Assembly (NCBI RefSeq): GCF_024138125.1
Contig: NZ_CP099993.1
Coordinates: forward strand, 806,001 to 870,000
Length of the DNA stretch: 64,000 bases
From: Halorussus salilacus
GTDB lineage: Archaea > Halobacteriota > Halobacteria > Halobacteriales > Haladaptataceae
Reading direction: 5' to 3'
The notes under the pieces are model-generated. The model had not been told where the DNA came from. It saw only the letters and a program-made list of their open reading frames with translations, and did no database searches. Of this stretch, positions 1 to 64,000 are shown piece after piece. Made by a program: the position numbers and the translations under genes. The number at the start of each line of letters is the position of its first letter. Positions within the stretch are counted from its first letter, which is position 1.

Positions 1-128
1 CGTATGAGCCGTGTCGAGACTGATACTTAATTGTATCTGTTGAAGTCAACATATCTGGTAGCCGATTTTGCCATATTATGCTGAGAATCGGCGGCGTTAT
101 CCGGGTGTTCTGCCGTTTCTTTCCCACG

Positions 129-404
129 ATGTATCGCCGCGTCAGTTGGATGAAAGCCGTCGACCACGCGATACTTACCTTCTTCAGCCAACATCATCTA
201 GAACTGACTCCGAGTAACGTCGCACGGAATATCAACTACAGTCAGGGGTACGTACGAAACAGGTGTAAACTGCTTTCGGACCACGGCCTGCTGAACCGCG
301 ACGTGAGTAATTCCGACCCCTTCTACAGTCTCTCGGAGTTGGGCGAGCGATATCTCGCGGGCGACCTTCGCGCGGCGGAACTCGAAGACGAAGAAAATGA
401 ATGA
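129..404 (+). CDS. PhiH1-repressor-like winged-helix protein
   Basis: A 91-residue DNA-binding protein of the small haloarchaeal winged-helix kind related to the phage PhiH1 repressor. After a short lead come an N-terminal helix (VDHAILTFF), a segment typical of this group (ELTPSNVARNINYS), a recognition helix (GYVRNRCKLLSDHGLL) and the wing (FYSLSELGERYLAG), ending in an acidic tail. An in-frame ATG exists at 78, but a TATA-like box (catattat, about 71-78) overlaps it, so transcription probably begins near 100 and ATG 129 is preferred. It stands alone on its strand; base composition is lower in G+C than in the genes after 1380. The target is unknown; such proteins often regulate adjacent genes or accessory DNA. 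Fold call fairly sure, function not. Confidence 0.72.
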   Translation: MYRRVSWMKAVDHAILTFFSQHHLELTPSNVARNINYSQGYVRNRCKLLSDHGLLNRDVSNSDPFYSLSELGERYLAGDLRAAELEDEENE

Positions 405-520
405 CGATTCTAACCGTAGTGGTACTTGCGAACTATCGCTGACGAACTCCGTGAACTAATCGACTAAAACAAAAGACTGCTCAGGAAACCGTTACCTTTT
501 CCACTGTGTTGCCCAGTTTC

Positions 521-554
521 GGACGAGTCGGAGTACTGGTACTCCGACTCGTCC
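521..554. terminator. Perfect 16-bp hairpin between convergent genes
   Basis: GGACGAGTCGGAGTAC at 521-536 and its exact complement at 539-554 flank a 2-base centre. It lies downstream of both the regulator ending at 404 and the membrane gene ending at 628. It could act as a bidirectional terminator or a protein-binding palindrome. No T-tract follows directly. Confidence 0.4.
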
Positions 555-627
555 GCGTTCGTGGGCCGTTTTCCCTCTGAGTTCATGGTACGATTTACTT
601 CGAACTCGAAGCATAAAAAGACCGGTG

Positions 628-1203
628 TTAGTCGTTCTGAACCCGAGATTGGATTACTGCGAGCACGACGGTTACGACGAATAGCAATCCGACGATGAGA
701 GTGAGAATCTCTAGAGACTTCAGGGCAAGTAGCGATGCCGCTCCAAGGGAGACGCCGAGAACGAAGAACAACTGGCAGGCTATCAATAGATACCCATTGA
801 ATTCGACGATGGTTTGATTGGCGCTTATCCATCCTTCGAATTGGACTAGTAGATCGGCCTCCCACGGGGCACTCATCTCGTTCCGCCTCAATCGACCGAG
901 GTAACTGGCTTTCGGGCCAATCACCTCGTTCGACTCGTTGTACACGATGACGCCGAACGTCAACGAGAGGAGGAACGAAAAGAGACTCAACGCGGCTACG
1001 GATTTGTTTATGCCCGAAGTGCCGATAACGCGAACCCCCGTCGCGCCGACACCCAGTAAGAGCGCCGTAATGCGGACCGTTCGGAGTGCCTTATCGTCTA
1101 TGTCGTCGATGTCGGATTTCTGTGCCTCTAGTACGTGACGACCCTCCTCGTACGTAATCCGCTCTCGATTGTTTCGCCACTCGGGGTCCTCGCTGGCTGT
1201 CAT
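628..1203 (-). CDS. Four-helix membrane protein of unknown function
   Basis: A 191-residue protein beginning MTASEDPEW; an upstream in-frame start at 1272 would add 23 residues without recognisable features. The first 40 residues are charged and predicted cytosolic (RERITYEEGRHVLEAQ). Two hydrophobic segments follow (about 46-62 and 67-87), then a soluble stretch with ASYLGRLRRNEMSAPWEADL, then two more near the C terminus (about 135-158 and 163-183). The 2+2 arrangement around a central soluble part resembles SLATT-like and other two-helix-pair membrane proteins, but I cannot assign a family. G+C is lower than in the neighbouring genes, which hints at a more recent arrival. No operon partner. 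Confidence 0.6.
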   Translation of the reverse strand: MTASEDPEWRNNRERITYEEGRHVLEAQKSDIDDIDDKALRTVRITALLLGVGATGVRVIGTSGINKSVAALSLFSFLLSLTFGVIVYNESNEVIGPKASYLGRLRRNEMSAPWEADLLVQFEGWISANQTIVEFNGYLLIACQLFFVLGVSLGAASLLALKSLEILTLIVGLLFVVTVVLAVIQSRVQND

Positions 1204-1380
1204 CGGTCTTATACCGCCCGTCTCGGGATAGACCCTTGACTTTGTTGAATTTATCACAACAGAGACAATCACTTCGAGCGTTGACTCCGGGATTTTCGAA
1301 GACCCCGGTAGGTAGAGCCCGGCGACCGAACCGCGGGCGATTCCACCGACTTTTCAACCCGGCCTCCTAACTCCCCCACG

Positions 1381-2481
1381 ATGGAGTACGGACAGGAGGC
1401 CGTCGCGACGCTCCACGACCTGACCGGCCGGGTGCCCGACGCGCCGACCGACCGCGCCGCGGTGGTCGTCCCGATGACCGAGCGCGAGTACGCGGGGCTG
1501 GCGGCCGAGCGCGTCCTCTCGGAACTGGAATCGGTCGCGCCCGGCCGGGTGGTCGTCCCCCTGCGCGCGCCCGCCGGGAAGGTCGGGGCGTTCTGCGACT
1601 GGCTCGCGGGCTTCGACCTGCCCCTCGACGCGGTCTGGTGCAACGGCCCCGGCGTGACCGACCTGCTGACCGACCGCGGCCTCAACGGCGAGGCGGGCAA
1701 GGGCCGGGACGTGTGGCTCGCGCTCGGGGTCGCGGCCGCCAGCCACGACTACGTGGTGGTCCACGACGCCGACGCGAAGACCTACGAGGGTACGGACGTT
1801 GCTCGCCTGCTCTTTCCGCTCGCTCGGGGCTACGACTTCTCGAAGGGCTACTACGCCCGCGTCGAGAACAACCGCCTCTACGGGCGGCTGTGTCGGCTGT
1901 TCTACGCCCCGCTGGTCCGGGCGCTGGCCGACGCCCACCCCGAGGCCGACGTGCTGGCGTACCTTGGGGCGTTCCGGTACGCGCTCGCCGGGGAGTTCGG
2001 CGCGACCGCCGAGTTCGCGCGGTCGGTCCGGGTCGAGCGCGACTGGGGACTGGAGGTCGGCCAGTTGGGTGAGGCGTTCGCCCGCGCCGGATTCGACGGC
2101 ACCGCGCAGGTCGATTTAGGTCGGTACGAGCACGACCACCGCGCGGTGTCGGGGCCGACCGGCCTCTCGGAGATGAGCGACGGGGTCGGCGCGGCGCTCT
2201 TCCGTGCGGTCGAGTCCCACGGCGTCGAGCCGGACTACGACGCGCTCCCCGAGCGCTACCGGGCGGTCGCGGAGGCGTTCGTCGACCAGTACGCCGCCGA
2301 CGCCGCGTTCAACGGGCTGGACTACGACCCCGCCGACGAGCGCGATCAGGTAGCCCTCTACGCCGAGGCCATCGGGCCCCCCGGCGAGGACAACCGGATG
2401 CCGCCGTGGAACGACGCCGACCTCTCGCCCGACGAGGTGGTGGCCGCCTCGCGGGCCGACGTGTCGGGGGTCCGGCGCTGA
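1381..2481 (+). CDS. gpgS: Glucosyl-3-phosphoglycerate synthase-like glycosyltransferase
   Basis: A 366-residue GT-A fold enzyme resembling glucosyl-3-phosphoglycerate synthase (GT81), which joins a sugar nucleotide to 3-phosphoglycerate as the first step to the compatible solute glucosylglycerate. Visible family marks are GKG at 106-108, the metal-binding DADAKTY at 129-135, FSKGYYAR at 153-160, RYALAGE at 199-205 and DWGLEVG at 221-227, which correspond in order to acceptor- and metal-binding elements of GpgS. No signal peptide or membrane segment, so it acts in the cytosol. It is a single-gene unit starting at ATG 1381, with a strong hairpin just after the stop. The dedicated phosphatase is not adjacent, so whether the product is glucosylglycerate or a mannosyl analogue is open. 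Gene symbol by motif resemblance. Confidence 0.7.
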   Translation: MEYGQEAVATLHDLTGRVPDAPTDRAAVVVPMTEREYAGLAAERVLSELESVAPGRVVVPLRAPAGKVGAFCDWLAGFDLPLDAVWCNGPGVTDLLTDRGLNGEAGKGRDVWLALGVAAASHDYVVVHDADAKTYEGTDVARLLFPLARGYDFSKGYYARVENNRLYGRLCRLFYAPLVRALADAHPEADVLAYLGAFRYALAGEFGATAEFARSVRVERDWGLEVGQLGEAFARAGFDGTAQVDLGRYEHDHRAVSGPTGLSEMSDGVGAALFRAVESHGVEPDYDALPERYRAVAEAFVDQYAADAAFNGLDYDPADERDQVALYAEAIGPPGEDNRMPPWNDADLSPDEVVAASRADVSGVRR

Positions 2482-2489
2482 CAGAGACG

Positions 2490-2521
2490 CCCGCCGTCCG
2501 AGCGGCTGCTCGGACGGCGGG
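2490..2521. terminator. Hairpin after the gpgS-like gene
   Basis: CCCGCCGTCCGAGC (2490-2503) pairs perfectly with 2508-2521 around a GGCT loop, starting 9 bases after the stop codon. Probable transcription terminator or 3-prime-end stabiliser. Confidence 0.5.
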
Positions 2522-2656
2522 GGCCGGTCCGTCGGACCCGACGGGGGTCGGTGGCCGAGTCGCGTTCCCCGTTCCGGTCTCGAATCCCGACTCGTCGACT
2601 CCAACCGACGCCGACGACGGGGCCGGGAACCGGGCTCGATTTGAAACCGCTACGTG

Positions 2657-2791
2657 CCAGTACAGTCCAGTACAGACTAGTATAGCCAGTACAGTCCAGT
2701 ACAGACTAGTATAGCCAGTACAGTCCAGTACAGACTAGTATAGCCAGTACAGTCCAGTACAGAATAGTACAATCGGTACAGTCCAGTATCT
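2657..2791. repeat. 29-bp tandem array built from a GTAC-rich decamer
   Basis: Three exact 29-bp units (2657-2685, 2686-2714, 2715-2743) and degenerate further copies to about 2791. Each unit is two decamers, CCAGTACAGT and CCAGTACAGA, plus the nonamer CTAGTATAG. The array sits in the 373-base gap before the ArsA-type gene, ending about 63 bases before its ATG. A related array occurs at 62274-62359. There are no spacers, so it is not a CRISPR. The near-10-base period puts the motifs on one face of the helix, as expected for cooperative protein binding. Confidence 0.9.
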
Positions 2792-2854
2792 CGGGCCGGA
2801 GCTCGATTCGAGAGACCGACGAGTACACAAGTCCCGACTCACTACCCCCCGCTG

Positions 2855-4006
2855 ATGAACGAACTCGACGTGGAGGCTGTCGAACACATCGGCGACGAGG
2901 ACGTGCCCGCGGGGGTCGACGCCCCGGAGTACGTCCTCTACGGGGGGAAAGGCGGCGTCGGCAAGACCACGATGGCGGCCGCGACGGGCCTCGCGAGCGC
3001 CCGCGACGGCACCCCGACGCTGGTGGTCTCGACCGACCCGGCTCACTCGCTGTCGGACACCTTCGAGACCGAGATTCCGGCTGACCCCCACCGCATCCGC
3101 GAGGACGTGCCGCTGTACGCCGCCGAGATCGACCCCGACGAGGCGGTAGAGCAGGGCAACGGTCTGTTCGGCGCTGCGGGCGCACAAACCGGTGCGGGCG
3201 CGCGGCCGGGCGACTCCGGCCCCGACGCTCCGACCGGGGACGCCGACGGCGAACCGTTCGGCGGGCCGACCGGCGACGGGCAGGCCGGACCGATGGGCGG
3301 CCTCGGCGGCCTGCTCGGGGGCGACGACCCGATGGACGCCATGCTCGGCGGGCCGATGCCGGGTGCCGACGAGGCCGCCGCGATGCAGAAACTCCTGGAG
3401 TTCATGGACGACGACCGGTTCGACCGCGTGGTCGTCGACACCGCGCCGACCGGCCACACCCTCCGACTGCTCGAACTCCCGGAACTCATGGACACCATGG
3501 TCGGCCGGATAATGAAGCTCAAACAGCGGTTCCAGGGGATGATGGAGGGCATGAAGGGGATGTTCGGCGGCGAGGGGGCCGACCCCGAGCGGGGACTGGA
3601 CGACCTCGAAGAACTCAGCGACCGCATCGCCACCCTGCGAGAGACCCTCCGGGACCCCGCCAAGACCGACTTCCGGGTCGTGCTGGTGCCCGAGGAGATG
3701 AGCGTCTTCGAGTCCGAGCGCCTGCTCCGCCGGTTGGCGGAGTTCGGGGTGCCGGTCGGCACCGTGGTCGTCAACAAGGTGATGGAGGACCTCGCGGAGG
3801 TGGCCGAGGGCGTCGATTCGGAGGCCTTCGTCGCGCCGAACCTCGACTCCTGCGAGTTCTGTCAGCGCCGATGGCAGGTCCAGCAGGACGCGCTCTCGTC
3901 GGCCCAGGAGGTCTTCCGCGGCCACGAGGTCAAGCGCGTCCCCCTGCTCGCCGACGAGGTCAGGGGCGAGCGGATGCTCCGACTCGTCGCGGCGTGTCTG
4001 GACTAA
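2855..4006 (+). CDS. ArsA/Get3-family P-loop ATPase
   Basis: A 383-residue ATPase of the ArsA/Get3/TRC40 family. The deviant Walker A GKGGVGKTT is at 31-39, the switch I motif STDPAHS at 59-65 and the switch II motif DTAPTGHT at 195-202. Cys333 and Cys336 (CEFC) match the inter-subunit zinc site of Get3-type dimers. It has a single ATPase domain, unlike the double-domain bacterial ArsA. Residues about 105-175 are a Gly/Pro/Met-rich insertion, followed by a Met-rich helix (RFQGMMEGMKGMF, 225-237) where Get3 binds hydrophobic tail anchors. Likely role: delivery of tail-anchored membrane proteins; arsenite transport is less likely because no ars genes are near. Its promoter region carries the GTAC array. 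Its stop overlaps the convergent SDR gene by 4 bases. Confidence 0.88.
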   Translation: MNELDVEAVEHIGDEDVPAGVDAPEYVLYGGKGGVGKTTMAAATGLASARDGTPTLVVSTDPAHSLSDTFETEIPADPHRIREDVPLYAAEIDPDEAVEQGNGLFGAAGAQTGAGARPGDSGPDAPTGDADGEPFGGPTGDGQAGPMGGLGGLLGGDDPMDAMLGGPMPGADEAAAMQKLLEFMDDDRFDRVVVDTAPTGHTLRLLELPELMDTMVGRIMKLKQRFQGMMEGMKGMFGGEGADPERGLDDLEELSDRIATLRETLRDPAKTDFRVVLVPEEMSVFESERLLRRLAEFGVPVGTVVVNKVMEDLAEVAEGVDSEAFVAPNLDSCEFCQRRWQVQQDALSSAQEVFRGHEVKRVPLLADEVRGERMLRLVAACLD

Positions 4007-4890
4007 TCCCTGATTCGCCCTCGGTGGTCGTCTCCGCCCTCGTCGCTGTCGTCCCCGAACGGGTTCCGCGACGCCAGCGACCCGACGACGCCGTAGAATT
4101 TGTCTCGGGCAGACGCGGGGATGAACCGCGCGAGCATCGAGACCTTCGCGACCCTCCCGACTGGATACCGGGCCGCGGGGTCGGTGACGTTCGCGGCGTC
4201 CAGAATCGTGTCGGCCACCTCGCGGGGCGGTAACGCGCCGGGGCCGCCGCCCCCGATGGCCTGCGTGTCGTCCAGAATCCCGTAGAGTTTCTCGTAGGCG
4301 TCCGAGCGCTCGATTCCCTCGATTTCGTCGGACGCGCGCTCGGTGAACGCTGTGTCGACGGGACCGGGTTCGACCAGCACCGCGTCGACGCCGTACTCGG
4401 CGACCTCGGCGCGCAGGGCGTCGGTGAGTCCCTCCATCGCGAACTTCGACCCCGAGTAGACGCCCATCCCGGGCACCGAGAGCCGCCCGGCGACGCTGGA
4501 GACGTTGATTATCCTGCCGGTCTTGCGCTCGCGCATGTGGGGCAGGACCGCGCGAACGAGCCTGTGGGGCCCGAAGACGTTCACCTCGAACTGGTCGCGA
4601 ACGCTGTCGACCGGCACGTCCTCGACGGGGCCGAGCTGGGCGTAGCCCGCGTTGTTGACCAGACAGTCGATGCGACCCTGCTCGTCGACCATGCGGTCGA
4701 CGACGCGCTCGACGTCGTCTCCGTCGGTCACGTCGAGGGTCGCGATGTTGCACCCGCGCTCGCCCAGCACCTCGATGTCGGCGGGGTTGCGGGCGGTCGC
4801 GTACACCTCCCAGCCGTCTTCGAGGAACGCCAGCGCGGTCTCGCGTCCGATTCCCGACGAGCAACCGGTGATGAGGACTGTTTCTGTCAC
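4003..4890 (-). CDS. Short-chain dehydrogenase/reductase
   Basis: A 295-residue classical SDR oxidoreductase. It has the cofactor motif GCSSGIG (9-15), NNAG (79-82), catalytic Ser in the NVSSVAG segment (129-135) and the YxxxK pair Tyr145/Lys149. The overall pattern, with PGPVDTAF after the active site, is that of NAD(P)-dependent reductases of the retinol-dehydrogenase/11-beta-HSD-like group; the substrate cannot be read from sequence. The acidic C-terminal tail is typical of halophilic proteins. The gene is convergent with the ArsA-type gene (last 4 bases shared). Start at ATG 4890 is well supported because the Rossmann strand begins at residue 4. Confidence 0.9.
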   Translation of the reverse strand: MTETVLITGCSSGIGRETALAFLEDGWEVYATARNPADIEVLGERGCNIATLDVTDGDDVERVVDRMVDEQGRIDCLVNNAGYAQLGPVEDVPVDSVRDQFEVNVFGPHRLVRAVLPHMRERKTGRIINVSSVAGRLSVPGMGVYSGSKFAMEGLTDALRAEVAEYGVDAVLVEPGPVDTAFTERASDEIEGIERSDAYEKLYGILDDTQAIGGGGPGALPPREVADTILDAANVTDPAARYPVGRVAKVSMLARFIPASARDKFYGVVGSLASRNPFGDDSDEGGDDHRGRIRD

Positions 4891-4962
4891 ACCTACACTG
4901 TCGGGGTGCGGACAGTTAACTGTCGTCGCTTCGAGGCCGCTACGCTGACCCGTAACTCGGCA

Positions 4963-5814
4963 CTACTCGCCGACCTCCGCCTTCACCTCGTCGGCGTACG
5001 AGTCGGCGAGTCGCGTGGGTTCGGGGAGCTTGTAGTCCGCACAGAGGCGCTCGACGAGGTCGGTCGCGGTCTCGGCGCTCACGCGGTGGCCGGGGCTGAC
5101 GTACAGCGGATTGACGTGGCGCGTCTCGGGATTCGGGTACTGGCGCGACTGGAACGCGTAGCCGATGACGGTCCCCTCGGGCGCGGTCACCGACTCGTCG
5201 GCCTCGACGGCGACCCGCGCGCCCTCGCCGAGCGGGTCGGCGAGCGACTCGCGGGGCCGCCCGCACAGCAGGCTCTTGGCGACCCCTATCGCGGGCACGT
5301 CGAGCGTGACGCCGACGTGGGTAGCGATGCCCGCCTGTCGGAAGTGGATGCGGCCGCTCCCGTCGAACACCGCGAGGTCGGGCGCGACCGAGAGCTCCTC
5401 GAACGCCGCGAGGATGGCCCCGCCCTCCCGGAACGAGAGCAGGCCCGGGATGTAGGGGATGTCGGTGGGCGCGACCGCGTGGACGCGTTCGACCACCTCG
5501 CCGCCGCGCGAGGCGACGACGGCGCTCACCGCGCGCTCGCCGTCGGCGGTGAACGCCTGATCGACCCCGGCGACTATCGGGGGGTCCGACGCCGCTTCTG
5601 CGGCGTCGGACCCCTCCGTGGCGGCACCGGAATCCCTTCCGGCGTCGCCGAGTCGGGTCTGGTCGGGGTTCGAACCCCCGCCGCCGACGCTGGCGGGGTC
5701 GAAGCCGAGGTCGTCGGCGAAGACGGCCTCGTCGGCTATCGCGCGCTGTAGCCGTTCCATCTCCTCGCGCGACAGCGAGGCGTCCGGGACGAACTCGGGG
5801 TGGACGGGAGTCAT
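4963..5814 (-). CDS. nfi: Endonuclease V
   Basis: A 283-residue endonuclease V, which cleaves DNA or RNA next to deaminated adenine (inosine). The family core is complete: GVDQAF (83-88, catalytic Asp85), YIPGLLSFRE (121-130, Glu130), FDGSGRIH (Asp151), THVGV and GVAKSLL, then YVSPGHRVS near the C terminus, which recognises the damaged base. Residues about 41-77 are a low-complexity, Gly/Ala/Asp-rich insertion in a normally variable N-terminal region. That insertion is coded in part by a perfect 15-bp palindrome (5581-5614). Single-gene unit, convergent with nothing on the left and upstream of the rhomboid gene on the same strand (20 bases apart), so the two could be cotranscribed. Confidence 0.92.
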   Translation of the reverse strand: MTPVHPEFVPDASLSREEMERLQRAIADEAVFADDLGFDPASVGGGGSNPDQTRLGDAGRDSGAATEGSDAAEAASDPPIVAGVDQAFTADGERAVSAVVASRGGEVVERVHAVAPTDIPYIPGLLSFREGGAILAAFEELSVAPDLAVFDGSGRIHFRQAGIATHVGVTLDVPAIGVAKSLLCGRPRESLADPLGEGARVAVEADESVTAPEGTVIGYAFQSRQYPNPETRHVNPLYVSPGHRVSAETATDLVERLCADYKLPEPTRLADSYADEVKAEVGE

Positions 5815-5833
5815 GGGAGGTACGAGTGGACGG

Positions 5834-6760
5834 TCAGAACCGACCGCCGGGGCCGCCGGGGCCGCGACCCGGACCGCCCGGGCCGCCGCCGAACTGCAAC
5901 TGCTGGGGGGCGCGCTCGCCCTCGCGCTTGAGTTTCGCGCCGTAGGCGAGGCCGATGGCGAGGCCCGCGAGGTGGGCGAGGTGGGCGACCCCGCCAGCGC
6001 CGAACCCGCCGCCCGCCGAGACGAACACCGAGTAGCCGACGAACAGCATCGTCGCGAGCCACAGCGGCATGGGCAGGATGAAGTAGAGGTAGATGGTGAG
6101 GTTGGGGTTCAGCACGGTCAGCACGCCCATGATGGCGGCGATGGCACCGCTCGCGCCGAGGACCGCCGAGAACTCGCCCATCGTCATCGCCGCGAGGACC
6201 TGCGCGAGGCCCGCCACCGCGCCAGCGCCGAGGAACAGCGCGGTGAACTTCGTGCTCCCGATGCGGCGCTCTACGACCGGGCCGAAGAAGTACAGCACCA
6301 GTCCGTTCACGAACAGGTGGCCGACCCCGCCGTGGGAGAACACCGAGGTCACCCACGGCCAGACGTAGAACACGTTGTCGTTGTTGAGCGTGAATATCTC
6401 GTACCACGTCGCCGACCCCACGGGAATCCCCACGACCGGGGGGAGGACGTACTGGACGGGGAACCAGAGGACGATCACCGCGAGGAACACGTAGGTCATG
6501 TTCCCACGGAAGTACCCCAGCGGCCCGCCGGGGCCCGTGTTCACGCCGAGTCGGTCCGTGACCCCGCCCGGGGAGCCACCGCGGTCGTTCACGCTGTCGT
6601 CGAATCCGCTGTCGAAGACGCCGTCCGGGTCGTTCCACTCGTTCAGCCCCGGACAGTCGTGGCTCTCCGGAAGCCGATGTTCGCCGCAGTAGGTGCCGCC
6701 ACATCGTCGGCACTTGTACGGCATGTTTTCGTGCTCGCCGCACGCGTCACACTGCGCCAT
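5834..6760 (-). CDS. Rhomboid intramembrane serine protease with N-terminal AN1-type zinc finger
   Basis: A 308-residue fusion. Residues 1-40 carry an AN1-like Cys/His finger: Cys4, Cys7, Cys17, Cys20, Cys25, His28, His34, Cys36. After a linker rich in Asp/Gly comes a six-helix rhomboid domain: HGGVGHLFVN (143-152), the nucleophile Ser204 in GASGA, and the catalytic His263 in HLAGLAIG. Ends with a Gly/Pro-rich tail. Rhomboids cleave substrates within the membrane; the finger probably binds ubiquitin-like or other protein partners on the cytosolic side. ATG 6760 is chosen over the upstream in-frame start at 6853 because the finger starts directly after it. Common in haloarchaea, but the physiological substrates are unknown. 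Confidence 0.9.
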   Translation of the reverse strand: MAQCDACGEHENMPYKCRRCGGTYCGEHRLPESHDCPGLNEWNDPDGVFDSGFDDSVNDRGGSPGGVTDRLGVNTGPGGPLGYFRGNMTYVFLAVIVLWFPVQYVLPPVVGIPVGSATWYEIFTLNNDNVFYVWPWVTSVFSHGGVGHLFVNGLVLYFFGPVVERRIGSTKFTALFLGAGAVAGLAQVLAAMTMGEFSAVLGASGAIAAIMGVLTVLNPNLTIYLYFILPMPLWLATMLFVGYSVFVSAGGGFGAGGVAHLAHLAGLAIGLAYGAKLKREGERAPQQLQFGGGPGGPGRGPGGPGGRF

Positions 6761-6898
6761 TGGAGTGGTCTTTGGGTCGGGTCTTGAAAGGGATTTGGGT
6801 CCTCCGCGTTCGGAGTGCGGAACCGAGTGATGGCGGGGTTCTGCATGGTTCATGATGGTTCTGCGGTCGGTCGAGAGACCCCTGTCGGATTCGAGAGA

Positions 6899-7277
6899 AG
6901 CTAGCTATTCCCGGTACCGAGGAGAACCGCACCGCGACAGCGGGCCACGCCCCTCCCCAACCGACTGCGGTCCTCGACTGCTCGCTCCGCTCGCAGTCTG
7001 CGGTCCTCATCCACCGGGAGAGACAAGCTCTCCCGAGCCGTCGGTCGCTCCGCTCCCGACGACCTCGCGCGCTTGGCGCGGCGCACAACAGCCGCGCCGC
7101 GCCAGCACGCGCCGAGTAGAACGTCCAGATCGAGACACCGGGTTCTGGTCACGGCACGCGCTGGCGCGACCTCGTGTCGCGCGAGGGATGAGAGAGAGCG
7201 GAGCGACCGAGCGAATCGGTTGGGCAGGCGTGTGGCCTGCGGTCGCGGTCCTCCCGGGTGACGAGAGTAGCTACCGA
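6899..7277. repeat. Noncoding element with about 60-70-bp imperfect inverted ends (TAGCTA family)
   Basis: The 620-base gap 6761-7382 is filled mainly by this element. The left end reads TAGCTATTCC, then CGGTACCGAGGAGAACCGC, then GGCCACGCCC and CCCAACCGA. The right end, read on the minus strand from 7276, gives TAGCTACTCT, CACCCGGGAGGACCGC, GGCCACACGCC and CCCAACCGA, so the blocks match in order. The interior is G+C-rich with small hairpins and no convincing gene. Related ends occur at 14175-14236, 34455-34518 and 34547-34600. It looks like a nonautonomous, MITE-like element; I see no clear target-site duplication. Confidence 0.6.
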
Positions 7278-7382
7278 GGCTGACCCAGTACGAGTTCGGG
7301 TAGCCGAGGGGACGAATCGACGGAATTCGGTACAGAACCATGTCAAACCCCTTAATTTGGGACCGAGACAACAGGGAGTGTG

Positions 7383-7613
7383 ATGGTGGCGAAGGCGTCT
7401 ATTCAGAAATACAATAGTAGGGGGACGAGAATCTGCATCGCTGTCTACGTTTCGCTCGTCGTCGGTTCCGTCGTCTTTGCCGTCCTGTTCTCCGGCACGG
7501 CTTCGGGCTTCAGAACGCTACTCGCGAAATCGGCACTTCGGGTCGGCTTTTACGTCGCGATTCTGATCGGACTCCACCGAGTCTGGACGCGGTTCGTTGC
7601 GGGCGCATTCTAG
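7383..7613 (+). CDS. Small two-helix membrane protein
   Basis: A 76-residue protein with a short basic N terminus (MVAKASIQKYNSRGTR) and two hydrophobic segments at about 17-38 and 51-68, joined by a polar loop (SGTASGFRTLLAKSA). The basic start predicts both termini inside. A GTG at 7380 is also in frame; ATG 7383 is preferred. Upstream, a row of A/T (cccttaatttgg, near 7348) may hold the TATA box. No family recognised and no operon partner. It is a plausible real gene because codon use and the hydropathy pattern are regular. Confidence 0.5.
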   Translation: MVAKASIQKYNSRGTRICIAVYVSLVVGSVVFAVLFSGTASGFRTLLAKSALRVGFYVAILIGLHRVWTRFVAGAF

Positions 7614-7640
7614 AGCGCAGACGAGTAACTCGACCACGAC

Positions 7641-8330
7641 CTATTCCGGCTTCCGCCCGCCGTAGACCGCGAAGTTGTAGTACTGCCAGATCGAGGTCAC
7701 CGCCTCGAATCCGGACTCCCGGAGCCACACCAGTTGGTCGGTCAGCGTCGCGGGGTCGTCGTAGTCGTCGCTGGCCTTCCACACGTCCATGAACTCCGCC
7801 TCCTCCCAGCCCTTCGAGCGCACCCAGTTGCGTATCATCCGGTCGGAGAGTTCTTCGAGGTGGTCGGCCTCGAACCGGACAACGTCGCCGTTGAGGAACC
7901 ACCCGCCGGGCGCGAGCGCCTCCAGAACCGCGTCGAAGAGGTCGCGCTTGGTCGCGTCGTCGAGGTGGTGGACCGCGAGCGACGAGACCACCAGATCGTA
8001 CTCGCCGGTCGCGTCGGGGTAGTCGTCGGGGAACGCCCCCTGCCGGATGGTCGCGCGGTCGCCGAACGTCGCCAGTTTCCGGTCGGCTTCGGCGAGCATC
8101 CCCTCGCTGTGGTCGATGGCGAGGACGGTGCTCTCGGGGAACCGCGTGAGGAGCTTCGCGGTGAGTTCGCCGGTCCCCGCGCCGAGTTCGAGCGCGCGGA
8201 GGGGTTCGCCCCGGTCGTGAGGCGGGGCGTTCAGAATGGCGTCGTGGAGTTCGTCGTACCGCGGTACGATGGCCTCGATGCCGGGGTCGTAGACGCTGGC
8301 GTCCTCGAAGACTTCGCCGGGCTTCTTCAT
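7641..8330 (-). CDS. Class I SAM-dependent methyltransferase
   Basis: A 229-residue enzyme with a standard Rossmann methyltransferase core: motif I ALELGAGTGELTAKLL, the acidic end of strand 2 (VLAIDHSEGML), motif II GEYDLVVSSLAVHHLDD and the following WFLNGDVV. The HHLDD region is typical of small-molecule methyltransferases such as the UbiE/type-11 and trans-aconitate-like groups. Substrate unknown. ATG 8330 is chosen; a GTG at 8351 would add 7 residues. Divergent from the DUF5788 gene, with about 210 bases between them that hold no other gene. Confidence 0.8.
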   Translation of the reverse strand: MKKPGEVFEDASVYDPGIEAIVPRYDELHDAILNAPPHDRGEPLRALELGAGTGELTAKLLTRFPESTVLAIDHSEGMLAEADRKLATFGDRATIRQGAFPDDYPDATGEYDLVVSSLAVHHLDDATKRDLFDAVLEALAPGGWFLNGDVVRFEADHLEELSDRMIRNWVRSKGWEEAEFMDVWKASDDYDDPATLTDQLVWLRESGFEAVTSIWQYYNFAVYGGRKPE

Positions 8331-8543
8331 GTCGCCCGGTAGCCGCCCCACGCACCTATGCTTTTCACGGAGTCATACCGCCGCCGGGCGAGTATTTCCC
8401 GAACGCATGCTCCGGCGGAACTCGCCCCGACCTGTGACGAACCGGCCTGTGACGCGACGGGAGCCAACCGGCCCACCCGCTCGACGCGTCCGCAAGGGAA
8501 CCCCTCCGGCGAACTTTTAGCCCTCCCGACCCGAGGAGGAGGC

Positions 8544-8981
8544 GTGAAGGGGTACGAGCGAAAGCAACTGCTCGAACGGGTCGAGCGCGAGGGCGCGACC
8601 GTGGGTGCCGACATCCCCGAGACCATCGACGTGCAGGGCGAGACCCTCGACCTCCGGGAGTTCGTCTTCGAGATCAAGCGCCGCGAGACGGTTCCGGCGG
8701 GCGAGCGCGAGCGCGTCGACCGCGCGAAGCGGAACCTCCGGCGCGAGCGCCTCCAGCGAAAACAGCGCATCGAGGAGGCCGACATCTCCCGCGAGGAGGG
8801 CGAGGAGCTGGTCCGGTCAATCGTGGGCATCGACCGGGCGCTCAACGCGCTCGAAAGTCTGGGGCCGACCGACATCGAACGCGAGGCGGCCGCCCAGGAG
8901 GCCGCCGACCAGAAGCGCTGGATGTCGTTCCTGAAGCAGGCGCTGGGCCACGAGGACGCGAGCGGCCGCGGTCGGTTCTAA
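8544..8981 (+). CDS. DUF5788-type haloarchaeal protein
   Basis: A 145-residue, highly charged protein. It begins at GTG 8544 (VKGYERKQLLERVE), which is where relatives known to me start; the open frame further upstream has no such conservation. Middle part FVFEIKRRETVPAGERERV and the long Arg/Glu helices (NLRRERLQRKQRIEEADI) suggest a helical, possibly nucleic-acid or protein-binding fold. The label DUF5788 is from memory. Only 36 bases separate it from polX on the same strand, so it may be cotranscribed with the repair genes. No catalytic motif is visible. Confidence 0.75.
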   Translation: MKGYERKQLLERVEREGATVGADIPETIDVQGETLDLREFVFEIKRRETVPAGERERVDRAKRNLRRERLQRKQRIEEADISREEGEELVRSIVGIDRALNALESLGPTDIEREAAAQEAADQKRWMSFLKQALGHEDASGRGRF

Positions 8982-9017
8982 GTCACCACTATAAGCCCGG
9001 ACCCCGAACTGTCGCGC

Positions 9018-10757
9018 ATGAGACGGAACGCCGAGGTGGCGGCCCTGCTGGAGGAGTACGCCGACCTCCTCGACGCCCGGGACGTCGAGTACAAGCCCAC
9101 GGCCTACCGGCGCGCGGCCGAGAGCATCCGCGACCACGCCGGGGCGGTGGAGTCGCTGGCCGAGGAGGGGACCGACGCCGTACAGGAGATTCCCGACGTG
9201 GGAAGCTCCATCGCCGAGAAGGTCGTCGAGGCGGTCGAGACGGGCACCTTCGAGCAGTTGGACGAGGAACGCGAGACACTCCCGGTCGAGATGGCCGAAC
9301 TCACCGGCGTCGAGGGGGTCGGCCCGAAGACGGTCGGTGACCTCTACCGCGAACTCGGCGTCCGGAATCTGGACGACCTCGAACGCGTCGCCAGCGAGGG
9401 CGAGATACGGGAGGTCTCGGGCTACGGCGAGAAGACCGAGCAGAACATCCTGAACGGCATCGAGTTCGCCCGACAGGCACAGGAGCGCGACCTGCTCGGG
9501 GACGCCCGGCCGGTCGGGGAGGCCGCGCTCGACTTCTTCGAGGCCATCCCCGAGGCGGGCCGCTGCGAACTCGCGGGGTCGCTCCGGCGCTGGAGGGAGA
9601 CCATCGGCGACGTCGACGTGCTGGTCGCGACCGACGACCGCGAGGCGGTCGTCGACGCGTTCGCCGACTGGGACCGGGCCGACGAGGTCATCGAGTCCGG
9701 CAGCGACAAGGCCAGCGTCCGGTCGAACGGCCAGCGCGTCGACCTCCGGGTCGTGGTGCCCGAGGAGTTCGGGAGCGCGCTCCAGTACTTCACCGGGAGC
9801 AAGGAGCACAACATCCGCCTGCGCAACTACGCCATCGAGCGCGGCTACAAGGTCAACGAGTACGGCCTGTTCGACGTGAGCGACGTGGAGGACCCCGACC
9901 AAGACCAGCGCGTCGGCGAACGCGTCGCTGGCGAGACCGAGGAGGGAATGTACGAGGGCCTCGGCCTCCCGTGGATGGCCCCCGAGTTGCGCGAGGACCG
10001 CGGGGAAATCGCCGCCGCCGAGTCGGGCGATCTGCCGGACCTCCTCGAAGAAGCGGATATCAGGGGCGACCTCCACCTCCACACCGAGTGGTCCGACGGC
10101 GGCTACACCATCCGGGAGATGGCCGAGGCGGCCGCCGAGTTCGGCCACGAGTACGTCTGCGTCTCCGACCACGCGACCGGTCCGGGGATGGTCGGCGGCG
10201 TGGGACTCGACGACGCGACGCTCCGCGAGCAGATGGCCGAGGTCCGGGAACTGGCCGACGACCTCCCGGTCGAGGTGTTCGCGGGCGTCGAGGCCAACGT
10301 CGGCGCTGGGGGAGAGATCAGCGTCGGCGACGACCTGCTCGCCGACCTCGACTGCGTGGTCGCCTCACCCCACAGCGGGCTGGAGGGCGACGCGACCGAC
10401 CGCCTCGTCGCGGCGGTCGAACACCCGAGCGTGGACGTGCTGGGCCACCCGAGCGGCCGACTCATCAACAGTCGACCGGGCCTGGAGTTCGACGTGGAAG
10501 CCGTGGCCCGGGCCGCGGCCGACCACGACACCGCGCTCGAAGTCAACAGCAACCCCCATCGACTCGACCTGTGGGACACCGCGGTCAAGCAGGCCGTCGA
10601 GGCCGGAGCCACCATCGCCATCGACACCGACGCCCACAGCCCGAGCGAGTACGAGTACGTCCGGTACGGCGTCCACACCGCCCGGCGCGGGTGGGCCGAG
10701 ACCGACGACGTGCTGAACGCCCGCGACGCCGACGGCGTCCGCGAGTTCCTGCACTGA
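9018..10757 (+). CDS. polX: DNA polymerase X with PHP domain
   Basis: A 579-residue family X DNA polymerase/3-prime exonuclease for base excision repair. Order of domains: an N-terminal 8-kDa-like helix-hairpin-helix part (about 1-95, with IPDVGSSIAEKV), a second HhH (GVEGVGPKTVGDLY), the nucleotidyltransferase palm with GSLRRW and the metal Asp pair in IGDVDVLVA (about 187-203), a thumb (SKEHNIRLRNYAIERGY), then a C-terminal PHP metal-dependent domain starting at DLHLHTEWSDGG (about 350-361) with SDHA and DTDAHSP. The palm-PHP layout is that of bacterial/archaeal PolX. It is followed after 1 base by the Mut7-C gene, so the two are almost certainly translated from one mRNA. Confidence 0.95.
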   Translation: MRRNAEVAALLEEYADLLDARDVEYKPTAYRRAAESIRDHAGAVESLAEEGTDAVQEIPDVGSSIAEKVVEAVETGTFEQLDEERETLPVEMAELTGVEGVGPKTVGDLYRELGVRNLDDLERVASEGEIREVSGYGEKTEQNILNGIEFARQAQERDLLGDARPVGEAALDFFEAIPEAGRCELAGSLRRWRETIGDVDVLVATDDREAVVDAFADWDRADEVIESGSDKASVRSNGQRVDLRVVVPEEFGSALQYFTGSKEHNIRLRNYAIERGYKVNEYGLFDVSDVEDPDQDQRVGERVAGETEEGMYEGLGLPWMAPELREDRGEIAAAESGDLPDLLEEADIRGDLHLHTEWSDGGYTIREMAEAAAEFGHEYVCVSDHATGPGMVGGVGLDDATLREQMAEVRELADDLPVEVFAGVEANVGAGGEISVGDDLLADLDCVVASPHSGLEGDATDRLVAAVEHPSVDVLGHPSGRLINSRPGLEFDVEAVARAAADHDTALEVNSNPHRLDLWDTAVKQAVEAGATIAIDTDAHSPSEYEYVRYGVHTARRGWAETDDVLNARDADGVREFLH

Positions 10758-10758
10758 G

Positions 10759-11325
10759 ATGGCCAGCGAATCCGGGGACGAAGGCGGGCGTGCGCCGCGG
10801 CGCACGCCCGCCGACACCGCGCTCGTGCTCGACGCGATGCTCGGGAAGCTCTCGACGTACCTCCGGATGTGCGGGTACGACGCGGCGTACGCGCTCGACC
10901 CCTCGGCGCGGCGCGCCGAGGGGTCGAGCGCGGAGGCGAGCGACGCGCAGACCGAGTCCGACGACCCGCGAGGACGCGACGCCGACGACCGACTCCTCGA
11001 ACTCGCTCGCGCCGAGAATCGACTGCTGGTCACGCGGGACGCGGGACTGGCCCGGTGCGCAGGCGACGCCGGACTCCTGCTCGAATCGAAGGACGTGACC
11101 GACCAGCTACGGGAACTCTCGGACGAGGGGTTCGAACTCGCGCTGTCGGAGCCGACGCGGTGTTCGAACTGCAACGCCGGGCTAGTCGGGGTCGAACGCG
11201 GGGACTCGACGCCCGAGTACGCGCCTCCGAGCGACGAGACGAGAGTGTGGAAGTGCCCCGAGTGCGGACAGCACTTCTGGAAGGGGAGTCACTGGGATTC
11301 GGTCGCGGAGACCCTCCCGAATTAG
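10759..11325 (+). CDS. Mut7-C RNase domain protein with zinc ribbon
   Basis: A 188-residue PIN-like nuclease of the Mut7-C family. Core: the first acidic site in LVLDAMLGKLSTYLRMCGYD (about 18-37), the second in LVTRDAGLARCAG, then a C-terminal zinc ribbon with Cys135/Cys138 and Cys166/Cys169 (CPECGQHFWKGSHW). RNA cleavage is inferred from the family. Its ATG follows the polX stop by 1 base. Two perfect palindromes lie inside the gene: 14-bp arms at 10783-10812 and 20-bp arms at 10891-10931. Both code for linker-like sequence (ALDPSARRAEGSSAEAS for the second) in a region where other Mut7-C proteins have a short loop, so they look like insertions. Confidence 0.85.
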   Translation: MASESGDEGGRAPRRTPADTALVLDAMLGKLSTYLRMCGYDAAYALDPSARRAEGSSAEASDAQTESDDPRGRDADDRLLELARAENRLLVTRDAGLARCAGDAGLLLESKDVTDQLRELSDEGFELALSEPTRCSNCNAGLVGVERGDSTPEYAPPSDETRVWKCPECGQHFWKGSHWDSVAETLPN

Positions 11326-12260
11326 CGGTTCGGCTCCCACTCGTCGCACGCGTCCATGTCGTCCATGACGCGTCCGTAGTAGCCGCAACGAGGCTTCATG
11401 CCCTCGTTGGTCCGGACGTAGTCGAAGTGCTGGCAGTTGCCGCAGTAGGCGTCGGTGGTCCCCTGCCGGGGGCGGGCGGGCGCGTCGGCGTCGTCCAGCG
11501 GCGAGCGGATGTCGTTCGCGGCGGTGCCTCCGTCGCTGGTGGGACGCGGGCCGCGGGTCGCGGATGCCCCGCCGGGCTGGTTCGTCTGGGTCGGCGTCTC
11601 GCCGTCCGGGGTGTCGCCGACGAAGGCGACGCCGCCGAGGCCGGTCTGGGGCGTCTCGGCGCTCCCGTCGGCCGCGTCGGCCAGTTCGGTCCGGAGCGCC
11701 TGCACGTCGTCGAGTCCGTCAAAATCCGCCAGCTCCTCCTTCTCGACCTCGACGGTCCGGACCTCGCCCTCGCGGGTGAGTTCGAGGGTGACCGTCCCGC
11801 CGGGGTCGTTTCGCGTCTTGAAGTTGGCGACCGCGACGAACAGACACCAGACGGTGACGAGGACTCCGAGGAAGTACACCACGGCGACGTGGGGCGTGAG
11901 GTTCGTCCCGTTGCCCGCGCCCGTCCACTTGTAGGGGTAGGCGTGGGTGAACAGCGCGACCCCCAGCACCGCGATTCCAGCGCCGATGGCTGCCGCGGCC
12001 CGGACGCGCTGGCTGGCGGGCAGGACGGTGAAGATGCCGACGAACACCGCGGGAACGCCGAGACCGGCGAGCACGCCCGCGATCTCGCGGCCCTGCCAGT
12101 ATTCGAGGCCGAAGACCGAGTGGACGCTCGTCGTCGAGACGAGGATTCCGGCCACGACGAGAAGCGCCCCGGCGACGAACAGGCCGACGCCGAGGTAGAG
12201 CCGCCGGAGGCTCCCGACCTCGCCGACGTTCTCCTCGTAGGCCTCCGCGAGGCTTGTCAT
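11322..12260 (-). CDS. DUF7139-like membrane protein with C-terminal Cys cluster
   Basis: A 312-residue haloarchaeal membrane protein starting MTSLAEAYEEN. Four hydrophobic segments occupy about residues 22-150 (LYLGVGLFVAGALLVVAGI; then IAGVLAGLGVPAVFVGIF; AAAAIGAGIAVLGVALF; VAVVYFLGVLVTVWCLFVAV). They are followed by a beta-like soluble region (GGTVTLELTREGEVRTVEV), a disordered acidic linker and a C-terminal cluster CGNCQHF, CGYYG, DACDEW that probably binds zinc or an iron-sulfur centre. The DUF7139 label is from memory. Convergent with the Mut7-C gene, sharing the last 4 bases. Function unknown. Confidence 0.75.
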   Translation of the reverse strand: MTSLAEAYEENVGEVGSLRRLYLGVGLFVAGALLVVAGILVSTTSVHSVFGLEYWQGREIAGVLAGLGVPAVFVGIFTVLPASQRVRAAAAIGAGIAVLGVALFTHAYPYKWTGAGNGTNLTPHVAVVYFLGVLVTVWCLFVAVANFKTRNDPGGTVTLELTREGEVRTVEVEKEELADFDGLDDVQALRTELADAADGSAETPQTGLGGVAFVGDTPDGETPTQTNQPGGASATRGPRPTSDGGTAANDIRSPLDDADAPARPRQGTTDAYCGNCQHFDYVRTNEGMKPRCGYYGRVMDDMDACDEWEPNR

Positions 12261-12356
12261 GTGCGTGCCATTGCACCGTAGCAAGTAAACGTTGCGTCAG
12301 ACGCTCGTCGGCTATCCGCGAGTCCGGGGAAGCGTCAGCGCGAGCCCAAGACACTC

Positions 12357-12713
12357 TCAGACCTCGTCGCGGTCGGTGTAGGTCCACCGCTCGGCGATGT
12401 CCCCGTCGTCGTCGAACCGGTGGAAGTCGGCGAAGCCGAACGACACCGCGGTTCCGTTTTGCACCCCCTCGAACCGACCGCGGACGGCCACGGTGTCGCC
12501 GTCGACCACGAGGTCGACGACCTCGTGGTCGCCGTCTTCGAGCGGTCGGTCTTCGAGGTAGAACTCGCGGAACTCCGCCATCCCCGAGAGGTCCGACTGG
12601 CCGGGACGCTCGTAGGTCACGTCCTCGGCGAACAGCGCGAACAGCGACTCGTAGTCCTCGTCGTCGACGTAGTCGTAGTAGTCCCGAACCACCTGCGGGT
12701 CTGCGTTCGTCAT
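12357..12713 (-). CDS. NTF2/SnoaL-like protein
   Basis: A 118-residue cone-shaped alpha+beta barrel protein of the SnoaL/nuclear-transport-factor-2 type. Seen: an N-terminal helix VRDYYDYVDDEDYESLFALF, the pattern EDVTYERPG, a second helix (MAEFREFYLE), and beta strands VVDLVVDGDTVAVRG and DFHRFDDDGDIAERW. Members are used as isomerases, cyclases or dimer partners, so no reaction can be assigned. Divergent from the aminotransferase, with about 94 bases between the start codons, which hold the promoters for both. Confidence 0.82.
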   Translation of the reverse strand: MTNADPQVVRDYYDYVDDEDYESLFALFAEDVTYERPGQSDLSGMAEFREFYLEDRPLEDGDHEVVDLVVDGDTVAVRGRFEGVQNGTAVSFGFADFHRFDDDGDIAERWTYTDRDEV

Positions 12714-12807
12714 GGGTCCCGTTCGACGCCCCGACTGGAATGGGTTTCGGACGTGTCAGAACCTGCATTGCGAAAGAAAGACTTGCACGGCGTGCGAGGA
12801 TAGTCCC

Positions 12808-13908
12808 ATGGAATACGACACGCCGCTGTTCTTCCATGTGATGCAGTACGCGGCCGAGGCCGACCGGGACGTCGTCGACATGGTGAGCGGCAACCCCGAC
12901 TGGGGCGCGCCGCCCGCCATCGCCGAGGGCCTCCACGAGTACGCCGACCTCGGCGGCGGTGACTTCCAGTACCCGCCGAGCGAGGGACTGGCCGACCTCC
13001 GCGAGGAGATCGCCGACCGCCGGAACGTCGACCCCTCCCAGATCGTCGTGACGAACGGCGGCGGCGAAGCTAACTACCTCGCGATGGCCCGGGCGCTGGA
13101 GCGCGACCGCGGGACGGAGTTCGTCCTCACCGATCCCGTCTATCCGTACTACCCCGGCAAGACGACGATGCTCGGTGCGACCGCGCGGTACGTCTCGGCG
13201 GCCGAGGACGGCGCACTCGACCCCGCCGACGTGCGCGAGGCCGCGAGCGAGGAGACCGCCGCCATCGTGGTCAACACGCCGAACAACCCCACCGGCGCGG
13301 TCTACGACGAGGAGACCATGCGCGAGCTGGTCGCCATCGCCGAGGACAACGACGCCCTGCTCGTCAGCGACGAGGTGTACGACCACTTCGACTTCTCGGG
13401 CGAGTTCACGTCGGCGCTGGCGTTCGACTCGGACCATCGCGTCGTCACCAACTCCTACTCGAAGACGTTCGCCATCACGGGCTTCCGGGTGGGGTACGCC
13501 GTCTTCCCCGAGGACCTCGTGGGCGTGGCGAAGACCCGCCACATGCTGACCAACGTCGCCACTACCCGACCCGGCCAGTACGCGGTCCTCCACGCCCTCC
13601 GGAACACCGACCCGGCGTACTACGAGGCGAACCGCGAGCTACTCGAAGAGCGCGTCGAGACGTTCACCTCCGCGCTGGCCGACGCGGGCGCGGAGTTCTC
13701 CAGCCCCGACGGCGCGTTCTACGTGATGGCCCGGTTCCCCGACTTCCCGGGCACGCTGGCGAACGTCGAGCGACTCGTCGACGAGGCGGGCGTGGCGGGC
13801 ATGCCCGGCGAAGCGTTCGGCGAGTCCCGGACTGACCGGATTCGGTTCGCGCTGGTGAGCCCCAGGGTCGAGGAGGCCGCCGAGCGGCTGGCCGACTACT
13901 TCGCGTAG
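12808..13908 (+). CDS. Class I/II pyridoxal-phosphate aminotransferase
   Basis: A 366-residue fold-type I aminotransferase. Visible signatures: NPDWGAPPAI near the N terminus, NGGGEANYLAM (phosphate-binding loop), the Asp/Tyr pair in TPNNPTGAVYDEE and VSDEVYDHFDF, the Schiff-base Lys219 in SYSKTFAITGFRVGY, and the C-terminal substrate-carboxylate Arg in RIRFALVSP. It most resembles aspartate/alanine-type aminotransferases; substrate cannot be read. Start ATG 12808 fits with the first conserved residues; the open frame upstream (from 12712) is not conserved. Single-gene unit. Confidence 0.9.
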   Translation: MEYDTPLFFHVMQYAAEADRDVVDMVSGNPDWGAPPAIAEGLHEYADLGGGDFQYPPSEGLADLREEIADRRNVDPSQIVVTNGGGEANYLAMARALERDRGTEFVLTDPVYPYYPGKTTMLGATARYVSAAEDGALDPADVREAASEETAAIVVNTPNNPTGAVYDEETMRELVAIAEDNDALLVSDEVYDHFDFSGEFTSALAFDSDHRVVTNSYSKTFAITGFRVGYAVFPEDLVGVAKTRHMLTNVATTRPGQYAVLHALRNTDPAYYEANRELLEERVETFTSALADAGAEFSSPDGAFYVMARFPDFPGTLANVERLVDEAGVAGMPGEAFGESRTDRIRFALVSPRVEEAAERLADYFA

Positions 13909-14066
13909 GCGTCGCTATCGAATTGGCTCAGCCCTTTCGGGTTAGTCGGACTGGCGGTCCACGGGGTCATCGACCGTGCTGGCCGAGGTGCCAGCTATCT
14001 GCCCGTGACCGCGCGAAGCGTCCGAGCAAGGTTGGCCGCGCTTTCGTACTTAAACTCTCGTTGCGG

Positions 14067-14236
14067 CAGGTTCGAATCCCACCGATTTTCGGAGACCCGA
14101 CGTACCACGGGATGCGCCGCGTCTGCGCTCGCAGTGCGAGCGCAGACGCACGCGGGGAGGCACGGGGCGCGGTGGCGGTGGCGGTGGCGGTGCTGTGCGG
14201 TCTTCTAGGTGACGGCAGTAGCTACCTCCCATCCGA
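14067..14236. repeat. TAGCTA-family end with internal hairpin
   Basis: The 422-base gap 13909-14330 holds no gene that I can support. Its right part, read on the minus strand from 14236, begins GGGAGGTAGCTACTGCCG, CACCTAGAAGACCGCAC and continues into an imperfect (GCCACC)n run, matching the right ends of the elements at 6899-7277 and 34455-34518. At 14119-14149 there is a perfect 15-bp hairpin (GCGTCTGCGCTCGCA and complement, 1-base centre). A tRNA T-arm-like string lies at 14067-14083 but no tRNA can be built around it. Confidence 0.5.
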
Positions 14237-14330
14237 ACCCGATTCCGTTGCCGAGACCGACCCGGACACCAACGTATCGTCGCGCTTCCCGAACAACTAA
14301 GCCCCCGCGAGAACCCCACACCGACAACGG

Positions 14331-14849
14331 ATGGCCGACACGACCGACGAACTCGCCGGGGTGGTGGACCTGTTCGGCGCGCTGACCCGCGACGAACTCG
14401 AACGCGCGCTGGTGGAACTCGCGTTCAAGCAGGGCCGCGAGGTCGAACGCGAGGCCGTCGCGAGCGAGATCGACCGCGCGGTCGAGGGCTACCACCTCGT
14501 CGAGACCGAGTACGCCGACTCGTCGGACGCGGCGACCGCGTCCGACGAGTCGGGCGACGACGGGGGCGGGGCCGAGACCGTGCTGGTCGCGGGTCCCGCC
14601 GCCTTCCCGACCGTCCCCGAGAACGGCCCCGACCTGCCCCACATCCTGGACGTGCCCGACCGCGACCTCGACCGCGAGGACCTCGGCGAGGCGGTCGCCG
14701 AGCGACTCCGTGAGGAGGCCCGAACGGCCGCCGCGGCGGGCGACGCCGACCGCGCCGAGGAACTGCTGGACGTGAGCTACGACCTCGAAGCGTGGGCCCC
14801 GGTGGACGCGAGTGGGGTGCGCGAGACCCTCGATAGCGCGTTCGAGTGA
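14331..14849 (+). CDS. Haloarchaeal DUF7109-like protein
   Basis: A 172-residue acidic protein, conserved in haloarchaea as far as I recall (DUF7109, from memory). The N-terminal half is helical: DELAGVVDLFGALTRDEL then ERALVELAFKQGREVERE, which resembles an HTH-containing helical domain. Middle residues about 62-82 are a Ser/Asp/Gly linker, coded by a perfect 16-bp palindrome (14517-14551). The second half has HILDVPDRDLDREDLGE and a helix with a repeated Arg/Glu pattern. Function unknown. It is followed by about 100 bases and then the Nudix gene on the same strand. Confidence 0.7.
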   Translation: MADTTDELAGVVDLFGALTRDELERALVELAFKQGREVEREAVASEIDRAVEGYHLVETEYADSSDAATASDESGDDGGGAETVLVAGPAAFPTVPENGPDLPHILDVPDRDLDREDLGEAVAERLREEARTAAAAGDADRAEELLDVSYDLEAWAPVDASGVRETLDSAFE

Positions 14850-14951
14850 CCGACGCGACCGACCGCCGAGCGCGGGGTCGCGCGAACGGATTCGGGCGAC
14901 CCCGGCCGCGAGTAACGGTCGAATTAAGACGCCGTGGGACGACGTTGGAGT

Positions 14952-15554
14952 ATGGAGTTGGGTCGCGTGGCCGAGTACGCGCCGCGGGAGGTGACCGACG
15001 AGGACCGCGACGCGGCGGTGCTGGCTCCGGTGGTGGTTCGGGACGGCGAGTACCACCTCCTGTTCACCAAGCGCGCAGACCACCTCGGCGAGCACGCCGG
15101 ACAGATGAGCTTCCCCGGCGGGGGTCGCGAGCCGAGCGACGCCGACCTGCGGGACACCGCGCTCCGAGAGGCCGACGAGGAGATCGGGCTGAGGCCCGAG
15201 GAGGCCGACGTGGTCGGTCGATTGGACGACATCCGGACCACCAGCAGGTACGCGGTGACGCCGTACGTCGCGACCGTCCCGGACCGCGAGTACGTCCCCG
15301 ACGAGCGCGAGGTGGCCGAAATCGCGATTCTACCGGTCTCGGGCCTGCTCGACCCCGAGAACTACGAGAGCGAGCGCCGCGAGCACCCCCAGTACGGCGA
15401 GGCCGTCGTCCACTTCTTCCGCGTGAACGGCTACACGGTGTGGGGCGCGACGGGCCGGATTCTGGTCCAGTTGCTGGAGTTGACGACCGACTGGCGCGCG
15501 CCCGAGAAGATAGACCGGGTCGTCGACCCCGACGCCGACGTGCGCCGGGGGTGA
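14952..15554 (+). CDS. Nudix hydrolase, CoA-pyrophosphatase type
   Basis: A 200-residue Nudix enzyme. The Nudix box spans about residues 57-79 (GGREPSDADLRDTA, then READEEIGL), giving the Mg-binding REXXEE core. The segment GQMSFPGG just before it is typical of the CoA diphosphatase subgroup (NudL/NUDT7-like), which splits CoA and its derivatives into phosphopantetheine and 3-prime,5-prime-ADP. The C-terminal part (HFFRVNGYTVWGATGRIL) also fits this group. ATG 14952 is chosen because family similarity begins there; a TATA-like ttaagacg lies about 25-30 bases upstream. Confidence 0.85.
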   Translation: MELGRVAEYAPREVTDEDRDAAVLAPVVVRDGEYHLLFTKRADHLGEHAGQMSFPGGGREPSDADLRDTALREADEEIGLRPEEADVVGRLDDIRTTSRYAVTPYVATVPDREYVPDEREVAEIAILPVSGLLDPENYESERREHPQYGEAVVHFFRVNGYTVWGATGRILVQLLELTTDWRAPEKIDRVVDPDADVRRG

Positions 15555-15733
15555 GCGCGACAGAGAGGGAGGTGAGCGCGAGGCGACGAAGGCGCGGTAA
15601 GAATCCCCCTCGCCGACACCCTTTTGACCCTCCCGCGGGTACGCTCGCTCACATGGTCGCACAGACGATGGATCGAGTTCCGCACGAATCGTAGACGAGT
15701 AGCTGTTACTGACGTTGCTGGAGGTGTACGCGC

Positions 15734-16516
15734 ATGCTGACCACTGGCGAGACTCTCGCCGAGACCGGACTGGACGCCGCGGCGCTCAAGCCCGCGGAGT
15801 GCGACGTGAGCCGCGCGACCGACCTGCCCTTCGAGACGGTCGCCATCGACTACGAGGGGCGCGAGCACCTCCCCGACGCCGACCTGCTCGCCGACCTCGC
15901 TCGCCACGCGGAGGTCCGCCTGACCACGCCCGTCCGCGCCGAGGGGTTCGACCCCCTCGGCGACGACGCGCTGTACGACGAGATTCCCGAGGGCGTCCGG
16001 CGCGTCGCGGTCGCGGGCCACGCCGCCTACCTCACCGACGAGGAGCGCAAGAAGGCGGTCGCTCCCCGCCTCGGCGCGGCGGTCGAGCGCGACCCCGACG
16101 CGTGGGTCGGCACCGAGAGCGTCGAGCGCGTGGCGCTCGCGACCGGAGCCACCCAGTTCGAACTCCTCTCGCGGACGACCGAGCGCGACCTCCGGGCGCT
16201 CCGGGCCGCGGGGTTCGACGGCGAGGTCGCGGTCTACGCGCCCACCGTCCTCTCGGACGACGAGGACGCGGTGCTGGACGCGGTGGGCGGGTACGTCGCT
16301 CGCAGAGGGCCCGTCGCCCGCGCGCTCCCCGAGGGCGCGGCGACCGACGCCGCCGCGACCGGTCGCGCCCGCGAGGTCCTCTCGGCCGCGAGCGGGGACT
16401 ACGCGCTAGTCGGCACGCCCGCGGAGGTCGGCGAGCGGGTCGCCGACCTCAAGGGGGCTGGCGCAGACACCGTGGTCGGCTACCCCGCCCGCGGTATCGG
16501 AGAGTTCCTCGGCTGA
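15734..16516 (+). CDS. DUF7388-like protein, luciferase-like C-terminal motif
   Basis: A 260-residue soluble alpha/beta protein. The C-terminal GTPAEVGERVADLKGAGADT matches the end of F420-dependent luciferase-like oxidoreductases in pattern. The rest has Rossmann- or TIM-like strands such as VRRVAVAGHA and GEVAVYAPTVL. It is much shorter than a true luciferase-like enzyme (usually 320 or more), so it may be a reduced relative. The family label DUF7388 is from memory. Single gene, starting at ATG 15734, with about 180 bases before it that contain no gene. Confidence 0.62.
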   Translation: MLTTGETLAETGLDAAALKPAECDVSRATDLPFETVAIDYEGREHLPDADLLADLARHAEVRLTTPVRAEGFDPLGDDALYDEIPEGVRRVAVAGHAAYLTDEERKKAVAPRLGAAVERDPDAWVGTESVERVALATGATQFELLSRTTERDLRALRAAGFDGEVAVYAPTVLSDDEDAVLDAVGGYVARRGPVARALPEGAATDAAATGRAREVLSAASGDYALVGTPAEVGERVADLKGAGADTVVGYPARGIGEFLG

Positions 16517-16655
16517 GGTCGCGCTCGTTCGCGTCCCGGGCGTTCGACGCGGCCGGACGGCGACGCCCCGCGTCGCCGTCCGGTCGGCGCGCGACGGCGG
16601 TCCGAGGTTCGCCCGAGGTCGGTATCCCTTTCCGGAACCGCTTCGAACCGGCGGT

Positions 16656-17390
16656 ATGCGACTCGCACGACTGCTGACCCCCGACGGACCCGTTCGCGGC
16701 GAGTACGACGACGGCGTCGTTCACGCCGCCGACGGGCGCTACGAGGTGGGCCGCGACGGCCGACTGCTTCCCCCTTGCGAGCCCTCGGCGCTGTACTGCG
16801 TCGGCCGGAACTACGCCGAGACGCTCGAACAGATGGAGTACGAGCGCCCCGAGGAACCCGACTTCTTCGTCAAACCACCGGCGTCGCTTCTGGCCCACGA
16901 GCAACCGATTCCGTACCCCGAGTTCACCGACGAACTCACCTACGCGGGCGAACTCGCGGCCGTGGTGGGCGAGCGCTGTCGGAACGTCGCGCCCGAGGAC
17001 GTTCCGGAGGTGGTCCGGGGCTACACCGTGCTGAACGACATGGACGCGCTCGACCAGCAGGGCAGGACCGCGCGCAAGGCCTTCGACACCTCGGGACCGC
17101 TCGGGCCGTGGATAGAGACCGACGTGGACCCGACGAACCTCGACATGCACACCGACGTGGGCGGCGAGCGCCGCCAGGAGGCCAACACCGAACTGATGCT
17201 GTTCGACCCCCACGAGGTGGTCTCGTTCCTCTCTGCGCGGTTTACCCTCCGGCCCGGCGACGTGGTGGCGTTCGGGAGTCCGGCCAACCCCGGACTCGTG
17301 GAACCGGGCGAGACGGTCGAGATCACCTACGAGGGCGTCGGGACCCTGCGCAACGAGGTGGTCGCGCCGGGGACCCGCTCGGGCGCGTAG
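16656..17390 (+). CDS. Fumarylacetoacetate hydrolase-family protein
   Basis: A 244-residue FAH-superfamily enzyme. The hydrolase core begins with YCVGRNYAETLEQM and contains the metal ligands in DELTYAGELAAVVGE (two Glu) and the Asp of VLNDMDALDQQGR. SFDTSGPLGPWIET-like text (AFDTSGPLGPWIETD) and the C-terminal GDVVAFGSPANPG complete the pattern. Members hydrolyse or decarboxylate beta-dicarbonyl compounds in the breakdown of aromatic compounds, or remove oxaloacetate enol; the substrate here is open. Single-gene unit, with an AT-rich stretch after it. Confidence 0.87.
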   Translation: MRLARLLTPDGPVRGEYDDGVVHAADGRYEVGRDGRLLPPCEPSALYCVGRNYAETLEQMEYERPEEPDFFVKPPASLLAHEQPIPYPEFTDELTYAGELAAVVGERCRNVAPEDVPEVVRGYTVLNDMDALDQQGRTARKAFDTSGPLGPWIETDVDPTNLDMHTDVGGERRQEANTELMLFDPHEVVSFLSARFTLRPGDVVAFGSPANPGLVEPGETVEITYEGVGTLRNEVVAPGTRSGA

Positions 17391-17419
17391 CGAGCGGTCC
17401 TCGTGCCTGTCAGTAATAC

Positions 17420-17475
17420 TTATTTAATCGAATAATAGGATTCCAATTCGTACTATAGGAAGGCTTAAGCTCGGT
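17420..17475 (+). promoter_or_regulatory. AT-rich promoter of the 31-residue zinc protein
   Basis: The stretch taatacttatttaatcg and aataataggattcc contrasts sharply with the G+C-rich surroundings. The TATA-like ggcttaagc at about 17463-17471 is 27-35 bases before ATG 17498, the expected distance for a leaderless transcript. Confidence 0.55.
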
Positions 17476-17497
17476 AACTCGCTAGGCGAGACCACCT

Positions 17498-17593
17498 ATG
17501 AAATGCCCACAGTGCCGCGGTGATCTGGTACGTCACTCGGAGTACGAGTCGTGCACCCGGTGCGGTCACATCCCGCCGCGCGGCGCCGACTGA
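17498..17593 (+). CDS. 31-residue zinc-finger microprotein
   Basis: A very small gene: MKCPQCRGDLVRHSEYESC then TRCGHIPPRGAD. Two CxxC knuckles (Cys3/Cys6 and Cys19/Cys22) would bind one zinc ion, the pattern of small haloarchaeal zinc-finger proteins. It has its own strong AT-rich promoter and ends directly in TGA. Such microproteins in haloarchaea have been linked to stress and growth-condition responses; the role of this one is unknown. Confidence 0.72.
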   Translation: MKCPQCRGDLVRHSEYESCTRCGHIPPRGAD

Positions 17594-17766
17594 CCGCGAC
17601 CGAAGCAACGCTCGAATCGAACGATTCGGAGACGCTCACGCTTTTCCGCCGGGCACAACGCTAAGTGCCCGACCGCCCTCCACCCGGGCATGAGTCGAAC
17701 GTCTCACTCCCGACGCGCGACGACCGCGAACCGCCGGTCCGGACCCGACCGTCCCGGAGGACGCGA

Positions 17767-18882
17767 ATGAAGGTCGCAATCGTCGGCGGCGGCGCGGTCG
17801 GCGTCACCGCGGCCTACGACCTCGCCGAGCGGGGCGCGGAGGTCGTCCTCTACGAGAAGGGCGAGATAGCGGGCGGAAGCACGGGCCGCGCCGCGGGCGT
17901 CCTCTACGACGCGTTCGCCGCGCCCGAGGACGCCAGGGTCGGCGACCGGGCCATCGAGCGCTTCCGGGAGTTCTCGGGCGAAGGCGACTTCGAGTTCCGC
18001 GAGACGCCCTACGTCTGGTTCGCCCGCGAGGGCGACGAGAAGCGCGGCCGGGCCATCCGCGAGCAGGTGCCCCGGATGCAGGACGCGGGTCGTGACGTGT
18101 CGTTGACCGACCCCGCGGAACTCCGCGAGCGGTTCCCCGCCGTGAACTGGGACGACGTCGGCGTCGCGGCGGTCGCGGAGAACACCGGCTGTACGATTCC
18201 CGCGACCTACGCCGACCTCCTCGCGGCGAAGGCCAGCGACGCGGGCGCGGAGCTTCGGACCGGCGTCGAGGCTCGGGTCGACGCGGAGGACACTCGCGTC
18301 GAGACCGACGCCGCGACCGAGTCGTTCGACGCGATACTGGTCGCCGCGGGTGCCCACACCAAGCGCCTGCTCGCCGAGGCCGGGATTCCGGTCCCGCTGA
18401 AACCCTACCGGGTGCAGGCCCTGACCGCCGGATTCGACGCCGACAGGCGCGAAGCTCTCCCGATGGCCTACGACGCGACCGCGGGCTACTACCTCCGGCC
18501 CCACCCCGACGGCCTGCTCGCGGGCGACGGCACCGAGGAGGTCGAGAGCGACCCCGACGACTGGGAACGCGACGCCGACCGCGACTTCTGCGAGGTCACG
18601 CGCGAGCGACTCGGCCACAGGCTCGGGGAGTTCGGCGCGACCCGCGAGGCGTGGGCGGGCCTCTGCGTGGCGACGCCCGACCGCGATCCCCTGCTCGGGC
18701 GACTCCGCGAGGGCCTGTTCGTCGCGGCCGGGTGGCAGGGCCACGGCTTCATGCGCGCCCCGGCGCTCGCGGAGGCCGCCGCCGAGTGCGTGGTCGGCGA
18801 GAACCCCCTGCCGGAGTTCGACCCGACCCGGTTCGAGGGCGACGAGGAGTTCGACATCGTGGAGGGGATGGCGGTCGAGTAG
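17767..18882 (+). CDS. FAD-dependent DAO-family oxidoreductase
   Basis: A 371-residue flavoprotein of the D-amino-acid-oxidase/glycine-oxidase/sarcosine-oxidase fold. It starts with the FAD site VGGGAVGVTAAYDLAERG and VVLYEKGEIAGGSTG, has the internal FDAILVAAGAHT, and ends with the second FAD contact GLFVAAGWQGHGFMRAPALAE. It oxidises an amino acid or amine in the cytosol, but the substrate is not readable. ATG 17767 is used because the Rossmann strand starts at residue 2; the in-frame extension from 17665 is not conserved. Convergent with the hsp20 gene, 6 bases apart. Confidence 0.88.
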   Translation: MKVAIVGGGAVGVTAAYDLAERGAEVVLYEKGEIAGGSTGRAAGVLYDAFAAPEDARVGDRAIERFREFSGEGDFEFRETPYVWFAREGDEKRGRAIREQVPRMQDAGRDVSLTDPAELRERFPAVNWDDVGVAAVAENTGCTIPATYADLLAAKASDAGAELRTGVEARVDAEDTRVETDAATESFDAILVAAGAHTKRLLAEAGIPVPLKPYRVQALTAGFDADRREALPMAYDATAGYYLRPHPDGLLAGDGTEEVESDPDDWERDADRDFCEVTRERLGHRLGEFGATREAWAGLCVATPDRDPLLGRLREGLFVAAGWQGHGFMRAPALAEAAAECVVGENPLPEFDPTRFEGDEEFDIVEGMAVE

Positions 18883-18888
18883 CGAGAA

Positions 18889-19305
18889 TTAGGCCTCGAC
18901 CGATTCGGCGTCCTGCGCCTCGACCGATTCGCCCCGCTTCGGAACGCGGACTTCGAGCGACCCGCGCTCGGTCAGGGTCGCGGTCGCGGCCTCGGCGTCC
19001 ACGACCGCGTCGGCGGGCAGGTCGGCTCGGCCGTCGAGCGAGAGCCCCCGGCCCGGGAACAGCATGTCGAAGCCCTCGTGGTAGTCGCGAAAGCGGTCGA
19101 TGCGGACGAGCACGGCCCCCTCGGCGTACCGGACCTGCACGTCGCTGCCGGTCGCTCCCGGCGCGTCGAAGACGACGAGGTAGGCGTCGTCGCTCTCCAG
19201 CAGGTCCACCGGGATGGGTTTGGACTCTTGGACCTTGCTCGCGGCGCGGCCGACGCGCTGGAGGACGGCGCTCCCGACCGACCGGCCGAGCTTTCGGACG
19301 TTCAT
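18889..19305 (-). CDS. Hsp20/alpha-crystallin-like small heat-shock protein
   Basis: A 138-residue small heat-shock protein that should hold unfolding proteins in solution. The crystallin beta-sandwich covers about residues 30-125: PVDLLESDDAYLVVFDAPG, VQVRYAEGAVLVRID, and a final strand GSLEVRVPKRG followed by a tail containing VEA repeats. The start ATG at 19305 overlaps the stop of the upstream zinc-protein gene (ATGA), so translation is probably coupled. The C-terminal IxI motif typical of many sHsps is not seen, and the alpha-crystallin GVL signature is weak (TLTERGSL), so oligomer behaviour may differ. Confidence 0.8.
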   Translation of the reverse strand: MNVRKLGRSVGSAVLQRVGRAASKVQESKPIPVDLLESDDAYLVVFDAPGATGSDVQVRYAEGAVLVRIDRFRDYHEGFDMLFPGRGLSLDGRADLPADAVVDAEAATATLTERGSLEVRVPKRGESVEAQDAESVEA

Positions 19306-19460
19306 AGTTCGATGGCTTCGAGCGCGTCGGTTCGTGCGCAGTACGGGCACTGGAAGTCCGAGACGCCGACGTCGTCGGGCATGTCGTAGGTGTAGTGCAT
19401 CTCGAACATGTCCAGCTCGCAGTCGTCGTTCGTACACTCCACTTCGAGCGTCGCGGGCAT
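19302..19460 (-). CDS. 52-residue zinc protein (DUF7559-like)
   Basis: A 52-residue protein, MPATLEVECTNDDCELDMFE at its start and DFQCPYCARTDALEAIEL at its end. The pairs Cys9/Cys14 and Cys38/Cys41 form a likely zinc ribbon. Conserved in haloarchaea (DUF7559 is from memory). Its stop overlaps the hsp20 start by 4 bases, giving a two-gene operon. The longer open frame running upstream to 19796 is not supported. Confidence 0.75.
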   Translation of the reverse strand: MPATLEVECTNDDCELDMFEMHYTYDMPDDVGVSDFQCPYCARTDALEAIEL

Positions 19461-19574
19461 ATCCGAAACTAACGCCCGAGTGACCATAAACACGCGGGCT
19501 TCGGCGAGTTTCCGGTCTCGCCGGTTCGACACTCGAACGCCTCCGAGGCGGCCGAAGCGCCGGGCACTCGAACG

Positions 19575-19605
19575 CGGTCGGGGGCGTCGCTGACGCCCCC
19601 GACCG
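19575..19605. other. Perfect hairpin in the gap before the radical SAM gene
   Basis: CGGTCGGGGGCGTC (19575-19588) and its complement (19592-19605) surround a GCT centre. It lies between the divergent zinc-protein and radical-SAM genes, 43 bases before the latter's ATG, so a terminator role is unlikely; it is probably one of the window's many G+C-rich palindromes. Confidence 0.5.
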
Positions 19606-19647
19606 AGTGTAGTCACCGTTTTACCCGTCGAGCGGGTAGGGGGCCAC

Positions 19648-21375
19648 ATGACCGACCTCGCGGCCCTCGACGTGACCCTCGTGGACGGGTACGTCGACGA
19701 ACCGGCCCACTTCGGCGTGCCGCCGTACATCTCGACGTATCCGCGGTACACCGCCGGGGCCATCGTGGACGCGGGCGTCCCCGAGGCCAACCTCACCTAC
19801 CACACCATCGACGAACTCCGCGACGACTCCGGCAAGTGGCGCGACGTGGAGGCGGCCGACCTGCTCGTCTACCTCGGCGGGATGACCGTCCCCGGCAAGT
19901 ACGTCGGCGGGACGCCCGCCGAACCCGACGAGGTGCGCAAACTGGCGTGGACGGCGGGGGGCACCAGCCTGATGGGCGGCCCCGTCAAGTTCGGCGTCGG
20001 CGACGAGAACGCCGGGGCCACCGAGACCGAGCGCGACGACCTGGACTTCGACTTCGTGGCGAAAGGCGACGTGGAGGCCGCCGCGTACGACCTCGTGAAC
20101 AGCGGGCTGGAGGGGTTCAACAATCGAATGCGCGACAACGCCGAGATCGACCGCTGGGCCGAGAAGGGCGCGTTCGTGGTCGAACACCACCCCAACCATC
20201 CCGACTACCTCATCGCCGAACTGGAGACCTCCCGGGGGTGTCCCTACCGGTGTTCGTTCTGCACCGAACCCCTCTACGGCAATCCCTCGTTCCGCGAGCC
20301 CCGGTCGGTGGTCGAGGAGGTCGACGTGCTCTCGAATCGAGGCGTGGCCCACTTCCGACTGGGTCGACAGGCCGACATCCTCGCGTACGGCGGCGACGGC
20401 GAGAAGCCCAACCCCGACGCTCTCCGAGACCTGTACGGGGGAATCCGGGAGGTGGCTCCCGACCTCGGGACGCTCCACCTCGACAACATGAACCCCATCA
20501 CGGTCGTCGAGTGGCCCGACCTCGCCCGGGAGGGCATCCGGGTCATCGCCGAGCACAACACCCCCGGCGACACCGCCGCGTTCGGCCTCGAATCGGCAGA
20601 CCCCGTGGTCCAAGAGGAGAACAACCTCAACGTCACCGCCGACGAGTGCTTCGAGGCCGTCAGAATCGTCAACGAGGAAGCGGGATGGCGACCGGGCGAG
20701 GACCGCGAGGAGGCCCCGACCCACGGGACGGAGGCCGCGAATCGCCTCCCCAAACTCCTGCCGGGAATCAACCTCCTCCACGGACTGAAGGGCGAGCGCC
20801 GCGAGACCTTCGAACACAACAAGGCGTTCCTGAACCGGGTGTACGACGCGGGACTGATGCTTCGGCGGGTCAACATCCGGCAGGTGATGGCGTTCGACGG
20901 CACCGAGATGAGCGACGTGGGTGCCGACATCGCCAACGACCACAAGAAGCTGTTCAAGCAGTACAAGACCGAGGTTCGCGAGGAGATAGACAATCGGATG
21001 CTCCAGCGCCTCGCCCCGGCGGGGACCGTCCTCCCGGACGTTCACCTCGAATACCATCAGGACGGGAGGACGTTCGGCCGACAGCTCGGGACCTACCCCC
21101 TGCTGGTCGGGATTCCGGGCGAGCGCGAACTCGGCCGGACGGTGGACGTCGCGGTCGTGGACCACGGCTATCGCTCGGTCACGGGCGTGCCCTACCCGCT
21201 CGACGTGAACAGCGCGACGATGGACGAACTCACCGCGATTCCGGGCCTCGGGAAACAGCGCGCGGGCAACGTCATCGTCAACCGACCCTACGACTCGCCC
21301 GCCGAACTGGAGGGCGACGTGGGCGTGGACCTCGCGAGCTTCGCCACTGCGGAGACGCCCGAGGGCGCCGACTGA
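19648..21375 (+). CDS. Radical SAM protein with C-terminal helix-hairpin-helix
   Basis: A 575-residue B12-independent-looking radical SAM protein. The 4Fe-4S motif CPYRCSFC gives Cys198, Cys202 and Cys205, followed by the Elp3/MiaB-like radical SAM barrel (HFRLGRQADIL, TLHLDNMNP, AAFGLESADP). The N-terminal about 190 residues are a separate alpha/beta domain (VYLGGMTVPGKYVGGTP). The C terminus (about 525-560) is a ComEA-type HhH, NSATMDELTAIPGLGKQRAG, that may bind DNA or RNA. The set is known from archaeal radical SAM proteins of unknown function; I infer a nucleic-acid modification role, with moderate doubt. Single-gene unit. Confidence 0.85.
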   Translation: MTDLAALDVTLVDGYVDEPAHFGVPPYISTYPRYTAGAIVDAGVPEANLTYHTIDELRDDSGKWRDVEAADLLVYLGGMTVPGKYVGGTPAEPDEVRKLAWTAGGTSLMGGPVKFGVGDENAGATETERDDLDFDFVAKGDVEAAAYDLVNSGLEGFNNRMRDNAEIDRWAEKGAFVVEHHPNHPDYLIAELETSRGCPYRCSFCTEPLYGNPSFREPRSVVEEVDVLSNRGVAHFRLGRQADILAYGGDGEKPNPDALRDLYGGIREVAPDLGTLHLDNMNPITVVEWPDLAREGIRVIAEHNTPGDTAAFGLESADPVVQEENNLNVTADECFEAVRIVNEEAGWRPGEDREEAPTHGTEAANRLPKLLPGINLLHGLKGERRETFEHNKAFLNRVYDAGLMLRRVNIRQVMAFDGTEMSDVGADIANDHKKLFKQYKTEVREEIDNRMLQRLAPAGTVLPDVHLEYHQDGRTFGRQLGTYPLLVGIPGERELGRTVDVAVVDHGYRSVTGVPYPLDVNSATMDELTAIPGLGKQRAGNVIVNRPYDSPAELEGDVGVDLASFATAETPEGAD

Positions 21376-21473
21376 CCTCTCGCCCCGCCCCGAAGGAGCA
21401 GGGCAGGGTGCTCGCACACCGACCTGCGACTGAGGGGGTCACGAAGCGTTTTCCGCCGGACCTTCACCGGCGA

Positions 21474-21498
21474 AGGAATTCGCCGCAGGCGAATTCCT
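21474..21498. terminator. Hairpin between convergent radical SAM and TRAM genes
   Basis: AGGAATTCGCC at 21474-21484 pairs with 21488-21498 around GCA. The convergent location fits a shared terminator. Confidence 0.4.
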
Positions 21499-21516
21499 GA
21501 GCGCAGTAACGGGTCC

Positions 21517-21936
21517 TCAGAAGTCCTCGTCGATGATCTCGCCGACCGCGAAGTTCGACTTGACCTCCGTGATCTCGACCTTCACGCGCTCGCCGATCTC
21601 GGCGTCGGGGACGATGATGACGTAGCCGCGCTCGACGCGGGCGATGCCGTCGCCCTGCTTGCCGATGTCCTCGACCTCGACGTAGCGAATCTCGCCCTCC
21701 TCGACGGGGGGTTGCGGTTCCGACGGTGTGCCACCGCTGCTCGAACTCTTCGACTCCGAGCCCGAATCGGCGGTGCCGGACTCGGCCTCGTTCGAGATGA
21801 GCGCGACGCGGTACGTCTCGCCGGGGTCGACCGAGCCGGTCTCGATCTCGCGGCGCGGCACCTCGACGACGTACTTGTCGTCTTCGATAGTCACATCAGC
21901 ACTGAACAGACACAGCAGCTTATCAGAGATCTCCAA
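21517..21936 (-). CDS. TRAM-domain RNA-binding protein
   Basis: A 139-residue protein. N-terminal about 45 residues: MEISDKLLCLFSADVTIED then a strand VVEVPRREI; a Ser/Gly linker; then a C-terminal TRAM domain (about 80-139): RYVEVEDIGKQGDGIARVERG and VKVEITEVKSNFAVGEIID. TRAM is an OB-like RNA-binding fold; archaeal single-TRAM proteins have been described as RNA chaperones. The start codon at 21936 is TTG, chosen because the conserved MEISDKLLCLFSA begins there and no ATG or GTG is near. Single-gene unit with an AT-rich region directly upstream (ttatatgcc). Confidence 0.85.
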   Translation of the reverse strand: MEISDKLLCLFSADVTIEDDKYVVEVPRREIETGSVDPGETYRVALISNEAESGTADSGSESKSSSSGGTPSEPQPPVEEGEIRYVEVEDIGKQGDGIARVERGYVIIVPDAEIGERVKVEITEVKSNFAVGEIIDEDF

Positions 21937-22034
21937 GGTTATATGCCTCCGTTCGGACCAAAGTGGTCAACCCGTAAAGAACTTTACCAAGGGCGACTGG
22001 CCGCGTTCGCGGAGCGGCCGCCCCGACCACCCGG

Positions 22035-22150
22035 ATGTTTAAGTGCGAAACCGCGGCCAACTCTCGGCGTGTCGGGACGACCACCCAAGACCCGCCTGCT
22101 CGTAGCGGTGCTGTCGCTCGCCGCCGCTCTCGCTATCCCTCGTACTCGGA
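22035..22150 (+). pseudogene. Possible 5-prime remnant of a membrane or secreted protein gene
   Basis: A TATA-like gtttaag (22038-22044) precedes GTG 22069 by 25-31 bases, as in a leaderless gene. The reading begins VSGRPPKTRLLVAVLSLAAA, a convincing signal or membrane start, but then runs into the antisense of the YkgJ gene and loses all protein character. I read it as a truncated gene end; it could also be chance. Confidence 0.25.
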
Positions 22151-22834
22151 GCCGTCCGGGCGCTTTGCGCCCTCCGAGTCGTGGACGACGACGCCATCGT
22201 CGGGGTAGGCGGGGTCGTACTCGTCGCGGACCGCGATGGCCTCCGCCAGTTCCCGGACCGCGCGCCGCTTGAGCGCGTCGGCGAGGTCCTCCGCGCGGTC
22301 GCGAGAGATATCTCGACCCAGCCCCTCGCACTCGTGGGCGCGGACCATTCCCGCCTCGCCGCCGGTTCCACCGGCTCCTCGTTGCCCTTCCAGGGCAACG
22401 CTGTCTACCGCCTCGCCCATCGGCTGGCTCGTCCCGCCGAGCGCGACCGAGAAGGGGTAGGTCTCGCAGACGAGCGGCCGGTCGGCGTGGACCGAGCAGG
22501 CTCCGGTTCCGTCGTCGTCCTCCTCGTAGAACGCGCAATCCCCGCACGCGTCGGTCTGGAGCGCCCACTCGAAGGTCTCGCCCTCGGCGTCCTCGCCCTC
22601 GCCGTCGAGGCCGTAGGGCATCGGTCGGGCCACATCGCGCCAATCGTAGTCGGTCGCGTCCTGCAGTTCCCGCACCTCGTCCGGAAAGACGGTCGCGGTG
22701 TGCGGGTCGTCGGCCTCAGCTTTGCAACACGCGCCGCATCTAGTACACTCGAACCCGATTGTCTCGATGGCGTCGGCCAGTTCGTCGGTGTCGAGGTCGC
22801 GGGCGCGCTCCAGTTCGGCTTCGAGGCTCTGCAC
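22133..22834 (-). CDS. YkgJ-family cysteine-cluster protein
   Basis: A 233-residue protein of the YkgJ/zinc- or iron-chelating family. It begins at GTG 22834. The metal cluster is Cys30, Cys33, Cys36 and Cys37 (CTRCGACC), followed by TDACGDCAFYEEDD, a later Cys in GTGACSVHADRPLVCETYPF, which is the classic RPxxCxxYPF element, and HECEGLG. Members coordinate a metal centre; the biochemical function remains unproved. The acidic Glu/Asp-rich insert (DGEGEDAEGETFE) is halophile-specific. The gap upstream holds half-copies of the structured repeat. Confidence 0.85.
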   Translation of the reverse strand: MQSLEAELERARDLDTDELADAIETIGFECTRCGACCKAEADDPHTATVFPDEVRELQDATDYDWRDVARPMPYGLDGEGEDAEGETFEWALQTDACGDCAFYEEDDDGTGACSVHADRPLVCETYPFSVALGGTSQPMGEAVDSVALEGQRGAGGTGGEAGMVRAHECEGLGRDISRDRAEDLADALKRRAVRELAEAIAVRDEYDPAYPDDGVVVHDSEGAKRPDGSEYEG

Positions 22835-22936
22835 ACTACGGGGTTGGTCCTCGCGGGCAAAAGGATGTTTATCGGGGTTCGAGAGCGTACTTCGGGTCCG
22901 AAGACGGTACGGAGGAGTTCGGAGCCCAGAACGGGG

Positions 22937-23028
22937 AGAAAGCCCCCGCCCGCTCGCTTCGAAACGACTGAGACGCAAACGAGAACTCCCAGAAAGCCCC
23001 CGCCCGCGGTGGGTTGGTCGGACGGGCG
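22937..23028. repeat. Half-copies of the structured palindromic repeat
   Basis: Two copies of the left terminus AGAAAGCCCCCGCCCGC, at 22937-22953 and 22991-23007, 54 bases apart. The second runs into GGTGGGTTGGTCGGACGGGC (23008-23027), which matches the start of the 26-bp unit seen beside the full copy at 59931-60165 at most positions. The hairpin core is missing. They fill the gap between the YkgJ and MBL genes. Confidence 0.75.
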
Positions 23029-23802
23029 CTAATCTGTATTCACGGGACGCGCACGCTCGCCGTCCCACGCCACCTTCCCCTCGACGGCCAACTTTTCGAG
23101 GTGGGCGGCGACCGTGCTCCGGGCGAGGTCCCGGACCCCCGAGAGGTCCTTCTCGTAGGCGGCGTCGAGTATCTCGTCGAGGTCGGTCGCGCCGTCCCGG
23201 ACCGCCGCCGCGACCGTCTCCTCGCGGTCGAGTCGGTGCCGAAGCAGTCGCTCGGCGGTCGCCCGCGGGTCGTCGATGACGGGGCCGTGGCCCGGATAGA
23301 GTCGGTCGGGGTCCCGGGCGTGAAGTCGCCGGAGCGAGGTGAGATAGGCACGCAGGTCGCCCTCGTCCGCGCCGACGACCACGCTTCCCTCCGAGACCAC
23401 GAGGTCGCCGGTCAGCATCGCTCCGTCGGCGGCGAGCGCGACGTGGTCGGGGGCGTGGCCCGGAGTCTCGACTATCGTCGCGGGGCCGACGGTCGTCCCC
23501 TCCCGGAAGGTCCGGTCGGGCGCGGTTCCGGTCGCGCGCTCGAAGCGGTCCTCCCTGCCCGCTCGCGCCCAGACGGTCGCGTCGAGGGCGTCGGCGTAGT
23601 GCGCGACCGCGCCGACGTGGTCCGGGTGGGCGTGGGTGGCGAGAACGTGGGCGACGGCCCGGGCGTCGATGGCGGCGTCGAGGTCGTCGGTCCGCGCCGC
23701 GGGGTCCACGAGGACGGCGTCCTCGTGGCCGAGAACGTAGGCGTTGGTGGTCCCGCCGGGCGCGAGCGTCTCGGTCGGGACCGGAATCCGTCGAACGTCC
23801 AT
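23029..23802 (-). CDS. Metallo-beta-lactamase-fold hydrolase
   Basis: A 257-residue MBL-fold hydrolase. The metal site is THAHPDH at 56-62 (His57, His59, Asp61, His62), then PGHAPDH, DLVVSE and YPGHGPV. The C-terminal about 60 residues form a winged-helix-like tail (EILDAAYEKDLSGVRDLARS), which is characteristic of the LACTB2-like group, endoribonucleases or hydrolases with a short HTH. ATG 23802 fits the family start. Located between the repeat copies and the winged-helix regulator, same strand as both neighbours; about 75 bases separate it from the regulator's stop. Confidence 0.87.
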   Translation of the reverse strand: MDVRRIPVPTETLAPGGTTNAYVLGHEDAVLVDPAARTDDLDAAIDARAVAHVLATHAHPDHVGAVAHYADALDATVWARAGREDRFERATGTAPDRTFREGTTVGPATIVETPGHAPDHVALAADGAMLTGDLVVSEGSVVVGADEGDLRAYLTSLRRLHARDPDRLYPGHGPVIDDPRATAERLLRHRLDREETVAAAVRDGATDLDEILDAAYEKDLSGVRDLARSTVAAHLEKLAVEGKVAWDGERARPVNTD

Positions 23803-23876
23803 GGAACGGGGTTGACGGCCGGGGGAAAAACGTGTGCGGATGCGTTCGGAAGGACTCGAAAGGCGGTCGGGTCCGG

Positions 23877-24146
23877 TCAGCGGTCGAGGAAGTAGACCTG
23901 CTTTCGCGCGTCCTGGAAGCTGTACCGCGAGTCCACGAGGTCGCACTCTTCGAGGCGGTTCAGCGCGTACCGAACCGTGCGGTCGGGAAGCAGCGACTCC
24001 TCCGCGAGCTGGCCTTGCGAGAGCGGAGCCTCGGTCTCCAGCACCTTGGCGACGAGCTTCGCGCTCGGCGGGAGTTCGCGGAGGCGTTCGCGGTACTCGT
24101 CTGCGGCCTGCTCGGCGACGGCGGCCTCGTCCGGGGTCGTGCTCAT
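23877..24146 (-). CDS. MarR-like winged-helix regulator
   Basis: An 89-residue single-domain regulator. Helix-turn-helix: SAKLVAKVLETEAPLSQGQ, AEESLLPDRTVRYALNRLEE, wing SRYSFQDARKQVYFLDR. The short acidic lead (MSTTPDEAAVAEQ) is typical for haloarchaea. An in-frame TTG two codons upstream is possible but ATG 24146 is preferred. It may be a global or cell-cycle/metabolic regulator, but the sequence does not say. The intergenic region on its right is strongly AT-rich and also serves the F420-dependent oxidoreductase gene going the other way. Confidence 0.8.
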   Translation of the reverse strand: MSTTPDEAAVAEQAADEYRERLRELPPSAKLVAKVLETEAPLSQGQLAEESLLPDRTVRYALNRLEECDLVDSRYSFQDARKQVYFLDR

Positions 24147-24296
24147 GTCCAATTCACTTCGAGGGGGACTGGTAAATGTTGGCTATATGGATGTCTGTAC
24201 AGTTTAAATTCCTTAATTGGATATAATCGCCCGTTTTATTCGTTACAGTCGGTTCGGACGCCAATAATTAGGTGTCGGGGTTCGTAGCCGTGACGC

Positions 24297-24701
24297 ATGG
24301 AAGCGATTCCGGAGGAGTTCGACGACCTGTTCGAGCGCGAGACGTTCGCGAGCTTCGCCACGCTGATGCCCGACGGGACGCCGCAGGTGACGCCCGTCTG
24401 GATAGACGCCGACGAGGAGGGCCACCTGCTGGTCAACACCGCTCGGGGCCGTCAAAAGGAGCGCAACGTCGAGCGCGACCCGAAGGTCGGCGTCTGCGTG
24501 ATGGACCCCGACGACCCCTATCGGTACGTCTCGGTGCGGGGCGAGGTCGCGGAGGTGACCGAGGACGGCGCGGTCGAGCACATCGACGAACTCGCGCGCC
24601 GCTACATGGACGTCGACGAGTATCCCCATCACGGCGAGGAGTCCGGCCCGCGCGTCATCGTTCGGATTCGCCCCGACCGCGTCGTAACGAGCGGCGAGTG
24701 A
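24297..24701 (+). CDS. PPOX-class F420-dependent oxidoreductase
   Basis: A 134-residue split-barrel protein of the pyridoxamine-5-phosphate-oxidase-like F420-dependent class. Family marks: FASFATLMPDGTPQVTPVW near the N terminus, LLVNTARGRQKERNVERDP (the cofactor-binding strand-helix), and YVSVRGEVAEVTED. It probably uses coenzyme F420 to reduce an unknown small molecule in the cytosol. It is transcribed divergently from the winged-helix gene; TATA-like ttggatataatcg lies about 24217-24229. The small zinc-protein gene is convergent, 2 bases after its stop. Confidence 0.85.
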   Translation: MEAIPEEFDDLFERETFASFATLMPDGTPQVTPVWIDADEEGHLLVNTARGRQKERNVERDPKVGVCVMDPDDPYRYVSVRGEVAEVTEDGAVEHIDELARRYMDVDEYPHHGEESGPRVIVRIRPDRVVTSGE

Positions 24702-24703
24702 GG

Positions 24704-24865
24704 TCACTCGCGGCGTCGGTCGGTCTTCGGGTCGTCTCCGTGGCGATTGTACCGGCCGAGCGTGCACTTGCACGTCGGGCAGTGGACGACCACGAAACGC
24801 CCCCGCTCGTGGCGGACGAGGTCCTCGGCGGCGAGTTCCCGTCCACACCCCTTGCACGTCGTCAT
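24704..24865 (-). CDS. 53-residue zinc-finger protein
   Basis: A 53-residue protein starting MTTCKGCGRELAAEDL at ATG 24865. Cys4/Cys7 and Cys29/Cys32 (HCPTCKC) make a zinc ribbon, and the tail is basic-acidic (GDDPKTDRRRE). The upstream open frame adds nothing conserved. Third of several microproteins with two CxxC pairs in this window. Function unknown. Confidence 0.7.
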   Translation of the reverse strand: MTTCKGCGRELAAEDLVRHERGRFVVVHCPTCKCTLGRYNRHGDDPKTDRRRE

Positions 24866-24969
24866 GGCTGTCGTCGGGTGAGCTACGATACCGATACCCA
24901 AAGGGCTTGGCCCCGAGGCGCTTCCAGTACCGTTTTAATCCCCTGGTGGATTACGAACAGTTGAGAAGC

Positions 24970-25677
24970 GTGAAAGGAGAGGAGTGGTATCAGGCCGACG
25001 AGGTCGCCAAGGAGTACGAGGACAAGCGGTTCTCCCGGGGCGGACGGCTCATCGACCGCCGGGAAAAGCGGGCGGTCCTCGGCGCCGTGGGGCCGCTGGA
25101 GGACAAGAACATCCTCGAGATAGCCTGCGGTACCGGTCGATTCACGGTCATGCTCGCCGAGCGCGGGGCCGACATCGTCGGACTCGACATCTCGGCACCG
25201 ATGCTCCAGCAGGGTCGCAAGAAGGCCCGCGACGCCGGTGTCGCCGACCACCTGGAGTTCATGCGCGGGGACGCCGCCCGCCTGCCGTTCCCCGACGACC
25301 ACTTCGACACCGTGTTCGCGATGCGTTTTTTCCACCTCGCCGACACCCCCGCGGCGTTCCTCTCGGAGATGCGCCGGGTCGCCAAGGAACAGGTCGTGTT
25401 CGACACGTTCAACGCCGCGAGCACGCGCAGCATCTACAACTGGCTGTTGCCGATGGGGTCGCGGCTGTACTCGCGAAGCGAGGTCGACCGACTCCTCGAC
25501 GGTGCCGACCTCGAACTGGTCGACGCCGAACACGACTGGATACTGCCCTACGGTTTCTACCGCAAGATTCCGGGCACGGTCGCCGGACCCATCCGAACGC
25601 TCGACACGGCGTTCGGCGACTCCCCGCTCGGCGACCCGCTCGCGTCGGTCTCCTACTGGAACACCCGCGTGAAGTGA
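24970..25677 (+). CDS. Class I SAM-dependent methyltransferase
   Basis: A 235-residue UbiE-type methyltransferase. Motif I ILEIACGTGRFTVMLAERGA, motif post-I VGLDISAPML, motif II GDAARLPFPDDHFDTVFAM, and VVFDTFNAAS. It is best started at GTG 24970 (VKGEEWYQADEVA), which is the conserved beginning; a TTG at 24907 would add 21 residues with no support. Substrate unknown; lipid, quinone or cell-envelope precursors are possible. The neighbour downstream on the same strand is a glycosyltransferase, 41 bases apart with an intervening promoter-like ttttaagg, which hints at envelope work without proving it. Confidence 0.83.
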   Translation: MKGEEWYQADEVAKEYEDKRFSRGGRLIDRREKRAVLGAVGPLEDKNILEIACGTGRFTVMLAERGADIVGLDISAPMLQQGRKKARDAGVADHLEFMRGDAARLPFPDDHFDTVFAMRFFHLADTPAAFLSEMRRVAKEQVVFDTFNAASTRSIYNWLLPMGSRLYSRSEVDRLLDGADLELVDAEHDWILPYGFYRKIPGTVAGPIRTLDTAFGDSPLGDPLASVSYWNTRVK

Positions 25678-25718
25678 GGCCGAACTGCTTTTAAGGCTCG
25701 GGCGGCAGATTCCGGGGT

Positions 25719-26618
25719 ATGAAGCTATCCGTGGTGGTTCCGACGCTCAACGGGCGCGAGCGGCTGTCGGCGTGTCTCGACGCGCTGTCGGCCCGCGCCC
25801 CGGAGGCGGAGGTGGTCATCGTCAACGGCCCCTCCGCCGACGGAACCACCGGGATGGTACGGGAACGCGACGACGTGGACGTGCTGGTCGAGGTCGCCGA
25901 CAGGAAACTCAACGTCGCCCGGAACGCGGGCATCGCGGAGGCGACCGGCGAGGTCGTCGCGCTGGTCGGTCAGGACACGGTCGTCGAGGAGTCGTGGGCC
26001 GACGCGGTCAGGAGCAACCTCGACGACGCCGCGGTGGTCACCGGCCCGGTCCACCGGTCGGTCCGGGCGGGGATGACCACCGAGTCCGAGGAGTCGCTGA
26101 CCATCGGCGGGCGCGACGTGACCTACTTCGACGGGGGCAACGTCGCGTTCGACCGCGAGGTCCTCACGGTGATGGACGGCTTCGACGAGTACCTGCTGAC
26201 CGGCGGTGCGCGCGACTGCGCGCACCGCCTCGCCAACGCTGGCCACGAGGTGTCGTGGTCCTCGGACGTGGGCGTGACCCGCAACGACGGCGACGATGAC
26301 GACGACCGCGACTGGGGATGGAAGTACCGCGCGCTCGCCTACCGACTCGTGAAGAACTACGGGCCCCGTCCGGGCGTGTTCGGCCGGACGGTCCGGGACG
26401 CGGTCTGCGACGCAGCCGGGACCGCCGCCGACGTTGCCCGGGGCGAGGGCGTCCCGTCGGAGTGGTTCGGGAACGGCAAGCGCGTCGTGACCAACATGAG
26501 CGTCGGGTACAAGGACGGCCTACTCGCCAGAGCGAAGGACAGGACCGAGTCGCGAAACCCCTACGGCCTGTCGGCGCGGGCCGACCGCGCGGTCGAGCGC
26601 TACGACTGGCGCGAGTAG
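25719..26618 (+). CDS. Family 2 glycosyltransferase
   Basis: A 299-residue GT-A glycosyltransferase. MKLSVVVPTLNGRERLSACL is the GT2 start, with NVARNAGIAEATGEVVALVGQD carrying a variant DxD (QD), then FDGGNVAFDREVL and the acceptor-site region GGARDCAHRL, which in other GT2 enzymes is GEDxdl. The C-terminal third (WGWKYRALAYRLVKNYGPRP) is probably membrane-associated by amphipathic helices. It should transfer a sugar to an envelope polymer, lipid or glycoprotein precursor. A small perfect palindrome (26203-26228) lies in the acceptor-site codons. It is convergent with the Bat-type gene and ends one base before it. Confidence 0.83.
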   Translation: MKLSVVVPTLNGRERLSACLDALSARAPEAEVVIVNGPSADGTTGMVRERDDVDVLVEVADRKLNVARNAGIAEATGEVVALVGQDTVVEESWADAVRSNLDDAAVVTGPVHRSVRAGMTTESEESLTIGGRDVTYFDGGNVAFDREVLTVMDGFDEYLLTGGARDCAHRLANAGHEVSWSSDVGVTRNDGDDDDDRDWGWKYRALAYRLVKNYGPRPGVFGRTVRDAVCDAAGTAADVARGEGVPSEWFGNGKRVVTNMSVGYKDGLLARAKDRTESRNPYGLSARADRAVERYDWRE

Positions 26619-27296
26619 TCACCCTTCCCCGTCGTCCGCGGACTCCCCCGGTTCGTCCAGAGAGATGGTCGCGCGGACCAGCGCCTCGGTCGCCCGGCGG
26701 AGGCGCTCGGAGACGGCCTGCCGAGAGACCCCCAGGACCGCCGCGAGGTCCTCGAGTTCGGCCTTCCGGGGCACCTCGAAGTAGCCCATCTCGGTCGCGG
26801 TGCGGAGGGTCTCGAACTGGCGGTCGGTCAGCCCGAGCGAGTCTCCGGCCTCTCCCCCGGCGGCGTACAACTGCCGGAGGTCGAAGGTCAGCCCCTTCTC
26901 CTCGCAGTAGGAGGCGTACCGCCGGAGGCTCTCGCGGTCGGGGAACCGGATTCGGGTGCGCCACCCGTCGCCGACCCGCTCGGCGGAGAGGAACACCGCG
27001 CCGAGGTCGGCCCAGCAGTGGTAGGTCATGAGCTCTTCGCCGTCCTCGTCCAGTTCGACCTGGTACAGGCGCTCGTCGTCGAGTTCCGCGAGGAGCCGCG
27101 ACCCCGAGACGGTGGGGTCGTCGGCCAGCTCCGACTCGAACGTCTCGAAGTCGCCGCCCGACGCCCAGAAGGTCAGCGCGAACGGCTTGGACCCCCGCGA
27201 GGTCTGCTGTTCGAGGACCACGTCCATCTCCGGGACCGCGGCGAGCGCCGCCCGGAGGACGGGCGTCTCAAGGCGGAAGTCGGCGATGACGGTCAT
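26619..27296 (-). CDS. Bacterio-opsin-activator-type HTH regulator
   Basis: A 225-residue haloarchaeal regulator. The N-terminal about 150 residues are the Bat-associated sensor-like domain (FRLETPVLRAALAAVPEMDV, WASGGDFETFESEL). The C-terminal HTH_10 domain shows LTDRQFETLRTATEMGYFEV, then AELEDLAAVLGVSRQAVSER and LRRATEAL. Dozens of such proteins exist per haloarchaeal genome and most have no known target. Single-gene unit, transcribed away from the DUF7344-like gene. Confidence 0.88.
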   Translation of the reverse strand: MTVIADFRLETPVLRAALAAVPEMDVVLEQQTSRGSKPFALTFWASGGDFETFESELADDPTVSGSRLLAELDDERLYQVELDEDGEELMTYHCWADLGAVFLSAERVGDGWRTRIRFPDRESLRRYASYCEEKGLTFDLRQLYAAGGEAGDSLGLTDRQFETLRTATEMGYFEVPRKAELEDLAAVLGVSRQAVSERLRRATEALVRATISLDEPGESADDGEG

Positions 27297-27447
27297 GACT
27301 CTCGATACGGCCCCGGGCGGGTTAATGGACCCGACTGTCGGGCGGCCGACGAGTCGCGGAACGGTCGAAACGAACGGTGATTTTAAGTCCCGGAACGGCC
27401 GGGAGCGAAACCCGGGCTTAAGAGAGCGCTCGACCTACGACGACGCG

Positions 27448-27822
27448 ATGGTAGCTGGCAACGACCGACCGGTGGTTCACGAGCGGATCGGCGACTCGTG
27501 CGACCTGCTCGCGAGCGCGCATCGACGATGCGCGCTCTACGCCCTCCGAGAGGACGGCCCCGCGACGGTCGACGAACTCGCAGAGGTCATCGTCGCCGCG
27601 GGAATCGCCGACGACCGCGACCGCGCGGTCGCGTCGCTCGCCCACACCCACCTCCCCAAGCTCGACGAATACGACGTAGTGAACTACGACCGCGAGGGCG
27701 GCGTGGTCGCGCTCGACGACGGCGTCGAACGGTTGCGACCGTTGCTCGAAGCGACCGCGCGTCTAGAGACCGAGTCGAGTCAGTGGTCGCCCGAAGAAGT
27801 CGGTAACTGGAGCGTCACGTAA
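27448..27822 (+). CDS. DUF7344-like winged-helix protein
   Basis: A 124-residue protein with a winged-helix fold. SCDLLASAHRRCALYALR and TVDELAEVIVAAG (first and second helices), then VASLAHTHLPKLDEYDVVNY and a beta wing (GVVALDDGVERL). This is the common haloarchaeal DUF7344 module (name from memory). ATG 27448 is chosen; the large upstream open frame overlaps the Bat gene antisense and is not credible. Convergent with the amidohydrolase, 4 bases between stops. Confidence 0.78.
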   Translation: MVAGNDRPVVHERIGDSCDLLASAHRRCALYALREDGPATVDELAEVIVAAGIADDRDRAVASLAHTHLPKLDEYDVVNYDREGGVVALDDGVERLRPLLEATARLETESSQWSPEEVGNWSVT

Positions 27823-27826
27823 TCGC

Positions 27827-28651
27827 CTACTCTCCGTCGCGCGCGAGGCCGTCGATGACGCGGGACGGGTTCTTGTCGAAGACCTTCCGCATCGCGTCCT
27901 CGGGCACGTCGAGGGTGAGTATCTCCATCACCGCGACGTTGGGGTGGGAACTGGGCGCGCCGCTCCCGAACAGCACCCGGTCGGGGTGTTCCATCACCGC
28001 CCGTTCCAGCAGGTCTCGGTAGCGGACGTAACTGGTGTCGAGGTAGCACTCGTCGTGGCGCTCCAGCAGGTCGATGGCGTCGGTCATCAACTCGCGGTTC
28101 AGCGGGTGGCCCCCGAAGTGGGCGAGGACGACGGGAAACGACCGCGACAGGAGGGTGTCGGCGACCGCCGCGGGCGGGTAGCCCTCGCCGCCGTGGACGA
28201 GCACCGGCAGGTCCACGTCCTCCAGTTGGTCGAGGGTCTCCTCGTCGGGAAGCCCGTCCTCGACCGGGTCGAGCTTGAATCCGTGGAAGCGGTCGTCGTA
28301 GGCGTACTGTTCGACGTCCTCGGGGGACGTGTGGTGTTCTTGCCTGCGGGCGGTCAGATTCCGGAGCCGTGAGGAGGCTGTCTCGCCCGGGTCGCGCGGC
28401 CCGTCGATGCGGGCGAACGCGAGGAACGGGCGGTCGACGCTGCGGCGCGCGACGGCGTTGTTCGCGCTCACGTAGCTCCCCTCGGGACGCGGCCCGGGGA
28501 ACACGACCGACCGCACGACCCCCGCCTGGTGCATCTCCCGCTCCAGTCGGTCGGGGCTGATGGCCCGACCGCGTGTCTGGACCCCGCCCGCGTCGGCGTT
28601 CAGGCGGGCGTGAACGTCCACCACCCGAAACCGGTGCTCCAACTCCAGCAT
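27827..28651 (-). CDS. Amidohydrolase-family protein (TIM barrel)
   Basis: A 274-residue amidohydrolase_2-type enzyme. The first strand has the metal-site variant VVDVHARL (family usually DxHxH). Further marks: HGFKLDPVEDG, VLVHGGEGYPP, VVLAHFGGHPLN and VLFGSGAPSSHPN, which carry the remaining His and Asp ligands. The first motif lacks the second His (VHARL), so the metal site may be altered. Possible decarboxylase or hydrolase for a small ring compound. ATG 28651 leaves about 142 bases up to the thermosome start, holding the heat-shock promoter. Confidence 0.8.
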   Translation of the reverse strand: MLELEHRFRVVDVHARLNADAGGVQTRGRAISPDRLEREMHQAGVVRSVVFPGPRPEGSYVSANNAVARRSVDRPFLAFARIDGPRDPGETASSRLRNLTARRQEHHTSPEDVEQYAYDDRFHGFKLDPVEDGLPDEETLDQLEDVDLPVLVHGGEGYPPAAVADTLLSRSFPVVLAHFGGHPLNRELMTDAIDLLERHDECYLDTSYVRYRDLLERAVMEHPDRVLFGSGAPSSHPNVAVMEILTLDVPEDAMRKVFDKNPSRVIDGLARDGE

Positions 28652-28750
28652 TACCCCCGATTTCGGAACTACCCTATTTTTTAGTGTCGGTTGGGGGTCC
28701 GGACTCGGTTCGGGCCGGTCGGATTGAGGAGTGTTACCGACTAGCGATAA

Positions 28751-28761
28751 AAGCTTATATA
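28751..28761 (+). promoter_or_regulatory. TATA box of the thermosome gene
   Basis: AAGCTTATATA lies 33-43 bases before ATG 28794 with an upstream purine-rich stretch. Fits an archaeal core promoter with a short leader. Confidence 0.55.
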
Positions 28762-28793
28762 GAAGTTCAAACATCTTCTACGTGGGGATAGAT

Positions 28794-30386
28794 ATGGCAG
28801 ACGCAAGTTCCGGACAGCGACGCATGGGAGGACGACCGGTATTCATCCTGAGCGACGACGCCGAGCGAACCACAGGCAGGGACGCCCAGACATCGAACAT
28901 CGCCGCCGGGAAGGCGGTCAGCGAGGCGGTACGCACCACGCTCGGGCCGCGCGGGATGGACAAGATGCTCGTCTCGGACACGGGCGACGTCACCATCACG
29001 AACGACGGCGCGACCATTCTAGAGACGATGGACATCGAGCATCCCGCCGCCCAGATGATCGTCGAGGTCGCCGCCGCACAGGAGGAGGAGGTCGGCGACG
29101 GCACCACGACCGCGGCGGTGCTGGCGGGCGAACTCCTCTCGAAGGCCGAGGATCTCCTCGACGACGACGTGCATCCGACGACCATCGTGGAGGGGTACGC
29201 CCGGGCCCGCGACATCGCGCTGGAGGCCGTCGACGACGGCGTCCTCGACGAGGAGCTCGACGACGACCTCCTCCGGACGGTCGCCGAGTCCAGCATGACC
29301 GGCAAGGGGACCGGCGACGTGACCACCGAGCGACTCGCCGAGGTCGTCGTGGACGCCATCCGCCACGTCGAGGACGACGAGGGCGTGGCCCGCGACGACG
29401 TGCGGGTCCACACCCAGACCGGCTCCTCGTCGTCGGCGACCGAGCTCGTGGCGGGCGTCATCAGCGACGCCGAGCCCGCCCACGCCAACATGCCCCGCGA
29501 GGTCGCCGAGGCGACCGTCGCGGTCGTCGACGAGAAGCTCGGCGTGCGCGAGACCGAGATCGACGCCGAGTACAGCGTCGAGAGCGTCGACCAGCTCACG
29601 GCCGCGATGGACGCCGAGGAGCGCGAGCTCCGCGGGTACGCCGACGCGCTCGCCGACGCGGGCGTCGACGTCGCCTTCGTCACCGAGTCGGTCGAGGACC
29701 GCGTGGCCGCCCACCTCGCCGACGCGGGCATCCTCGCGTTCGAGGACGTGGACGACGACGAGGCCCGCGCCATCGCGTCGGCGACCGGCGCGAGCCGGAC
29801 CGGCGACGTCGACGACCTCGAAGACGCCGACCTCGGCCGGGTCGACGCCGTCCGGGTCCGGAGCTTCGGCGACGAGGACCTCGCGTTCGTGGAGGGCGGC
29901 GCGGCCGCCGAGGCGGTCACGGTGCTCGTCCGGGGCGGCACCGAACACGTCGTCGACGAACTCGAACGCGCGCTCGCCGACGCCCTCGACGTCGTGACCG
30001 CGGCGCTCGACGAAGGCGGCGTGGTGCCCGGCGCGGGCGCGACCGAGATCACGGTCGCCGACCGGGTCCGCGAGGCGGCCGCGGGCATCGAGGGACGCGA
30101 ACAGCTCGCGGTCGAGGCGTTCGCCGACGCGGTCGACGTGCTCCCCCGTACCCTCGCGGCGAACACGGGCATGGACCCCATCGACGGCCTCGTCGACCTC
30201 CGGTCGGCCAACGAGGAGGACCCGGGCCGCGCGGGCATCATCGCCACCGGCCAGCACGGCGAGGTCGGCGACCCCGTCGAAGCGGGCGTCCTCGACCCCG
30301 CGGCGGTCAAGCGCGAGGCGATAGAGAGCGCGACCGAGGCCGCGACGATGATCGCCCGCATCGACGACGTGATCGCCGCGGAGTGA
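28794..30386 (+). CDS. Divergent thermosome (group II chaperonin) subunit
   Basis: A 530-residue group II chaperonin subunit; it forms double rings that fold proteins with ATP. Equatorial and apical marks: [20 protein letters not shown], the catalytic [34 protein letters not shown] and the C-terminal [18 protein letters not shown]. Two deviations stand out. The nucleotide-binding GGGAxE is GAGATE, and the C-terminal Gly-Met repeat tail usual in haloarchaeal thermosomes is absent: the protein stops at IAAE. The apical domain is also somewhat short. It therefore looks like a CCT3-type accessory paralogue. Single-gene unit with its own promoter. ATG 28794 is the conserved start. Confidence 0.9.
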
Positions 30387-30413
30387 GCCGCGCCGTCGGC
30401 GCAGGCTCGGCCG

Positions 30414-31235
30414 TCAGCAGAGCCCCGCGCCGTCGGCGCAGACCCGCGTTCGGTCGGGCAGTTCGCCCTCCACGCCGACCGCGAAGACGGTCTCGCCGAC
30501 CATCGCCATGCTGGCGACCCCGCCAGCGTCCTCGGCCCGGGCGACCGTCTCGCGGACCTCGGGGGTCGGCAGGCCGGTCTCGTCGGCGAACCGCCACCCC
30601 TCGCGGGTCACGTCGGCCATCTCGGGGTCCTCTGGGAGGGCGTCGAGCGCGGCGACCCCCGCACGCTCGATGCGGGCCATGAGGTCGTCGTCGGCCAGCA
30701 TCCCCTCGGTCGCGATACCGCCGAATCTGGCGTACTCGACCGGGGTATCGCGCTCGAATCGCCAGCGGTTCTCGCCGTCGCCGACCACGAGGCCGCCCAT
30801 CTCCTGGACGAACACGTCGCCGAGGCCGGTCCCGGCCTCGACCTCCGCGCAGTGGGCGACCCCGACCAACTCCTCGCGCGAGCGTTCGAGGTCGAATTCC
30901 TCGTTCGCGGCGAGCGCGGTGGCGAGCGTGGCCGCGCCGCTCGCGCCGAACCCGCACCCGATGGGCACCTCGGGAGCGAGGTCGACGCGGGCCGAGACGC
31001 CGAGGTCGGCCAGCGCGAGTTCGACCGGTTCGAAGTCGGTCGGGTCGCCCTCGACGAGGACGACCGAGTCGTCTGCGGGTCGCTCGTCTGCGGGTCGCTC
31101 CTCCGCGGGTCGCTCCTCTGCGGGTGTCACGTCGGCGACCACGCCGTCCTCGACCGCGAAGCTCGCGCCCATCGACTCGCCCGCTCCGGCGGGCGCGAAC
31201 AGCGCGGTGACGCTTCCGGGGGCGAACGCCTGCAT
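30414..31235 (-). CDS. Pantoate kinase (GHMP superfamily)
   Basis: A 273-residue GHMP kinase of the archaeal pantoate-kinase family, which phosphorylates pantoate in the archaeal route to coenzyme A. The GHMP motif is [20 protein letters not shown]; the N-terminal [11 protein letters not shown] and the C-terminal [15 protein letters not shown] fit. Residues about 38-55 are an extra stretch of Pro-Ala-Asp/Glu-Glu-Arg repeats coded by a 15-bp tandem repeat (31070-31125). That insertion is in a surface loop and length-variable. Phosphopantothenate synthetase is not adjacent. Convergent with the thermosome gene. Confidence 0.85.
31070..31125. repeat. 15-bp tandem repeat inside the pantoate-kinase gene
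   Basis: About 3.7 units of GTCTGCGGGTCGCTC with single-base variants. In frame on the minus strand it codes Pro-Ala-(Glu/Asp)-(Glu/Asp)-Arg units. Units of 15 bases keep the frame whatever their number, so length variation between strains is likely. Confidence 0.8.
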
Positions 31236-31364
31236 GGCCGTTTCTGGGTCGGGATACGGTTTGAATCCTCGGGACTAGGACGGAGAGGCCGTGAATCGAT
31301 GGATGGTCCGACACGACCCGGTGAGAGCATCGCTCACCGATTGCACAGTACGCGCCGTGAACAG

Positions 31365-31498
31365 CCAGAAAGCCCCCGCCCGCTCGCGGTCGCTGACCGA
31401 CATATCTGCGCCTCACCGCATCGCCCCGCATCGGCGCAGATAGGGGTCGGTCAGGCGACCACGCAAACGCGAGCGGGCGGCCCCTTTCATTCCCGCCC
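31365..31498 (+). repeat. Structured palindromic repeat, copy A
   Basis: Left end AGAAAGCCCCCGCCCGCTCG and right end CGAGCGGGCGGCCCCTTTC are nearly complementary. Inside, CTGACCGAC (31393-31401) pairs with 31446-31454 and ATCTGCGCC (31404-31412) pairs with 31433-31441, leaving a 20-base loop. The whole unit folds into one long hairpin. It occupies most of the gap 31236-31636. After it comes GTGGATTGTCCCACCGG, related in start to the 26-bp repeats beside the other copies. Confidence 0.8.
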
Positions 31499-31636
31499 CG
31501 TGGATTGTCCCACCGGCCGGTAGGCGGTGGATTCGCGAGGAGCGCGAGAACGTCGGGCAATCGGTCCGTCGGCCACCTCCAAGCGGGGATGGCGGAATTC
31601 GACGCTTTTGTATCGCCACCCCCGAAATACCCGCCA

Positions 31637-32446
31637 ATGACCGCGTTCTTCGACCGCCTCGCCGACCGCATCGCCGACATCGACAGCGTCGTCTCGGTCG
31701 GCCTCGACCCCGACCCGGACCGACTCCCCGAGGCGGTCCGGGACGCCGACCTGCCGCGCTGGGCGTTCAACCGCCGCATCGTCGACGCGACCCACGAGCA
31801 CGCCGCGGTCTTCAAGCCCAACGCCGCGTTCTACGAGGACCCGGCGGGGTGGCGAGCGCTGGAGAAGACGGTCGAACACGCCCGCGAGAAGGGCGTCCCG
31901 GTCCTGCTCGACGCCAAGCGCGCCGACATCGGCAACACGTCCCGCCAGTACGCGAAGGTGTTGGACTCGGTGGACGCCATCACGCTCAACCCCTTCCTCG
32001 GCCGGGACTCGCTCGCGCCCTTCCTCGACCGCGAGGAGGCGGGCTGTTTCCTGCTCTGTCGGACCTCGAACCCCGGCGGGGCGGACGTTCAGGAGCTCGA
32101 ATTGGCCTCCGGCGACCTCGTCTACGAGCGCGTCGCCGACCTCGCGAGCGAGTGGAACGAGCAGGGCCACGGCAACGTCGGTCTGGTGGTCGGCGCGACC
32201 ACGCCCGACGAACTCCGCGCGGTTCGCGAGCGCGTCCCCGACCTGCCGTTCCTCGTGCCCGGCGTCGGCGCGCAGGGCGGGGACGTGGCGGCGGCCGCGC
32301 GCTGCGCGGCCGCCGCGAACGGCGCGGGACTGGTCAACTCCACCCGAGGCATCATCTTCGCGGGCGAGGACTCGGACCGACCGTTCGACGAGGCCGCCGG
32401 AGAGGCGGCCGCCGACCTCAAAGAGCGGCTGAACGAGTACCGATAG
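31637..32446 (+). CDS. pyrF: Orotidine-5-phosphate decarboxylase
   Basis: A 269-residue enzyme making UMP from OMP, the last step of pyrimidine synthesis. The catalytic set is Asp92, Lys94 and Asp97 in LLDAKRADIGNT. Other marks are VGLDPDPDRLP, FKPNAAFYED, LLCRTSNPG and the C-terminal LVPGVGAQGGDVA and STRGIIFAG. The long form with these insertions matches the archaeal/actinobacterial pyrF type. ATG 31637 is supported by the conserved start FFDRLADRI. Near the 3-prime end a perfect 13-bp palindrome (32288-32316) codes an Ala-rich loop (AAAARCAAAANG). Downstream a small membrane gene follows after 31 bases. Confidence 0.94.
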   Translation: MTAFFDRLADRIADIDSVVSVGLDPDPDRLPEAVRDADLPRWAFNRRIVDATHEHAAVFKPNAAFYEDPAGWRALEKTVEHAREKGVPVLLDAKRADIGNTSRQYAKVLDSVDAITLNPFLGRDSLAPFLDREEAGCFLLCRTSNPGGADVQELELASGDLVYERVADLASEWNEQGHGNVGLVVGATTPDELRAVRERVPDLPFLVPGVGAQGGDVAAAARCAAAANGAGLVNSTRGIIFAGEDSDRPFDEAAGEAAADLKERLNEYR

Positions 32447-32477
32447 CCCTAATCCCCGCGAGCGCCAACCGACGCGC

Positions 32478-32744
32478 GTGACCGAAGTCTCCGAGATATC
32501 GGGCCGCCCCGTCTTCGCAATCGTCGCGATAGCGGTGGTCGCGCTGGCCGGGCTCCTCGGCGCGGTCGTCGGCGCGAGCGGTCAGGAGCGGGGCGTTGCG
32601 ATGGACCTCGCGGGCGTGGTCTCGTTCGGGATGACGCCGGTCTCGATGGCGGCGTTCGGCGTGCTTGCGACCGGTTCGGTGCTGGCGGTCCTGTTCGGAC
32701 TCGTGAGCATCGCCTCGAAGTACGACGAAGGGAGTGCCCGATAG
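32478..32744 (+). CDS. Small two-helix membrane protein
   Basis: An 88-residue protein with GTG start at 32478. Two hydrophobic segments (about 12-33, AIVAIAVVALAGLLGAVV, and 52-78, MAAFGVLATGSVLAVLFGL) with a loop between. Ends with a short polar tail (SKYDEGSAR). A known small haloarchaeal membrane family may cover it, but I cannot name it with confidence. Same strand as pyrF, likely same mRNA or closely following. Convergent with the TRIC-type channel gene. Confidence 0.6.
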   Translation: MTEVSEISGRPVFAIVAIAVVALAGLLGAVVGASGQERGVAMDLAGVVSFGMTPVSMAAFGVLATGSVLAVLFGLVSIASKYDEGSAR

Positions 32745-32758
32745 CGGTTTTCGGGAAC

Positions 32759-33373
32759 TCAGACGGTCGGGAGCTCCCAGTCGTACCGGATGGCGAGCAG
32801 GCGGAGACCGAGCACGAGGCCCGCGCAGACCGCCGCGTTCGTCCCGTCACCGACGCCGACGCTCGCCAGCGCCCAGAAGGCGACCCCGCCGACCAGCGCG
32901 CAGGTGGCGTAGAAGTCCTCGACGAGGACCGCGGGGACGTTCCGGAGGAGCACGTCGCTCAGGAGACCGCCGCCGACCCCCGTCACGGTAGCGAGCACGA
33001 CGACGCCGAACGCCGACAGCCCCGCGTCGGCGGCGACCAGCGCCCCGGTCGCTGCGAACGCCGCGAGGCCGACCGCGTCGGCTAGCAGGACGACCGAGTG
33101 GTCGGTCACGTCGCCGACGACGCGACCGACCGCGAGTCCGACACCGACCCCCGCCAGCGCGACGCTCACGTCGGTCGTCGACCGGAGCGCGACCGGCACG
33201 CTGTCGACCAGCAGGTCGCGGGTGACCCCGCCGCCGAGCGCGGTCATCACGCCCAGCACGCCAACGCCGAGCAGGTCGAGGTCGGCGTCGATGGCCCGCA
33301 GCGACCCCACGACCGCGAACGCCAGCAGGCCGACCACGTTCATCACCGCGAAGGGGTCGGGTGCCGCGATCAC
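32759..33373 (-). CDS. TRIC-type (UPF0126) cation channel protein
   Basis: A 204-residue, seven-helix membrane protein of the prokaryotic TRIC/UPF0126 family, trimeric monovalent-cation channels. The family has two repeated three-helix units with Gly-rich hinges, seen here as GVMTALGGGVTRDLL and TVTGVGGGLLSDVLLRNVP. The start is a double GTG; the second (33373) gives a GTGA overlap with the preceding SAM hydrolase stop, so translation is probably coupled. Potassium-rich halophile cytosol makes a cation channel plausible; substrate selectivity is not proved by sequence. Confidence 0.85.
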   Translation of the reverse strand: MIAAPDPFAVMNVVGLLAFAVVGSLRAIDADLDLLGVGVLGVMTALGGGVTRDLLVDSVPVALRSTTDVSVALAGVGVGLAVGRVVGDVTDHSVVLLADAVGLAAFAATGALVAADAGLSAFGVVVLATVTGVGGGLLSDVLLRNVPAVLVEDFYATCALVGGVAFWALASVGVGDGTNAAVCAGLVLGLRLLAIRYDWELPTV

Positions 33374-34167
33374 CACGTCACGCGCACCCCGTCGCCGACC
33401 GAGACGCCGAACGCCTCGTCGCCGCGTCCCCGGTTCACCGCGAGTTCGACGTTGCCGTGGCTCCCGACCGTGACCAGCCGCTCGCTGGGGGCGAGCGCGG
33501 CGTAGGCCCGCGCGACCGGCGCGTGCTCGCCGTTCACCCGCACCGCATCGCGACCGGCGAGCAGGTCACCGGGGAGGTTGGTGACCGCGTTTCCGAAGCC
33601 GTCGACCACCAGCACCTCGCCGACCGCCGCGCCCGAATCGCGGTCGAGGTCCGGGGCGGGAAACCGGAGGTCGGCGTAGTCGTCGACGGGGGCGATTCGG
33701 TCCAGCGACTCGAACGACCCGGTACCAGCCTCGTGAACGTCGGCCGCGGCGGGCGCGAACACGTCCCGGCCGTGGAAGGTACTGCTCTCGGTCTCCGCGT
33801 CGTCGTACTCGACCTCGAAGACCTCGATTCCGGCGTCGGGCGCGCTGGCGTCGCCCGCGACCGCGGGCGACGCCAGCGCGCGGGCCGCCGGGAGCAGGAC
33901 CCCGTTGTCCGGCCCCACGAGCGCGTGGTCGCCCGCCCGGACCGCGAGCGCGGCGCGGTCGGTACCGACCCCGGGGTCGACCACGACGAGGTGGACCGCG
34001 GGCGGGAAGTAGGGGAGGACCTCCCGCAGCCAGAACGCCGCCGAACGCACGTCCTGTCGCGGGAAGTCGTGGGCCACGTCGACCAGTCGCGCGTCGGTCC
34101 GCCCGAGTATCACGCCCTTCATCGCCGCCGGGTAGGGCGTGCCGAAGTCCGAGGCGAGCGTTATCAT
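33370..34167 (-). CDS. SAM hydroxide adenosyltransferase (DUF62 family)
   Basis: A 265-residue enzyme of the SAM hydrolase/fluorinase family, which uses water to cut S-adenosylmethionine to adenosine and methionine. Marks: ITLASDFGTPYPAAMKGVI, VDVAHDFPRQDVR, VHLVVVDPGVGT, VGPDNGVLLPAA and the C-terminal GEVLVVDGFGNAVTN, TVGSHGNVELAVNRG. A perfect 18-bp palindrome (33842-33879) codes the loop ALASPAVAGDASAPDA, absent from compact relatives. Operon with the TRIC-type channel gene downstream (overlap of stop and start). ATG 34167 is the conserved start. Confidence 0.88.
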   Translation of the reverse strand: MITLASDFGTPYPAAMKGVILGRTDARLVDVAHDFPRQDVRSAAFWLREVLPYFPPAVHLVVVDPGVGTDRAALAVRAGDHALVGPDNGVLLPAARALASPAVAGDASAPDAGIEVFEVEYDDAETESSTFHGRDVFAPAAADVHEAGTGSFESLDRIAPVDDYADLRFPAPDLDRDSGAAVGEVLVVDGFGNAVTNLPGDLLAGRDAVRVNGEHAPVARAYAALAPSERLVTVGSHGNVELAVNRGRGDEAFGVSVGDGVRVTW

Positions 34168-34254
34168 GTGTGGGGGTTGGCGCTTGCTCCGTGTAAAAGC
34201 TTGAGTTCGAACTCGAACGCGGTCAACGACCTCGCCAAGATAATCCACTCGTTA

Positions 34255-34304
34255 CACTCGATGGAACAGCCCACCCGGCCACTCGATGGAACAACCCACC
34301 CGGC
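34255..34304. repeat. 25-bp direct duplication
   Basis: CACTCGATGGAACAGCCCAC plus CCGGC (34255-34279) is repeated immediately (34280-34304) with one change, G to A. Part of the 548-base gap 34168-34715 that otherwise holds TAGCTA-family ends. Confidence 0.85.
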
Positions 34305-34454
34305 GCGTGCTGGCGTCATCGCGCCGACGGCGCGATTGCTCGGAAGACGCGGTTTGTCTTCCGGCGTGACGCCGCTGTTTGGCGTCGCGCGACACGCGCG
34401 AGGGGCGAGGACCGCAGGGAGGAGCGTAGCGACGACCGAGGACCGCAGTCGGTT

Positions 34455-34600
34455 GGGGAGGTGTGAGGCTTCTGCGGTGCGGTTGCGGTCTCTCCTTGGT
34501 ACCGGAGGTAGCTAGCTTCGACAGTCCGAATTCCGTCTCGAATGTTTCTGAGCTAGCTATTCTCGGTACCGAGGAGAAACCGCACCTCGTCCTCCCCAGC
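34455..34600. repeat. Two TAGCTA-family ends facing each other
   Basis: One end in reverse orientation (34455-34518; on the minus strand GAAGCTAGCTACCTCC, GGTACCAAGGAGAGACCGC and later CCCCAACCGACTGCGG) and one in forward orientation (34547-34600; GAGCTAGCTATTCTC, CGGTACCGAGGAGAAACCGC). They are separated by about 28 bases. The gap has no gene that I can support. The reverse end shares CCCCAACCGACTGCGGTCC with the left end of the element at 6899. Confidence 0.65.
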
Positions 34601-34715
34601 CTCCTCCGTCGCGCCCTCCGGGCGCTCGGTCGTCCCTCGCGCGTTGCTCGCGCGCCGGATGTCGATAGCGTCTCAGTAGAAATGGAGGACGAACCCCGGT
34701 CCTCCGAACACCCGA

Positions 34716-35234
34716 CTACACCCCGTTGCTGTCGGAGTCGCTCACCCGCTGGATGCGCTCGATGCCGTCGATCTCCCGGATCACCTCGACCACGGGGTCG
34801 GGGACCAGCCTTTCCCAGTCCTCGTCTGCGATCATCCGCTCGCGGACCTCGGTGCCCTCCAGCACGTCGCGGTTGAACATCGGCGACTGGCGGACCTCGA
34901 CGCCCGCCTCCGTGAACAGCTGGATGACGAGGGGGTTGTTCGAGTAGGCGACGTCGAAGTCGGGGCTCATGCTCTGGACGTGGCTGACCCACACCGAGTT
35001 GCGGTCCAAGTCCTCGATGGGGACCGCGTAGGTCACCAAGTCCGAGTCGACCAGCGACTTGGTGATCATCATGATGCGCTCGCCCGCCGTGAAGGGGTCG
35101 TGTCGGCTGTGGGAGTCGCCCGCGCTCCCGATGCCGAGGACGAGTTCGTCGACCTCCTCGGCGATGGTCTCGACCACGTTGTGGTGGCCGTTGTGGTAGG
35201 GCTGGAACCGCCCGATGTAGAACCCGCGAGCCAT
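34716..35234 (-). CDS. nadM: Nicotinamide-nucleotide adenylyltransferase
   Basis: A 172-residue archaeal NMN adenylyltransferase, making NAD from NMN and ATP. The dinucleotide-binding RGFYIGRFQPYHNGHHNVV (3-21) includes the HxGH motif (His14 to His18 region). Further: GIGSAGDSHSRHDPFTAGER, the ISSTR-like FNRDVLEGTEVRERM at the C-terminal substrate site. Full length for the archaeal family. Promoter: TTATAAAA at 35256-35263 on the minus strand, 22-29 bases before ATG 35234, so probably leaderless. Single-gene unit, transcribed away from lonB. Confidence 0.93.
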   Translation of the reverse strand: MARGFYIGRFQPYHNGHHNVVETIAEEVDELVLGIGSAGDSHSRHDPFTAGERIMMITKSLVDSDLVTYAVPIEDLDRNSVWVSHVQSMSPDFDVAYSNNPLVIQLFTEAGVEVRQSPMFNRDVLEGTEVRERMIADEDWERLVPDPVVEVIREIDGIERIQRVSDSDSNGV

Positions 35235-35255
35235 ACAGTAGCGTTGCGCCGGGGA

Positions 35256-35263
35256 GTTTTATA
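35256..35263 (-). promoter_or_regulatory. TATA box of nadM
   Basis: On the minus strand TTATAAAA lies 22-29 bases before the ATG, the distance expected for a leaderless archaeal transcript. Confidence 0.65.
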
Positions 35264-35354
35264 AGGGTGGCGAGTCGCCCCGCGCGGGTCGAACGGGGTT
35301 TCGGGCGGCTCTACCCGCGAAATCACCGGCGCTATACCGCAACACGGGAGGGAG

Positions 35355-35364
35355 AAAGTATATC
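35355..35364 (+). promoter_or_regulatory. TATA box of lonB
   Basis: AAAGTATATC 42-51 bases before ATG 35406; implies a leader of about 15-20 bases. Confidence 0.5.
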
Positions 35365-35405
35365 AGTTCGCCGCCCCTCCTTTCGGATACGTACAGGGCA
35401 GTTCT

Positions 35406-37466
35406 ATGAGTAAGGATACCGATAACGACGCTCCGCCGCCGGAGCAAACACGCGAGCAGGAAGGCTCGACGACGCGCGAGCGGGAGGGCTCGACGACGCG
35501 CGAGCAGGACGGCTCGAAGTTCGAGGACCTCGGGAGCGACGTCGAACCCGACGTCGAAGACGAATCGGTCCTCGAAGACGACCTGCTCGGCGGTCTGGAG
35601 ATCGACACGACCGAGGAGATCGAGGTCCCCGACCGCCTGGTAGACCAGGTCATCGGTCAGGACCACGCCCGCGATGTGGTCCAGAAAGCGGCCAAACAGC
35701 GCCGCCACGTCATGATGATCGGGTCGCCGGGGACGGGGAAGTCGATGCTGGCGAAGGCGATGAGCGAACTCCTCCCGAAGGAGGACCTCCAGGACGTGCT
35801 CGTCTACCACAACCCCGACGACGGCAACGAACCCAAGGTTCGGACCGTCCCGGCGGGCAAGGGCGAGCAGATCATCGACGCCCACAAGGAGGAGGCCCGC
35901 AAGCGCAACCAGATGCGGTCGTTCCTGATGTGGGTCATCATCGCCATCGTGGTGGGGTACGCGCTTCTCATCGCACAGCGACCGCTTCTCGGAATCCTCG
36001 CGGCGGGGGTCATCTATCTCGCGTTCCGGTACGGGTCGCGGGGGAGCGACGCGATGATTCCGAACCTGCTGGTCAACACCGCCGACCAGACCACCGCGCC
36101 CTTCGAGGACGCCACCGGCGCTCACGCGGGTGCCCTGCTGGGCGACGTACGCCACGACCCCTTCCAGTCGGGTGGGATGGAGACGCCGAGTCACGACCGC
36201 GTCGAACCCGGCGCGATCCACAAGGCCAACAAGGGCGTGCTGTTCGTCGACGAGATCAACACCCTCGACATCCGGTCCCAGCAGAAGCTGATGACCGCGA
36301 TTCAGGAGGGCGAGTTCTCCATCACGGGCCAGTCCGAGCGCTCCTCGGGCGCGATGGTCCAGACCGAGCCCGTCCCCTGTGATTTCATCATGATCGCCGC
36401 AGGGAACATGGACGCGATGGAGAACATGCACCCCGCGCTGCGGTCGCGCATCAAGGGGTACGGCTACGAGGTGTACATGGACGACACCATCGAGGACACC
36501 CCCGAGATGCGCCGCAAGTACACCCGGTTCATCGCCCAGGAAGTCGAGAACGACGGGCGGTTGCCCCACTTCACCGAGGAGGCCGTCGAGGAGGTCATCC
36601 TCGAAGCCCAGCGCCGGTCGGGTCGCAAGGAGCACCTCACGCTCAAGCTCCGGGACCTCGGCGGGCTGGTCCGGGTGGCGGGCGACATCGCCCGCGCCGA
36701 GAACAAGGACCAGACCGACCGCGAGGACGTGCTACAGGCCAAGCGCCGGAGTCGCTCCATCGAGCAACAGGTCGCCGACGACTACATCGAGCGCCGCAAG
36801 GACTACGAGCTCACGGTCAACGACGGCGACGTGGTCGGCCGGGTCAACGGCCTCGCCGTGATGGGCGAGGACTCGGGCATCGTCCTGCCCGTGATGGCCG
36901 AGGTCACGCCCTCGCAGGGGCCGGGAGACGTCATCGCCACCGGCCAGCTCAAGGAGATGGCCGAGGAGGCGGTCCAGAACGTCTCGGCCATCATCAAGAA
37001 GTTCTCCGACGAGGACATCTCCCAGAAGGACGTTCACATCCAGTTCGTTCAAGCCGGACAGCAGGGCGTCGACGGCGACTCGGCCTCGATCACGGTCGCG
37101 ACCGCCGTCATCTCCGCGCTGGAGGACATCCCCATCCACCAGAACCTCGCGATGACCGGGTCGCTGTCGGTCCGGGGCGACGTGCTCCCGGTCGGCGGCG
37201 TCACCCACAAGATCGAGGCCGCCGCCAAGTCGGGTCTCGACACGGTCATCATCCCCGCGGCGAACGAGGACGACGTGATGATCGAAGAGGAGTACGAGGA
37301 GCAGATCGAGATCATCCCCGTCTCCCACATCAGCGAGGTGCTCGAAGTCGCGCTCGCTGGCGAGGCCGAGAAGGACAGCCTCGTCGACCGCCTCAAGAAC
37401 ATCACCGGGTCGGCGCTCGACCGGCAGGTCGGCCGGTCGGGCACCGGCAGTCCGAGCCCGCAGTAG
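35406..37466 (+). CDS. lonB: ATP-dependent protease LonB, membrane-anchored
   Basis: A 686-residue archaeal LonB. Walker A GSPGTGKS is at 106-113. Two adjacent transmembrane helices follow inside the AAA+ module (about 176-210, WVIIAIVVGYALLI and LLGILAAGVIYLAF), the feature that sets LonB apart from bacterial Lon. Walker B VLFVDEINTLD. The protease domain has the catalytic dyad Ser559 (GVDGDSASITVA) and Lys602 (GVTHKIEAAAKSGL), 43 residues apart as usual. In haloarchaea LonB is essential and controls membrane carotenoids and other proteins. The N terminus holds three 8-residue TREQEGST-like repeats. Single-gene unit with its own promoter. Confidence 0.96.
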   Translation: MSKDTDNDAPPPEQTREQEGSTTREREGSTTREQDGSKFEDLGSDVEPDVEDESVLEDDLLGGLEIDTTEEIEVPDRLVDQVIGQDHARDVVQKAAKQRRHVMMIGSPGTGKSMLAKAMSELLPKEDLQDVLVYHNPDDGNEPKVRTVPAGKGEQIIDAHKEEARKRNQMRSFLMWVIIAIVVGYALLIAQRPLLGILAAGVIYLAFRYGSRGSDAMIPNLLVNTADQTTAPFEDATGAHAGALLGDVRHDPFQSGGMETPSHDRVEPGAIHKANKGVLFVDEINTLDIRSQQKLMTAIQEGEFSITGQSERSSGAMVQTEPVPCDFIMIAAGNMDAMENMHPALRSRIKGYGYEVYMDDTIEDTPEMRRKYTRFIAQEVENDGRLPHFTEEAVEEVILEAQRRSGRKEHLTLKLRDLGGLVRVAGDIARAENKDQTDREDVLQAKRRSRSIEQQVADDYIERRKDYELTVNDGDVVGRVNGLAVMGEDSGIVLPVMAEVTPSQGPGDVIATGQLKEMAEEAVQNVSAIIKKFSDEDISQKDVHIQFVQAGQQGVDGDSASITVATAVISALEDIPIHQNLAMTGSLSVRGDVLPVGGVTHKIEAAAKSGLDTVIIPAANEDDVMIEEEYEEQIEIIPVSHISEVLEVALAGEAEKDSLVDRLKNITGSALDRQVGRSGTGSPSPQ
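35448..35519 (+). repeat. Three 24-bp tandem repeats at the lonB N terminus
   Basis: Units 35448-35471, 35472-35495 and 35496-35519 code TREQEGST, TREREGST and TREQDGSK. They add a charged, flexible N-terminal arm before the AAA+ module. Copy number may vary between strains. Confidence 0.85.
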
Positions 37467-37573
37467 CGAATCCGCGTTTTCCGTTCTCGGTTTTCCCGAC
37501 ATCCGCGCGACGGCCCTCGCTCTCGTCGGCCGAAACGCGAACCTATTTGACCTGACCTGTCGTAGTGTGAAAC

Positions 37574-37771
37574 ATGGGACTCAAGAAGACCCTCCTGAGC
37601 GGTATCGTCGCGTTCGTCGTGGCGACGGTCGTCGTCCGCGCGGTCGCGAGCGAACGAACCGGAACGAAGGTCGGCCTGCTGGCGGGCCTCGCGGTCGCGG
37701 TCCGGTCGGCGATGTCCCGCGACGACGGCGAGCCCGTCGAAATCGCGACCGACGAGGTCGCCGCCGAGTAG
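37574..37771 (+). CDS. Small membrane protein
   Basis: A 65-residue protein, MGLKKTLLSGIVAFVVATVV at the start, one clear hydrophobic segment (about 8-25) and a weaker one (VGLLAGLAVAVRSAM), then an acidic tail. The basic start suggests an inside N terminus. Lies 107 bases after lonB on the same strand with the promoter-like stretch ctatttgacctg before it. Unknown function. Confidence 0.55.
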   Translation: MGLKKTLLSGIVAFVVATVVVRAVASERTGTKVGLLAGLAVAVRSAMSRDDGEPVEIATDEVAAE

Positions 37772-37805
37772 CGACCGGACCGCCCGCGCCGACTTTTCGA
37801 CGCCG

Positions 37806-37843
37806 TCGCTCGCCCGGAGAGCCCCGGCTCTCCGGGCGAGCGA
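37806..37843. terminator. Hairpin after the small membrane gene
   Basis: TCGCTCGCCCGGAGAGCC (37806-37823) pairs with 37826-37843 around CC: 18 perfect base pairs, starting 35 bases after the stop at 37771. A second palindromic block, CGGCGCGGCC and its complement, follows at about 37889-37913. The remainder of the gap 37772-38029 shows nothing. Confidence 0.45.
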
Positions 37844-38029
37844 CGAGGTCAGAATGGGTCGGTAGTTGGGACCGGGATACCAGCCCGTCGGCGCGGCCCG
37901 CGGGGCCGCGCCGTCGAGTCGAGCGTTCTCGTCCGGTCCGAATAAGCCCGGCCATCGAACAGGTCGGACTGTCACCCGAACGGAGCCGAACCGTCGGCCC
38001 TTTTCTCCCCGGCGGCCGAACCGCCGAGC

Positions 38030-38797
38030 ATGGACACCATCGGCGACCTCGTCGCCCGCGAGCGGCGCTCGGACGACCCCGCGCTCGTCGCCCCGCGCGA
38101 GAACCGGAGCTACGACTATCGGCGGTTCTGCACGACCGCGTGGAAGACCGGCAACTTCTGGCGGCGGCGAGGGGTCCACGACGACTCGACCGTCGCGGTC
38201 GCAGACGACCCCGAACCCGAGGCCGTCTTCTCGTTTCTCGGTGCGGCCCTCCTCGGTGCGAGGACGCGGTTCGGCCCCTCGCGGGACCGCGACGCGGGCG
38301 ACCCCGCCATCGACGCCCGCGTCGTGGTCGCACCGTGCGACGAAATCGAACGCTACGAGGTGTCGCCGGGCACCCAGCGCGTCGCCTACGGCGGCCCGCC
38401 CGACGACCCCGCGGTCGCCCACTTCGAGCGCGACGTGTGGAGCGAGAACCCGGCGTTTCCCGAGACGCCCGTCGACCCAGAGGCGGTCGCGCTCGTCGCT
38501 CGCGACGAGCGCGACCGCGGGGCTGACGGCGAACTCGCCGACCGCGAGTTCTCCCACGCCGACCTGCTCGCCGGTGCGCGCGAAGCGGCCGACGGGTGGG
38601 GCCTCGAACCCGACGACGAGGTGGCGGTTCGCGCGCCGCTCGCCGACCCCGGAACCGTCGTCGCGGGCGTCCTCGCGCCCCTGCTCGCGGGCGCGACGAT
38701 ACTCTTCCCCGACGGCGACGCGGTGGGCGACTTCGCGGTGGCCGAGGGCGACGCCCCCGAGAGCGCGGTCGTCCGGCCCGTCGACGCCCTCGCGTGA
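38030..38797 (+). CDS. N-terminal-only AMP-binding (acyl-CoA synthetase-like) protein
   Basis: A 255-residue protein equal to the N-terminal third of an acyl-CoA/acetyl-CoA synthetase: MDTIGDLVARERRSDDPALV, RSYDYRRFCTTAWKTGNFWR, DEVAVRAPLADPG and VVAGVLAPLLAGATILFPDG. It lacks the P-loop (SSGTTGxPK), the adenylate motifs and the C-terminal catalytic Lys, so it cannot be an active ligase. Codon use is regular and the end is a clean stop, so it is more like a conserved shortened protein than decay. Possible role: a regulatory partner of the full-length enzyme encoded 0.9 kb away. Same strand as the aldo/keto reductase. Confidence 0.65.
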   Translation: MDTIGDLVARERRSDDPALVAPRENRSYDYRRFCTTAWKTGNFWRRRGVHDDSTVAVADDPEPEAVFSFLGAALLGARTRFGPSRDRDAGDPAIDARVVVAPCDEIERYEVSPGTQRVAYGGPPDDPAVAHFERDVWSENPAFPETPVDPEAVALVARDERDRGADGELADREFSHADLLAGAREAADGWGLEPDDEVAVRAPLADPGTVVAGVLAPLLAGATILFPDGDAVGDFAVAEGDAPESAVVRPVDALA

Positions 38798-38848
38798 CCC
38801 GGGTTCGGGATTCCCCGGAGTTAAGCGCCCGGCGACGGGAGAGTGCGT

Positions 38849-39649
38849 ATGGACGAGCGTCGGACCGAAGGGGGGACGCCCGGAGCGGCGACGATGGGGC
38901 CGGTGGGCCTCGGAACGATGGGCATCGAGGACCCCGACCGGGTCGCGTCGGCGGTCGAGACGGGGTATCGCCACCTCGACACCGCCCAGATATACGACAA
39001 CGAGGCGGTCGTCGGGGCGGGCATCGAGCGGGCGGCGGCGGCCCGCGAGGACCTGTTCGTGGCGACCAAGGTGTGGGTCGACGAGCTGGCCCCGGCGGAC
39101 GTGGTCGCGAGCACCGAGGCCAGCCTCGACCGCCTGGGCCTCGACTACGTGGACCTGCTGTACGTCCACCGGCCCATCGGGGAGTACGACCCCGAGGAGA
39201 CGCTCCCGGCGTTCGACCGGCTCCGCGAGGAGGGGCTGGTCCGGAACGTCGGTGTGAGCAACTTCTCGCCCGAGCAGGTCGCGGAGGCCCGAGAGGTGCT
39301 GGACGCCCCCCTGCTCGCGAATCAGGTCGAGATGCACCCGCTGTACCGCCAGCCCGAGCTCCGCGAGGACGCCCAACGGCGCGGCTACCGGCTCGTGGCC
39401 TACTCGCCGCTCGCGCAGGGCGAGGTGTTCGAGGTGCCCGAACTCCGGGCGGTCGCCGAGAAGCACGACGCCACGCCCGCGCAGGTCAGCCTCGCGTGGC
39501 TCGCGAGCCTGCCGAACGTCGTCCCTATTCCGCGGTCGGCCAGCGACGCCCACCTCCGGGAGAACCTCGCGGCGCTGGCACTGGCGCTCGACGACGGGGA
39601 CGTGGCGAAGATCGAGTCGATAGAACGGACGGAGAAACTGTTCGAGTAG
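38849..39649 (+). CDS. Aldo/keto reductase
   Basis: A 266-residue NAD(P)H-dependent aldo/keto reductase. TIM-barrel marks: VETGYRHLDTAQIYDNEAVV (Asp and Tyr of the catalytic tetrad), LFVATKVWVDE (Lys), LDYVDLLYVHRP (His), VGVSNFSPEQ, QVEMHPLYRQ and the C-terminal cofactor site PIPRSASDAHLRENL. This is the 2,5-diketo-gluconate/xylose-reductase-like group; physiological aldehyde unknown. ATG 38849 fits. It ends exactly next to the stop of the convergent synthetase gene. Confidence 0.92.
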   Translation: MDERRTEGGTPGAATMGPVGLGTMGIEDPDRVASAVETGYRHLDTAQIYDNEAVVGAGIERAAAAREDLFVATKVWVDELAPADVVASTEASLDRLGLDYVDLLYVHRPIGEYDPEETLPAFDRLREEGLVRNVGVSNFSPEQVAEAREVLDAPLLANQVEMHPLYRQPELREDAQRRGYRLVAYSPLAQGEVFEVPELRAVAEKHDATPAQVSLAWLASLPNVVPIPRSASDAHLRENLAALALALDDGDVAKIESIERTEKLFE

Positions 39650-41659
39650 CTACTCGGCGGCTTCCAACTTCTCCAGCGCCTCGGGGTTCTCGATGCTGGA
39701 CATGTCTCCGAGGTCCTCGCCGGTGTAGGTCGCCTCGATGGCCCGCCGGATGATCTTCCCGGACTGGGTCTTGGGGAACTCCGAGACGAAAAGCACCTCG
39801 CGGGGGCGGAACGGTTTCCCCAGCTCCTCGCCGACCTGCGCGCGGAGTTCCTCGCGGAGGTCGTCGCCCGCGTCGTAGCCGTCTTCGAGGATGACGTAGG
39901 CGACCACGGCCTGCCCGGTGGTGTCGTCCGGAACGCCCACGGCGGCGGCCTGATTCACGGCGTCGTGGTCGATGAGCGCGCCCTCCACTTCGGCGGGGCC
40001 CACTTTGCGCCCGGCGACGTTGATGGCGTCGTCGGCCCGGCCGTGGAGGAACCAGAATCCGTCCTCGTCCTTCTGGGCCCAGTCGCCGTGGTCCCACAGC
40101 GGCGGGTCCTCGAAGGTCGACCAGTACTCTTCGAGGTAGCGCTCGTCGCCCGCCCAGAGGCTCTTGGTCATCGATGGACACGAGTCGCGGGCCACGAGGA
40201 AGCCCCGCTCGTGGGTGTCAGCGATGGACTCGCCCGCCGAGTTCACGATGTCGATGTCCATGCCGAGTCCCGGCCCGCCGAGGCTGCAGGGCTTGAGCGA
40301 CTGGATGGGCATCGGCATCAGGAAACAGCCCATTATCTCGGTGCCGCCCGAGATGTTGATGATGGGCGCTTCACCGCCACCCACGTTCTCGTAGAACCAC
40401 TGCCAGCTCTCGGGGTCCCACGGTTCGCCGGTCGACCCGAGCAGGCGGAGCGTAGAGAGGTCGTGGTCAGCCAGCCACTCGTCGCCGTACTTGCGCAGGG
40501 CGCGGATCGCCGTGGGGGAGATGCCGAACGTGGTGATGGCGTGGCGGTCTATCATCTCCCAGAAGCGGTCGGGTTCGGGGTGGTCGGGCGCGCCCTCGTA
40601 CATGAAGACGGTGCCGCCGAACGCGTGGTTGCCGATGAGGGTCCACGGCCCCATCATCCACCCGATGTCCGACACCCAGAAGAACCGGTCGCTCGGCTTG
40701 TGGTCGAAGCCGAAGTAAATCTCCTTGGCGGCCTGCATCAGGGCACCGGCGTGGGTGTGGACGATGCCCTTGGGCTTGCCGGTGGTGCCCGAGGAGTACA
40801 GCAACATCGACTCGTCCGACGAATCGAGCGACGCGGTGTCGTACTCGTCGGACTGGGTCTCGACCGCGTCGTCCCACGACTCGTCGCGGCTCCGCCACGA
40901 CAGCGACACCTCGTCGCTGGAGATGTGACCGAGGCGCTCGTAGACGATGGTGTGCTCGACGTGCCCGGCCTCGTCGATGGCCTCGTCGGCGGCGTCCTTC
41001 AGCGTCACCTCGCTCCCCCGGCGGTAGAAGCCGTCGGCGGTGAACAGCACCGAACACTCGGGGTCGGCGATGCGTGTCGCGGTCGCCTCGACGCCGAACC
41101 CCGAGAAGATGGGGACCGCGATGGCTCCGACCTTGAACGCGCCGTAGAGGATGGAGACGACCTCCGGCACCATCGGCATGTACAGCCCCACGGCGTCGCC
41201 CTTCCCGACGCCCCGCTCTTCGAGGGCGTTGGCGACCTTGTTCGACTGGCGGGCGAGTTCGTGGAACGTGACCTCGCGGACCTCGCCGTCCTCGCCCTCC
41301 CAGATAGTGGCGACCTTGTTGCGGGTCTCGCTGTCGGGGCGAGCGTGTCGGTCGACGACGTTGTGGGCGATGTTGAGTTCGCCGCCCGGGTACCACTCCG
41401 AGAACTGCGGGCCCTCGCTGTCGTCTCGGACCGCGTCGTAGTCCTCGTAGAAGTCTATGTCGAGGTAGTCGACCATCTCGTCCCAGAACCACTCGATGCC
41501 CGACTCCTCGACGCCCTCGACCTCGTTGCAGGTCCGCTCGATGAGCTCGTCGTAGTCGTCGATGTCGTGGTCCCGCATGAACTGGTAGACGTTCGTCGAC
41601 TCCACGAACTCCTCGCTGGGTTCGTGAACGACCTCGTCTACGTCCTGTAGCGTATCCAT
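39650..41659 (-). CDS. Acetyl/propionyl-CoA synthetase-like AMP-forming ligase
   Basis: A 669-residue acyl-CoA synthetase (AMP-forming). It has the P-loop MLLYSSGTTGKPKGIVHTH, the adenylation-site ISGGTEIMGCFL, WFLHGRADDAINVAGRKVG and the C-terminal FPKTQSGKIIRRAI with the catalytic Lys. Length and the N-terminal extension fit acetyl-/propionyl-CoA synthetases used to activate short-chain acids in haloarchaea. Cytosolic. Single-gene unit convergent with the aldo/keto reductase. The N-terminal-only paralogue at 38030-38797 is nearby. Exact acyl specificity not determinable here. Confidence 0.92.
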   Translation of the reverse strand: MDTLQDVDEVVHEPSEEFVESTNVYQFMRDHDIDDYDELIERTCNEVEGVEESGIEWFWDEMVDYLDIDFYEDYDAVRDDSEGPQFSEWYPGGELNIAHNVVDRHARPDSETRNKVATIWEGEDGEVREVTFHELARQSNKVANALEERGVGKGDAVGLYMPMVPEVVSILYGAFKVGAIAVPIFSGFGVEATATRIADPECSVLFTADGFYRRGSEVTLKDAADEAIDEAGHVEHTIVYERLGHISSDEVSLSWRSRDESWDDAVETQSDEYDTASLDSSDESMLLYSSGTTGKPKGIVHTHAGALMQAAKEIYFGFDHKPSDRFFWVSDIGWMMGPWTLIGNHAFGGTVFMYEGAPDHPEPDRFWEMIDRHAITTFGISPTAIRALRKYGDEWLADHDLSTLRLLGSTGEPWDPESWQWFYENVGGGEAPIINISGGTEIMGCFLMPMPIQSLKPCSLGGPGLGMDIDIVNSAGESIADTHERGFLVARDSCPSMTKSLWAGDERYLEEYWSTFEDPPLWDHGDWAQKDEDGFWFLHGRADDAINVAGRKVGPAEVEGALIDHDAVNQAAAVGVPDDTTGQAVVAYVILEDGYDAGDDLREELRAQVGEELGKPFRPREVLFVSEFPKTQSGKIIRRAIEATYTGEDLGDMSSIENPEALEKLEAAE

Positions 41660-41860
41660 GGTACGTACCCTCCTTGTGGCAAAAATTGTGGGGACACGTC
41701 AAGTAATTTGCTCACCTGCCTCGACGGCGGTAGCCGGTTTCGATTCCTGTACCCGCCGCCGGTTTCGGTCCCCGTATCGGCCGCCGATTTCGGTCCGTGC
41801 CGGACGCGGTGCCGCGCACCGCGTCCGGCACGGGTCACGCCGGTTCGCCGCGATACGAGG

Positions 41861-42760
41861 TCACGCCTCCCGACGCGGCAGGAGCTCATCGAGCGCGGCC
41901 GCGACCGCCTCCGGGTCCTCGATGTCGGCGGGGTCCCGACGCAGGTCGCGCAGGCCCCACAGTGACCACCCCGCGCGGCGCAGGACGAGCGCGTCGTCGG
42001 TCACGTCGTAGCTCTCGTAGGCGGTCCACGGTCGGAACTGCTTGCTAACCGGATTGCCGACCACCAGTCCGGCGTCCGAGACCGTGACCCGCCGGGAGGT
42101 GGTCGAGCCGTAGAGAGCTGGCCCGGCCGGAACGAGCACCTGGAACAGCCACCGGAGCGGCGGGAAGTCGAGGACCGCCGACCCGACGACGGCCAGTATC
42201 CCGACGGCGAACAGTCCGGCCACCGCCCGGGTCACCATCCGGCGGTCGCGCTCGGGGGCCGGGGCGGTGAAGGTCGCCAATTTCTCCGAGCCCGCCAGTG
42301 CCGCCTTGGCCCGTCGGTTCCTGGCGGCCACGACCAGACCGATACCGACGAAGAGTCCAGCGATGGCTCCGACAAGTGCGATTCCGACGACGCCGGGCGG
42401 GTCGCCGGAGCGACCATCGGCCACCGCGGGGAGGACGCCGAAGTAGCCGAACGGGACGACCATCACGGCCCAGACCCACCGACTCGCGCCGAGACGAATC
42501 GCGAACGACTCCCGACGCGCGACCCAGCCAACCCCGGACGTCACGACCACGGCGGTTCCGAGAATCACGAAGTACAGCACGCCGGGGTCCCCGCTCACCC
42601 GGAGCGCGACCCAGATAGCGACAGCCGGGGCGAGGAGCGCCGCCGCGTACAAGCCCGCGAGAAAGCCGAAGAAGCCGTCGGTGTCGCCAGCCGTCGAGTC
42701 GTCTTGGTCTCCACCGGTCGAGTCGTCCGTGTCGCTGGCGATGGTCGCGTTCCCGGTCAT
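41861..42760 (-). CDS. Multi-helix membrane protein with C-terminal PH-like domain
   Basis: A 299-residue protein: a charged N terminus (about 1-28, Thr/Asp/Gly-rich), then about six hydrophobic segments: FLAGLYAAALLAPAVAIWVA, VLYFVILGTAVVVTSGVG, VWAVMVVPFGYFGVLPA, VVGIALVGAIAGLFVGIGLV, AVAGLFAVGILAVVGSAV and LFQVLVPAGPALYG. The C terminus (about 205-299) is beta-rich (RRVTVSDAGLVVGNP, ESYDVTDDALVLRR) and looks like a bacterial PH-domain with an ending DPEAVAAALDELLPR. Function unknown. About 200 bases to the synthetase start, which hold no gene; same strand as the CPBP protease upstream. Confidence 0.68.
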   Translation of the reverse strand: MTGNATIASDTDDSTGGDQDDSTAGDTDGFFGFLAGLYAAALLAPAVAIWVALRVSGDPGVLYFVILGTAVVVTSGVGWVARRESFAIRLGASRWVWAVMVVPFGYFGVLPAVADGRSGDPPGVVGIALVGAIAGLFVGIGLVVAARNRRAKAALAGSEKLATFTAPAPERDRRMVTRAVAGLFAVGILAVVGSAVLDFPPLRWLFQVLVPAGPALYGSTTSRRVTVSDAGLVVGNPVSKQFRPWTAYESYDVTDDALVLRRAGWSLWGLRDLRRDPADIEDPEAVAAALDELLPRREA

Positions 42761-42834
42761 GTCTGTTCCGTATTCGGAGTTACCTATCTCGTATCAAAAA
42801 CGTTCGGTCGGCGTTCGTCCGGACGTCTCCGGGG

Positions 42835-43824
42835 TCAGGCCCACTCGATACCGAGCCCCTCGTGGACCGCGAACTCCAGCGCGTTGACTAGGTAGTGGGC
42901 GACCACCACGACCACCAGGCTCCCCGTGAGGACGAACGCGGCCGCGAGCGCGAACCCGAGGACGCCGGTCACGACCACCCCGCCCGGTCCCTGCGCGCCG
43001 TGACCGACCGCGAACGCGACCGTCGAGAGTCCGGCGAGCACCCACGGCGAGACGCCGAACCCCGCGGCGAACGCGCCGACCAGCGCGGCCCGAAAGAGGA
43101 GTTCCTCGAAGCCCGCGATGACCGGGAGGACGACCCCGAGTAATATCGCCCACCCCCGGGGCGTGTCGGGCGCGAGTTCCTCGCGGAGGCCCTCGGAGTA
43201 CTCGATACCGGTCGCATCCAGCACTTCGGTGCTGAGTTCGTTTGCGACGTAGAGCGCGACGCCGAGCGCCGCCCCGAGGCCGACCGCGGGGACGCCGGTC
43301 CGCCACGGGTCGCCGACCGCCAGCCCGAGGTCGGCGAGCGGAATCGAGCCGAGCCACGCCGCGCCCACCAGAATCGCGCCGAAGAAGCCCTGACTGACCG
43401 CGACGTTCGCCAGCAGGGCCCCGGTGGTCAACGACTCGGGGTCCGGACCGCGGCGTTCGCGGCCCCGCCGGGCGTCGGCCTCGGCCTCGTTCTCGCCCCA
43501 CGGCGTCTCGTCGCCGTCGCGCCACGGCCCCTCGTTCTCCGAGTCGTCGGCCTCGTCCCCGGCCTCGCCGACCGCGACCCCGGGCGGGTCGTTCCACTCC
43601 CCGCCCGCGTCGCGGTGGCGCTCGATGCGGGCGGCCCCGGTCGCGGGGACCTCGGAGGTGTGGCCGTCCTCGGGACGCTGGTCGCCGCCGCCCGCCGGAG
43701 TCCCGGCCGAGTCGTCGCCGGAGTCGGCGAACATGGCCTGAGAGGCCCGGGCGAGCACGATGAGCAACCCGAGGACCAGCAGGGTGACCGCGGCGAACGA
43801 TTCGTACATCGGGGCTGGGGCCAT
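42835..43824 (-). CDS. CPBP-family intramembrane metalloprotease
   Basis: A 329-residue CAAX protease/bacteriocin-processing (CPBP/Abi) family protein. Motif 1 is VIAGFEELLFRAALVGA (the EExxxR), motif 2 HxxxN-like FAVGHGAQG and motif 3 VVAHYLVNALEF. About eight hydrophobic helices. The N-terminal half contains a long acidic, disordered cytosolic or external loop (about 40-130). ATG 43824 (MAPAPMYESF) is chosen; upstream ATG-less frame discarded. Such proteases act in prenylated-protein processing or immunity, unknown here. It directly precedes (divergently) the AT-rich island. Confidence 0.83.
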   Translation of the reverse strand: MAPAPMYESFAAVTLLVLGLLIVLARASQAMFADSGDDSAGTPAGGGDQRPEDGHTSEVPATGAARIERHRDAGGEWNDPPGVAVGEAGDEADDSENEGPWRDGDETPWGENEAEADARRGRERRGPDPESLTTGALLANVAVSQGFFGAILVGAAWLGSIPLADLGLAVGDPWRTGVPAVGLGAALGVALYVANELSTEVLDATGIEYSEGLREELAPDTPRGWAILLGVVLPVIAGFEELLFRAALVGAFAAGFGVSPWVLAGLSTVAFAVGHGAQGPGGVVVTGVLGFALAAAFVLTGSLVVVVVAHYLVNALEFAVHEGLGIEWA

Positions 43825-43921
43825 CGAATCGGAGTAGGGACCCCGACGGCAAAAATCGGTGGCTTCATTGGTGCCGAAGTAACGCCACATACCATGATTG
43901 AATCAAAAATAACATGTACAG

Positions 43922-43936
43922 TAAAGCACTATATTT
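43922..43936 (+). promoter_or_regulatory. TATA-rich promoter of the low-G+C pair
   Basis: taaagcactatattt lies just before ATG 43943. The region from about 43890 on changes abruptly to A/T-rich sequence, marking the left boundary of the island. Confidence 0.4.
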
Positions 43937-43942
43937 GTAATA

Positions 43943-44794
43943 ATGGCGGGAACAAAATTCTACTTTGCCAAGTTCAACATTTCAGGAACTTTACCTCTTG
44001 GGGCAGAATATGATTTAAGTCAATCAGAAGATGAGCGAAAACGCACAGCATTGGAACAGTATTTGAATCATAACGATGCTGTAGTACATACTGAAAGTGG
44101 TGGGTGGTATTTTGGCAGGGTTGAAGAACACAATGGATTAATATACGGTAAATTTGGGAAGACTTTCTCTGACGAGCCTACTCTTTATGATCAAGAGATA
44201 GGTGATTTTGTTGAACTTGATGAGGAGACACCTGACGCAGATTACTCTATGTTTATAATTGACTTCGAGACTAGAGTCATTGCGTTCAGTTCAACCTACC
44301 GGGTTAGGAATAATAATTTCGTGGAGAATTTCCAGAAAGGGTTTAAGAATGTGATTAGCGATGCAGTTAATCTTAAATTAGAACTACTACACAATGAGGA
44401 GCAACTAGAAAACGTTCTTGAAGAGTATCCTGTATTTAAAATTGAAGCGGAGCTTAGACCAACAAATCCAGGACCTGATCCTGCCTTTGAAGATTTGGAT
44501 GAGTCCATGCAAGAGATGTTGGTCGAGAAATTAGGTATAAGCGCAGAGCGTTTTGAGGGGGAAGGAATTAACGTGCATGAGGACTTTATCGAACAAGTAA
44601 CGAGCATGTCTATGTCGGAATATGGTGAATCATGGAGGGTAGAATATGGTGATGATGACGTTCTAAAGGTTGTTTCATCTGAATCAGAGCCAGCTACCAC
44701 TAGAACTGATGAAGAAATTGAGAATCTTGGAGCACTCCATAATTATTCTAACCAACTCATAAGCACAGCAAAATCGTATTTGGATCAATGGTGA
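43943..44794 (+). CDS. RexA-like candidate defence protein (cytosolic)
   Basis: A 283-residue protein without signal or membrane segment, coded by AT-rich DNA (about 40 percent G+C by eye) in a roughly two-thirds G+C neighbourhood. N-terminal KFYFAKFNISG, then helix ERKRTALEQYLNHND, beta segments WYFGRVEEHNGLIYGKFGK and SMFIIDFETRVIAFSST, helix NNFVENFQKGFKNVI and an acidic C-terminal half with helices. Size (283 vs 279) and the order of these elements recall lambda RexA: LFTKTND-like strand then a strand ending in a small-residue turn, then a helix. The partner overlaps it by 7 bases. No database match checked. It could also belong to an unrelated DUF. Confidence 0.5.
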   Translation: MAGTKFYFAKFNISGTLPLGAEYDLSQSEDERKRTALEQYLNHNDAVVHTESGGWYFGRVEEHNGLIYGKFGKTFSDEPTLYDQEIGDFVELDEETPDADYSMFIIDFETRVIAFSSTYRVRNNNFVENFQKGFKNVISDAVNLKLELLHNEEQLENVLEEYPVFKIEAELRPTNPGPDPAFEDLDESMQEMLVEKLGISAERFEGEGINVHEDFIEQVTSMSMSEYGESWRVEYGDDDVLKVVSSESEPATTRTDEEIENLGALHNYSNQLISTAKSYLDQW

Positions 44795-45342
44795 CAAGAG
44801 GGTCATGGAAACGGTTTAGAAAATATGGGTTAAAAGAATTATTTTTATCACTATATCTTTGGATTCCCGCATTAATTGTAGGGGTAGTATTCTTCGGTAC
44901 CCCAGGAATTTTCTCACAAAGAGGAATGAGGAATTTTGTGAATGCTGCTACAGGAATTTCACAGTCCCTCATTGCTGTTACACTTACCGGTCTTGCTATT
45001 CTTGTATCCTTTTCCGATAAAGATTTTCTAGCTTTCTTTCGAGATGAAGGTGGCTTTGACGAACTTTTAGCTATATTTGAATATACTGTAACGCTATCAC
45101 TTATAACAACTCTTGCTGGTGCCCTTCTCCAATCTCTTTCATATGACCGATGGGTGTTCTACATCTTTTTTGCTCTATTTTTGCATCTATTGGCCTCTGT
45201 AAGCGCTCTAGTCTCGACTATTCTTAGGTTTGGTAAAAGTAAGGCCGACTATGACGCAATTGACAATATTGATGAAGAGGATGTACCAGAAGAGTTGAAA
45301 GAAGATTTAGAGAGTGTTTTTGACGAGAATAAGGATTCATAA
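44788..45342 (+). CDS. RexB-like candidate four-helix membrane protein
   Basis: A 184-residue membrane protein. Helices at about 19-42 (FLSLYLWIPALIVGVVFF), 54-76 (TGISQSLIAVTLTGLAILV), 97-120 (YTVTLSLITTLAGALLQ) and 124-151 (WVFYIFFALFLHLLASVSA), then an acidic tail (EDVPEELKEDLESV). Lambda RexB is a 144-residue four-helix membrane protein with a comparable second helix preceded by a Ser/Gly turn, and the helix spacing fits. Its ATG lies 7 bases inside the end of the preceding gene, so the two are translationally coupled. Same low G+C. Role, if Rex-like: a channel that depolarises the cell when the partner senses infection. Confidence 0.5.
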   Translation: MVTRGSWKRFRKYGLKELFLSLYLWIPALIVGVVFFGTPGIFSQRGMRNFVNAATGISQSLIAVTLTGLAILVSFSDKDFLAFFRDEGGFDELLAIFEYTVTLSLITTLAGALLQSLSYDRWVFYIFFALFLHLLASVSALVSTILRFGKSKADYDAIDNIDEEDVPEELKEDLESVFDENKDS

Positions 45343-45406
45343 AACAACATACAGTAGTCTTTGAGTCGCTGTTGCTTCAGAAAAACCAATATTAACCAAA
45401 ATTAGT

Positions 45407-46564
45407 TCAGAGACTGTTCCTGATCTTCTCGAAGAAGCCCTGCTCGACATCGACTTCCTCGCCGCCAGCCTCCGCGAACTGTTCGAGGGCCTCGCGCTGT
45501 TCGTCGTTGAGGCTCTCGGGGGTGACGACCTGCACCTGCACGTAGAGGTCGCCGTGGCCCCGCCGCCGGAGCCGTGGCATCCCCTTGCCCTGCAGGCGGA
45601 ATCGCTCGCCGCTCTGGGTTCCGGCGGGCACGTCCATCTCGACCGACCCGTCGAGCGTGGGCACCTCCACGGTGTCGCCGAACGTCGCCTGCGGGAACGA
45701 GATGGCGTGCTGGTGGAAGAGGTCGTCGCCCTCGCGCTCGAAGTCGGGGTGCTCGTCGACCTCGACCTCGATGAGGAGGTCGCCGTTGGGCCCGCCGTTC
45801 GGGCCGGGCGCGGCCTCCCGCTCCATCTGGAGGGTCTGGCCCGACTGGATGCCCGCCGGGACCTCGACCGAGAGGGTGGCCTCGCGCTGGACCACGCCGT
45901 CGCCGCCGCAGTCGCCACAGGTCTCGGCGTATATCTCGCCCTCGCCACCACAGCGTCGGCAGGTCTGGGTCTGCTGGACCCGACCGAGCGGCGTCTCCTG
46001 CACCTGTGTGACCTGCCCCCGGCCGTTGCACTCCCGGCAGGTCTGGGAGTCGGTGCCCGGCGGGTGGCCCTCGCCGTCGCAGGTGTCACAGCGCTCCGGT
46101 CTGCGGACGGTGACCTGCTTCTGGACGCCCTCGTAGGCCTCTTCGAGGTCGATGGTGAGCTGGGTCCGGAGGTCGTTGCCCTTCTGCGGGCGGTCGGACC
46201 GGCGGCCGCGGCCGCCGCCGAAGAACTGCTCGAAGATGTCGCCCATGCCGCCCTGACCGCCCATCCCGCCGAACGGACCCTGACCGCCCATCCCGCCGCC
46301 AGCGCCGCCAGCGCCGCCGTCGAAGCCGCCGCGCTTCTCGGCCTGCTCGAACCGCTCGTGGCCCATCCGGTCGTAGGCCTGGCGCTTCTGGTCGTCGGTC
46401 AGGACCTCCTTGGCCTTTTTCACCTTCTTGAACTTCTCCTCGGCGTTCGGGTCGTCGCTCACGTCGGGGTGGTACTCGGTCGCCTTCTCGCGGTAGGCGG
46501 ATTTGATCTCGTCCTCGTCGGCGTCCCTGCTCACGCCGAGTACGTCGTAGAAGTCCTCGCTCAT
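45407..46564 (-). CDS. dnaJ: DnaJ/Hsp40 co-chaperone
   Basis: A 385-residue DnaJ of full type I layout. J domain 1-70 (YDVLGVSRDADEDEIKSAYR, the HPD motif in YHPDVS), Gly-rich region (about 78-118, GGAGGAGGGMGGQGPFGG), four CxxCxGxG zinc repeats (CDTCDGEG, CRECNGRG, CRRCGGEG, CGDCGGDG), and the C-terminal substrate-binding part (VPAGTQSGERFRLQGKGMP). It stimulates DnaK ATPase. Follows dnaK on the same strand after 102 bases that contain a perfect palindrome (46627-46652). Ends near the AT-rich island's right end. Confidence 0.97.
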   Translation of the reverse strand: MSEDFYDVLGVSRDADEDEIKSAYREKATEYHPDVSDDPNAEEKFKKVKKAKEVLTDDQKRQAYDRMGHERFEQAEKRGGFDGGAGGAGGGMGGQGPFGGMGGQGGMGDIFEQFFGGGRGRRSDRPQKGNDLRTQLTIDLEEAYEGVQKQVTVRRPERCDTCDGEGHPPGTDSQTCRECNGRGQVTQVQETPLGRVQQTQTCRRCGGEGEIYAETCGDCGGDGVVQREATLSVEVPAGIQSGQTLQMEREAAPGPNGGPNGDLLIEVEVDEHPDFEREGDDLFHQHAISFPQATFGDTVEVPTLDGSVEMDVPAGTQSGERFRLQGKGMPRLRRRGHGDLYVQVQVVTPESLNDEQREALEQFAEAGGEEVDVEQGFFEKIRNSL

Positions 46565-46626
46565 TCGTTGTCAGTCGATAAACTTCGGAGTCACTTCAAG
46601 GGTGCGTTGGCGCGCTGTGCTCGAAC

Positions 46627-46652
46627 GCGAGTCGGACCGCGGTCCGACTCGC
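46627..46652. terminator. Perfect 26-base palindrome between dnaK and dnaJ
   Basis: GCGAGTCGGACCG and its exact complement with no loop base left over, beginning 15 bases downstream of the dnaK stop. Either a partial terminator that lets dnaJ be made at lower level or a binding site. Confidence 0.5.
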
Positions 46653-46666
46653 GCGTCGTCTCCTCG

Positions 46667-48571
46667 TCACTCCTCGTCGTCGTCCACGTCCTCGAAGTCG
46701 GCGTCGACGTACTCGTCGTCGCCAGCGCCGCCTGCGGCCTGCCCGCCCATGCCGCCGGGTCCGGCACCGGCCGCACCCGCGCCGCCGGGACCCGCACCAG
46801 CGCCAGCGCCGCCAGCACCCGCCTGCGCCTGTTGCTGGTACATCTGCTTGCCGATCTCCTGGAGCTCGGAGCTCAGAGCCTCGGTGGCGTCCTCTAACTC
46901 CTCCTTGTCGGCGTCCTCGTCGGCGAGGACCTCCCGGACGTTGTCGATCTCGTCCTCGATGGACTCGCGGAGGTCGTCGTCGACGTTCTCCTCGTTCTCC
47001 TCCAGCAGGGTCTCGGCGCGCTGGACCGCGCTCTCGGCGGCGTTGCGCGCCTCGATGCGCTCGCGGCGTTGCTCGTCCTCCTCGGCGTGCTGTTCGGCCT
47101 CCTCCTGCATCTGCTCGATCTGTTCGTCCGAGAGGCCAGCGCCGCCCTCGATGGTGATGGACTCGGCGTTGCCCGAGCCCTGGTCCTCGGCGGTGACGTT
47201 GACGATACCGTTCTCGTCGATGTTGAAGCCGACCTCGATCTGGGGCGTTCCGGCGGGCGCGGGCGGGATGCCCGTCAGCTGGAACTCCCCGAGGAGTTCG
47301 TTCTCCTCGGCGATTTCGCGCTCGCCCTGGAAGACCCGGACCTGCACCGAGGTCTGGTTGTCGGCCGCGGTGGTGAACACCTTCGACTCCTCGGTTGGGA
47401 TGGTGGTGTTCTTCTCGATGAGGCGCTCGAACAACCCACCCTTGACCTCGATACCGAGCGAGAGGGGGGTCACGTCGAGCAGGACGATGTCGTCCACGTC
47501 GCCCGAGAGGACCCCGCCCTGAATCGCGGCACCGAGCGCGACCGCCTCGTCGGGGTTGACGTTCTTCTTGGGCTCCTGACCGGTCAGCTCCTCGACCTTC
47601 TCGGCGACCTGGGGCATCCGGGTCGACCCGCCCACGAGGATGACCTCGTCGATGTCGCTCTCGTCGTAGCCCGCGTCCTCTAAGGCCTGCTCGGTCGGGC
47701 CGACCGTCCGGTCGATGAGGTCCGACGTGAGGCTCTCGAACTTCGCGCGGGTGAGGCTCTCTTCGAGGTGGACCGGGCCGTCGTCGGTCGCGGTGATGAA
47801 CGGGAGGTTGACGTCGGTCTCCTTCCGGGATGAGAGTTCGATCTTGGCCTCCTCGGCCGCGTCCTTCAGGCGCTGGAGGGCTTGGCGGTCCTCGCGGAGG
47901 TCGATACCGTGGTCGTTCTCGAACTCCTCGGCGAGGTAGTCGATGATGGCCTCGTCCCAGTCGTCGCCCCCGAGGTCGTTGTCGCCGTTGGTGGCGACGA
48001 CCTCGTAGACGCCGCCGCCGAGGTCGAGGATGGAGACGTCGAAGGTGCCCCCGCCGAGGTCGTAGACGAGCACGGTCTGGTCGGACTCGTCGTCGAGGCC
48101 GTAGGCCATCGACGCCGCGGTCGGTTCGTTGACGATGCGCTCGACCTCGAACCCGGCGATTTCACCGGCGTCCTTGGTCGCTTGGCGCTGTTTGTCGTTG
48201 AAGTAGGCGGGGACCGTGATGACCGCCTTCTCGACCTCGTCGCCGAGGTACTCCTCGGCGTCGCGCTTTATTTTCTGGAGGGTCATCGCCGAGATCTGCT
48301 CGGGAGTGTACTCCTCGCCGTCGACCTCGACGGTGTAGTCGTCCTCGCCCATGTGGCGCTTGATCGACTGGATCGTGCGCTCGGGGTTCTGGACGGCCTG
48401 GTTCTTCGCCGGTTTCCCGACGAGGCGCTCGCCGTCGTCGAACGCGACGACCGAGGGGGTGGTGCGGTCGCCCTCGCTGTTGACGATGATCTCCGGGTCG
48501 CCGCCCTCCATCACCGCGAACGCGCTGTTCGTGGTACCGAGGTCGATTCCCAGAATCTTGTTACTCGCCAT
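46667..48571 (-). CDS. dnaK: DnaK/Hsp70 chaperone
   Basis: A 634-residue Hsp70. It has [36 protein letters not shown], the second phosphate motif [33 protein letters not shown], substrate-binding domain [16 protein letters not shown] and the helical lid, ending in a Gly/Ala-rich tail and DDDEE. In the archaeal Hsp70 team it works with DnaJ and GrpE. TATA-like GCTTAAACGG lies 26-35 bases before the ATG at 48571 (minus strand). Unlike the classic operon, a universal stress protein gene lies between it and grpE in opposite direction. Confidence 0.98.
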
Positions 48572-48596
48572 CTTGTTCGATACGTTGCGCGTTCTG

Positions 48597-48606
48597 CCGT
48601 TTAAGC
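48597..48606 (-). promoter_or_regulatory. TATA box of dnaK
   Basis: On the minus strand GCTTAAACGG, 26-35 bases before the ATG; typical archaeal position for a leaderless transcript. Confidence 0.6.
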
Positions 48607-48739
48607 CTTGCTAGTCTCGGCGTACGTCCCTCCAGAGTCAGGTCGGCCCCCGCTTGCGGTTTTCGAGAATCGATTCGACAGAGGATACCATACTTATATA
48701 TCCGACCACAATTCTACGTTTCGCTCGGCATGCGGGAGC

Positions 48740-48768
48740 TTTTGATATCTCAATAATTAGTATCAAAA
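48740..48768. promoter_or_regulatory. Operator-like inverted repeat before the universal stress gene
   Basis: TTTTGATA (48740-48747) and TATCAAAA (48761-48768) are exact inverted repeats whose centres are 21 bases apart, two helical turns. It lies in an AT-rich leader 60-90 bases before ATG 48828. Good candidate for a dimeric repressor or activator site. Confidence 0.5.
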
Positions 48769-48827
48769 TACATCAATTTCTGTGGGAAACCGAGGCATAT
48801 TTACTGTACGTCCCAAAGAGTGGTGGT

Positions 48828-49334
48828 ATGACGCTACTCGTTCCATTCGACGGGTCGGACCTGTCGGAAGCAGCACTCGTTCGCGCCGCGGAGTTCCGGT
48901 CGGTGTTGGACGACGACTTGCTCGCGGTGACCGTACTCCCGGGTGAGAACGACGAATACGCCAGAGAGAAGGGATGGGTAGGTCCGAACGAGCGCCTCGA
49001 CATGAAGTCGGTCGTGACGAACCTTCGCAAGAAGGTCGCGAGCGTGTGTCCGGAAGCCGAGTTCCGCTACGAGGTCGTAGACCGGTACGCGCCGTCGGGG
49101 ACCATCGCAAAGCGCGTCCGGAAAATCGCGAAGGACGAAGACGCCCGGCTGGTGTTCGTCGGGAGCGACAACGCGGGCCACTTCGTCACGTCGATGGCGA
49201 CCGTCGGCCAGAGTATCGCGACCGACGAGGCCTACGACGTGGTCATCGTTCGAAATCGGAGTCCCGACGAGATTACCCCGCGAGACGACGTAACCTCGCG
49301 CAAGCAGGTCGCCGACCCCTGTCAGTCGGAGTAG
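48828..49334 (+). CDS. Universal stress protein (UspA family)
   Basis: A 168-residue single-domain UspA-type protein. It starts MTLLVPFDGSDLSEAALVRA, the conserved first strand and helix; there is also VGSDNAGHFVTSMATVGQS, which replaces the ATP-site GxxGxS motif with a variant, then YDVVIVRN. The open frame before ATG 48828 (from 48654) is AT-rich and not conserved, so it is the leader. It is transcribed towards grpE (2 bases between stops) and away from dnaK. Likely stress-coregulated with its neighbours, but by its own promoter/operator. Confidence 0.82.
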   Translation: MTLLVPFDGSDLSEAALVRAAEFRSVLDDDLLAVTVLPGENDEYAREKGWVGPNERLDMKSVVTNLRKKVASVCPEAEFRYEVVDRYAPSGTIAKRVRKIAKDEDARLVFVGSDNAGHFVTSMATVGQSIATDEAYDVVIVRNRSPDEITPRDDVTSRKQVADPCQSE

Positions 49335-49336
49335 CG

Positions 49337-50026
49337 CTACTCGTCGCCCTCGCTGACCGTGACCTGTGCCGCCCGCAGAACTCTGTCGCCCATCTCGTAC
49401 CCGGGCTGGTAGACGTCGGCGACGGTTCCCTCGGGCTGGTCGCTCTCGACCTGCATCATCACCTCGTGGCGCTGGGGGTCGGTCTCCGCGCCGGGTTCGG
49501 GGTCGATGGGCGAGACGTCCTCCTCGTCGAACACGCGGTCGAGTTCCTTGCGGGTCATCTCGACGCCCTCGCGGATGCTCTCGACGTCGTCGTGGTCGGC
49601 GTCGAGTGCGCGCACGAGGTTGTCCCGAACGTCGAGCAGGCGCTCGACGAGGTCCTCGGTCGCGCGGGCCTCCATCTGCTCTTGGCGCTTCTTCGCGCGC
49701 TTCTTGTAGTTCTGGAAGTCGGCCCTGTTGCGCTTGAGCTTCGATTCGAGGTCCTCGGCGCGCTGTTCGGCCTCCTCGCGCGCGGTTTCGAGGTCGGCGA
49801 GGTGGGCTTCGAGGTCGGCGGCGAGCGACTCGTCTTCGAGCGCGACCTTCGCGACGAGCGAGGTGCTCTTGGGGCCGAGAGCGTCGGCGACCTCGTCCCC
49901 GGCGTCGGAGTCGGTCGCGTCCGATTCCGCGCTCTCGGCCGCGTCCTCGGCGTCTGCTCGTTCGGCGTCGGCCACCTCGTCCTCGGCGTCCTCCCGAACC
50001 TGCTCGGTGACTTCCTCCTCGGTCAT
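49337..50026 (-). CDS. grpE: GrpE nucleotide exchange factor
   Basis: A 229-residue GrpE, which exchanges ADP for ATP on DnaK. It has a long acidic N-terminal disordered part (about 1-55), a long coiled-coil (LEAHLADLETAREEAEQRAE, ESKLKRNRADFQNYKKRAKK), then FVRALDAD-like LVRALDADHDDVES and the C-terminal beta wing with VMQVESDQPEGTVADVYQPG and YEMGDRVLRAAQV. Full length. Separated from dnaK by the convergent UspA gene. Gap to the DUF5519 gene is 107 bases. Confidence 0.95.
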   Translation of the reverse strand: MTEEEVTEQVREDAEDEVADAERADAEDAAESAESDATDSDAGDEVADALGPKSTSLVAKVALEDESLAADLEAHLADLETAREEAEQRAEDLESKLKRNRADFQNYKKRAKKRQEQMEARATEDLVERLLDVRDNLVRALDADHDDVESIREGVEMTRKELDRVFDEEDVSPIDPEPGAETDPQRHEVMMQVESDQPEGTVADVYQPGYEMGDRVLRAAQVTVSEGDE

Positions 50027-50133
50027 GTTCGGTAGAAGTCGTTGGACGCGTTTAAGGATTCAGAAAGCGCGCCGCGACGGGCGATTTCGGAGCGCTACGG
50101 GGACCACCGGGCGCGCTGGCGGCGCTCGCGAAC

Positions 50134-50592
50134 TCACGACTCCTCGCGTCCCCGCCGCTCGAACGCCGCCCGCACCTCGTCGCTCACGCCCAGTTCGTCC
50201 AACTCCTCCTCGACGTCCACGTCCTCGAACATCTCGGCCCCGGCGGGCGTCCGCTTGAGCGTCTTGACGTGGTAGAGGTACGACAGGCGCAACAGCCAGA
50301 TGGCCTCCGCCACGTCGTCCTCGTCCTCGACGTAGTGGGTGGTCCACCCCGACTCGGGGACTACGTGGTGCTCGCCGGTCCGGTCCTCCTCGATGAGCCG
50401 GTCGCGCAGGCCATCGGTGAACGGCACGTCCACGATTCCCCACCGGTGGACGTGGCCCACCTCGCGCGGGCCGAGCGTGAACTCCCGACCCTCGAAGCGG
50501 TGTTCGTTGGTGTTGACGTGGGGCCACGCCGCTACCACCTCGATGACTCGGTCGACGAGTCGCGCCGCCTGCCGCTTGTCCAGTTCCCCCAT
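50134..50592 (-). CDS. DUF5519 (luciferase-domain) protein
   Basis: A 152-residue protein of the DUF5519 group (name from memory). Seen: HRFEGREFTLGPREVGHVHR, WGIVDVPFTDGLRDRLIEE, VPESGWTTHYVEDEDDVAEA and WLLRLSYLYHVK, matching the conserved GHxHxxGxxD and HHVxPxSGW elements. Members are small, soluble and without known enzymatic role despite the family's luciferase tag. Single-gene unit next to structured repeat copy B. Confidence 0.8.
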   Translation of the reverse strand: MGELDKRQAARLVDRVIEVVAAWPHVNTNEHRFEGREFTLGPREVGHVHRWGIVDVPFTDGLRDRLIEEDRTGEHHVVPESGWTTHYVEDEDDVAEAIWLLRLSYLYHVKTLKRTPAGAEMFEDVDVEEELDELGVSDEVRAAFERRGREES

Positions 50593-50734
50593 GGTCTCGT
50601 CGGAGACACGCCGCGCGGGAACTTAACGAACGTGCCCGTCTAGGAGTCGAGAAAGTGACCGAGGCGAAGAACGCCCAGAAAGCCCCCGCCCGCTCGCTCT
50701 GAATCGCAATTGGTGAGACACTACGTTTTCCTCG

Positions 50735-50914
50735 AAATCCCCGCCCGCTCGCCACCTGCAGAGCGGAGCTCTGCCGAGCCCTCGTTCGCTCCGCTCACGA
50801 GGAGGCCGCTCAGCGACATATCCGCGCCTCACAGCACCGCACCGCATCGGCGCGGATAGAGGTCGCTGAGACGACCAAGCGGTGCGCGAGCGGGCGGCCC
50901 CTTTCAGTCCCACC
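50735..50914 (+). repeat. Structured palindromic repeat, copy B, with extra left end
   Basis: Core: CTCAGCGAC (50809-50817) pairs with 50862-50870 and ATCCGCGCC (50820-50828) with 50849-50857; loop 20 bases, exactly the geometry of copy A. Left terminus about 50735 (AAATCCCCGCCCGCTCGC), right terminus CGAGCGGGCGGCCCCTTTC (about 50888-50906). A separate left terminus AGAAAGCCCCCGCCCGCTCG is at 50677-50696. The region 50593-51084 holds no gene that I can support. Confidence 0.8.
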
Positions 50915-50943
50915 CTTGCGGTTCGCGTCACCGGCCGCTATTC

Positions 50944-51033
50944 CGTGGTGCGGTTGGCCTGCTGATTCCGGTGGTTCGGTTGGCCTGCTGATTCCGGTGG
51001 TTCGGTTGGCCTGCTGATTCCCGTGGTCCGGTT
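50944..51033. repeat. 26-bp tandem repeat, three units and a partial
   Basis: Units at 50944-50969, 50970-50995 and 50996-51021 plus about 12 bases. Core of each is GGTGGTTCGGTTGGCCTGCT then GATTCC. It lies 30 bases beyond the right end of structured repeat copy B and directly before the XPB start at 51085. A related 26-bp pair is beside copy C (59931-59982). Confidence 0.85.
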
Positions 51034-51084
51034 CGTCTGCCGTCACACGGTTTAAGGCGGCGGAGTGCGGAGGGACGACCAACC

Positions 51085-52428
51085 GTGCCCGACGCGACCC
51101 TCGCCTTCGAGGACGGGACCCTGCGGGTCGAGGCCGACCCCGCCCTCGACCTCCCCCACACCGAGGCCGACGCGCGCTCGAAGACCCGGCGAGCGCCCGC
51201 CTTCCGGTACGCCGCCCTGCGCGAGCATCTGGACGAGCGGGGGCTCTCGTACGAGGACCGAGTCCTCGACGCCCCCGACCTGCCGGACGTGGCGTCGAGC
51301 TACGAACTCCGGGCCTATCAGCGCGACGCCCTCTCGGCGTGGGAAGAGGCGGGTCGCCGAGGGGTGTTAGAACTCCCGACCGGGAGCGGCAAGACCGTCA
51401 TCGGACTGAAGGCCATCGAGGACCTGCAGGTCGCGACCCTCGTCGTGGTCCCGACCATCGACCTGCTGGAGCAGTGGCGACGCGAACTGGAGGCGGAGTT
51501 CGGGATTCCCGTGGGTCAACTGGGCGGCGGCGAGCAGACCGTCGAACCCCTCACCGTTTCGACCTACGACTCGGCGTACCTCCGGGCCGACGAACTCGGC
51601 GACCGGTTCGGGCTCGCGGTCTTCGACGAGGTCCACCACCTCGGCGGCGAGGGGTACCGGGACATCGCGCGCCTGCTGGCCGCGCCCGCCAGAATGGGCC
51701 TCACGGCGACCTTCGAGCGCCCCGACGGCGCGCACGAGGTGGTCGCCGACCTCGTGGGCGAGAAGGCGTACGCCATCGACCCCGACGACCTCGCGGGCGA
51801 GCACCTCGCGCCCTACGACATCAAGCGCCTCGAAGTCGAGCTGACGGCCGAAGAGCGCGAGCGCTACGAGGCGGCCAACGAGGTGTTCACGAACTACCTC
51901 GCCAGTTCGAACATCCGGATGCAGAGCGGCAGCGACTACCAGGAACTGGTCAAGCGCTCGGGGTCGGACCCGCGGGCCCGCGAGGCCCTGCTGGCGAAAC
52001 AGCGCGCACGCGAGGTGATGATGAACAGCGACGCCAAGGTCGACGCGCTCGAAGGAATCCTCGCGGACCACCGCGGCGACCGGGTCATCGTCTTCACCGC
52101 GCACAACGACCTCGTCTACCGGCTCTCGGAGCGGTTCCTGCTCCCCGCGATCACCCACCAGACCGGGACCGCCGAGCGCCGCGAGATTCTGGAGCGGTTC
52201 CGCGAGGGGACCTACTCACGAGTCGTCACCTCGAACGTCCTCGACGAGGGCGTCGACGTTCCCGACGCCAACGTCGCGGTCGTCCTCTCGGGGAGCGGGA
52301 GCGAGCGAGAGTTCACCCAGCGGCTCGGACGCATCCTCCGGCCGACCGACGACGACCGGCCCGCCCTGCTCTACGAGGTCGTCACCGCCGAGACGGCCGA
52401 GGAGCGGGTGGCCGAGCGTCGGCGCTGA
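51085..52428 (+). CDS. xpb: XPB-type DNA helicase
   Basis: A 447-residue archaeal XPB, SF2 helicase/translocase of nucleotide excision repair. N-terminal damage-recognition part (about 1-70, DATLAFEDGTLRVEAD), LRAYQRDALSAWEEAGRR, Walker A LPTGSGKTVIGLKAIED, FDEVHHLGGEGY (DEVH), the RED-like ATFERPDGAHE, and helicase core motifs V-VI, SNVLDEGVDVPDANVAVVL and QRLGRILRP. Start GTG 51085. Its nuclease partner Bax1 follows on the same strand after 482 bases, with an antisense lipoprotein gene in the gap. Contains no internal palindrome like its neighbour Bax1. Confidence 0.92.
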   Translation: MPDATLAFEDGTLRVEADPALDLPHTEADARSKTRRAPAFRYAALREHLDERGLSYEDRVLDAPDLPDVASSYELRAYQRDALSAWEEAGRRGVLELPTGSGKTVIGLKAIEDLQVATLVVVPTIDLLEQWRRELEAEFGIPVGQLGGGEQTVEPLTVSTYDSAYLRADELGDRFGLAVFDEVHHLGGEGYRDIARLLAAPARMGLTATFERPDGAHEVVADLVGEKAYAIDPDDLAGEHLAPYDIKRLEVELTAEERERYEAANEVFTNYLASSNIRMQSGSDYQELVKRSGSDPRAREALLAKQRAREVMMNSDAKVDALEGILADHRGDRVIVFTAHNDLVYRLSERFLLPAITHQTGTAERREILERFREGTYSRVVTSNVLDEGVDVPDANVAVVLSGSGSEREFTQRLGRILRPTDDDRPALLYEVVTAETAEERVAERRR

Positions 52429-52457
52429 CAGCACCCCGAGGCCTCGCTCGGCGGGTG

Positions 52458-52826
52458 CTACTCGTCCCGGAGGTCGGTCTCGATGCTTCCGCCCCGGTCG
52501 AACGTCTCGTAGTCGAAGGTGAACTCGAGGTCGGCCGTCGCCGTCTCTCCGGGTTCGACCGTCAGCTCCGCGGACTCGCGCGAGATGTCCTCGCCAGCCT
52601 CGACGGTGACGTAGAGGTAGCCCGTCCCCTCGGCGTCGCCGTCGTTCCGGACGGTCACCGCGACGACGAGCTTCCCGTCGTCGTTCTCCCGCGGGTCGAA
52701 CGACTCGACCCCGAGGTCGGCCGACGCCTCGTCTTCGGCCCCGCCGCCGGTACACCCGGCGAGGAATCCGAGGCCGCCGAGCGCCGCGGCCCCGCCACAT
52801 TTCCGCAGGATGTCACGTCTGCGCAT
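52458..52826 (-). CDS. Tat-type lipoprotein, small beta domain
   Basis: A 122-residue secreted lipoprotein. Signal: MRRRDILRKCGGAAALGGLG then FLAGC, a twin-arginine (RRRD) start and a lipobox with Cys25. The mature part has a beta-sandwich look (VVAVTVRNDGDAEGTGYLYV, SAELTVEPGETATADLEFTF) and ends acidic. It resembles many haloarchaeal extracellular FxLYD/CARDB-like proteins. Lies antisense between XPB and Bax1, so it has to be transcribed against that pair. Confidence 0.8.
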   Translation of the reverse strand: MRRRDILRKCGGAAALGGLGFLAGCTGGGAEDEASADLGVESFDPRENDDGKLVVAVTVRNDGDAEGTGYLYVTVEAGEDISRESAELTVEPGETATADLEFTFDYETFDRGGSIETDLRDE

Positions 52827-52910
52827 GGTCGTGGCTCCCGTTCCAGCGAAATGAGTCTTGTGTCTTCGGCCTTCCGACGGTTTTTGTACGTACCGTCCCG
52901 AGAGTCGGGT

Positions 52911-54500
52911 ATGCTCACCAAGGACCTGTTGCGGGTCGCGCGCGCAGGGGGCGGCTACCGCCCCCAGTTCGGCGGGCGAGAACATCGCCCGCTGGCCGCG
53001 CGGGTCCTCGGCACGTATCAGGGCCACGTCGGCGAACCCCGCCGCGAGCTCGACGCCGCCCTGAAGGACCTCGAAACCGAGGCCGACCACTTCAAGCTCG
53101 TCCGGGGGTTCGCCAAGCTCCTCGAACGCGAGGCGGTCTTCGAGACGCGCGCCGCGGTCCCGCCCGAGCGCGCCCGCCGGGTCGCCTTCGAGGAGGCCGA
53201 GGCGGTCGGGGACGAAACGGACGGTGACGGGGACGCTGGCGGAGTGGTCGCGGCGGGCGAGCGCGCCAGCGCGCTCGCCCGTGCGAGCGACCGCCTCGGA
53301 GTCGGTCCCGAGGCGGTCGCCGATTCGCTCTACGCCGACCTCGACGAGCGACAGGTCCTCGCCGAGTTCGACGCGCGGTGGGACCCCGACGACCTCCTCG
53401 CCCAATACAATCTCTCGCTGGCTCAGACCGCCTTATTCGGCGCGACCGAGGTCCGCGTCCGAACCGCAGACCCCAAGGCGCTGGTCTCGGCGGTCAAGCG
53501 CCTCCGGCTGATGTACGAAATTCGCAAGACGGACGACCGAAGCGGGCGGTCCGAGACGCGCTCGCGCGTCTCGGACCGCGAGGTCGTCGTGACCGGCCCC
53601 GACGCCCTCTTCCGGTCGACCCGGCGGTACGGCACCCGGTTCGCCCGCCTCCTCCGAACCGTCGCCACGGCCGACGCGTGGACCCTCGACGCGACCGTCG
53701 ACGACTACGGCACCGAGCGCACCCTCTCGCTGTCGCACGAGGACCCCGTGGGCGTGCCCGGCACCGAACCGGTCGCCGACGTGACCTTCGACAGCGGGGT
53801 CGAGGCCGACTTCGCCGCCCGGTTCGGGTCGCTCGACCTCGACTGGGACCTCGTGCGCGAGCCCGAACCCCTCGAAACCGGCGCGCGGGTGATGATTCCG
53901 GACTTCGCGTTCGACTACCGACACGCCGACTTCCGGGTCTTCTTCGAGGTGATGGGGTTCTGGACGCCCGAGTACGTCGAGAAGAAGCTCTCGCAGCTCG
54001 AAGGCGTCGAGGACGTGGAGATGGTGGTCGCGGTCGACGAGAGCCTCGGCGTCGGCGAGGAGATAGCCGCCCGCGACCACCGCGCGATTCCCTACTCGGG
54101 GACCATCCGACTCAAGGACGTTCGCGACGCCCTCCGGCGCTACGAGGACGAACTGGTCGCCGAGAGCGCGGCCGACCTCCCGGACGAACTGGTCCCCGAC
54201 GCGGACGTGATCTCGCTCGAAGGGCTCGCCGACGACCGCGGGGTGAGCGAGGACGCAATCGAGGGCAAGGCGTTTCCCGACCACGAGCGCGTGGGGCGGA
54301 CGCTGATTCGACCCGCGGTGCTGGGGAACGTGGCCGAGGAGATAGAGGACGGGATGTCGTTCGCGGAGGCTGAGGAAGTGTTCGCCGAATACGGAATCGA
54401 GGACGCGAGCGCCGTGCTCTCGGAGTTGGGGTTCGCGGTCGAGTGGGAGGGGTTGGGTGGTGGGACGGTTCGTCGGAAAGACAGCCCACGAGACAACTAG
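52911..54500 (+). CDS. Bax1-like nuclease (DUF790), XPB partner
   Basis: A 529-residue DUF790/Bax1 protein, the structure-specific nuclease that pairs with XPB in archaeal excision repair. MLTKDLLRVARAGGGYRPQF, HFKLVRGFAKLLEREAVFE, ALVSAVKRLRLMYEIRK and the nuclease core GARVMIPDFAFDYRHADFRV (Asp) FFEVMGFWTPEYVEKKL (Glu, Lys) are all visible. C-terminal acidic extension (AEEIEDGMSFAEAEEVFA). ATG 52911 is the conserved start; the continuous frame upstream to 51339 is an artefact of the XPB antisense. Two internal palindromes (about 53261-53284, 53558-53580) lie in codons for a variable loop. Followed by the small ORF 54529. Confidence 0.87.
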   Translation: MLTKDLLRVARAGGGYRPQFGGREHRPLAARVLGTYQGHVGEPRRELDAALKDLETEADHFKLVRGFAKLLEREAVFETRAAVPPERARRVAFEEAEAVGDETDGDGDAGGVVAAGERASALARASDRLGVGPEAVADSLYADLDERQVLAEFDARWDPDDLLAQYNLSLAQTALFGATEVRVRTADPKALVSAVKRLRLMYEIRKTDDRSGRSETRSRVSDREVVVTGPDALFRSTRRYGTRFARLLRTVATADAWTLDATVDDYGTERTLSLSHEDPVGVPGTEPVADVTFDSGVEADFAARFGSLDLDWDLVREPEPLETGARVMIPDFAFDYRHADFRVFFEVMGFWTPEYVEKKLSQLEGVEDVEMVVAVDESLGVGEEIAARDHRAIPYSGTIRLKDVRDALRRYEDELVAESAADLPDELVPDADVISLEGLADDRGVSEDAIEGKAFPDHERVGRTLIRPAVLGNVAEEIEDGMSFAEAEEVFAEYGIEDASAVLSELGFAVEWEGLGGGTVRRKDSPRDN

Positions 54501-54527
54501 ATAAAGTTGTCTTTCCGAAGACAACCT
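54490..54527. promoter_or_regulatory. Overlapping GACAAC/GTTGTC inverted repeats at the Bax1 end
   Basis: AGACAACT, AGTTGTCT and AGACAACCT follow one another at about 54490, 54504 and 54518. The middle one can pair with either neighbour, so two mutually exclusive hairpins are possible. The DNA dyad GTTGTCTTTCCGAAGACAAC is also a plausible operator; it precedes the small frame at 54529 by 3 bases. Confidence 0.4.
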
Positions 54528-54528
54528 T

Positions 54529-54648
54529 ATGCAGTTGTATATCGGTGAGCAACCGATGTATGCCGGAACCCTCGTGAGCTTCACCTACTCCATCGTCGTC
54601 GGCGTTCTCGTCCGCGTTTTCGCCGACACGTCAGCGTTAGGGCTATAG
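54529..54648 (+). CDS. Possible 39-residue membrane microprotein
   Basis: ATG 54529 opens a frame of 39 codons: MQLYIGEQPMYAGTLVSFT, then YSIVVGVLVRVFADTSALGL. One hydrophobic segment (about 14-31). It lies directly after the dyad repeats and its last bases overlap the stop of the convergent PUA-like gene. There is no independent support; could be chance. Confidence 0.3.
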   Translation: MQLYIGEQPMYAGTLVSFTYSIVVGVLVRVFADTSALGL

Positions 54649-55158
54649 CTCCCGCTGACGCCCCTTCGGCACCGGACTCTGCAACTCACCGTGGATGTAC
54701 AGCCCCACGCCGAGGGGTTCCGGCTCCCCGGCGAATTCGTGGGCCGCGACCAGATACCCCCAGTCGCCGTCCCACTCCAACTCTTGGGTCTCGCCCCGGG
54801 CGAACCGGCGAGCCTGCTCGCGGGTGAGTTCGATGACGTTCCGGGTCGCCCCCCGGCCGAACCGCTGGACCGCGTTCATCGTCGGCTTCCAGTGTTCCTG
54901 ACGGGTGCGCAGGAACTTCATCCCGAGCGCCTCGACGCCGACCGGCGATTCGAGGTCCCCGCGGAGAATCCAGATTTTGCCCTTGCCCTTCTCCCAGAAG
55001 CTGTACCCCTCGAAGGTCTCGGGCGGGATTCCGAACCGCTGGTCCCACCAGTCGAGGACCTCCTCGCGGGTCGCCCGGCCCTCGACCTCGCGGTCGGCGG
55101 CCGTCTCGGGCAGGCGGTCGAACCGCTGGCCGTCGTTGGTGGCTTCGGGGTCGCTCAC
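54643..55158 (-). CDS. PUA-like partner of the m5C methyltransferase (DUF7122-like)
   Basis: A 171-residue protein with GTG start at 55158. The region FLRTRQEHWKPTMNAVQRFG, RNVIELTREQARRFARGET and GYLVAAHEFAGEPEPLGVGL is typical of the RNA-binding PUA-like domain that follows the catalytic domain in RsmF/Nop2-type methyltransferases. Here it is a separate gene whose start overlaps the methyltransferase stop by 4 bases (GTGA). The N-terminal part has TREEVLDWWDQRFGIPPETF, a feature of the family's pre-PUA domain. DUF7122 is from memory. Probably forms a two-subunit RNA methyltransferase. Confidence 0.75.
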   Translation of the reverse strand: MSDPEATNDGQRFDRLPETAADREVEGRATREEVLDWWDQRFGIPPETFEGYSFWEKGKGKIWILRGDLESPVGVEALGMKFLRTRQEHWKPTMNAVQRFGRGATRNVIELTREQARRFARGETQELEWDGDWGYLVAAHEFAGEPEPLGVGLYIHGELQSPVPKGRQREL

Positions 55159-56063
55159 GGTCCCACCTCCAGTTTCGCGCAGAAGAACCCGCCGGTGTCG
55201 TTGAGGTGGGGGTAGAACCGCTGGGCCTTCCGAACGCTCTCGTCGTAGGTCTCGCCGTCCCACTCGGTGATTCCCGGCCGGGAGTCGAGGCCCACGTCGA
55301 ACTCGACGAGGCGGCAGTCCTCCTCGCGGAGGACGTGGTCGAGGACCGCCTCGTTCTCCTCGGGCGCGAAGGTGCAGGTCGAGTAGACCACGGTTCCCCT
55401 CTCGCGCGTGGCTTGGACCGCGCGCCGGAGGATGCCCTTCTGGACGCCCGCGACGCTCCGGACGTGGTCCATCGACCAGTCGTCGAGCGCGGTGGGGTTC
55501 TTCCGAATCGTGCCCTCACACGAGCAGGGCACGTCCACGAGCGCCTTGTCGAAGGCCTCGAAATCGAAGGGCTTGAGCGAGAAGTTCCGGGCGTCCCGAT
55601 TCGTGACCGCGGCGTTCGTCACGCCGAGTCGCTCGGTGTTGAACCGCAGGGCCGAGAGGCGACCGAGGTTGTTGTCGTTGGCGACGACCAGTCCTTCGTC
55701 GTCCATCAGGGCGGCGAGCTGGGTGGTCTTGCTCCCCGGCGCGGCGCAGGCGTCCCAGACGCGCTCGCCGGGTTCGGGGTCGAGCACCTCGGCGGGAATC
55801 GCCGAGACCTCCTCCTGGCCGTGAATCCAGCCGTGGAACGAGGCCCACGTACTCCCGGGGTTTGTCGTGTCGAGTTCCAGCACCGTGTCCGACCACTCGC
55901 GGTCGTCCCAGCCGACGCCCTCCTCGTCCAGCGCGGCCTTCGCGCGCTCGGGGGTCGCCTCGATGGTGTTGACCCGGACGACCGACGGGAGCGCGCGCTC
56001 GCAGGCCTCGCGGAAGGCTTCGAACTCCCCGACGAGGGGTTCGTACCGCTCCAGTTGCTCCAT
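55155..56063 (-). CDS. RsmB/NOP-family RNA (cytosine-5) methyltransferase
   Basis: A 302-residue m5C methyltransferase of the NOL1/NOP2/sun family. SAM site VWDACAAPGSKTTQLAALM, VANDNNLGRLSALRFNTERL, the catalytic cysteines in VDVPCSCEGTIRKNP and VVYSTCTFAPEENEAVLDHV. It methylates cytosine in rRNA or tRNA; which one is open. Ends without a PUA domain, which is supplied by the overlapping downstream gene. ATG 56063 chosen; a GTG 3 bases upstream is possible. Promoter faces the AT-rich second island. Confidence 0.92.
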   Translation of the reverse strand: MEQLERYEPLVGEFEAFREACERALPSVVRVNTIEATPERAKAALDEEGVGWDDREWSDTVLELDTTNPGSTWASFHGWIHGQEEVSAIPAEVLDPEPGERVWDACAAPGSKTTQLAALMDDEGLVVANDNNLGRLSALRFNTERLGVTNAAVTNRDARNFSLKPFDFEAFDKALVDVPCSCEGTIRKNPTALDDWSMDHVRSVAGVQKGILRRAVQATRERGTVVYSTCTFAPEENEAVLDHVLREEDCRLVEFDVGLDSRPGITEWDGETYDESVRKAQRFYPHLNDTGGFFCAKLEVGP

Positions 56064-56149
56064 CACCGGGAGGTTCGGGCGAACCGCGTTTGTGGGTTTC
56101 GGAAATATACGGAAGGGTATATAGTGAGTGATGTAGTAAAATTAATAAT

Positions 56150-56881
56150 ATGGGAGACAGAGAGGAATATAATAGTCCATCAACTGATTTTGACCTCGCT
56201 CAGTTTATTTCTGATTGGTCGGATCTTTTTGTTGTTATGGGTGTATTCGCTGCACTTGCTGTTTACATTTCAGATATAAGTTCTGAGGGTATAACAAATG
56301 CTCCAGAAGTAATCCAAGGTGGGTTTGTTGGGTCATTAGTTCTGACTTCACTCATAGGCCTCTTAATATTTAAGAAGATATATGGGAAATTCGATAGCTT
56401 TGATGAATTTGTGCGAGGAATTTTTCATCTGAAAAACATCGAGTTGATAATATTTTTCCTTGCATTTAGTTTAATACTACAATCTCTTTTTAGTCGAGCA
56501 AGCGCAAATCACAATATTGTTTTGCAATTAATATCTGTAATCTCGTTTATAACTGGTCTCGGAGTCTTTCTCCACGTCTTCCATTATATATCTACCAAAC
56601 TCCTCTCTCAATTGTCAGACCACATGTACCTCGTTGTAGTTCTATCTATCGGCTATATCTCCTTTGAGGTTATTGACAAATTAATTGATATTTATCGATC
56701 TCTATTTAGTCAGCCATATGTTAACACATTCACTTCTATAAATCTGATATCCATTAGCCACCTATCTACATGGCATTTCATTCTTTCTTTAGAGTTAGCT
56801 ACTCTTCTTATTCTCTCAATCCACGCACTTCTACTGATCCTAGAAATATCGGGCATATTGTTTAGAACGGTGTCTAGCTGA
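56150..56881 (+). CDS. Low-G+C six-helix membrane protein
   Basis: A 243-residue protein with about six hydrophobic segments (LFVVMGVFAALAVYIS, GGFVGSLVLTSLIGLLIF, LIIFFLAFSLILQSLFS, VLQLISVISFITGLGVFL, YLVVVLSIGYISFEVI, FILSLELATLLILSIHALL) and a charged N terminus (MGDREEYNSPSTDFD). Strongly AT-rich with codons unlike the neighbours, so it is a recent acquisition. No partner: the flanking genes on both sides are G+C-rich core genes. No recognised family; may be an orphan effector or immunity protein. Interval 56090-56890 is the AT-rich block. Confidence 0.6.
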   Translation: MGDREEYNSPSTDFDLAQFISDWSDLFVVMGVFAALAVYISDISSEGITNAPEVIQGGFVGSLVLTSLIGLLIFKKIYGKFDSFDEFVRGIFHLKNIELIIFFLAFSLILQSLFSRASANHNIVLQLISVISFITGLGVFLHVFHYISTKLLSQLSDHMYLVVVLSIGYISFEVIDKLIDIYRSLFSQPYVNTFTSINLISISHLSTWHFILSLELATLLILSIHALLLILEISGILFRTVSS

Positions 56882-56928
56882 ATGAGTTGGCCGTAGCTGT
56901 TACCCGTCTCTCTCCCGTCGGGTGGGCC

Positions 56929-57207
56929 ATGGCAGACGACGCCGAACCCGCCGACATCGACTGGGACGAGGCCGTGCGCATGGAACTCGACCCGGACACG
57001 ATGCACGAGACCAAGAGCGGCTACTACTTCGACTGCCCGGAGTGCGGTTCCCCGGCCACGATAGAGAACATCGTCCAGCACGGCCGGTGCAACGGCTACC
57101 TCGACGAGCAGGTCGAAGGCATCGACTTCGAGGTCGAGAATATCTCCTGCTCGGCGGTATTGCGGCTCGAACTGGCCTACACCGCCGAATCCGAGAGCGA
57201 GCGCTGA
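56929..57207 (+). CDS. 92-residue zinc-ribbon protein
   Basis: A 92-residue acidic protein. The N-terminal third is helical (DIDWDEAVRMELDPDTMHE), then YYFDCPECGSPATIEN with a CxxC pair, HGRCNGYLDEQVEG and ISCSAVLRLEL with further Cys, a likely zinc ribbon. ATG 56929 chosen; an in-frame upstream start at 56887 is less likely. Precedes the PAC2 gene by 93 bases. Unknown function. Confidence 0.68.
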   Translation: MADDAEPADIDWDEAVRMELDPDTMHETKSGYYFDCPECGSPATIENIVQHGRCNGYLDEQVEGIDFEVENISCSAVLRLELAYTAESESER

Positions 57208-57300
57208 CTCCGCGACCGGACAGCGGGTCGGGCGGTCGCCGAGCGTCGCTCGGCGACCGCGGCCCCGGACTTTATGCGCTCGCTGATACAAGTGTCCCAC

Positions 57301-58047
57301 ATGGCAAGCGTCACCGTACACGCCGAGGGGTTGGAGCTGGACGACCCGACGCTGGTCGAGGGACTGCCGGGCGTCGGACTGGTCGGCAAGCTGGCGACCG
57401 ACCACCTAATCGAGGCGTTCGACATGACCTACTACGCCAGCCTCGCCTGCGAGGGTCTGCCCCGGATATCGGTCTACGAGGAGGGGAGCCCGGAGCTCCG
57501 GCCGCCGGTCCGGATTTACGCCGACCCCGGGCGCGACCTGCTGGCGCTCCAGAGCGACGTGCCGGTCTCGGCCGCCGCGGCGTCGGAGTTCGCCAGTTGC
57601 GTCACCGAGTGGCTCGCCGACAACGACGCGACGCCGATCTACATGAGCGGGCTTCCCCACCAGAAGGAGGCGAGCGAGATTCCGTCGCTGTACGGCGTCG
57701 CCACCGGCTCGGGAGGCGAGCGACTCGACGACCACGGCATCGACAGCCCGGTCGAGCGCGGCGCGGTCAGCGGTCCCACCGGGGCGCTCCTCCACGAGGC
57801 GAGCGCCACCGGTCTCGACGCGGTGGGCCTCATCGTCGAGAGCGACCCGCAGTTCCCCGACCCCGAGGCCGCGCGCATCCTCGTCGAGCACGGCATCGCG
57901 CCGCTGGCGGGCGTCGAGGTCGCCACCGGCGATCTCGTCGAGCGTGCCGAGGAGATCAGCGAGCAGAAAGAGCAGCTCGCCCAGCGCATGGGTGAGGCCG
58001 ACCCCGAGGAGAGTTCGCAGGCTCAACCGCTTCGCATGTTCCAGTGA
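57301..58047 (+). CDS. PAC2-family proteasome assembly chaperone-like protein
   Basis: A 248-residue PAC2/DUF75-type protein. VEGLPGVGLVGKLATDHLIE (core motif), YEEGSPELRPPVRIYADPG, GLPHQKEASEIPSLYGVATG and IAPLAGVEVATGDLVERAEE are characteristic. Eukaryotic PAC2 helps assemble 20S proteasomes; archaeal members act or are presumed to act the same way, though some are other ATP-grasp partners. Starts at ATG 57301 after a TATA-like ctttatgcg. A perfect 16-bp hairpin follows its stop by 8 bases. Confidence 0.88.
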   Translation: MASVTVHAEGLELDDPTLVEGLPGVGLVGKLATDHLIEAFDMTYYASLACEGLPRISVYEEGSPELRPPVRIYADPGRDLLALQSDVPVSAAAASEFASCVTEWLADNDATPIYMSGLPHQKEASEIPSLYGVATGSGGERLDDHGIDSPVERGAVSGPTGALLHEASATGLDAVGLIVESDPQFPDPEAARILVEHGIAPLAGVEVATGDLVERAEEISEQKEQLAQRMGEADPEESSQAQPLRMFQ

Positions 58048-58055
58048 AACGTTTG

Positions 58056-58090
58056 CCAGGGAGAGCGCGCCGTCGGCGCGCTCTCCCTGG
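58056..58090. terminator. 16-bp hairpin after the PAC2 gene
   Basis: CCAGGGAGAGCGCGCC (58056-58071), GTC, and the complement (58075-58090). Strong terminator candidate. Confidence 0.55.
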
Positions 58091-58186
58091 TCCTCGGTGG
58101 AAGGCGAAAGATGCGAGTGACGCAGTAGAACGCCGGACGAGCACAACTTCATTAGACCTTTCTCCCCGACGCGCGTACGGCGAACC

Positions 58187-58333
58187 ATGACCGACGCTGA
58201 AGACGCAGTCGAGCAGTTCCTGCAGGAGGCCGAGAAGGTGTACAGCGAGTACGACAAGGGGTACATGAACGCCGACGTGGCGCTGGACCGACTGGAGAAT
58301 CAGGTCGAGACCCTGCGCGAGCGAGTCGAGTAA
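58187..58333 (+). CDS. 48-residue coiled-coil microprotein
   Basis: A 48-residue protein, MTDAEDAVEQFLQEAEKVYS at its start and VALDRLENQVETLRERVE at its end. Heptad-like Leu/Val spacing suggests a dimeric coiled-coil. It resembles small helical halo-microproteins and the small subunit (XseB) of exonuclease VII in size and heptads, but no large subunit is adjacent. A TATA-like cttcattag is 30 bases before the ATG. A hairpin follows at 58379-58409. Confidence 0.6.
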   Translation: MTDAEDAVEQFLQEAEKVYSEYDKGYMNADVALDRLENQVETLRERVE

Positions 58334-58378
58334 GCCGCCCGAGAACCACGTACGGATTTTTCCGAGGAGGGTGGGCAA

Positions 58379-58409
58379 GCAGAGCGGACCGCTCCGCGGT
58401 CCGCTCTGC
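58379..58409. terminator. Hairpin between the microprotein and geranylgeranyl reductase genes
   Basis: GCAGAGCGGACCGC (58379-58392), TCC, complement (58396-58409). Convergent position fits a shared terminator. Confidence 0.5.
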
Positions 58410-58444
58410 CCGCACTCGACGGAGAAACGGTGGACGCGTGGTTT

Positions 58445-59815
58445 TCAGTACTTCGGGTCGGCCCCGGTGGTCGCGTAGATGTCGTCCATGATGGCGTCCC
58501 GGCGGGCCTGCCACGCCGGGAGGCGGTCGGGGGAGTCGGGGTACGCCCCGTAGTGGTCGATGAGGTCGTCGGCGTGCGACTTCGTCTTGTAGAGGTCGTA
58601 GATGAGGTCCCAGTGACCGATGGACTTGATGGCGGTCTGGACCTTGAGCCACCACCCGACGTTGGCGCTGCCCGAGTAGAGCGCCTCCGCGAGCTTGTTC
58701 GCGGGGAGCGCGCCGAGCAGGCCCATCAGGTCGTCCACGTCGACCGCGGTCGAGAAGATGTTGTACACGTCGAGTCCGGCGTAGCGCGCGCCGAAGTGGT
58801 CCATCACGCGCTCGTTGTACTCCCAGAGGTTCGCCTCGGTGACCTCGCCGTCCTCGATGGCGTCGACGGCGGCCTCGGCGGCGTACTTGCCCGCGTAGGC
58901 CGCTCCGGCGATGCCCCCGCCCGTGGTGGGGTTGACGTGGCCCGCGGCGTCGCCGACCGCGACGAAGCCGGGCGCGACCGCCGAGTCGTAGGGGCGTCGG
59001 GTGGGGAGGGCCGCGCCGAGCTTGTCCTCGACGGTGGCTCCCCGGAATTCGGGGCGGTTGCGGAGGTCGCGCCTGAGGTCGTCGACGAGCTGCATCGGCT
59101 CCTCGTTCATCTGGAATCCGAGTCCGGCGTTGATCTCCGTCTCGGTCCGCGGGAAGTACCAGAGGTAGCCCGCCGCGCGCTCGGTCGGCTTGAACACGAG
59201 CGCGTCGTCCCACGGCACCGGTTCCTCGACCTCGACGATCTCGCGGTAGGCCGAGCAGAACTGCGAGTAGGTCACGTTGGTGTCGAAGGTCGCGTCGCCG
59301 AGGTCGGCCTTGTCCTGCAGGATGGAGAGCGACCCCGCGGCGTCGACGACCACGTCGGCGTTGTACCGCTGGACGCTCCCGTTGCGCTTGCCCCGGACGC
59401 CCGTGACCCGTCCGTCCTCGCGCTGGGTCACGTCCTTGACCACGGTGTCGTAGTGGAACTCCACGCCCGCGCTCTCCGCGCCCTCGATGATGCGGCGACC
59501 GTACTCCCAGCGGTCGATGACCGCGAGTTCGCCCGGCACCGGGATTTCGAGGACGGTGTCCTCTTGGGGAATCTCGAACCGGCCGTGGTCGACGCCCGTG
59601 TTGGTGAACGACGGCTCCAGCTGGGACTTCGGGATGGCCTCGGGGAAAGCGTCCGCGCCCTTCAGAGCGTCGCCGCAGGCGATGTGGCCCGCTTCCTCCT
59701 CGTCCTTTCGCTCGACCACGACCACGTCGTAGCCCGCGCGGCTGGCGGTGGCGGCGGCGTAACAGCCCGCCGTCCCCGCGCCGACGACGACGATGTCGCA
59801 CTCGTGTGTAGCCAT
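58445..59815 (-). CDS. Geranylgeranyl reductase-family flavoprotein
   Basis: A 456-residue FAD protein. CDIVVVGAGTAGCYAAATAS is the dinucleotide fold, GYLWYFPRTETEINAGLGFQ is the family motif (YxWxFP), and GFVAVGDAAGHVNPTTGGGI the second FAD motif. The C-terminal third is helical (KVQTAIKSIGHWDLIYDLYK). Archaeal members saturate the geranylgeranyl chains of membrane lipids, so digeranylgeranylglycerophospholipid reductase is the likely function; paralogues in haloarchaea reduce other polyprenyl groups. ATG 59815 is the conserved start. Confidence 0.88.
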   Translation of the reverse strand: MATHECDIVVVGAGTAGCYAAATASRAGYDVVVVERKDEEEAGHIACGDALKGADAFPEAIPKSQLEPSFTNTGVDHGRFEIPQEDTVLEIPVPGELAVIDRWEYGRRIIEGAESAGVEFHYDTVVKDVTQREDGRVTGVRGKRNGSVQRYNADVVVDAAGSLSILQDKADLGDATFDTNVTYSQFCSAYREIVEVEEPVPWDDALVFKPTERAAGYLWYFPRTETEINAGLGFQMNEEPMQLVDDLRRDLRNRPEFRGATVEDKLGAALPTRRPYDSAVAPGFVAVGDAAGHVNPTTGGGIAGAAYAGKYAAEAAVDAIEDGEVTEANLWEYNERVMDHFGARYAGLDVYNIFSTAVDVDDLMGLLGALPANKLAEALYSGSANVGWWLKVQTAIKSIGHWDLIYDLYKTKSHADDLIDHYGAYPDSPDRLPAWQARRDAIMDDIYATTGADPKY

Positions 59816-59930
59816 GCGTTCGGCTACGAGACGGAGAGGGCAAAACTCTTTATACGCGATTCGAGGATTCGTCGCCCTCGAAGCGACGGATAGCGGGCGA
59901 GGGAACGACGCGCTCGGTGACACAGGCCAC

Positions 59931-60165
59931 GAGAATCGGCCGACCGACCAATCCACGGGAATCGGCAGACCGACCAATCCACCGCGGGCGGGACTGAAAG
60001 GGGCCGCCCGGTCGCGTACAGTTTAGTCGTCTCCGCGGGCAACTATTCTCGCGCGGGCTGTGTCCTCGCGAGCGAAGCGAGTGAGGGCTCGTCGAACCGC
60101 AGGTCCGACGGTGCGGAGAGCGCGAGAATATCCCGCGGAGCGACCGCGAGCGGGCGGGGGCTTTC
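59931..60165 (-). repeat. Structured palindromic repeat, copy C, with 26-bp repeats
   Basis: Read on the minus strand: AAAGCCCCCGCCCGCTCGCG, then CTCCGCGGG (60132-60140) pairing with 60031-60039, and ATTCTCGCG (60121-60129) pairing with 60045-60053, around a 67-base loop. Right end GGGCGGCCCCTTTCAGTC. Beyond it are two 26-bp units (59931-59956, 59957-59982; minus strand GTGGATTGGTCGGTCTGCCG then ATTCCC). The gap 59816-60283 holds no gene other than this. Confidence 0.8.
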
Positions 60166-60283
60166 GAGGAAGAAGCGGTGTCGTTCGAGACGACTCATAG
60201 CGACCGGGCGGGAGCGTTCGAGCGAGACACCGCGGGGACTCCCGTGATAAAGAGTAAAGTGACGGACTTTCGTACCTCGGGGT

Positions 60284-60616
60284 ATGACCGAGTACACCGT
60301 CGAGTTCGCCGGGACGGGCGAGACCATCGAGGTCTCGGACACCGAGACCATCCTGAGCAAGTGCATCGAGGAGGGAATCGCACAGGAGTACTCCTGTCGC
60401 GTCGGGATGTGTCTGGCCTGTTCGGCCGAGATACTCGACGGCGAGGTCACCCAGCCAGCCGCCCGCGGCCTCACCGACGAGGAGGCCGAGGAGTACGCCC
60501 TGACCTGCATGGCCCGGCCCCAGAGCGACCTCGTGCTCGACCGCGGGAAGTACCCGCCGAGCATCGAGGAGGAGGCCGCCGAGATGAACGAACCCGCGGC
60601 CGCCGACGACGACTGA
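60284..60616 (+). CDS. Plant-type 2Fe-2S ferredoxin
   Basis: A 110-residue ferredoxin. YTVEFAGTGETIEVSDTETI, cluster ligands Cys38, Cys43, Cys46 and Cys75 (CRVGMCLAC, ALTCMARP), and an acidic C-terminal extension. This is the plant/halobacterial 2Fe-2S type without the long halobacterial N-terminal insertion. Serves as an electron carrier for oxidoreductases such as oxoacid dehydrogenases; the partner is not visible here. ATG 60284 fits. Ends 1 base before the stop of the convergent AAC(3)-type gene. Confidence 0.93.
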   Translation: MTEYTVEFAGTGETIEVSDTETILSKCIEEGIAQEYSCRVGMCLACSAEILDGEVTQPAARGLTDEEAEEYALTCMARPQSDLVLDRGKYPPSIEEEAAEMNEPAAADDD

Positions 60617-60617
60617 G

Positions 60618-61562
60618 CTACGCCCGATTCTCGCCGAACCACCCGACCGCGTAGTCGACCAGCGCGCGCTGGGACAGCACGACCGCCTCGGCGTTCCCGA
60701 CGCGACCGCGCGCGGTCGCGTCGGGCCGGTCGCGCTCGAACGCCGCGCCCGCCCGCTCGAAGTCGCCGTCGTCGTAGTCGAGTTCCTCGAACGATATCCA
60801 CTCGCGCTCGTCGGGCGCGACCGGCGCGCCGGTGGCGCGCCGGTCGCGGTCCGTTCTGGCGTCCCCCTCTCCCCGCTCCTCGTCGCGTCCCTCTCTCCGC
60901 TCTTCCTCGCGACCCTCTTCCCGCCCCTCCTCGCGCCTGTCGCTCGCGAGAACGGGCGCGCCCTGCGTCACGACCGTCTTCTCGAAGTCGGCCCGGTGTT
61001 CCGCGAGGTGCAACGAGGTGTTGGTATCGTGACCGACCCCCAGCAGGAGGACCGACCCGTCGAGGTCGTACACCCGCGCGAGCGGCGACCTCTCGCCGAG
61101 GCCGTCGTCGTAGGCGTGGTCGCCGACCACGAACCCGGCGTCCGCGCCCCACGCCGCGAAGGAGGTGGTGGGGTGGCGACTCCGCACCACGCCGGGGTAG
61201 GTCCGGAAGCACTCGGGAATCGCGCCCATCCCGCGGGTGGGGGTGACCTCGGGACGGAACGGCGGAATCGTCGCGCGAACGTCGGCGGTCCAGTCGTCGG
61301 GTACCGGCGGGTCCTCCCACCGGTCGGGATCGGAGTAGTGGCCCGTGTGGGTCGGCATCACCAGCGTCCCGGCGTCGGTGACGGTCTCCATCAGGGCGTC
61401 GACGACCGCGGCCGCGCCGCCCGCGACCCACCCGAGCGCCGACAGCGACGAGTGGACCAGCAGGGTGTCGCCGGGTTCGACGCCGAGTTGCGAGCAGTCG
61501 TCGGCGATTCGCCCCGCGCTGATCGGACCGTCGCCGCGCTCGATGACGTTGCGCTCGGACAT
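60618..61562 (-). CDS. AAC(3)-family N-acetyltransferase
   Basis: A 314-residue protein of the aminoglycoside 3-N-acetyltransferase (antibiotic_NAT) family. Seen: LLVHSSLSALGWVAGGAAAV, LVMPTHTGHYSDPDRWEDPP, RSRHPTTSFAAWG, LLLGVGHDTNTSLHLAEHRA. Catalytic His/Glu of the family are present. Between about 205 and 240 there is a charged insertion of RREEG/REE repeats (EEGREEGREEERREGRDEER), not known in typical members. Chromosomal haloarchaeal copies probably act on other amines, so resistance is not implied. ATG 61562, 2 bases after the flavin-reductase stop, so an operon. Includes a 13-bp palindrome (60698-60723) near the C-terminal codons. Confidence 0.85.
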   Translation of the reverse strand: MSERNVIERGDGPISAGRIADDCSQLGVEPGDTLLVHSSLSALGWVAGGAAAVVDALMETVTDAGTLVMPTHTGHYSDPDRWEDPPVPDDWTADVRATIPPFRPEVTPTRGMGAIPECFRTYPGVVRSRHPTTSFAAWGADAGFVVGDHAYDDGLGERSPLARVYDLDGSVLLLGVGHDTNTSLHLAEHRADFEKTVVTQGAPVLASDRREEGREEGREEERREGRDEERGEGDARTDRDRRATGAPVAPDEREWISFEELDYDDGDFERAGAAFERDRPDATARGRVGNAEAVVLSQRALVDYAVGWFGENRA

Positions 61563-61564
61563 GG

Positions 61565-62158
61565 TCACGGGGGGCGCTCCATGGCGAATCGCTCGGCGGT
61601 GGTCGCGTAGCTGCTCCCCGAGAGCCGACCGACGGCGTCGAGCTTCCGGGTGTCGAGCTTTCCGGCGGTCGTGACCGCGTCGTCGACGTGGACCCACTCG
61701 ACCTCGCCCAGCACCATCGTCGACCCGCCGACCGGTAGCATCTCGTACAGCGAGCACTCGAAGGCGACCGGCGTCCCGGCGACGCGGGGCGGCGCGACGG
61801 TCCGGGACTCGGCGCGTTCGAGGTCGGCGCGGTCGAACTCGCTCTCGCCCGCGGGCAGGGTCGCGCTCGTCTCGTTCATCGGCTCCGCGAGCGATTCGGT
61901 CACGACGTTGACCACGAACTCCCCGGTCTCGGCGACGTTCCGGGGCGTGTCCTTGAGGCCCTCGGGCGATTGGTCGTCGTTCACCGGCGCGAACATCACG
62001 ACCGGCGGGTCGACCGCCACGACGTTGAAGAAGCTGTAGGGCGCGAGGTTGTCCACGCCGTCGGGGCCGGTCGTGCTGACCCACGCGATGGGTCGGGGGA
62101 CGACCGCGCCCGCGAGGGTCCGGTACAGCGAGGGCACCTCGTCGGGGTCGAGTTCCAT
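61565..62158 (-). CDS. Flavin reductase-like (FMN-binding split barrel) protein
   Basis: A 197-residue flavoprotein. DPDEVPSLYRTLAGAVVPRP, WVSTTGPDGVDNLAPYSFFN, VVMFAPVNDDQ, RNVAETGEFVVNVVTE and GGSTMVLGEVEWVHVDD are characteristic of the flavin-reductase/FMN-binding split-barrel group (DIM6/NTAB-like). It reduces free flavin or a bound substrate. It is the first gene of a unit with the AAC(3)-type gene. ATG 62158 is the conserved start. The GTAC decamer array lies 115-200 bases upstream, in its promoter region. Confidence 0.87.
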   Translation of the reverse strand: MELDPDEVPSLYRTLAGAVVPRPIAWVSTTGPDGVDNLAPYSFFNVVAVDPPVVMFAPVNDDQSPEGLKDTPRNVAETGEFVVNVVTESLAEPMNETSATLPAGESEFDRADLERAESRTVAPPRVAGTPVAFECSLYEMLPVGGSTMVLGEVEWVHVDDAVTTAGKLDTRKLDAVGRLSGSSYATTAERFAMERPP

Positions 62159-62273
62159 GGGAGCGGTACGGGCCGCGGCGACGAAGGGGTTGTGGTCGCG
62201 GAGGGCCCGGGAGCCAGCAGGCCGAAGGCCGCTACCGATCAGCAGTTCGTACTCGTCACGAACGACAACCACG

Positions 62274-62359
62274 CCAGTACAGTCCAGTATAATTCAGTAC
62301 TATCAGTATATTCTAGTACAATTCAGTACTGCCAGTACAGTCCAGTACAATTCAGTACA
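62274..62359. repeat. Second GTAC-rich decamer array
   Basis: Three 28-30-bp units (62274-62303, 62304-62331, 62332-62359) built from CCAGTACAGT, CCAGTATAATT and TTCAGTACTG-like decamers. Same motif as the array at 2657-2791. In the 228-base gap upstream of the flavin reductase and downstream of the rhodanese-MBL gene. Confidence 0.88.
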
Positions 62360-62386
62360 CCACCGAGAAGTGACGGTGCGGTCGGC

Positions 62387-63553
62387 TCAGTCGTCGGCCG
62401 CCACCGCGCAGTTGTTCGGCCCGAGTTCGAGTTCGAACGCCTCGTCGTCGTCGACCTCTTCCGTCCCGAGGTTCGCCGGAATTATCTCCTCGTAGTTGGC
62501 GGGCCGGGGCGGGAGCGAGTCGAGCACCCGCGAGACGAACGCCCCGCGGTCGTCGGGCAGGGAGATGCGCTCGCGGACGGTCCCGAGGGGCGCGACGAAG
62601 GTCCCGTCCTCGCGCGGCGTCGCGGCGGGTTCGCGGTGTCCGGGCGCGACCAGCGTCACGTCGGGGAGCGCGAGCAGGCGGTCGCCGAGGGTGTCGTAGA
62701 GGGTCTCGGCGAGGGCGGCCGCGCCGCCCTCGCCGCGTTCGAGGTCCGGTCTGCCGTAGCCGTCGAGGAACAGCGCGTCACCAGAGAACAGCACCTCTCC
62801 AAGGACGAGCGCGGTGAGTTCAGTGGTGTGGCCCGGCGCGTGGAGCGCGGTCAGGGTCACCGACCCGACTTCGAGGTCGTCGCCGTCTCCGAGCAGGCGG
62901 GCGTCGAAGTCGAGCCCTCGGTCGCGCGCGCCCTCGGGCACGACCGCCTGCGCGTCGGTCTCCGCAGCGAGTCGCCGGACGCCCGAGAAGTGGTCGGCGT
63001 GGACGTGGGTGTCGACGGCGTACGCGAGGTCGGCACCCCGGGACTCGGCGTCGGCGACGTACCGGTCGGCGAACGCCCGCAGGGGGTCGACGACGGCGGC
63101 CTGCCCCTCCGAGACCACGAGGTACGACAGACACCCGCTCGCGGGTCGGTCGTACTGGACGACGGTCGCGGTCGCGCCCGAGGGCGCGACCGCGAGTTCG
63201 CTGGCGACGTAGACCCGCGCCCAGCCGCCCATTCCGCCAGCGAGATTTCGCGCGTCGACGCCCTCCTCGCGCAACGACTCGGCCACGGTGGCGCTGACCT
63301 CGCCGCGGGGGCAGACCGCGACGACCGGTCCCGAGAGGTCGAGGTCGGCCGCCAGTTCGCCGAGGTCTCCGCGCGCCTTCGCGGCCGCGAACTCGGCGTA
63401 CGGGACCTGCGTCGCCTCTGCGCCCTCGATGCGCCACGCCTCGAACTCCTCGCGGTTTCGCACGTCGAGCAGGCGCACGCGCTCGCCGCGTGCGAGTCGC
63501 TCGTGGAGGTCCTCGGGCGACACCGAAGGGGCATCGGCGTTCTCGTCGGTCAT
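62387..63553 (-). CDS. Rhodanese - metallo-beta-lactamase fusion
   Basis: A 388-residue fusion. N-terminal rhodanese domain (about 1-115): RLLDVRNREEFEAWRIEGA, active-site Cys81 in VAVCPRGEVS. C-terminal MBL domain: LAYAVDTHVHADHFSGVRRL (His183, His185, Asp187, His188), PGHTTELTA, FSGDALFLDGYGRPDL. Persulfide dioxygenase-like proteins usually have MBL first and rhodanese last; here the order is reversed. Likely role in sulfur or persulfide detoxification, cytosolic. Ends with an acidic tail. Start at ATG 63553. About 60-65 bases before it an AGGGGCGGGGATTTCGAGG half-repeat occurs. Confidence 0.9.
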   Translation of the reverse strand: MTDENADAPSVSPEDLHERLARGERVRLLDVRNREEFEAWRIEGAEATQVPYAEFAAAKARGDLGELAADLDLSGPVVAVCPRGEVSATVAESLREEGVDARNLAGGMGGWARVYVASELAVAPSGATATVVQYDRPASGCLSYLVVSEGQAAVVDPLRAFADRYVADAESRGADLAYAVDTHVHADHFSGVRRLAAETDAQAVVPEGARDRGLDFDARLLGDGDDLEVGSVTLTALHAPGHTTELTALVLGEVLFSGDALFLDGYGRPDLERGEGGAAALAETLYDTLGDRLLALPDVTLVAPGHREPAATPREDGTFVAPLGTVRERISLPDDRGAFVSRVLDSLPPRPANYEEIIPANLGTEEVDDDEAFELELGPNNCAVAADD

Positions 63554-63620
63554 GGCCGGGAGTACGTTCCGCGAGGGGAAAACGGTGTGGCAGAAGCGTC
63601 GCGCATTCCCGACAGACCGC

Positions 63621-63640
63621 TAGGGGCGGGGATTTCGAGG
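63621..63640. repeat. Trace of the structured repeat terminus
   Basis: On the minus strand TCCTCGAAATCCCCGCC, the same words as at the left end of copy B (50731-50747). Only the terminus is present, in the gap between the rhodanese-MBL gene and the last gene. Confidence 0.5.
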
Positions 63641-63724
63641 ACGAAATGACTCCGGTGGACGTTCTCCCCTTCGAACGTCCTCCCTCCGCGAACTTTCAAG
63701 CGCCTCAACGACCTACCTGAAGCC

Positions 63725-64000
63725 ATGGACGCCGACAGTTTCGTAACCGAGGTAGAGGAGGCGAAGGCGACCGAACTCGACAGACTCGGCTCCCAGCAGT
63801 CGCTCGTGGCGCTCACCGATGCCGACCTCGACGCCGAGTCGGTCCTCCGGGCGGCCGCCCGGAGCGAGCGCGTCGCTCGCGAGACGTTCGCCGAGTGGGC
63901 CGAGACCGAGGCGAACGCCGACGCCAGCGAGGCGTTCGCCGGGCTCGCCCGCCAAGAGACCGACCACTACGAGCGCGTGGTCGCCGAACTGGGCGACGAA
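63725..64000 (+). CDS. Ferritin-like/rubrerythrin-type protein, cut by the window end
   Basis: Only the first 92 codons are inside the window. MDADSFVTEVEEAKATELD, VLRAAARSERVARETFAEWA and FAGLARQETDHYERVVAELG form the helix pair of a ferritin-like four-helix bundle; the QETDHYERV pattern carries Glu and His in metal-site position. Probably a haloarchaeal rubrerythrin-like iron or peroxide protein. The C-terminal part is missing, so assignment is tentative. Confidence 0.55.
   Translation, partial: MDADSFVTEVEEAKATELDRLGSQQSLVALTDADLDAESVLRAAARSERVARETFAEWAETEANADASEAFAGLARQETDHYERVVAELGDE

Follow-up and report, generated by a model that had tools for sequence, protein, structure and literature searches.

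Integron attC sites are folded single-strand sites with conserved unpaired bases and a stem that varies in length, and are characterised by RYYYAAC/GTTRRRY boxes and an IntI-type integrase. REPs are 20–40 bp in length, carry a GTAG-type head and are obligately linked to a RAYT gene (PMC2817692). PATEs lack terminal inverted repeats and have near-terminal palindromes related to the ends of IS605 (PMC3119063). The Small Mobile Repeats SMR-A and SMR-B of Haloquadratum walsbyi are about 110 bp long, end in prominent inverted repeats that have no relation to known transposons, and are present in tens of copies that show no target duplication; their sequences are highly conserved, and SMR-A inserts into IS605/PATE palindromes (PMC3119063).

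We analysed a stretch of 64,000 nucleotides of Halorussus salilacus (contig NZ_CP099993.1, positions 806,001 to 870,000; referred to here as the window), which contains three copies of an intergenic repeat of about 110–130 bp with the ends GAAAG...CTTTC. These belong to a covarying hairpin repeat family of haloarchaea that reaches about a hundred copies in some genomes, and we found no description of the element in the literature outside subscription journals.

Results

Three copies of a hairpin repeat in the window

A sequence-only reading of the window had reported three copies, A, B and C, with shared ends; all three are present as described and the ends are exact. Copy A is a complete element, and its parts are listed below with the other relevant features of the window.

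31368–31488, plus strand: copy A, complete element of 121 bp (covariance model match C1:837364–837504)
31356–31367, plus strand: 5' flank motif of copy A, here CGTGAACAGCCA, consensus upstream flank of the element RNNRNGAACRYCCM (flank logo, 104 copies)
31368–31372, plus strand: copy A GAAAG, 5' end helix, partner CTTTC at 31484–31488
31373–31375, plus strand: copy A CCC, unpaired half of the 3x3 internal loop, opposite CCC at 31481–31483
31376–31387, plus strand: copy A outer arm, partner 31469–31480, covarying among copies
31388–31392, plus strand: copy A stem 3, GGTCG, partner CGACC at 31456–31460, with a purine bulge at 31455
31393–31401, plus strand: copy A stem 4, CTGACCGAC, partner 31446–31454
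31402, plus strand: copy A unpaired A, opposite GGG at 31443–31445
31403–31412, plus strand: copy A stem 5, TATCTGCGCC, partner 31433–31442, loop 31413–31432
31489–31498, plus strand: 3' flank of copy A, here ATTCCCGCCC, consensus AGTCCCRCCC (flank logo)
50734–50905, plus strand: copy B, whose 5' junction has additional hairpins
50678–50696, plus strand: extra unit upstream of copy B, opening with the element 5' arm (GAAAGCCCCCGCCCGCTCG; 5' arm pattern, 54/57-bp tandem units)
59996–60165, minus strand: copy C, with extra hairpins in the stem 5 loop and a C.C mismatch in the outer arm
22938–23007 (or to 23010), plus strand: collapsed copy in which two 5'-arm units run directly into a downstream-type flank (GGTGGGTTGGTCGG), with no hairpin and no right end

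The equal stem spacing of copies A and B and the three pairs reported as changed on both sides are both exact. Stem 4 is CTGACCGAC/GTCGGTCAG in A and CTCAGCGAC/GTCGCTGAG in B, with exactly compensatory pairs, and stem 5 is TATCTGCGCC in A and TATCCGCGCC in B, with the partners changed to match. Copy C keeps both inner stems with different bases, as had been noted, and its C.C mismatch lies where GCTCG faces CGACC in the outer arm. The inner two-part stem was correctly identified, except that stem 5 is one pair longer than drawn (TAT..ATA), and outside it we recognise an outer arm of 12 bp, a 5-bp stem and the 5-bp GAAAG/CTTTC helix, around a conserved 3x3 CCC/CCC mismatch. The copies are not explained by one palindrome that was simply inverted, which the sequence-only reading had named as a counter-explanation, as their unpaired features are asymmetric and conserved; these are the CCC/CCC loop, the 3' purine bulge, the A opposite GGG/GTTG, and a 3' single-stranded stretch.

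Chance is excluded as the origin of these structures, by the pairing in the 16-copy alignment described below and by two further results. Compared with dinucleotide shuffles, copy A folds at z = -7.3 as RNA (minus strand) and at z = -6.6 as DNA (plus strand), and the window has nine instances of the 5' arm pattern where 0.25 are expected. The right-end 14-mer alone, with two mismatches allowed, is not significant within the window. Rfam 15 gave no match in the window at the gathering threshold, and around copy A only a chance match (E = 3.4) at a relaxed threshold. The collapsed copy at 22938 has the appearance of a hairpin deletion via the short homology CCCGC. Downstream of copy B (50940–51040) there are tandem copies of ~26 bp (GGTTGGCCTGCTGATTCCGGTGGTTC), and units resembling these, capable of forming small GGTG/CACC hairpins, follow many copies.

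A conserved frame with variable stems

On the plus strand the 5' half of the element reads GAAAG, CCC, a 12-nt arm, GGTCG, the 9-nt stem 4, A, a stem 5 of ~10 nt opening with TAT, and the loop. The 3' half continues with ATA, GGG or GTTG/GTGG/GTCG, the stem 4 partner, one purine, CGAC[C/T], and 8–9 nt or a small hairpin, and after the second 12-nt arm it closes with CCC and CTTTC, followed by AGTCCCRCCC. The frame, the 3x3 C/C loop and the bulges are conserved, whereas the stems vary with pairing retained: among 191 copies the second CCC of the loop is intact in 183, and stem 4 has 50 distinct 5' sequences. This whole architecture is retained in copies from other haloarchaeal families.

Loops are drawn from a small repertoire, and some copies carry extra hairpins. 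Others have a wholly different interior (e.g. L004, L023 and L239) or are short and nearly empty, with end helices only (L001, L012, L029) or GAAAGCCCCCGGCCCCTTTC (L029). At least two unrelated interiors and the near-empty copies have the same ends and flanks in common. About 40% of the host copies are preceded by 54- or 57-bp tandem units that open with the element's own 5' arm, and units like GGTGGATTG.GTCACCGG are often found downstream. The loop motif TCTC[CA]GCAC[CA]GCCC is present in many element loops and also caps a separate hairpin, GGCGCTCTCTCAGCACCGCCCGAGCGCC (L274 3500–4760); exchangeable hairpin modules, of which CTCGCTTCGCTCG is another, appear to be a repertoire common to haloarchaeal spacers.

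Read on the minus strand, the element is GGGTGGGACTGAAAGGGG...GGGGGCTTTC. For 31368–31498 the minus strand is GGGCGGGAATGAAAGGGG...(hairpin)...GGGGGCTTTC, with the consensus GGGYGGGACTGAAAGGGG; speculatively, a quadruplex-duplex hybrid might arise from its four G-tracts in the high-K+ cytoplasm, the hairpin serving as a loop. The second of these G-tracts is GG in some species.

Covariation and strand signal

We placed 191 copies by flanking sequence anchors rather than by pairing, and compared their arms with shuffled partners. Watson-Crick pairing is 95.3% in stem 4 (63.2% with partners shuffled) and 97.2% in the outer arm (87.2% with partners shuffled). In an alignment of 16 copies, 62 cells are doubly changed (19.1 +/- 3.2 in shuffles), and pairing falls from 98.7% to 44% or less when the partner is shifted by 1–3 bases. 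G.U intermediates are scarce. Genome-wide covariation is strongly supported by multi-copy alignments and shuffle controls, with the pairing and mismatch statistics being leads rather than proof because the copies are not independent.

Mismatches on the plus strand in stem 4 and the outer arm are A.C in 48 instances and G.T in 20 (p = 0.0009), among copies that are phylogenetically non-independent; an A.C on the plus strand is a G.U or G.T on the minus strand. Without a recurrent A.C at stem 4 position 8 the strand signal is weaker (34 vs 20, p = 0.08), and the helix-end pair 25–101 has the opposite trend in the 16-copy alignment (GC:10, GU:6 on the plus strand). The folded strand is probably the minus strand, which is usually mRNA-sense.

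Family size and distribution

A covariance model built from the 16 copies gives 107 matches at E <= 0.01 in the 3.6 Mb host genome; these matches and the sequence stretches around them form the host copy set. Along the main contig there is no strand bias (47 plus, 47 minus) and no regular spacing, the gaps being irregular (CV 1.34). Matches are present in 27 of 28 genomes of the host's taxonomic family. At E <= 1e-6, a Halobacteriales sample has matches in 105 of its 293 genomes, in 38 of its 87 genera. An exact 20-base scan of named genomes found most matches in Halorussus and Haloglomus; exact-pattern matches in Corallococcus, Stenotrophomonas, Nitrospirae and Clostridia are treated as possibly fortuitous.

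No phage record matched the element. None of 34 plasmid matches is annotated as a repeat or RNA, and one lies under a hypothetical protein. Haloarcula plasmids (e.g. pNG500) have the element upstream of an OB-fold gene, within an extended non-coding stretch; in several megaplasmids, including pNG500 (L273), this is a region of ~1.2 kb before an OB-fold/RPA-like gene. pNG500 also has T4SS-type genes, and the element may belong to a region for plasmid maintenance or transfer.

Copy number ranges from 0 to at least 118 among Halorussus species. H. amylolyticus (G011) has 91 copies, H. caseinilyticus (G013) 101, H. litoreus (G018) 65, H. halobius (G015) 59, and G008, G021 and G014 have 43, 41 and 31 respectively, whereas G019 has none and G017 has one. 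A tree of flanking genes pairs G019 with G011 as sisters (support 90) and places G017 together with G020, G024 and G014 (support 100), relatives that have 6–51 copies. Because the zero- and one-copy species are nested among relatives holding the element, one change in trans is a simpler account than about 100 separate losses.

Intergenic location and orthologous spacers

Copies are intergenic wherever examined: the 104 host copies show no overlap with predicted genes, and their contexts are distributed as the spacer types are. Of 137 tandem spacers pooled over sets, 94 have the minus strand as coding strand (p = 1.6e-5), so that this strand could be recognised as RNA or, alternatively, as exposed non-template DNA; about one quarter of copies are between divergent genes, so that no flanking transcript is expected over them. 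On either side, the neighbouring gene has a leaderless promoter of its own (TATA at -26 to -30) that lies between the element and the ATG, which places the element usually outside the 5' leader. A riboswitch or 5' leader was ruled out on these grounds. The flank logo of 104 copies contains no TATA box or promoter belonging to the element at a fixed position.

The btuC-btuD and livG-livF spacers have the element in most of 18 Halorussus genomes, at equal position and orientation. Its stems differ among species yet remain complementary, and the flanks are largely unalignable. Species with 6–12 copies still have it at both spacers, and a Shine-Dalgarno-like AAAGGAGG precedes livF in several species. 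In G019 the btu spacer is 34 bp and the liv gap is 98 bp and partly coding; in G017 the btu spacer is 100 bp, possibly with a decayed right end. The positions common to several species suggest that transposition is rare, and the copies examined include no autonomous one, none with a visible target duplication and no clean recent insertion.

Exchanged modules and near-identical bodies at distant sites

Exchange between copies is common. Arms and hairpins assort freely as modules, and the same inner hairpin is found with differing, still paired, outer arms. At livG-livF of the sister species G015 and G018, the inner hairpin has few changes, whereas in the outer arms several positions have changed on both sides. 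The C.C mismatch in GCTCG/CGACC is present in 12 copies, including copy C, and is expected of one-arm recombinants. Three distant loci (L222, L223 and L225), one of which is a site common across the genus, have near-identical bodies of ~134 bp, and the identity stops sharply at GAAAG and just past AGTCCC. Between the closely related G012 and G026, 3 of ~110 sites differ in the btu element and 3 of ~158 in its flanks, and with these similar differences there is no slowdown of the element. Because whole arms and hairpins are often swapped between copies, covariation alone is not proof of base-by-base (RNA) selection.

Discussion

From these patterns we infer a factor, a copying mechanism, a strand, and recognition as folded nucleic acid. 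Tentatively, and with considerable reserve, we favour a repeat defined by its ends, recognised as a folded single strand and maintained by one factor acting in trans. One strand, most likely the minus, would fold into a long stem; a putative trans-acting factor would read the end helix, the 3x3 mismatch and the bulges, keep the copies intact, and allow bodies to be copied or converted between sites exactly to the element ends. Since such recognition would require stem geometry and not specific bases, arms and inner hairpins could drift and swap while still pairing, and loss of the factor in a lineage would lead to joint decay of all copies. A single trans-acting recognition of this kind best unites the conserved ends and mismatches, the variable paired stems, the element-bounded copying and the all-or-none loss. 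Three candidates for the maintaining factor are not supported: a reverse transcriptase, as none is present in the genus, TnpB, as it is present everywhere, including the zero- and one-copy species, and a Y1 transposase, as it is missing from high-copy genomes.

Selection on the folded form, as RNA or as a DNA substrate, which the sequence-only reading had proposed, is still the best family of explanations, and one member of it is an mRNA element. On this view, transcription of operon spacers and 3' regions would yield the minus strand as a folded RNA that, by way of a common RNA-binding protein, governs stability, processing or termination for the neighbouring genes. The sense orientation in tandem spacers, the wobble-type mismatches favouring the minus strand, and the equally oriented btuC-btuD and livG-livF copies, with AAAGGAGG before livF in several species and survival where only 6–12 copies are left, are as this would predict. 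We nonetheless regard it as possible but doubtful, given the leaderless promoters of both neighbours between element and ATG, the copies between divergent genes, the lack of a promoter of its own at a fixed position, the loss of all copies in one species, and the lack of an Rfam match.

Covariation could also be purely mutational and free of selection, if arms are exchanged by ectopic recombination and one arm serves as template for the other through intrastrand template switching (quasi-palindrome correction). The free assortment of modules, the C.C intermediates that resemble one-arm recombinants, the G015 and G018 outer arms altered on both sides around a barely changed inner hairpin, and a btu element evolving no slower than its flanks in G012/G026 are all consistent with this. 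Correction should, however, remove the CCC/CCC mismatch, the bulges and the unequal loops, which are conserved across haloarchaeal families; it leaves the excess of A.C over G.T mismatches unaccounted for, and neutral DNA should have gone with the largely unalignable flanks at orthologous spacers. We therefore consider this explanation unlikely. Far less probable is a REP/REPIN-like or PATE-like element mobilised by an IS200/IS605-type Y1 transposase, in spite of the similar size class, copy number, intergenic site and single-strand hairpin character (PMC2817692, PMC3119063). The REP-associated enzyme anticipated by the sequence-only reading fails here, as Y1_Tnp (PF01797) is missing in seven genomes holding 31–101 copies (G011, G013, G018, G015, G008, G021 and G014); moreover, there is no tetranucleotide head and the hairpin covers the entire element. 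A Y1 enzyme may possibly have acted in the past and since been lost.

The element is very abundant between the genes of these genomes and carries no annotation where this was checked. It may represent an undescribed archaeal repeat class: an ends-defined, strand-specific hairpin, widespread in Halobacteriales, fixed at spacers across a genus, with stems rewritten in concert, and maintained or purged genome-wide by a single putative trans-acting system such as a new recombinase, nuclease or RNA-binding partner. Taken as a whole, we think this somewhat unlikely. Because its ends are frozen, its stems are freely rewritten yet paired, its orthologous positions are fixed and sister species differ by all-or-none loss, the question of which gene maintains the element is answerable by gene-content comparison. 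It also provides a natural system for separating structural selection from templated palindrome correction, a standing problem when covariation is taken as proof of RNA function.

Integron attC sites are similar in being folded single-strand sites with conserved unpaired bases and a stem that varies in length, but differ in having boxes, cassettes and an integrase; we saw no cassette structure, and the element ends are unlike attC boxes by sequence. MITEs are marked by terminal repeats that match a known transposon, often together with a target duplication; here a duplication is not visible because both flanks are conserved. By description the SMRs are the nearest known kind, followed by REP/RAYT systems and PATEs. 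Like PATEs and IS605-type ends, it is a haloarchaeal non-coding palindrome element with no visible target duplication; here, in contrast, the terminal GAAAG/CTTTC and 12-bp arms pair, and a single palindrome covers the whole element. Like REPs and BIMEs it is a high-copy extragenic imperfect palindrome with a conserved mismatch, probably read as a hairpin, but it is about 110–130 bp long, its GAAAG...CTTTC ends have no GTAG/GTGG head, and many hosts lack a Y1 enzyme. It shares with the SMRs a haloarchaeal host, terminal inverted repeats, a size of ~110 bp, many copies and no visible target duplication, as a descriptive criterion only, and is set apart from the SMR descriptions by its variable paired interiors and its location in ordinary gene spacers, many of them common to several species.
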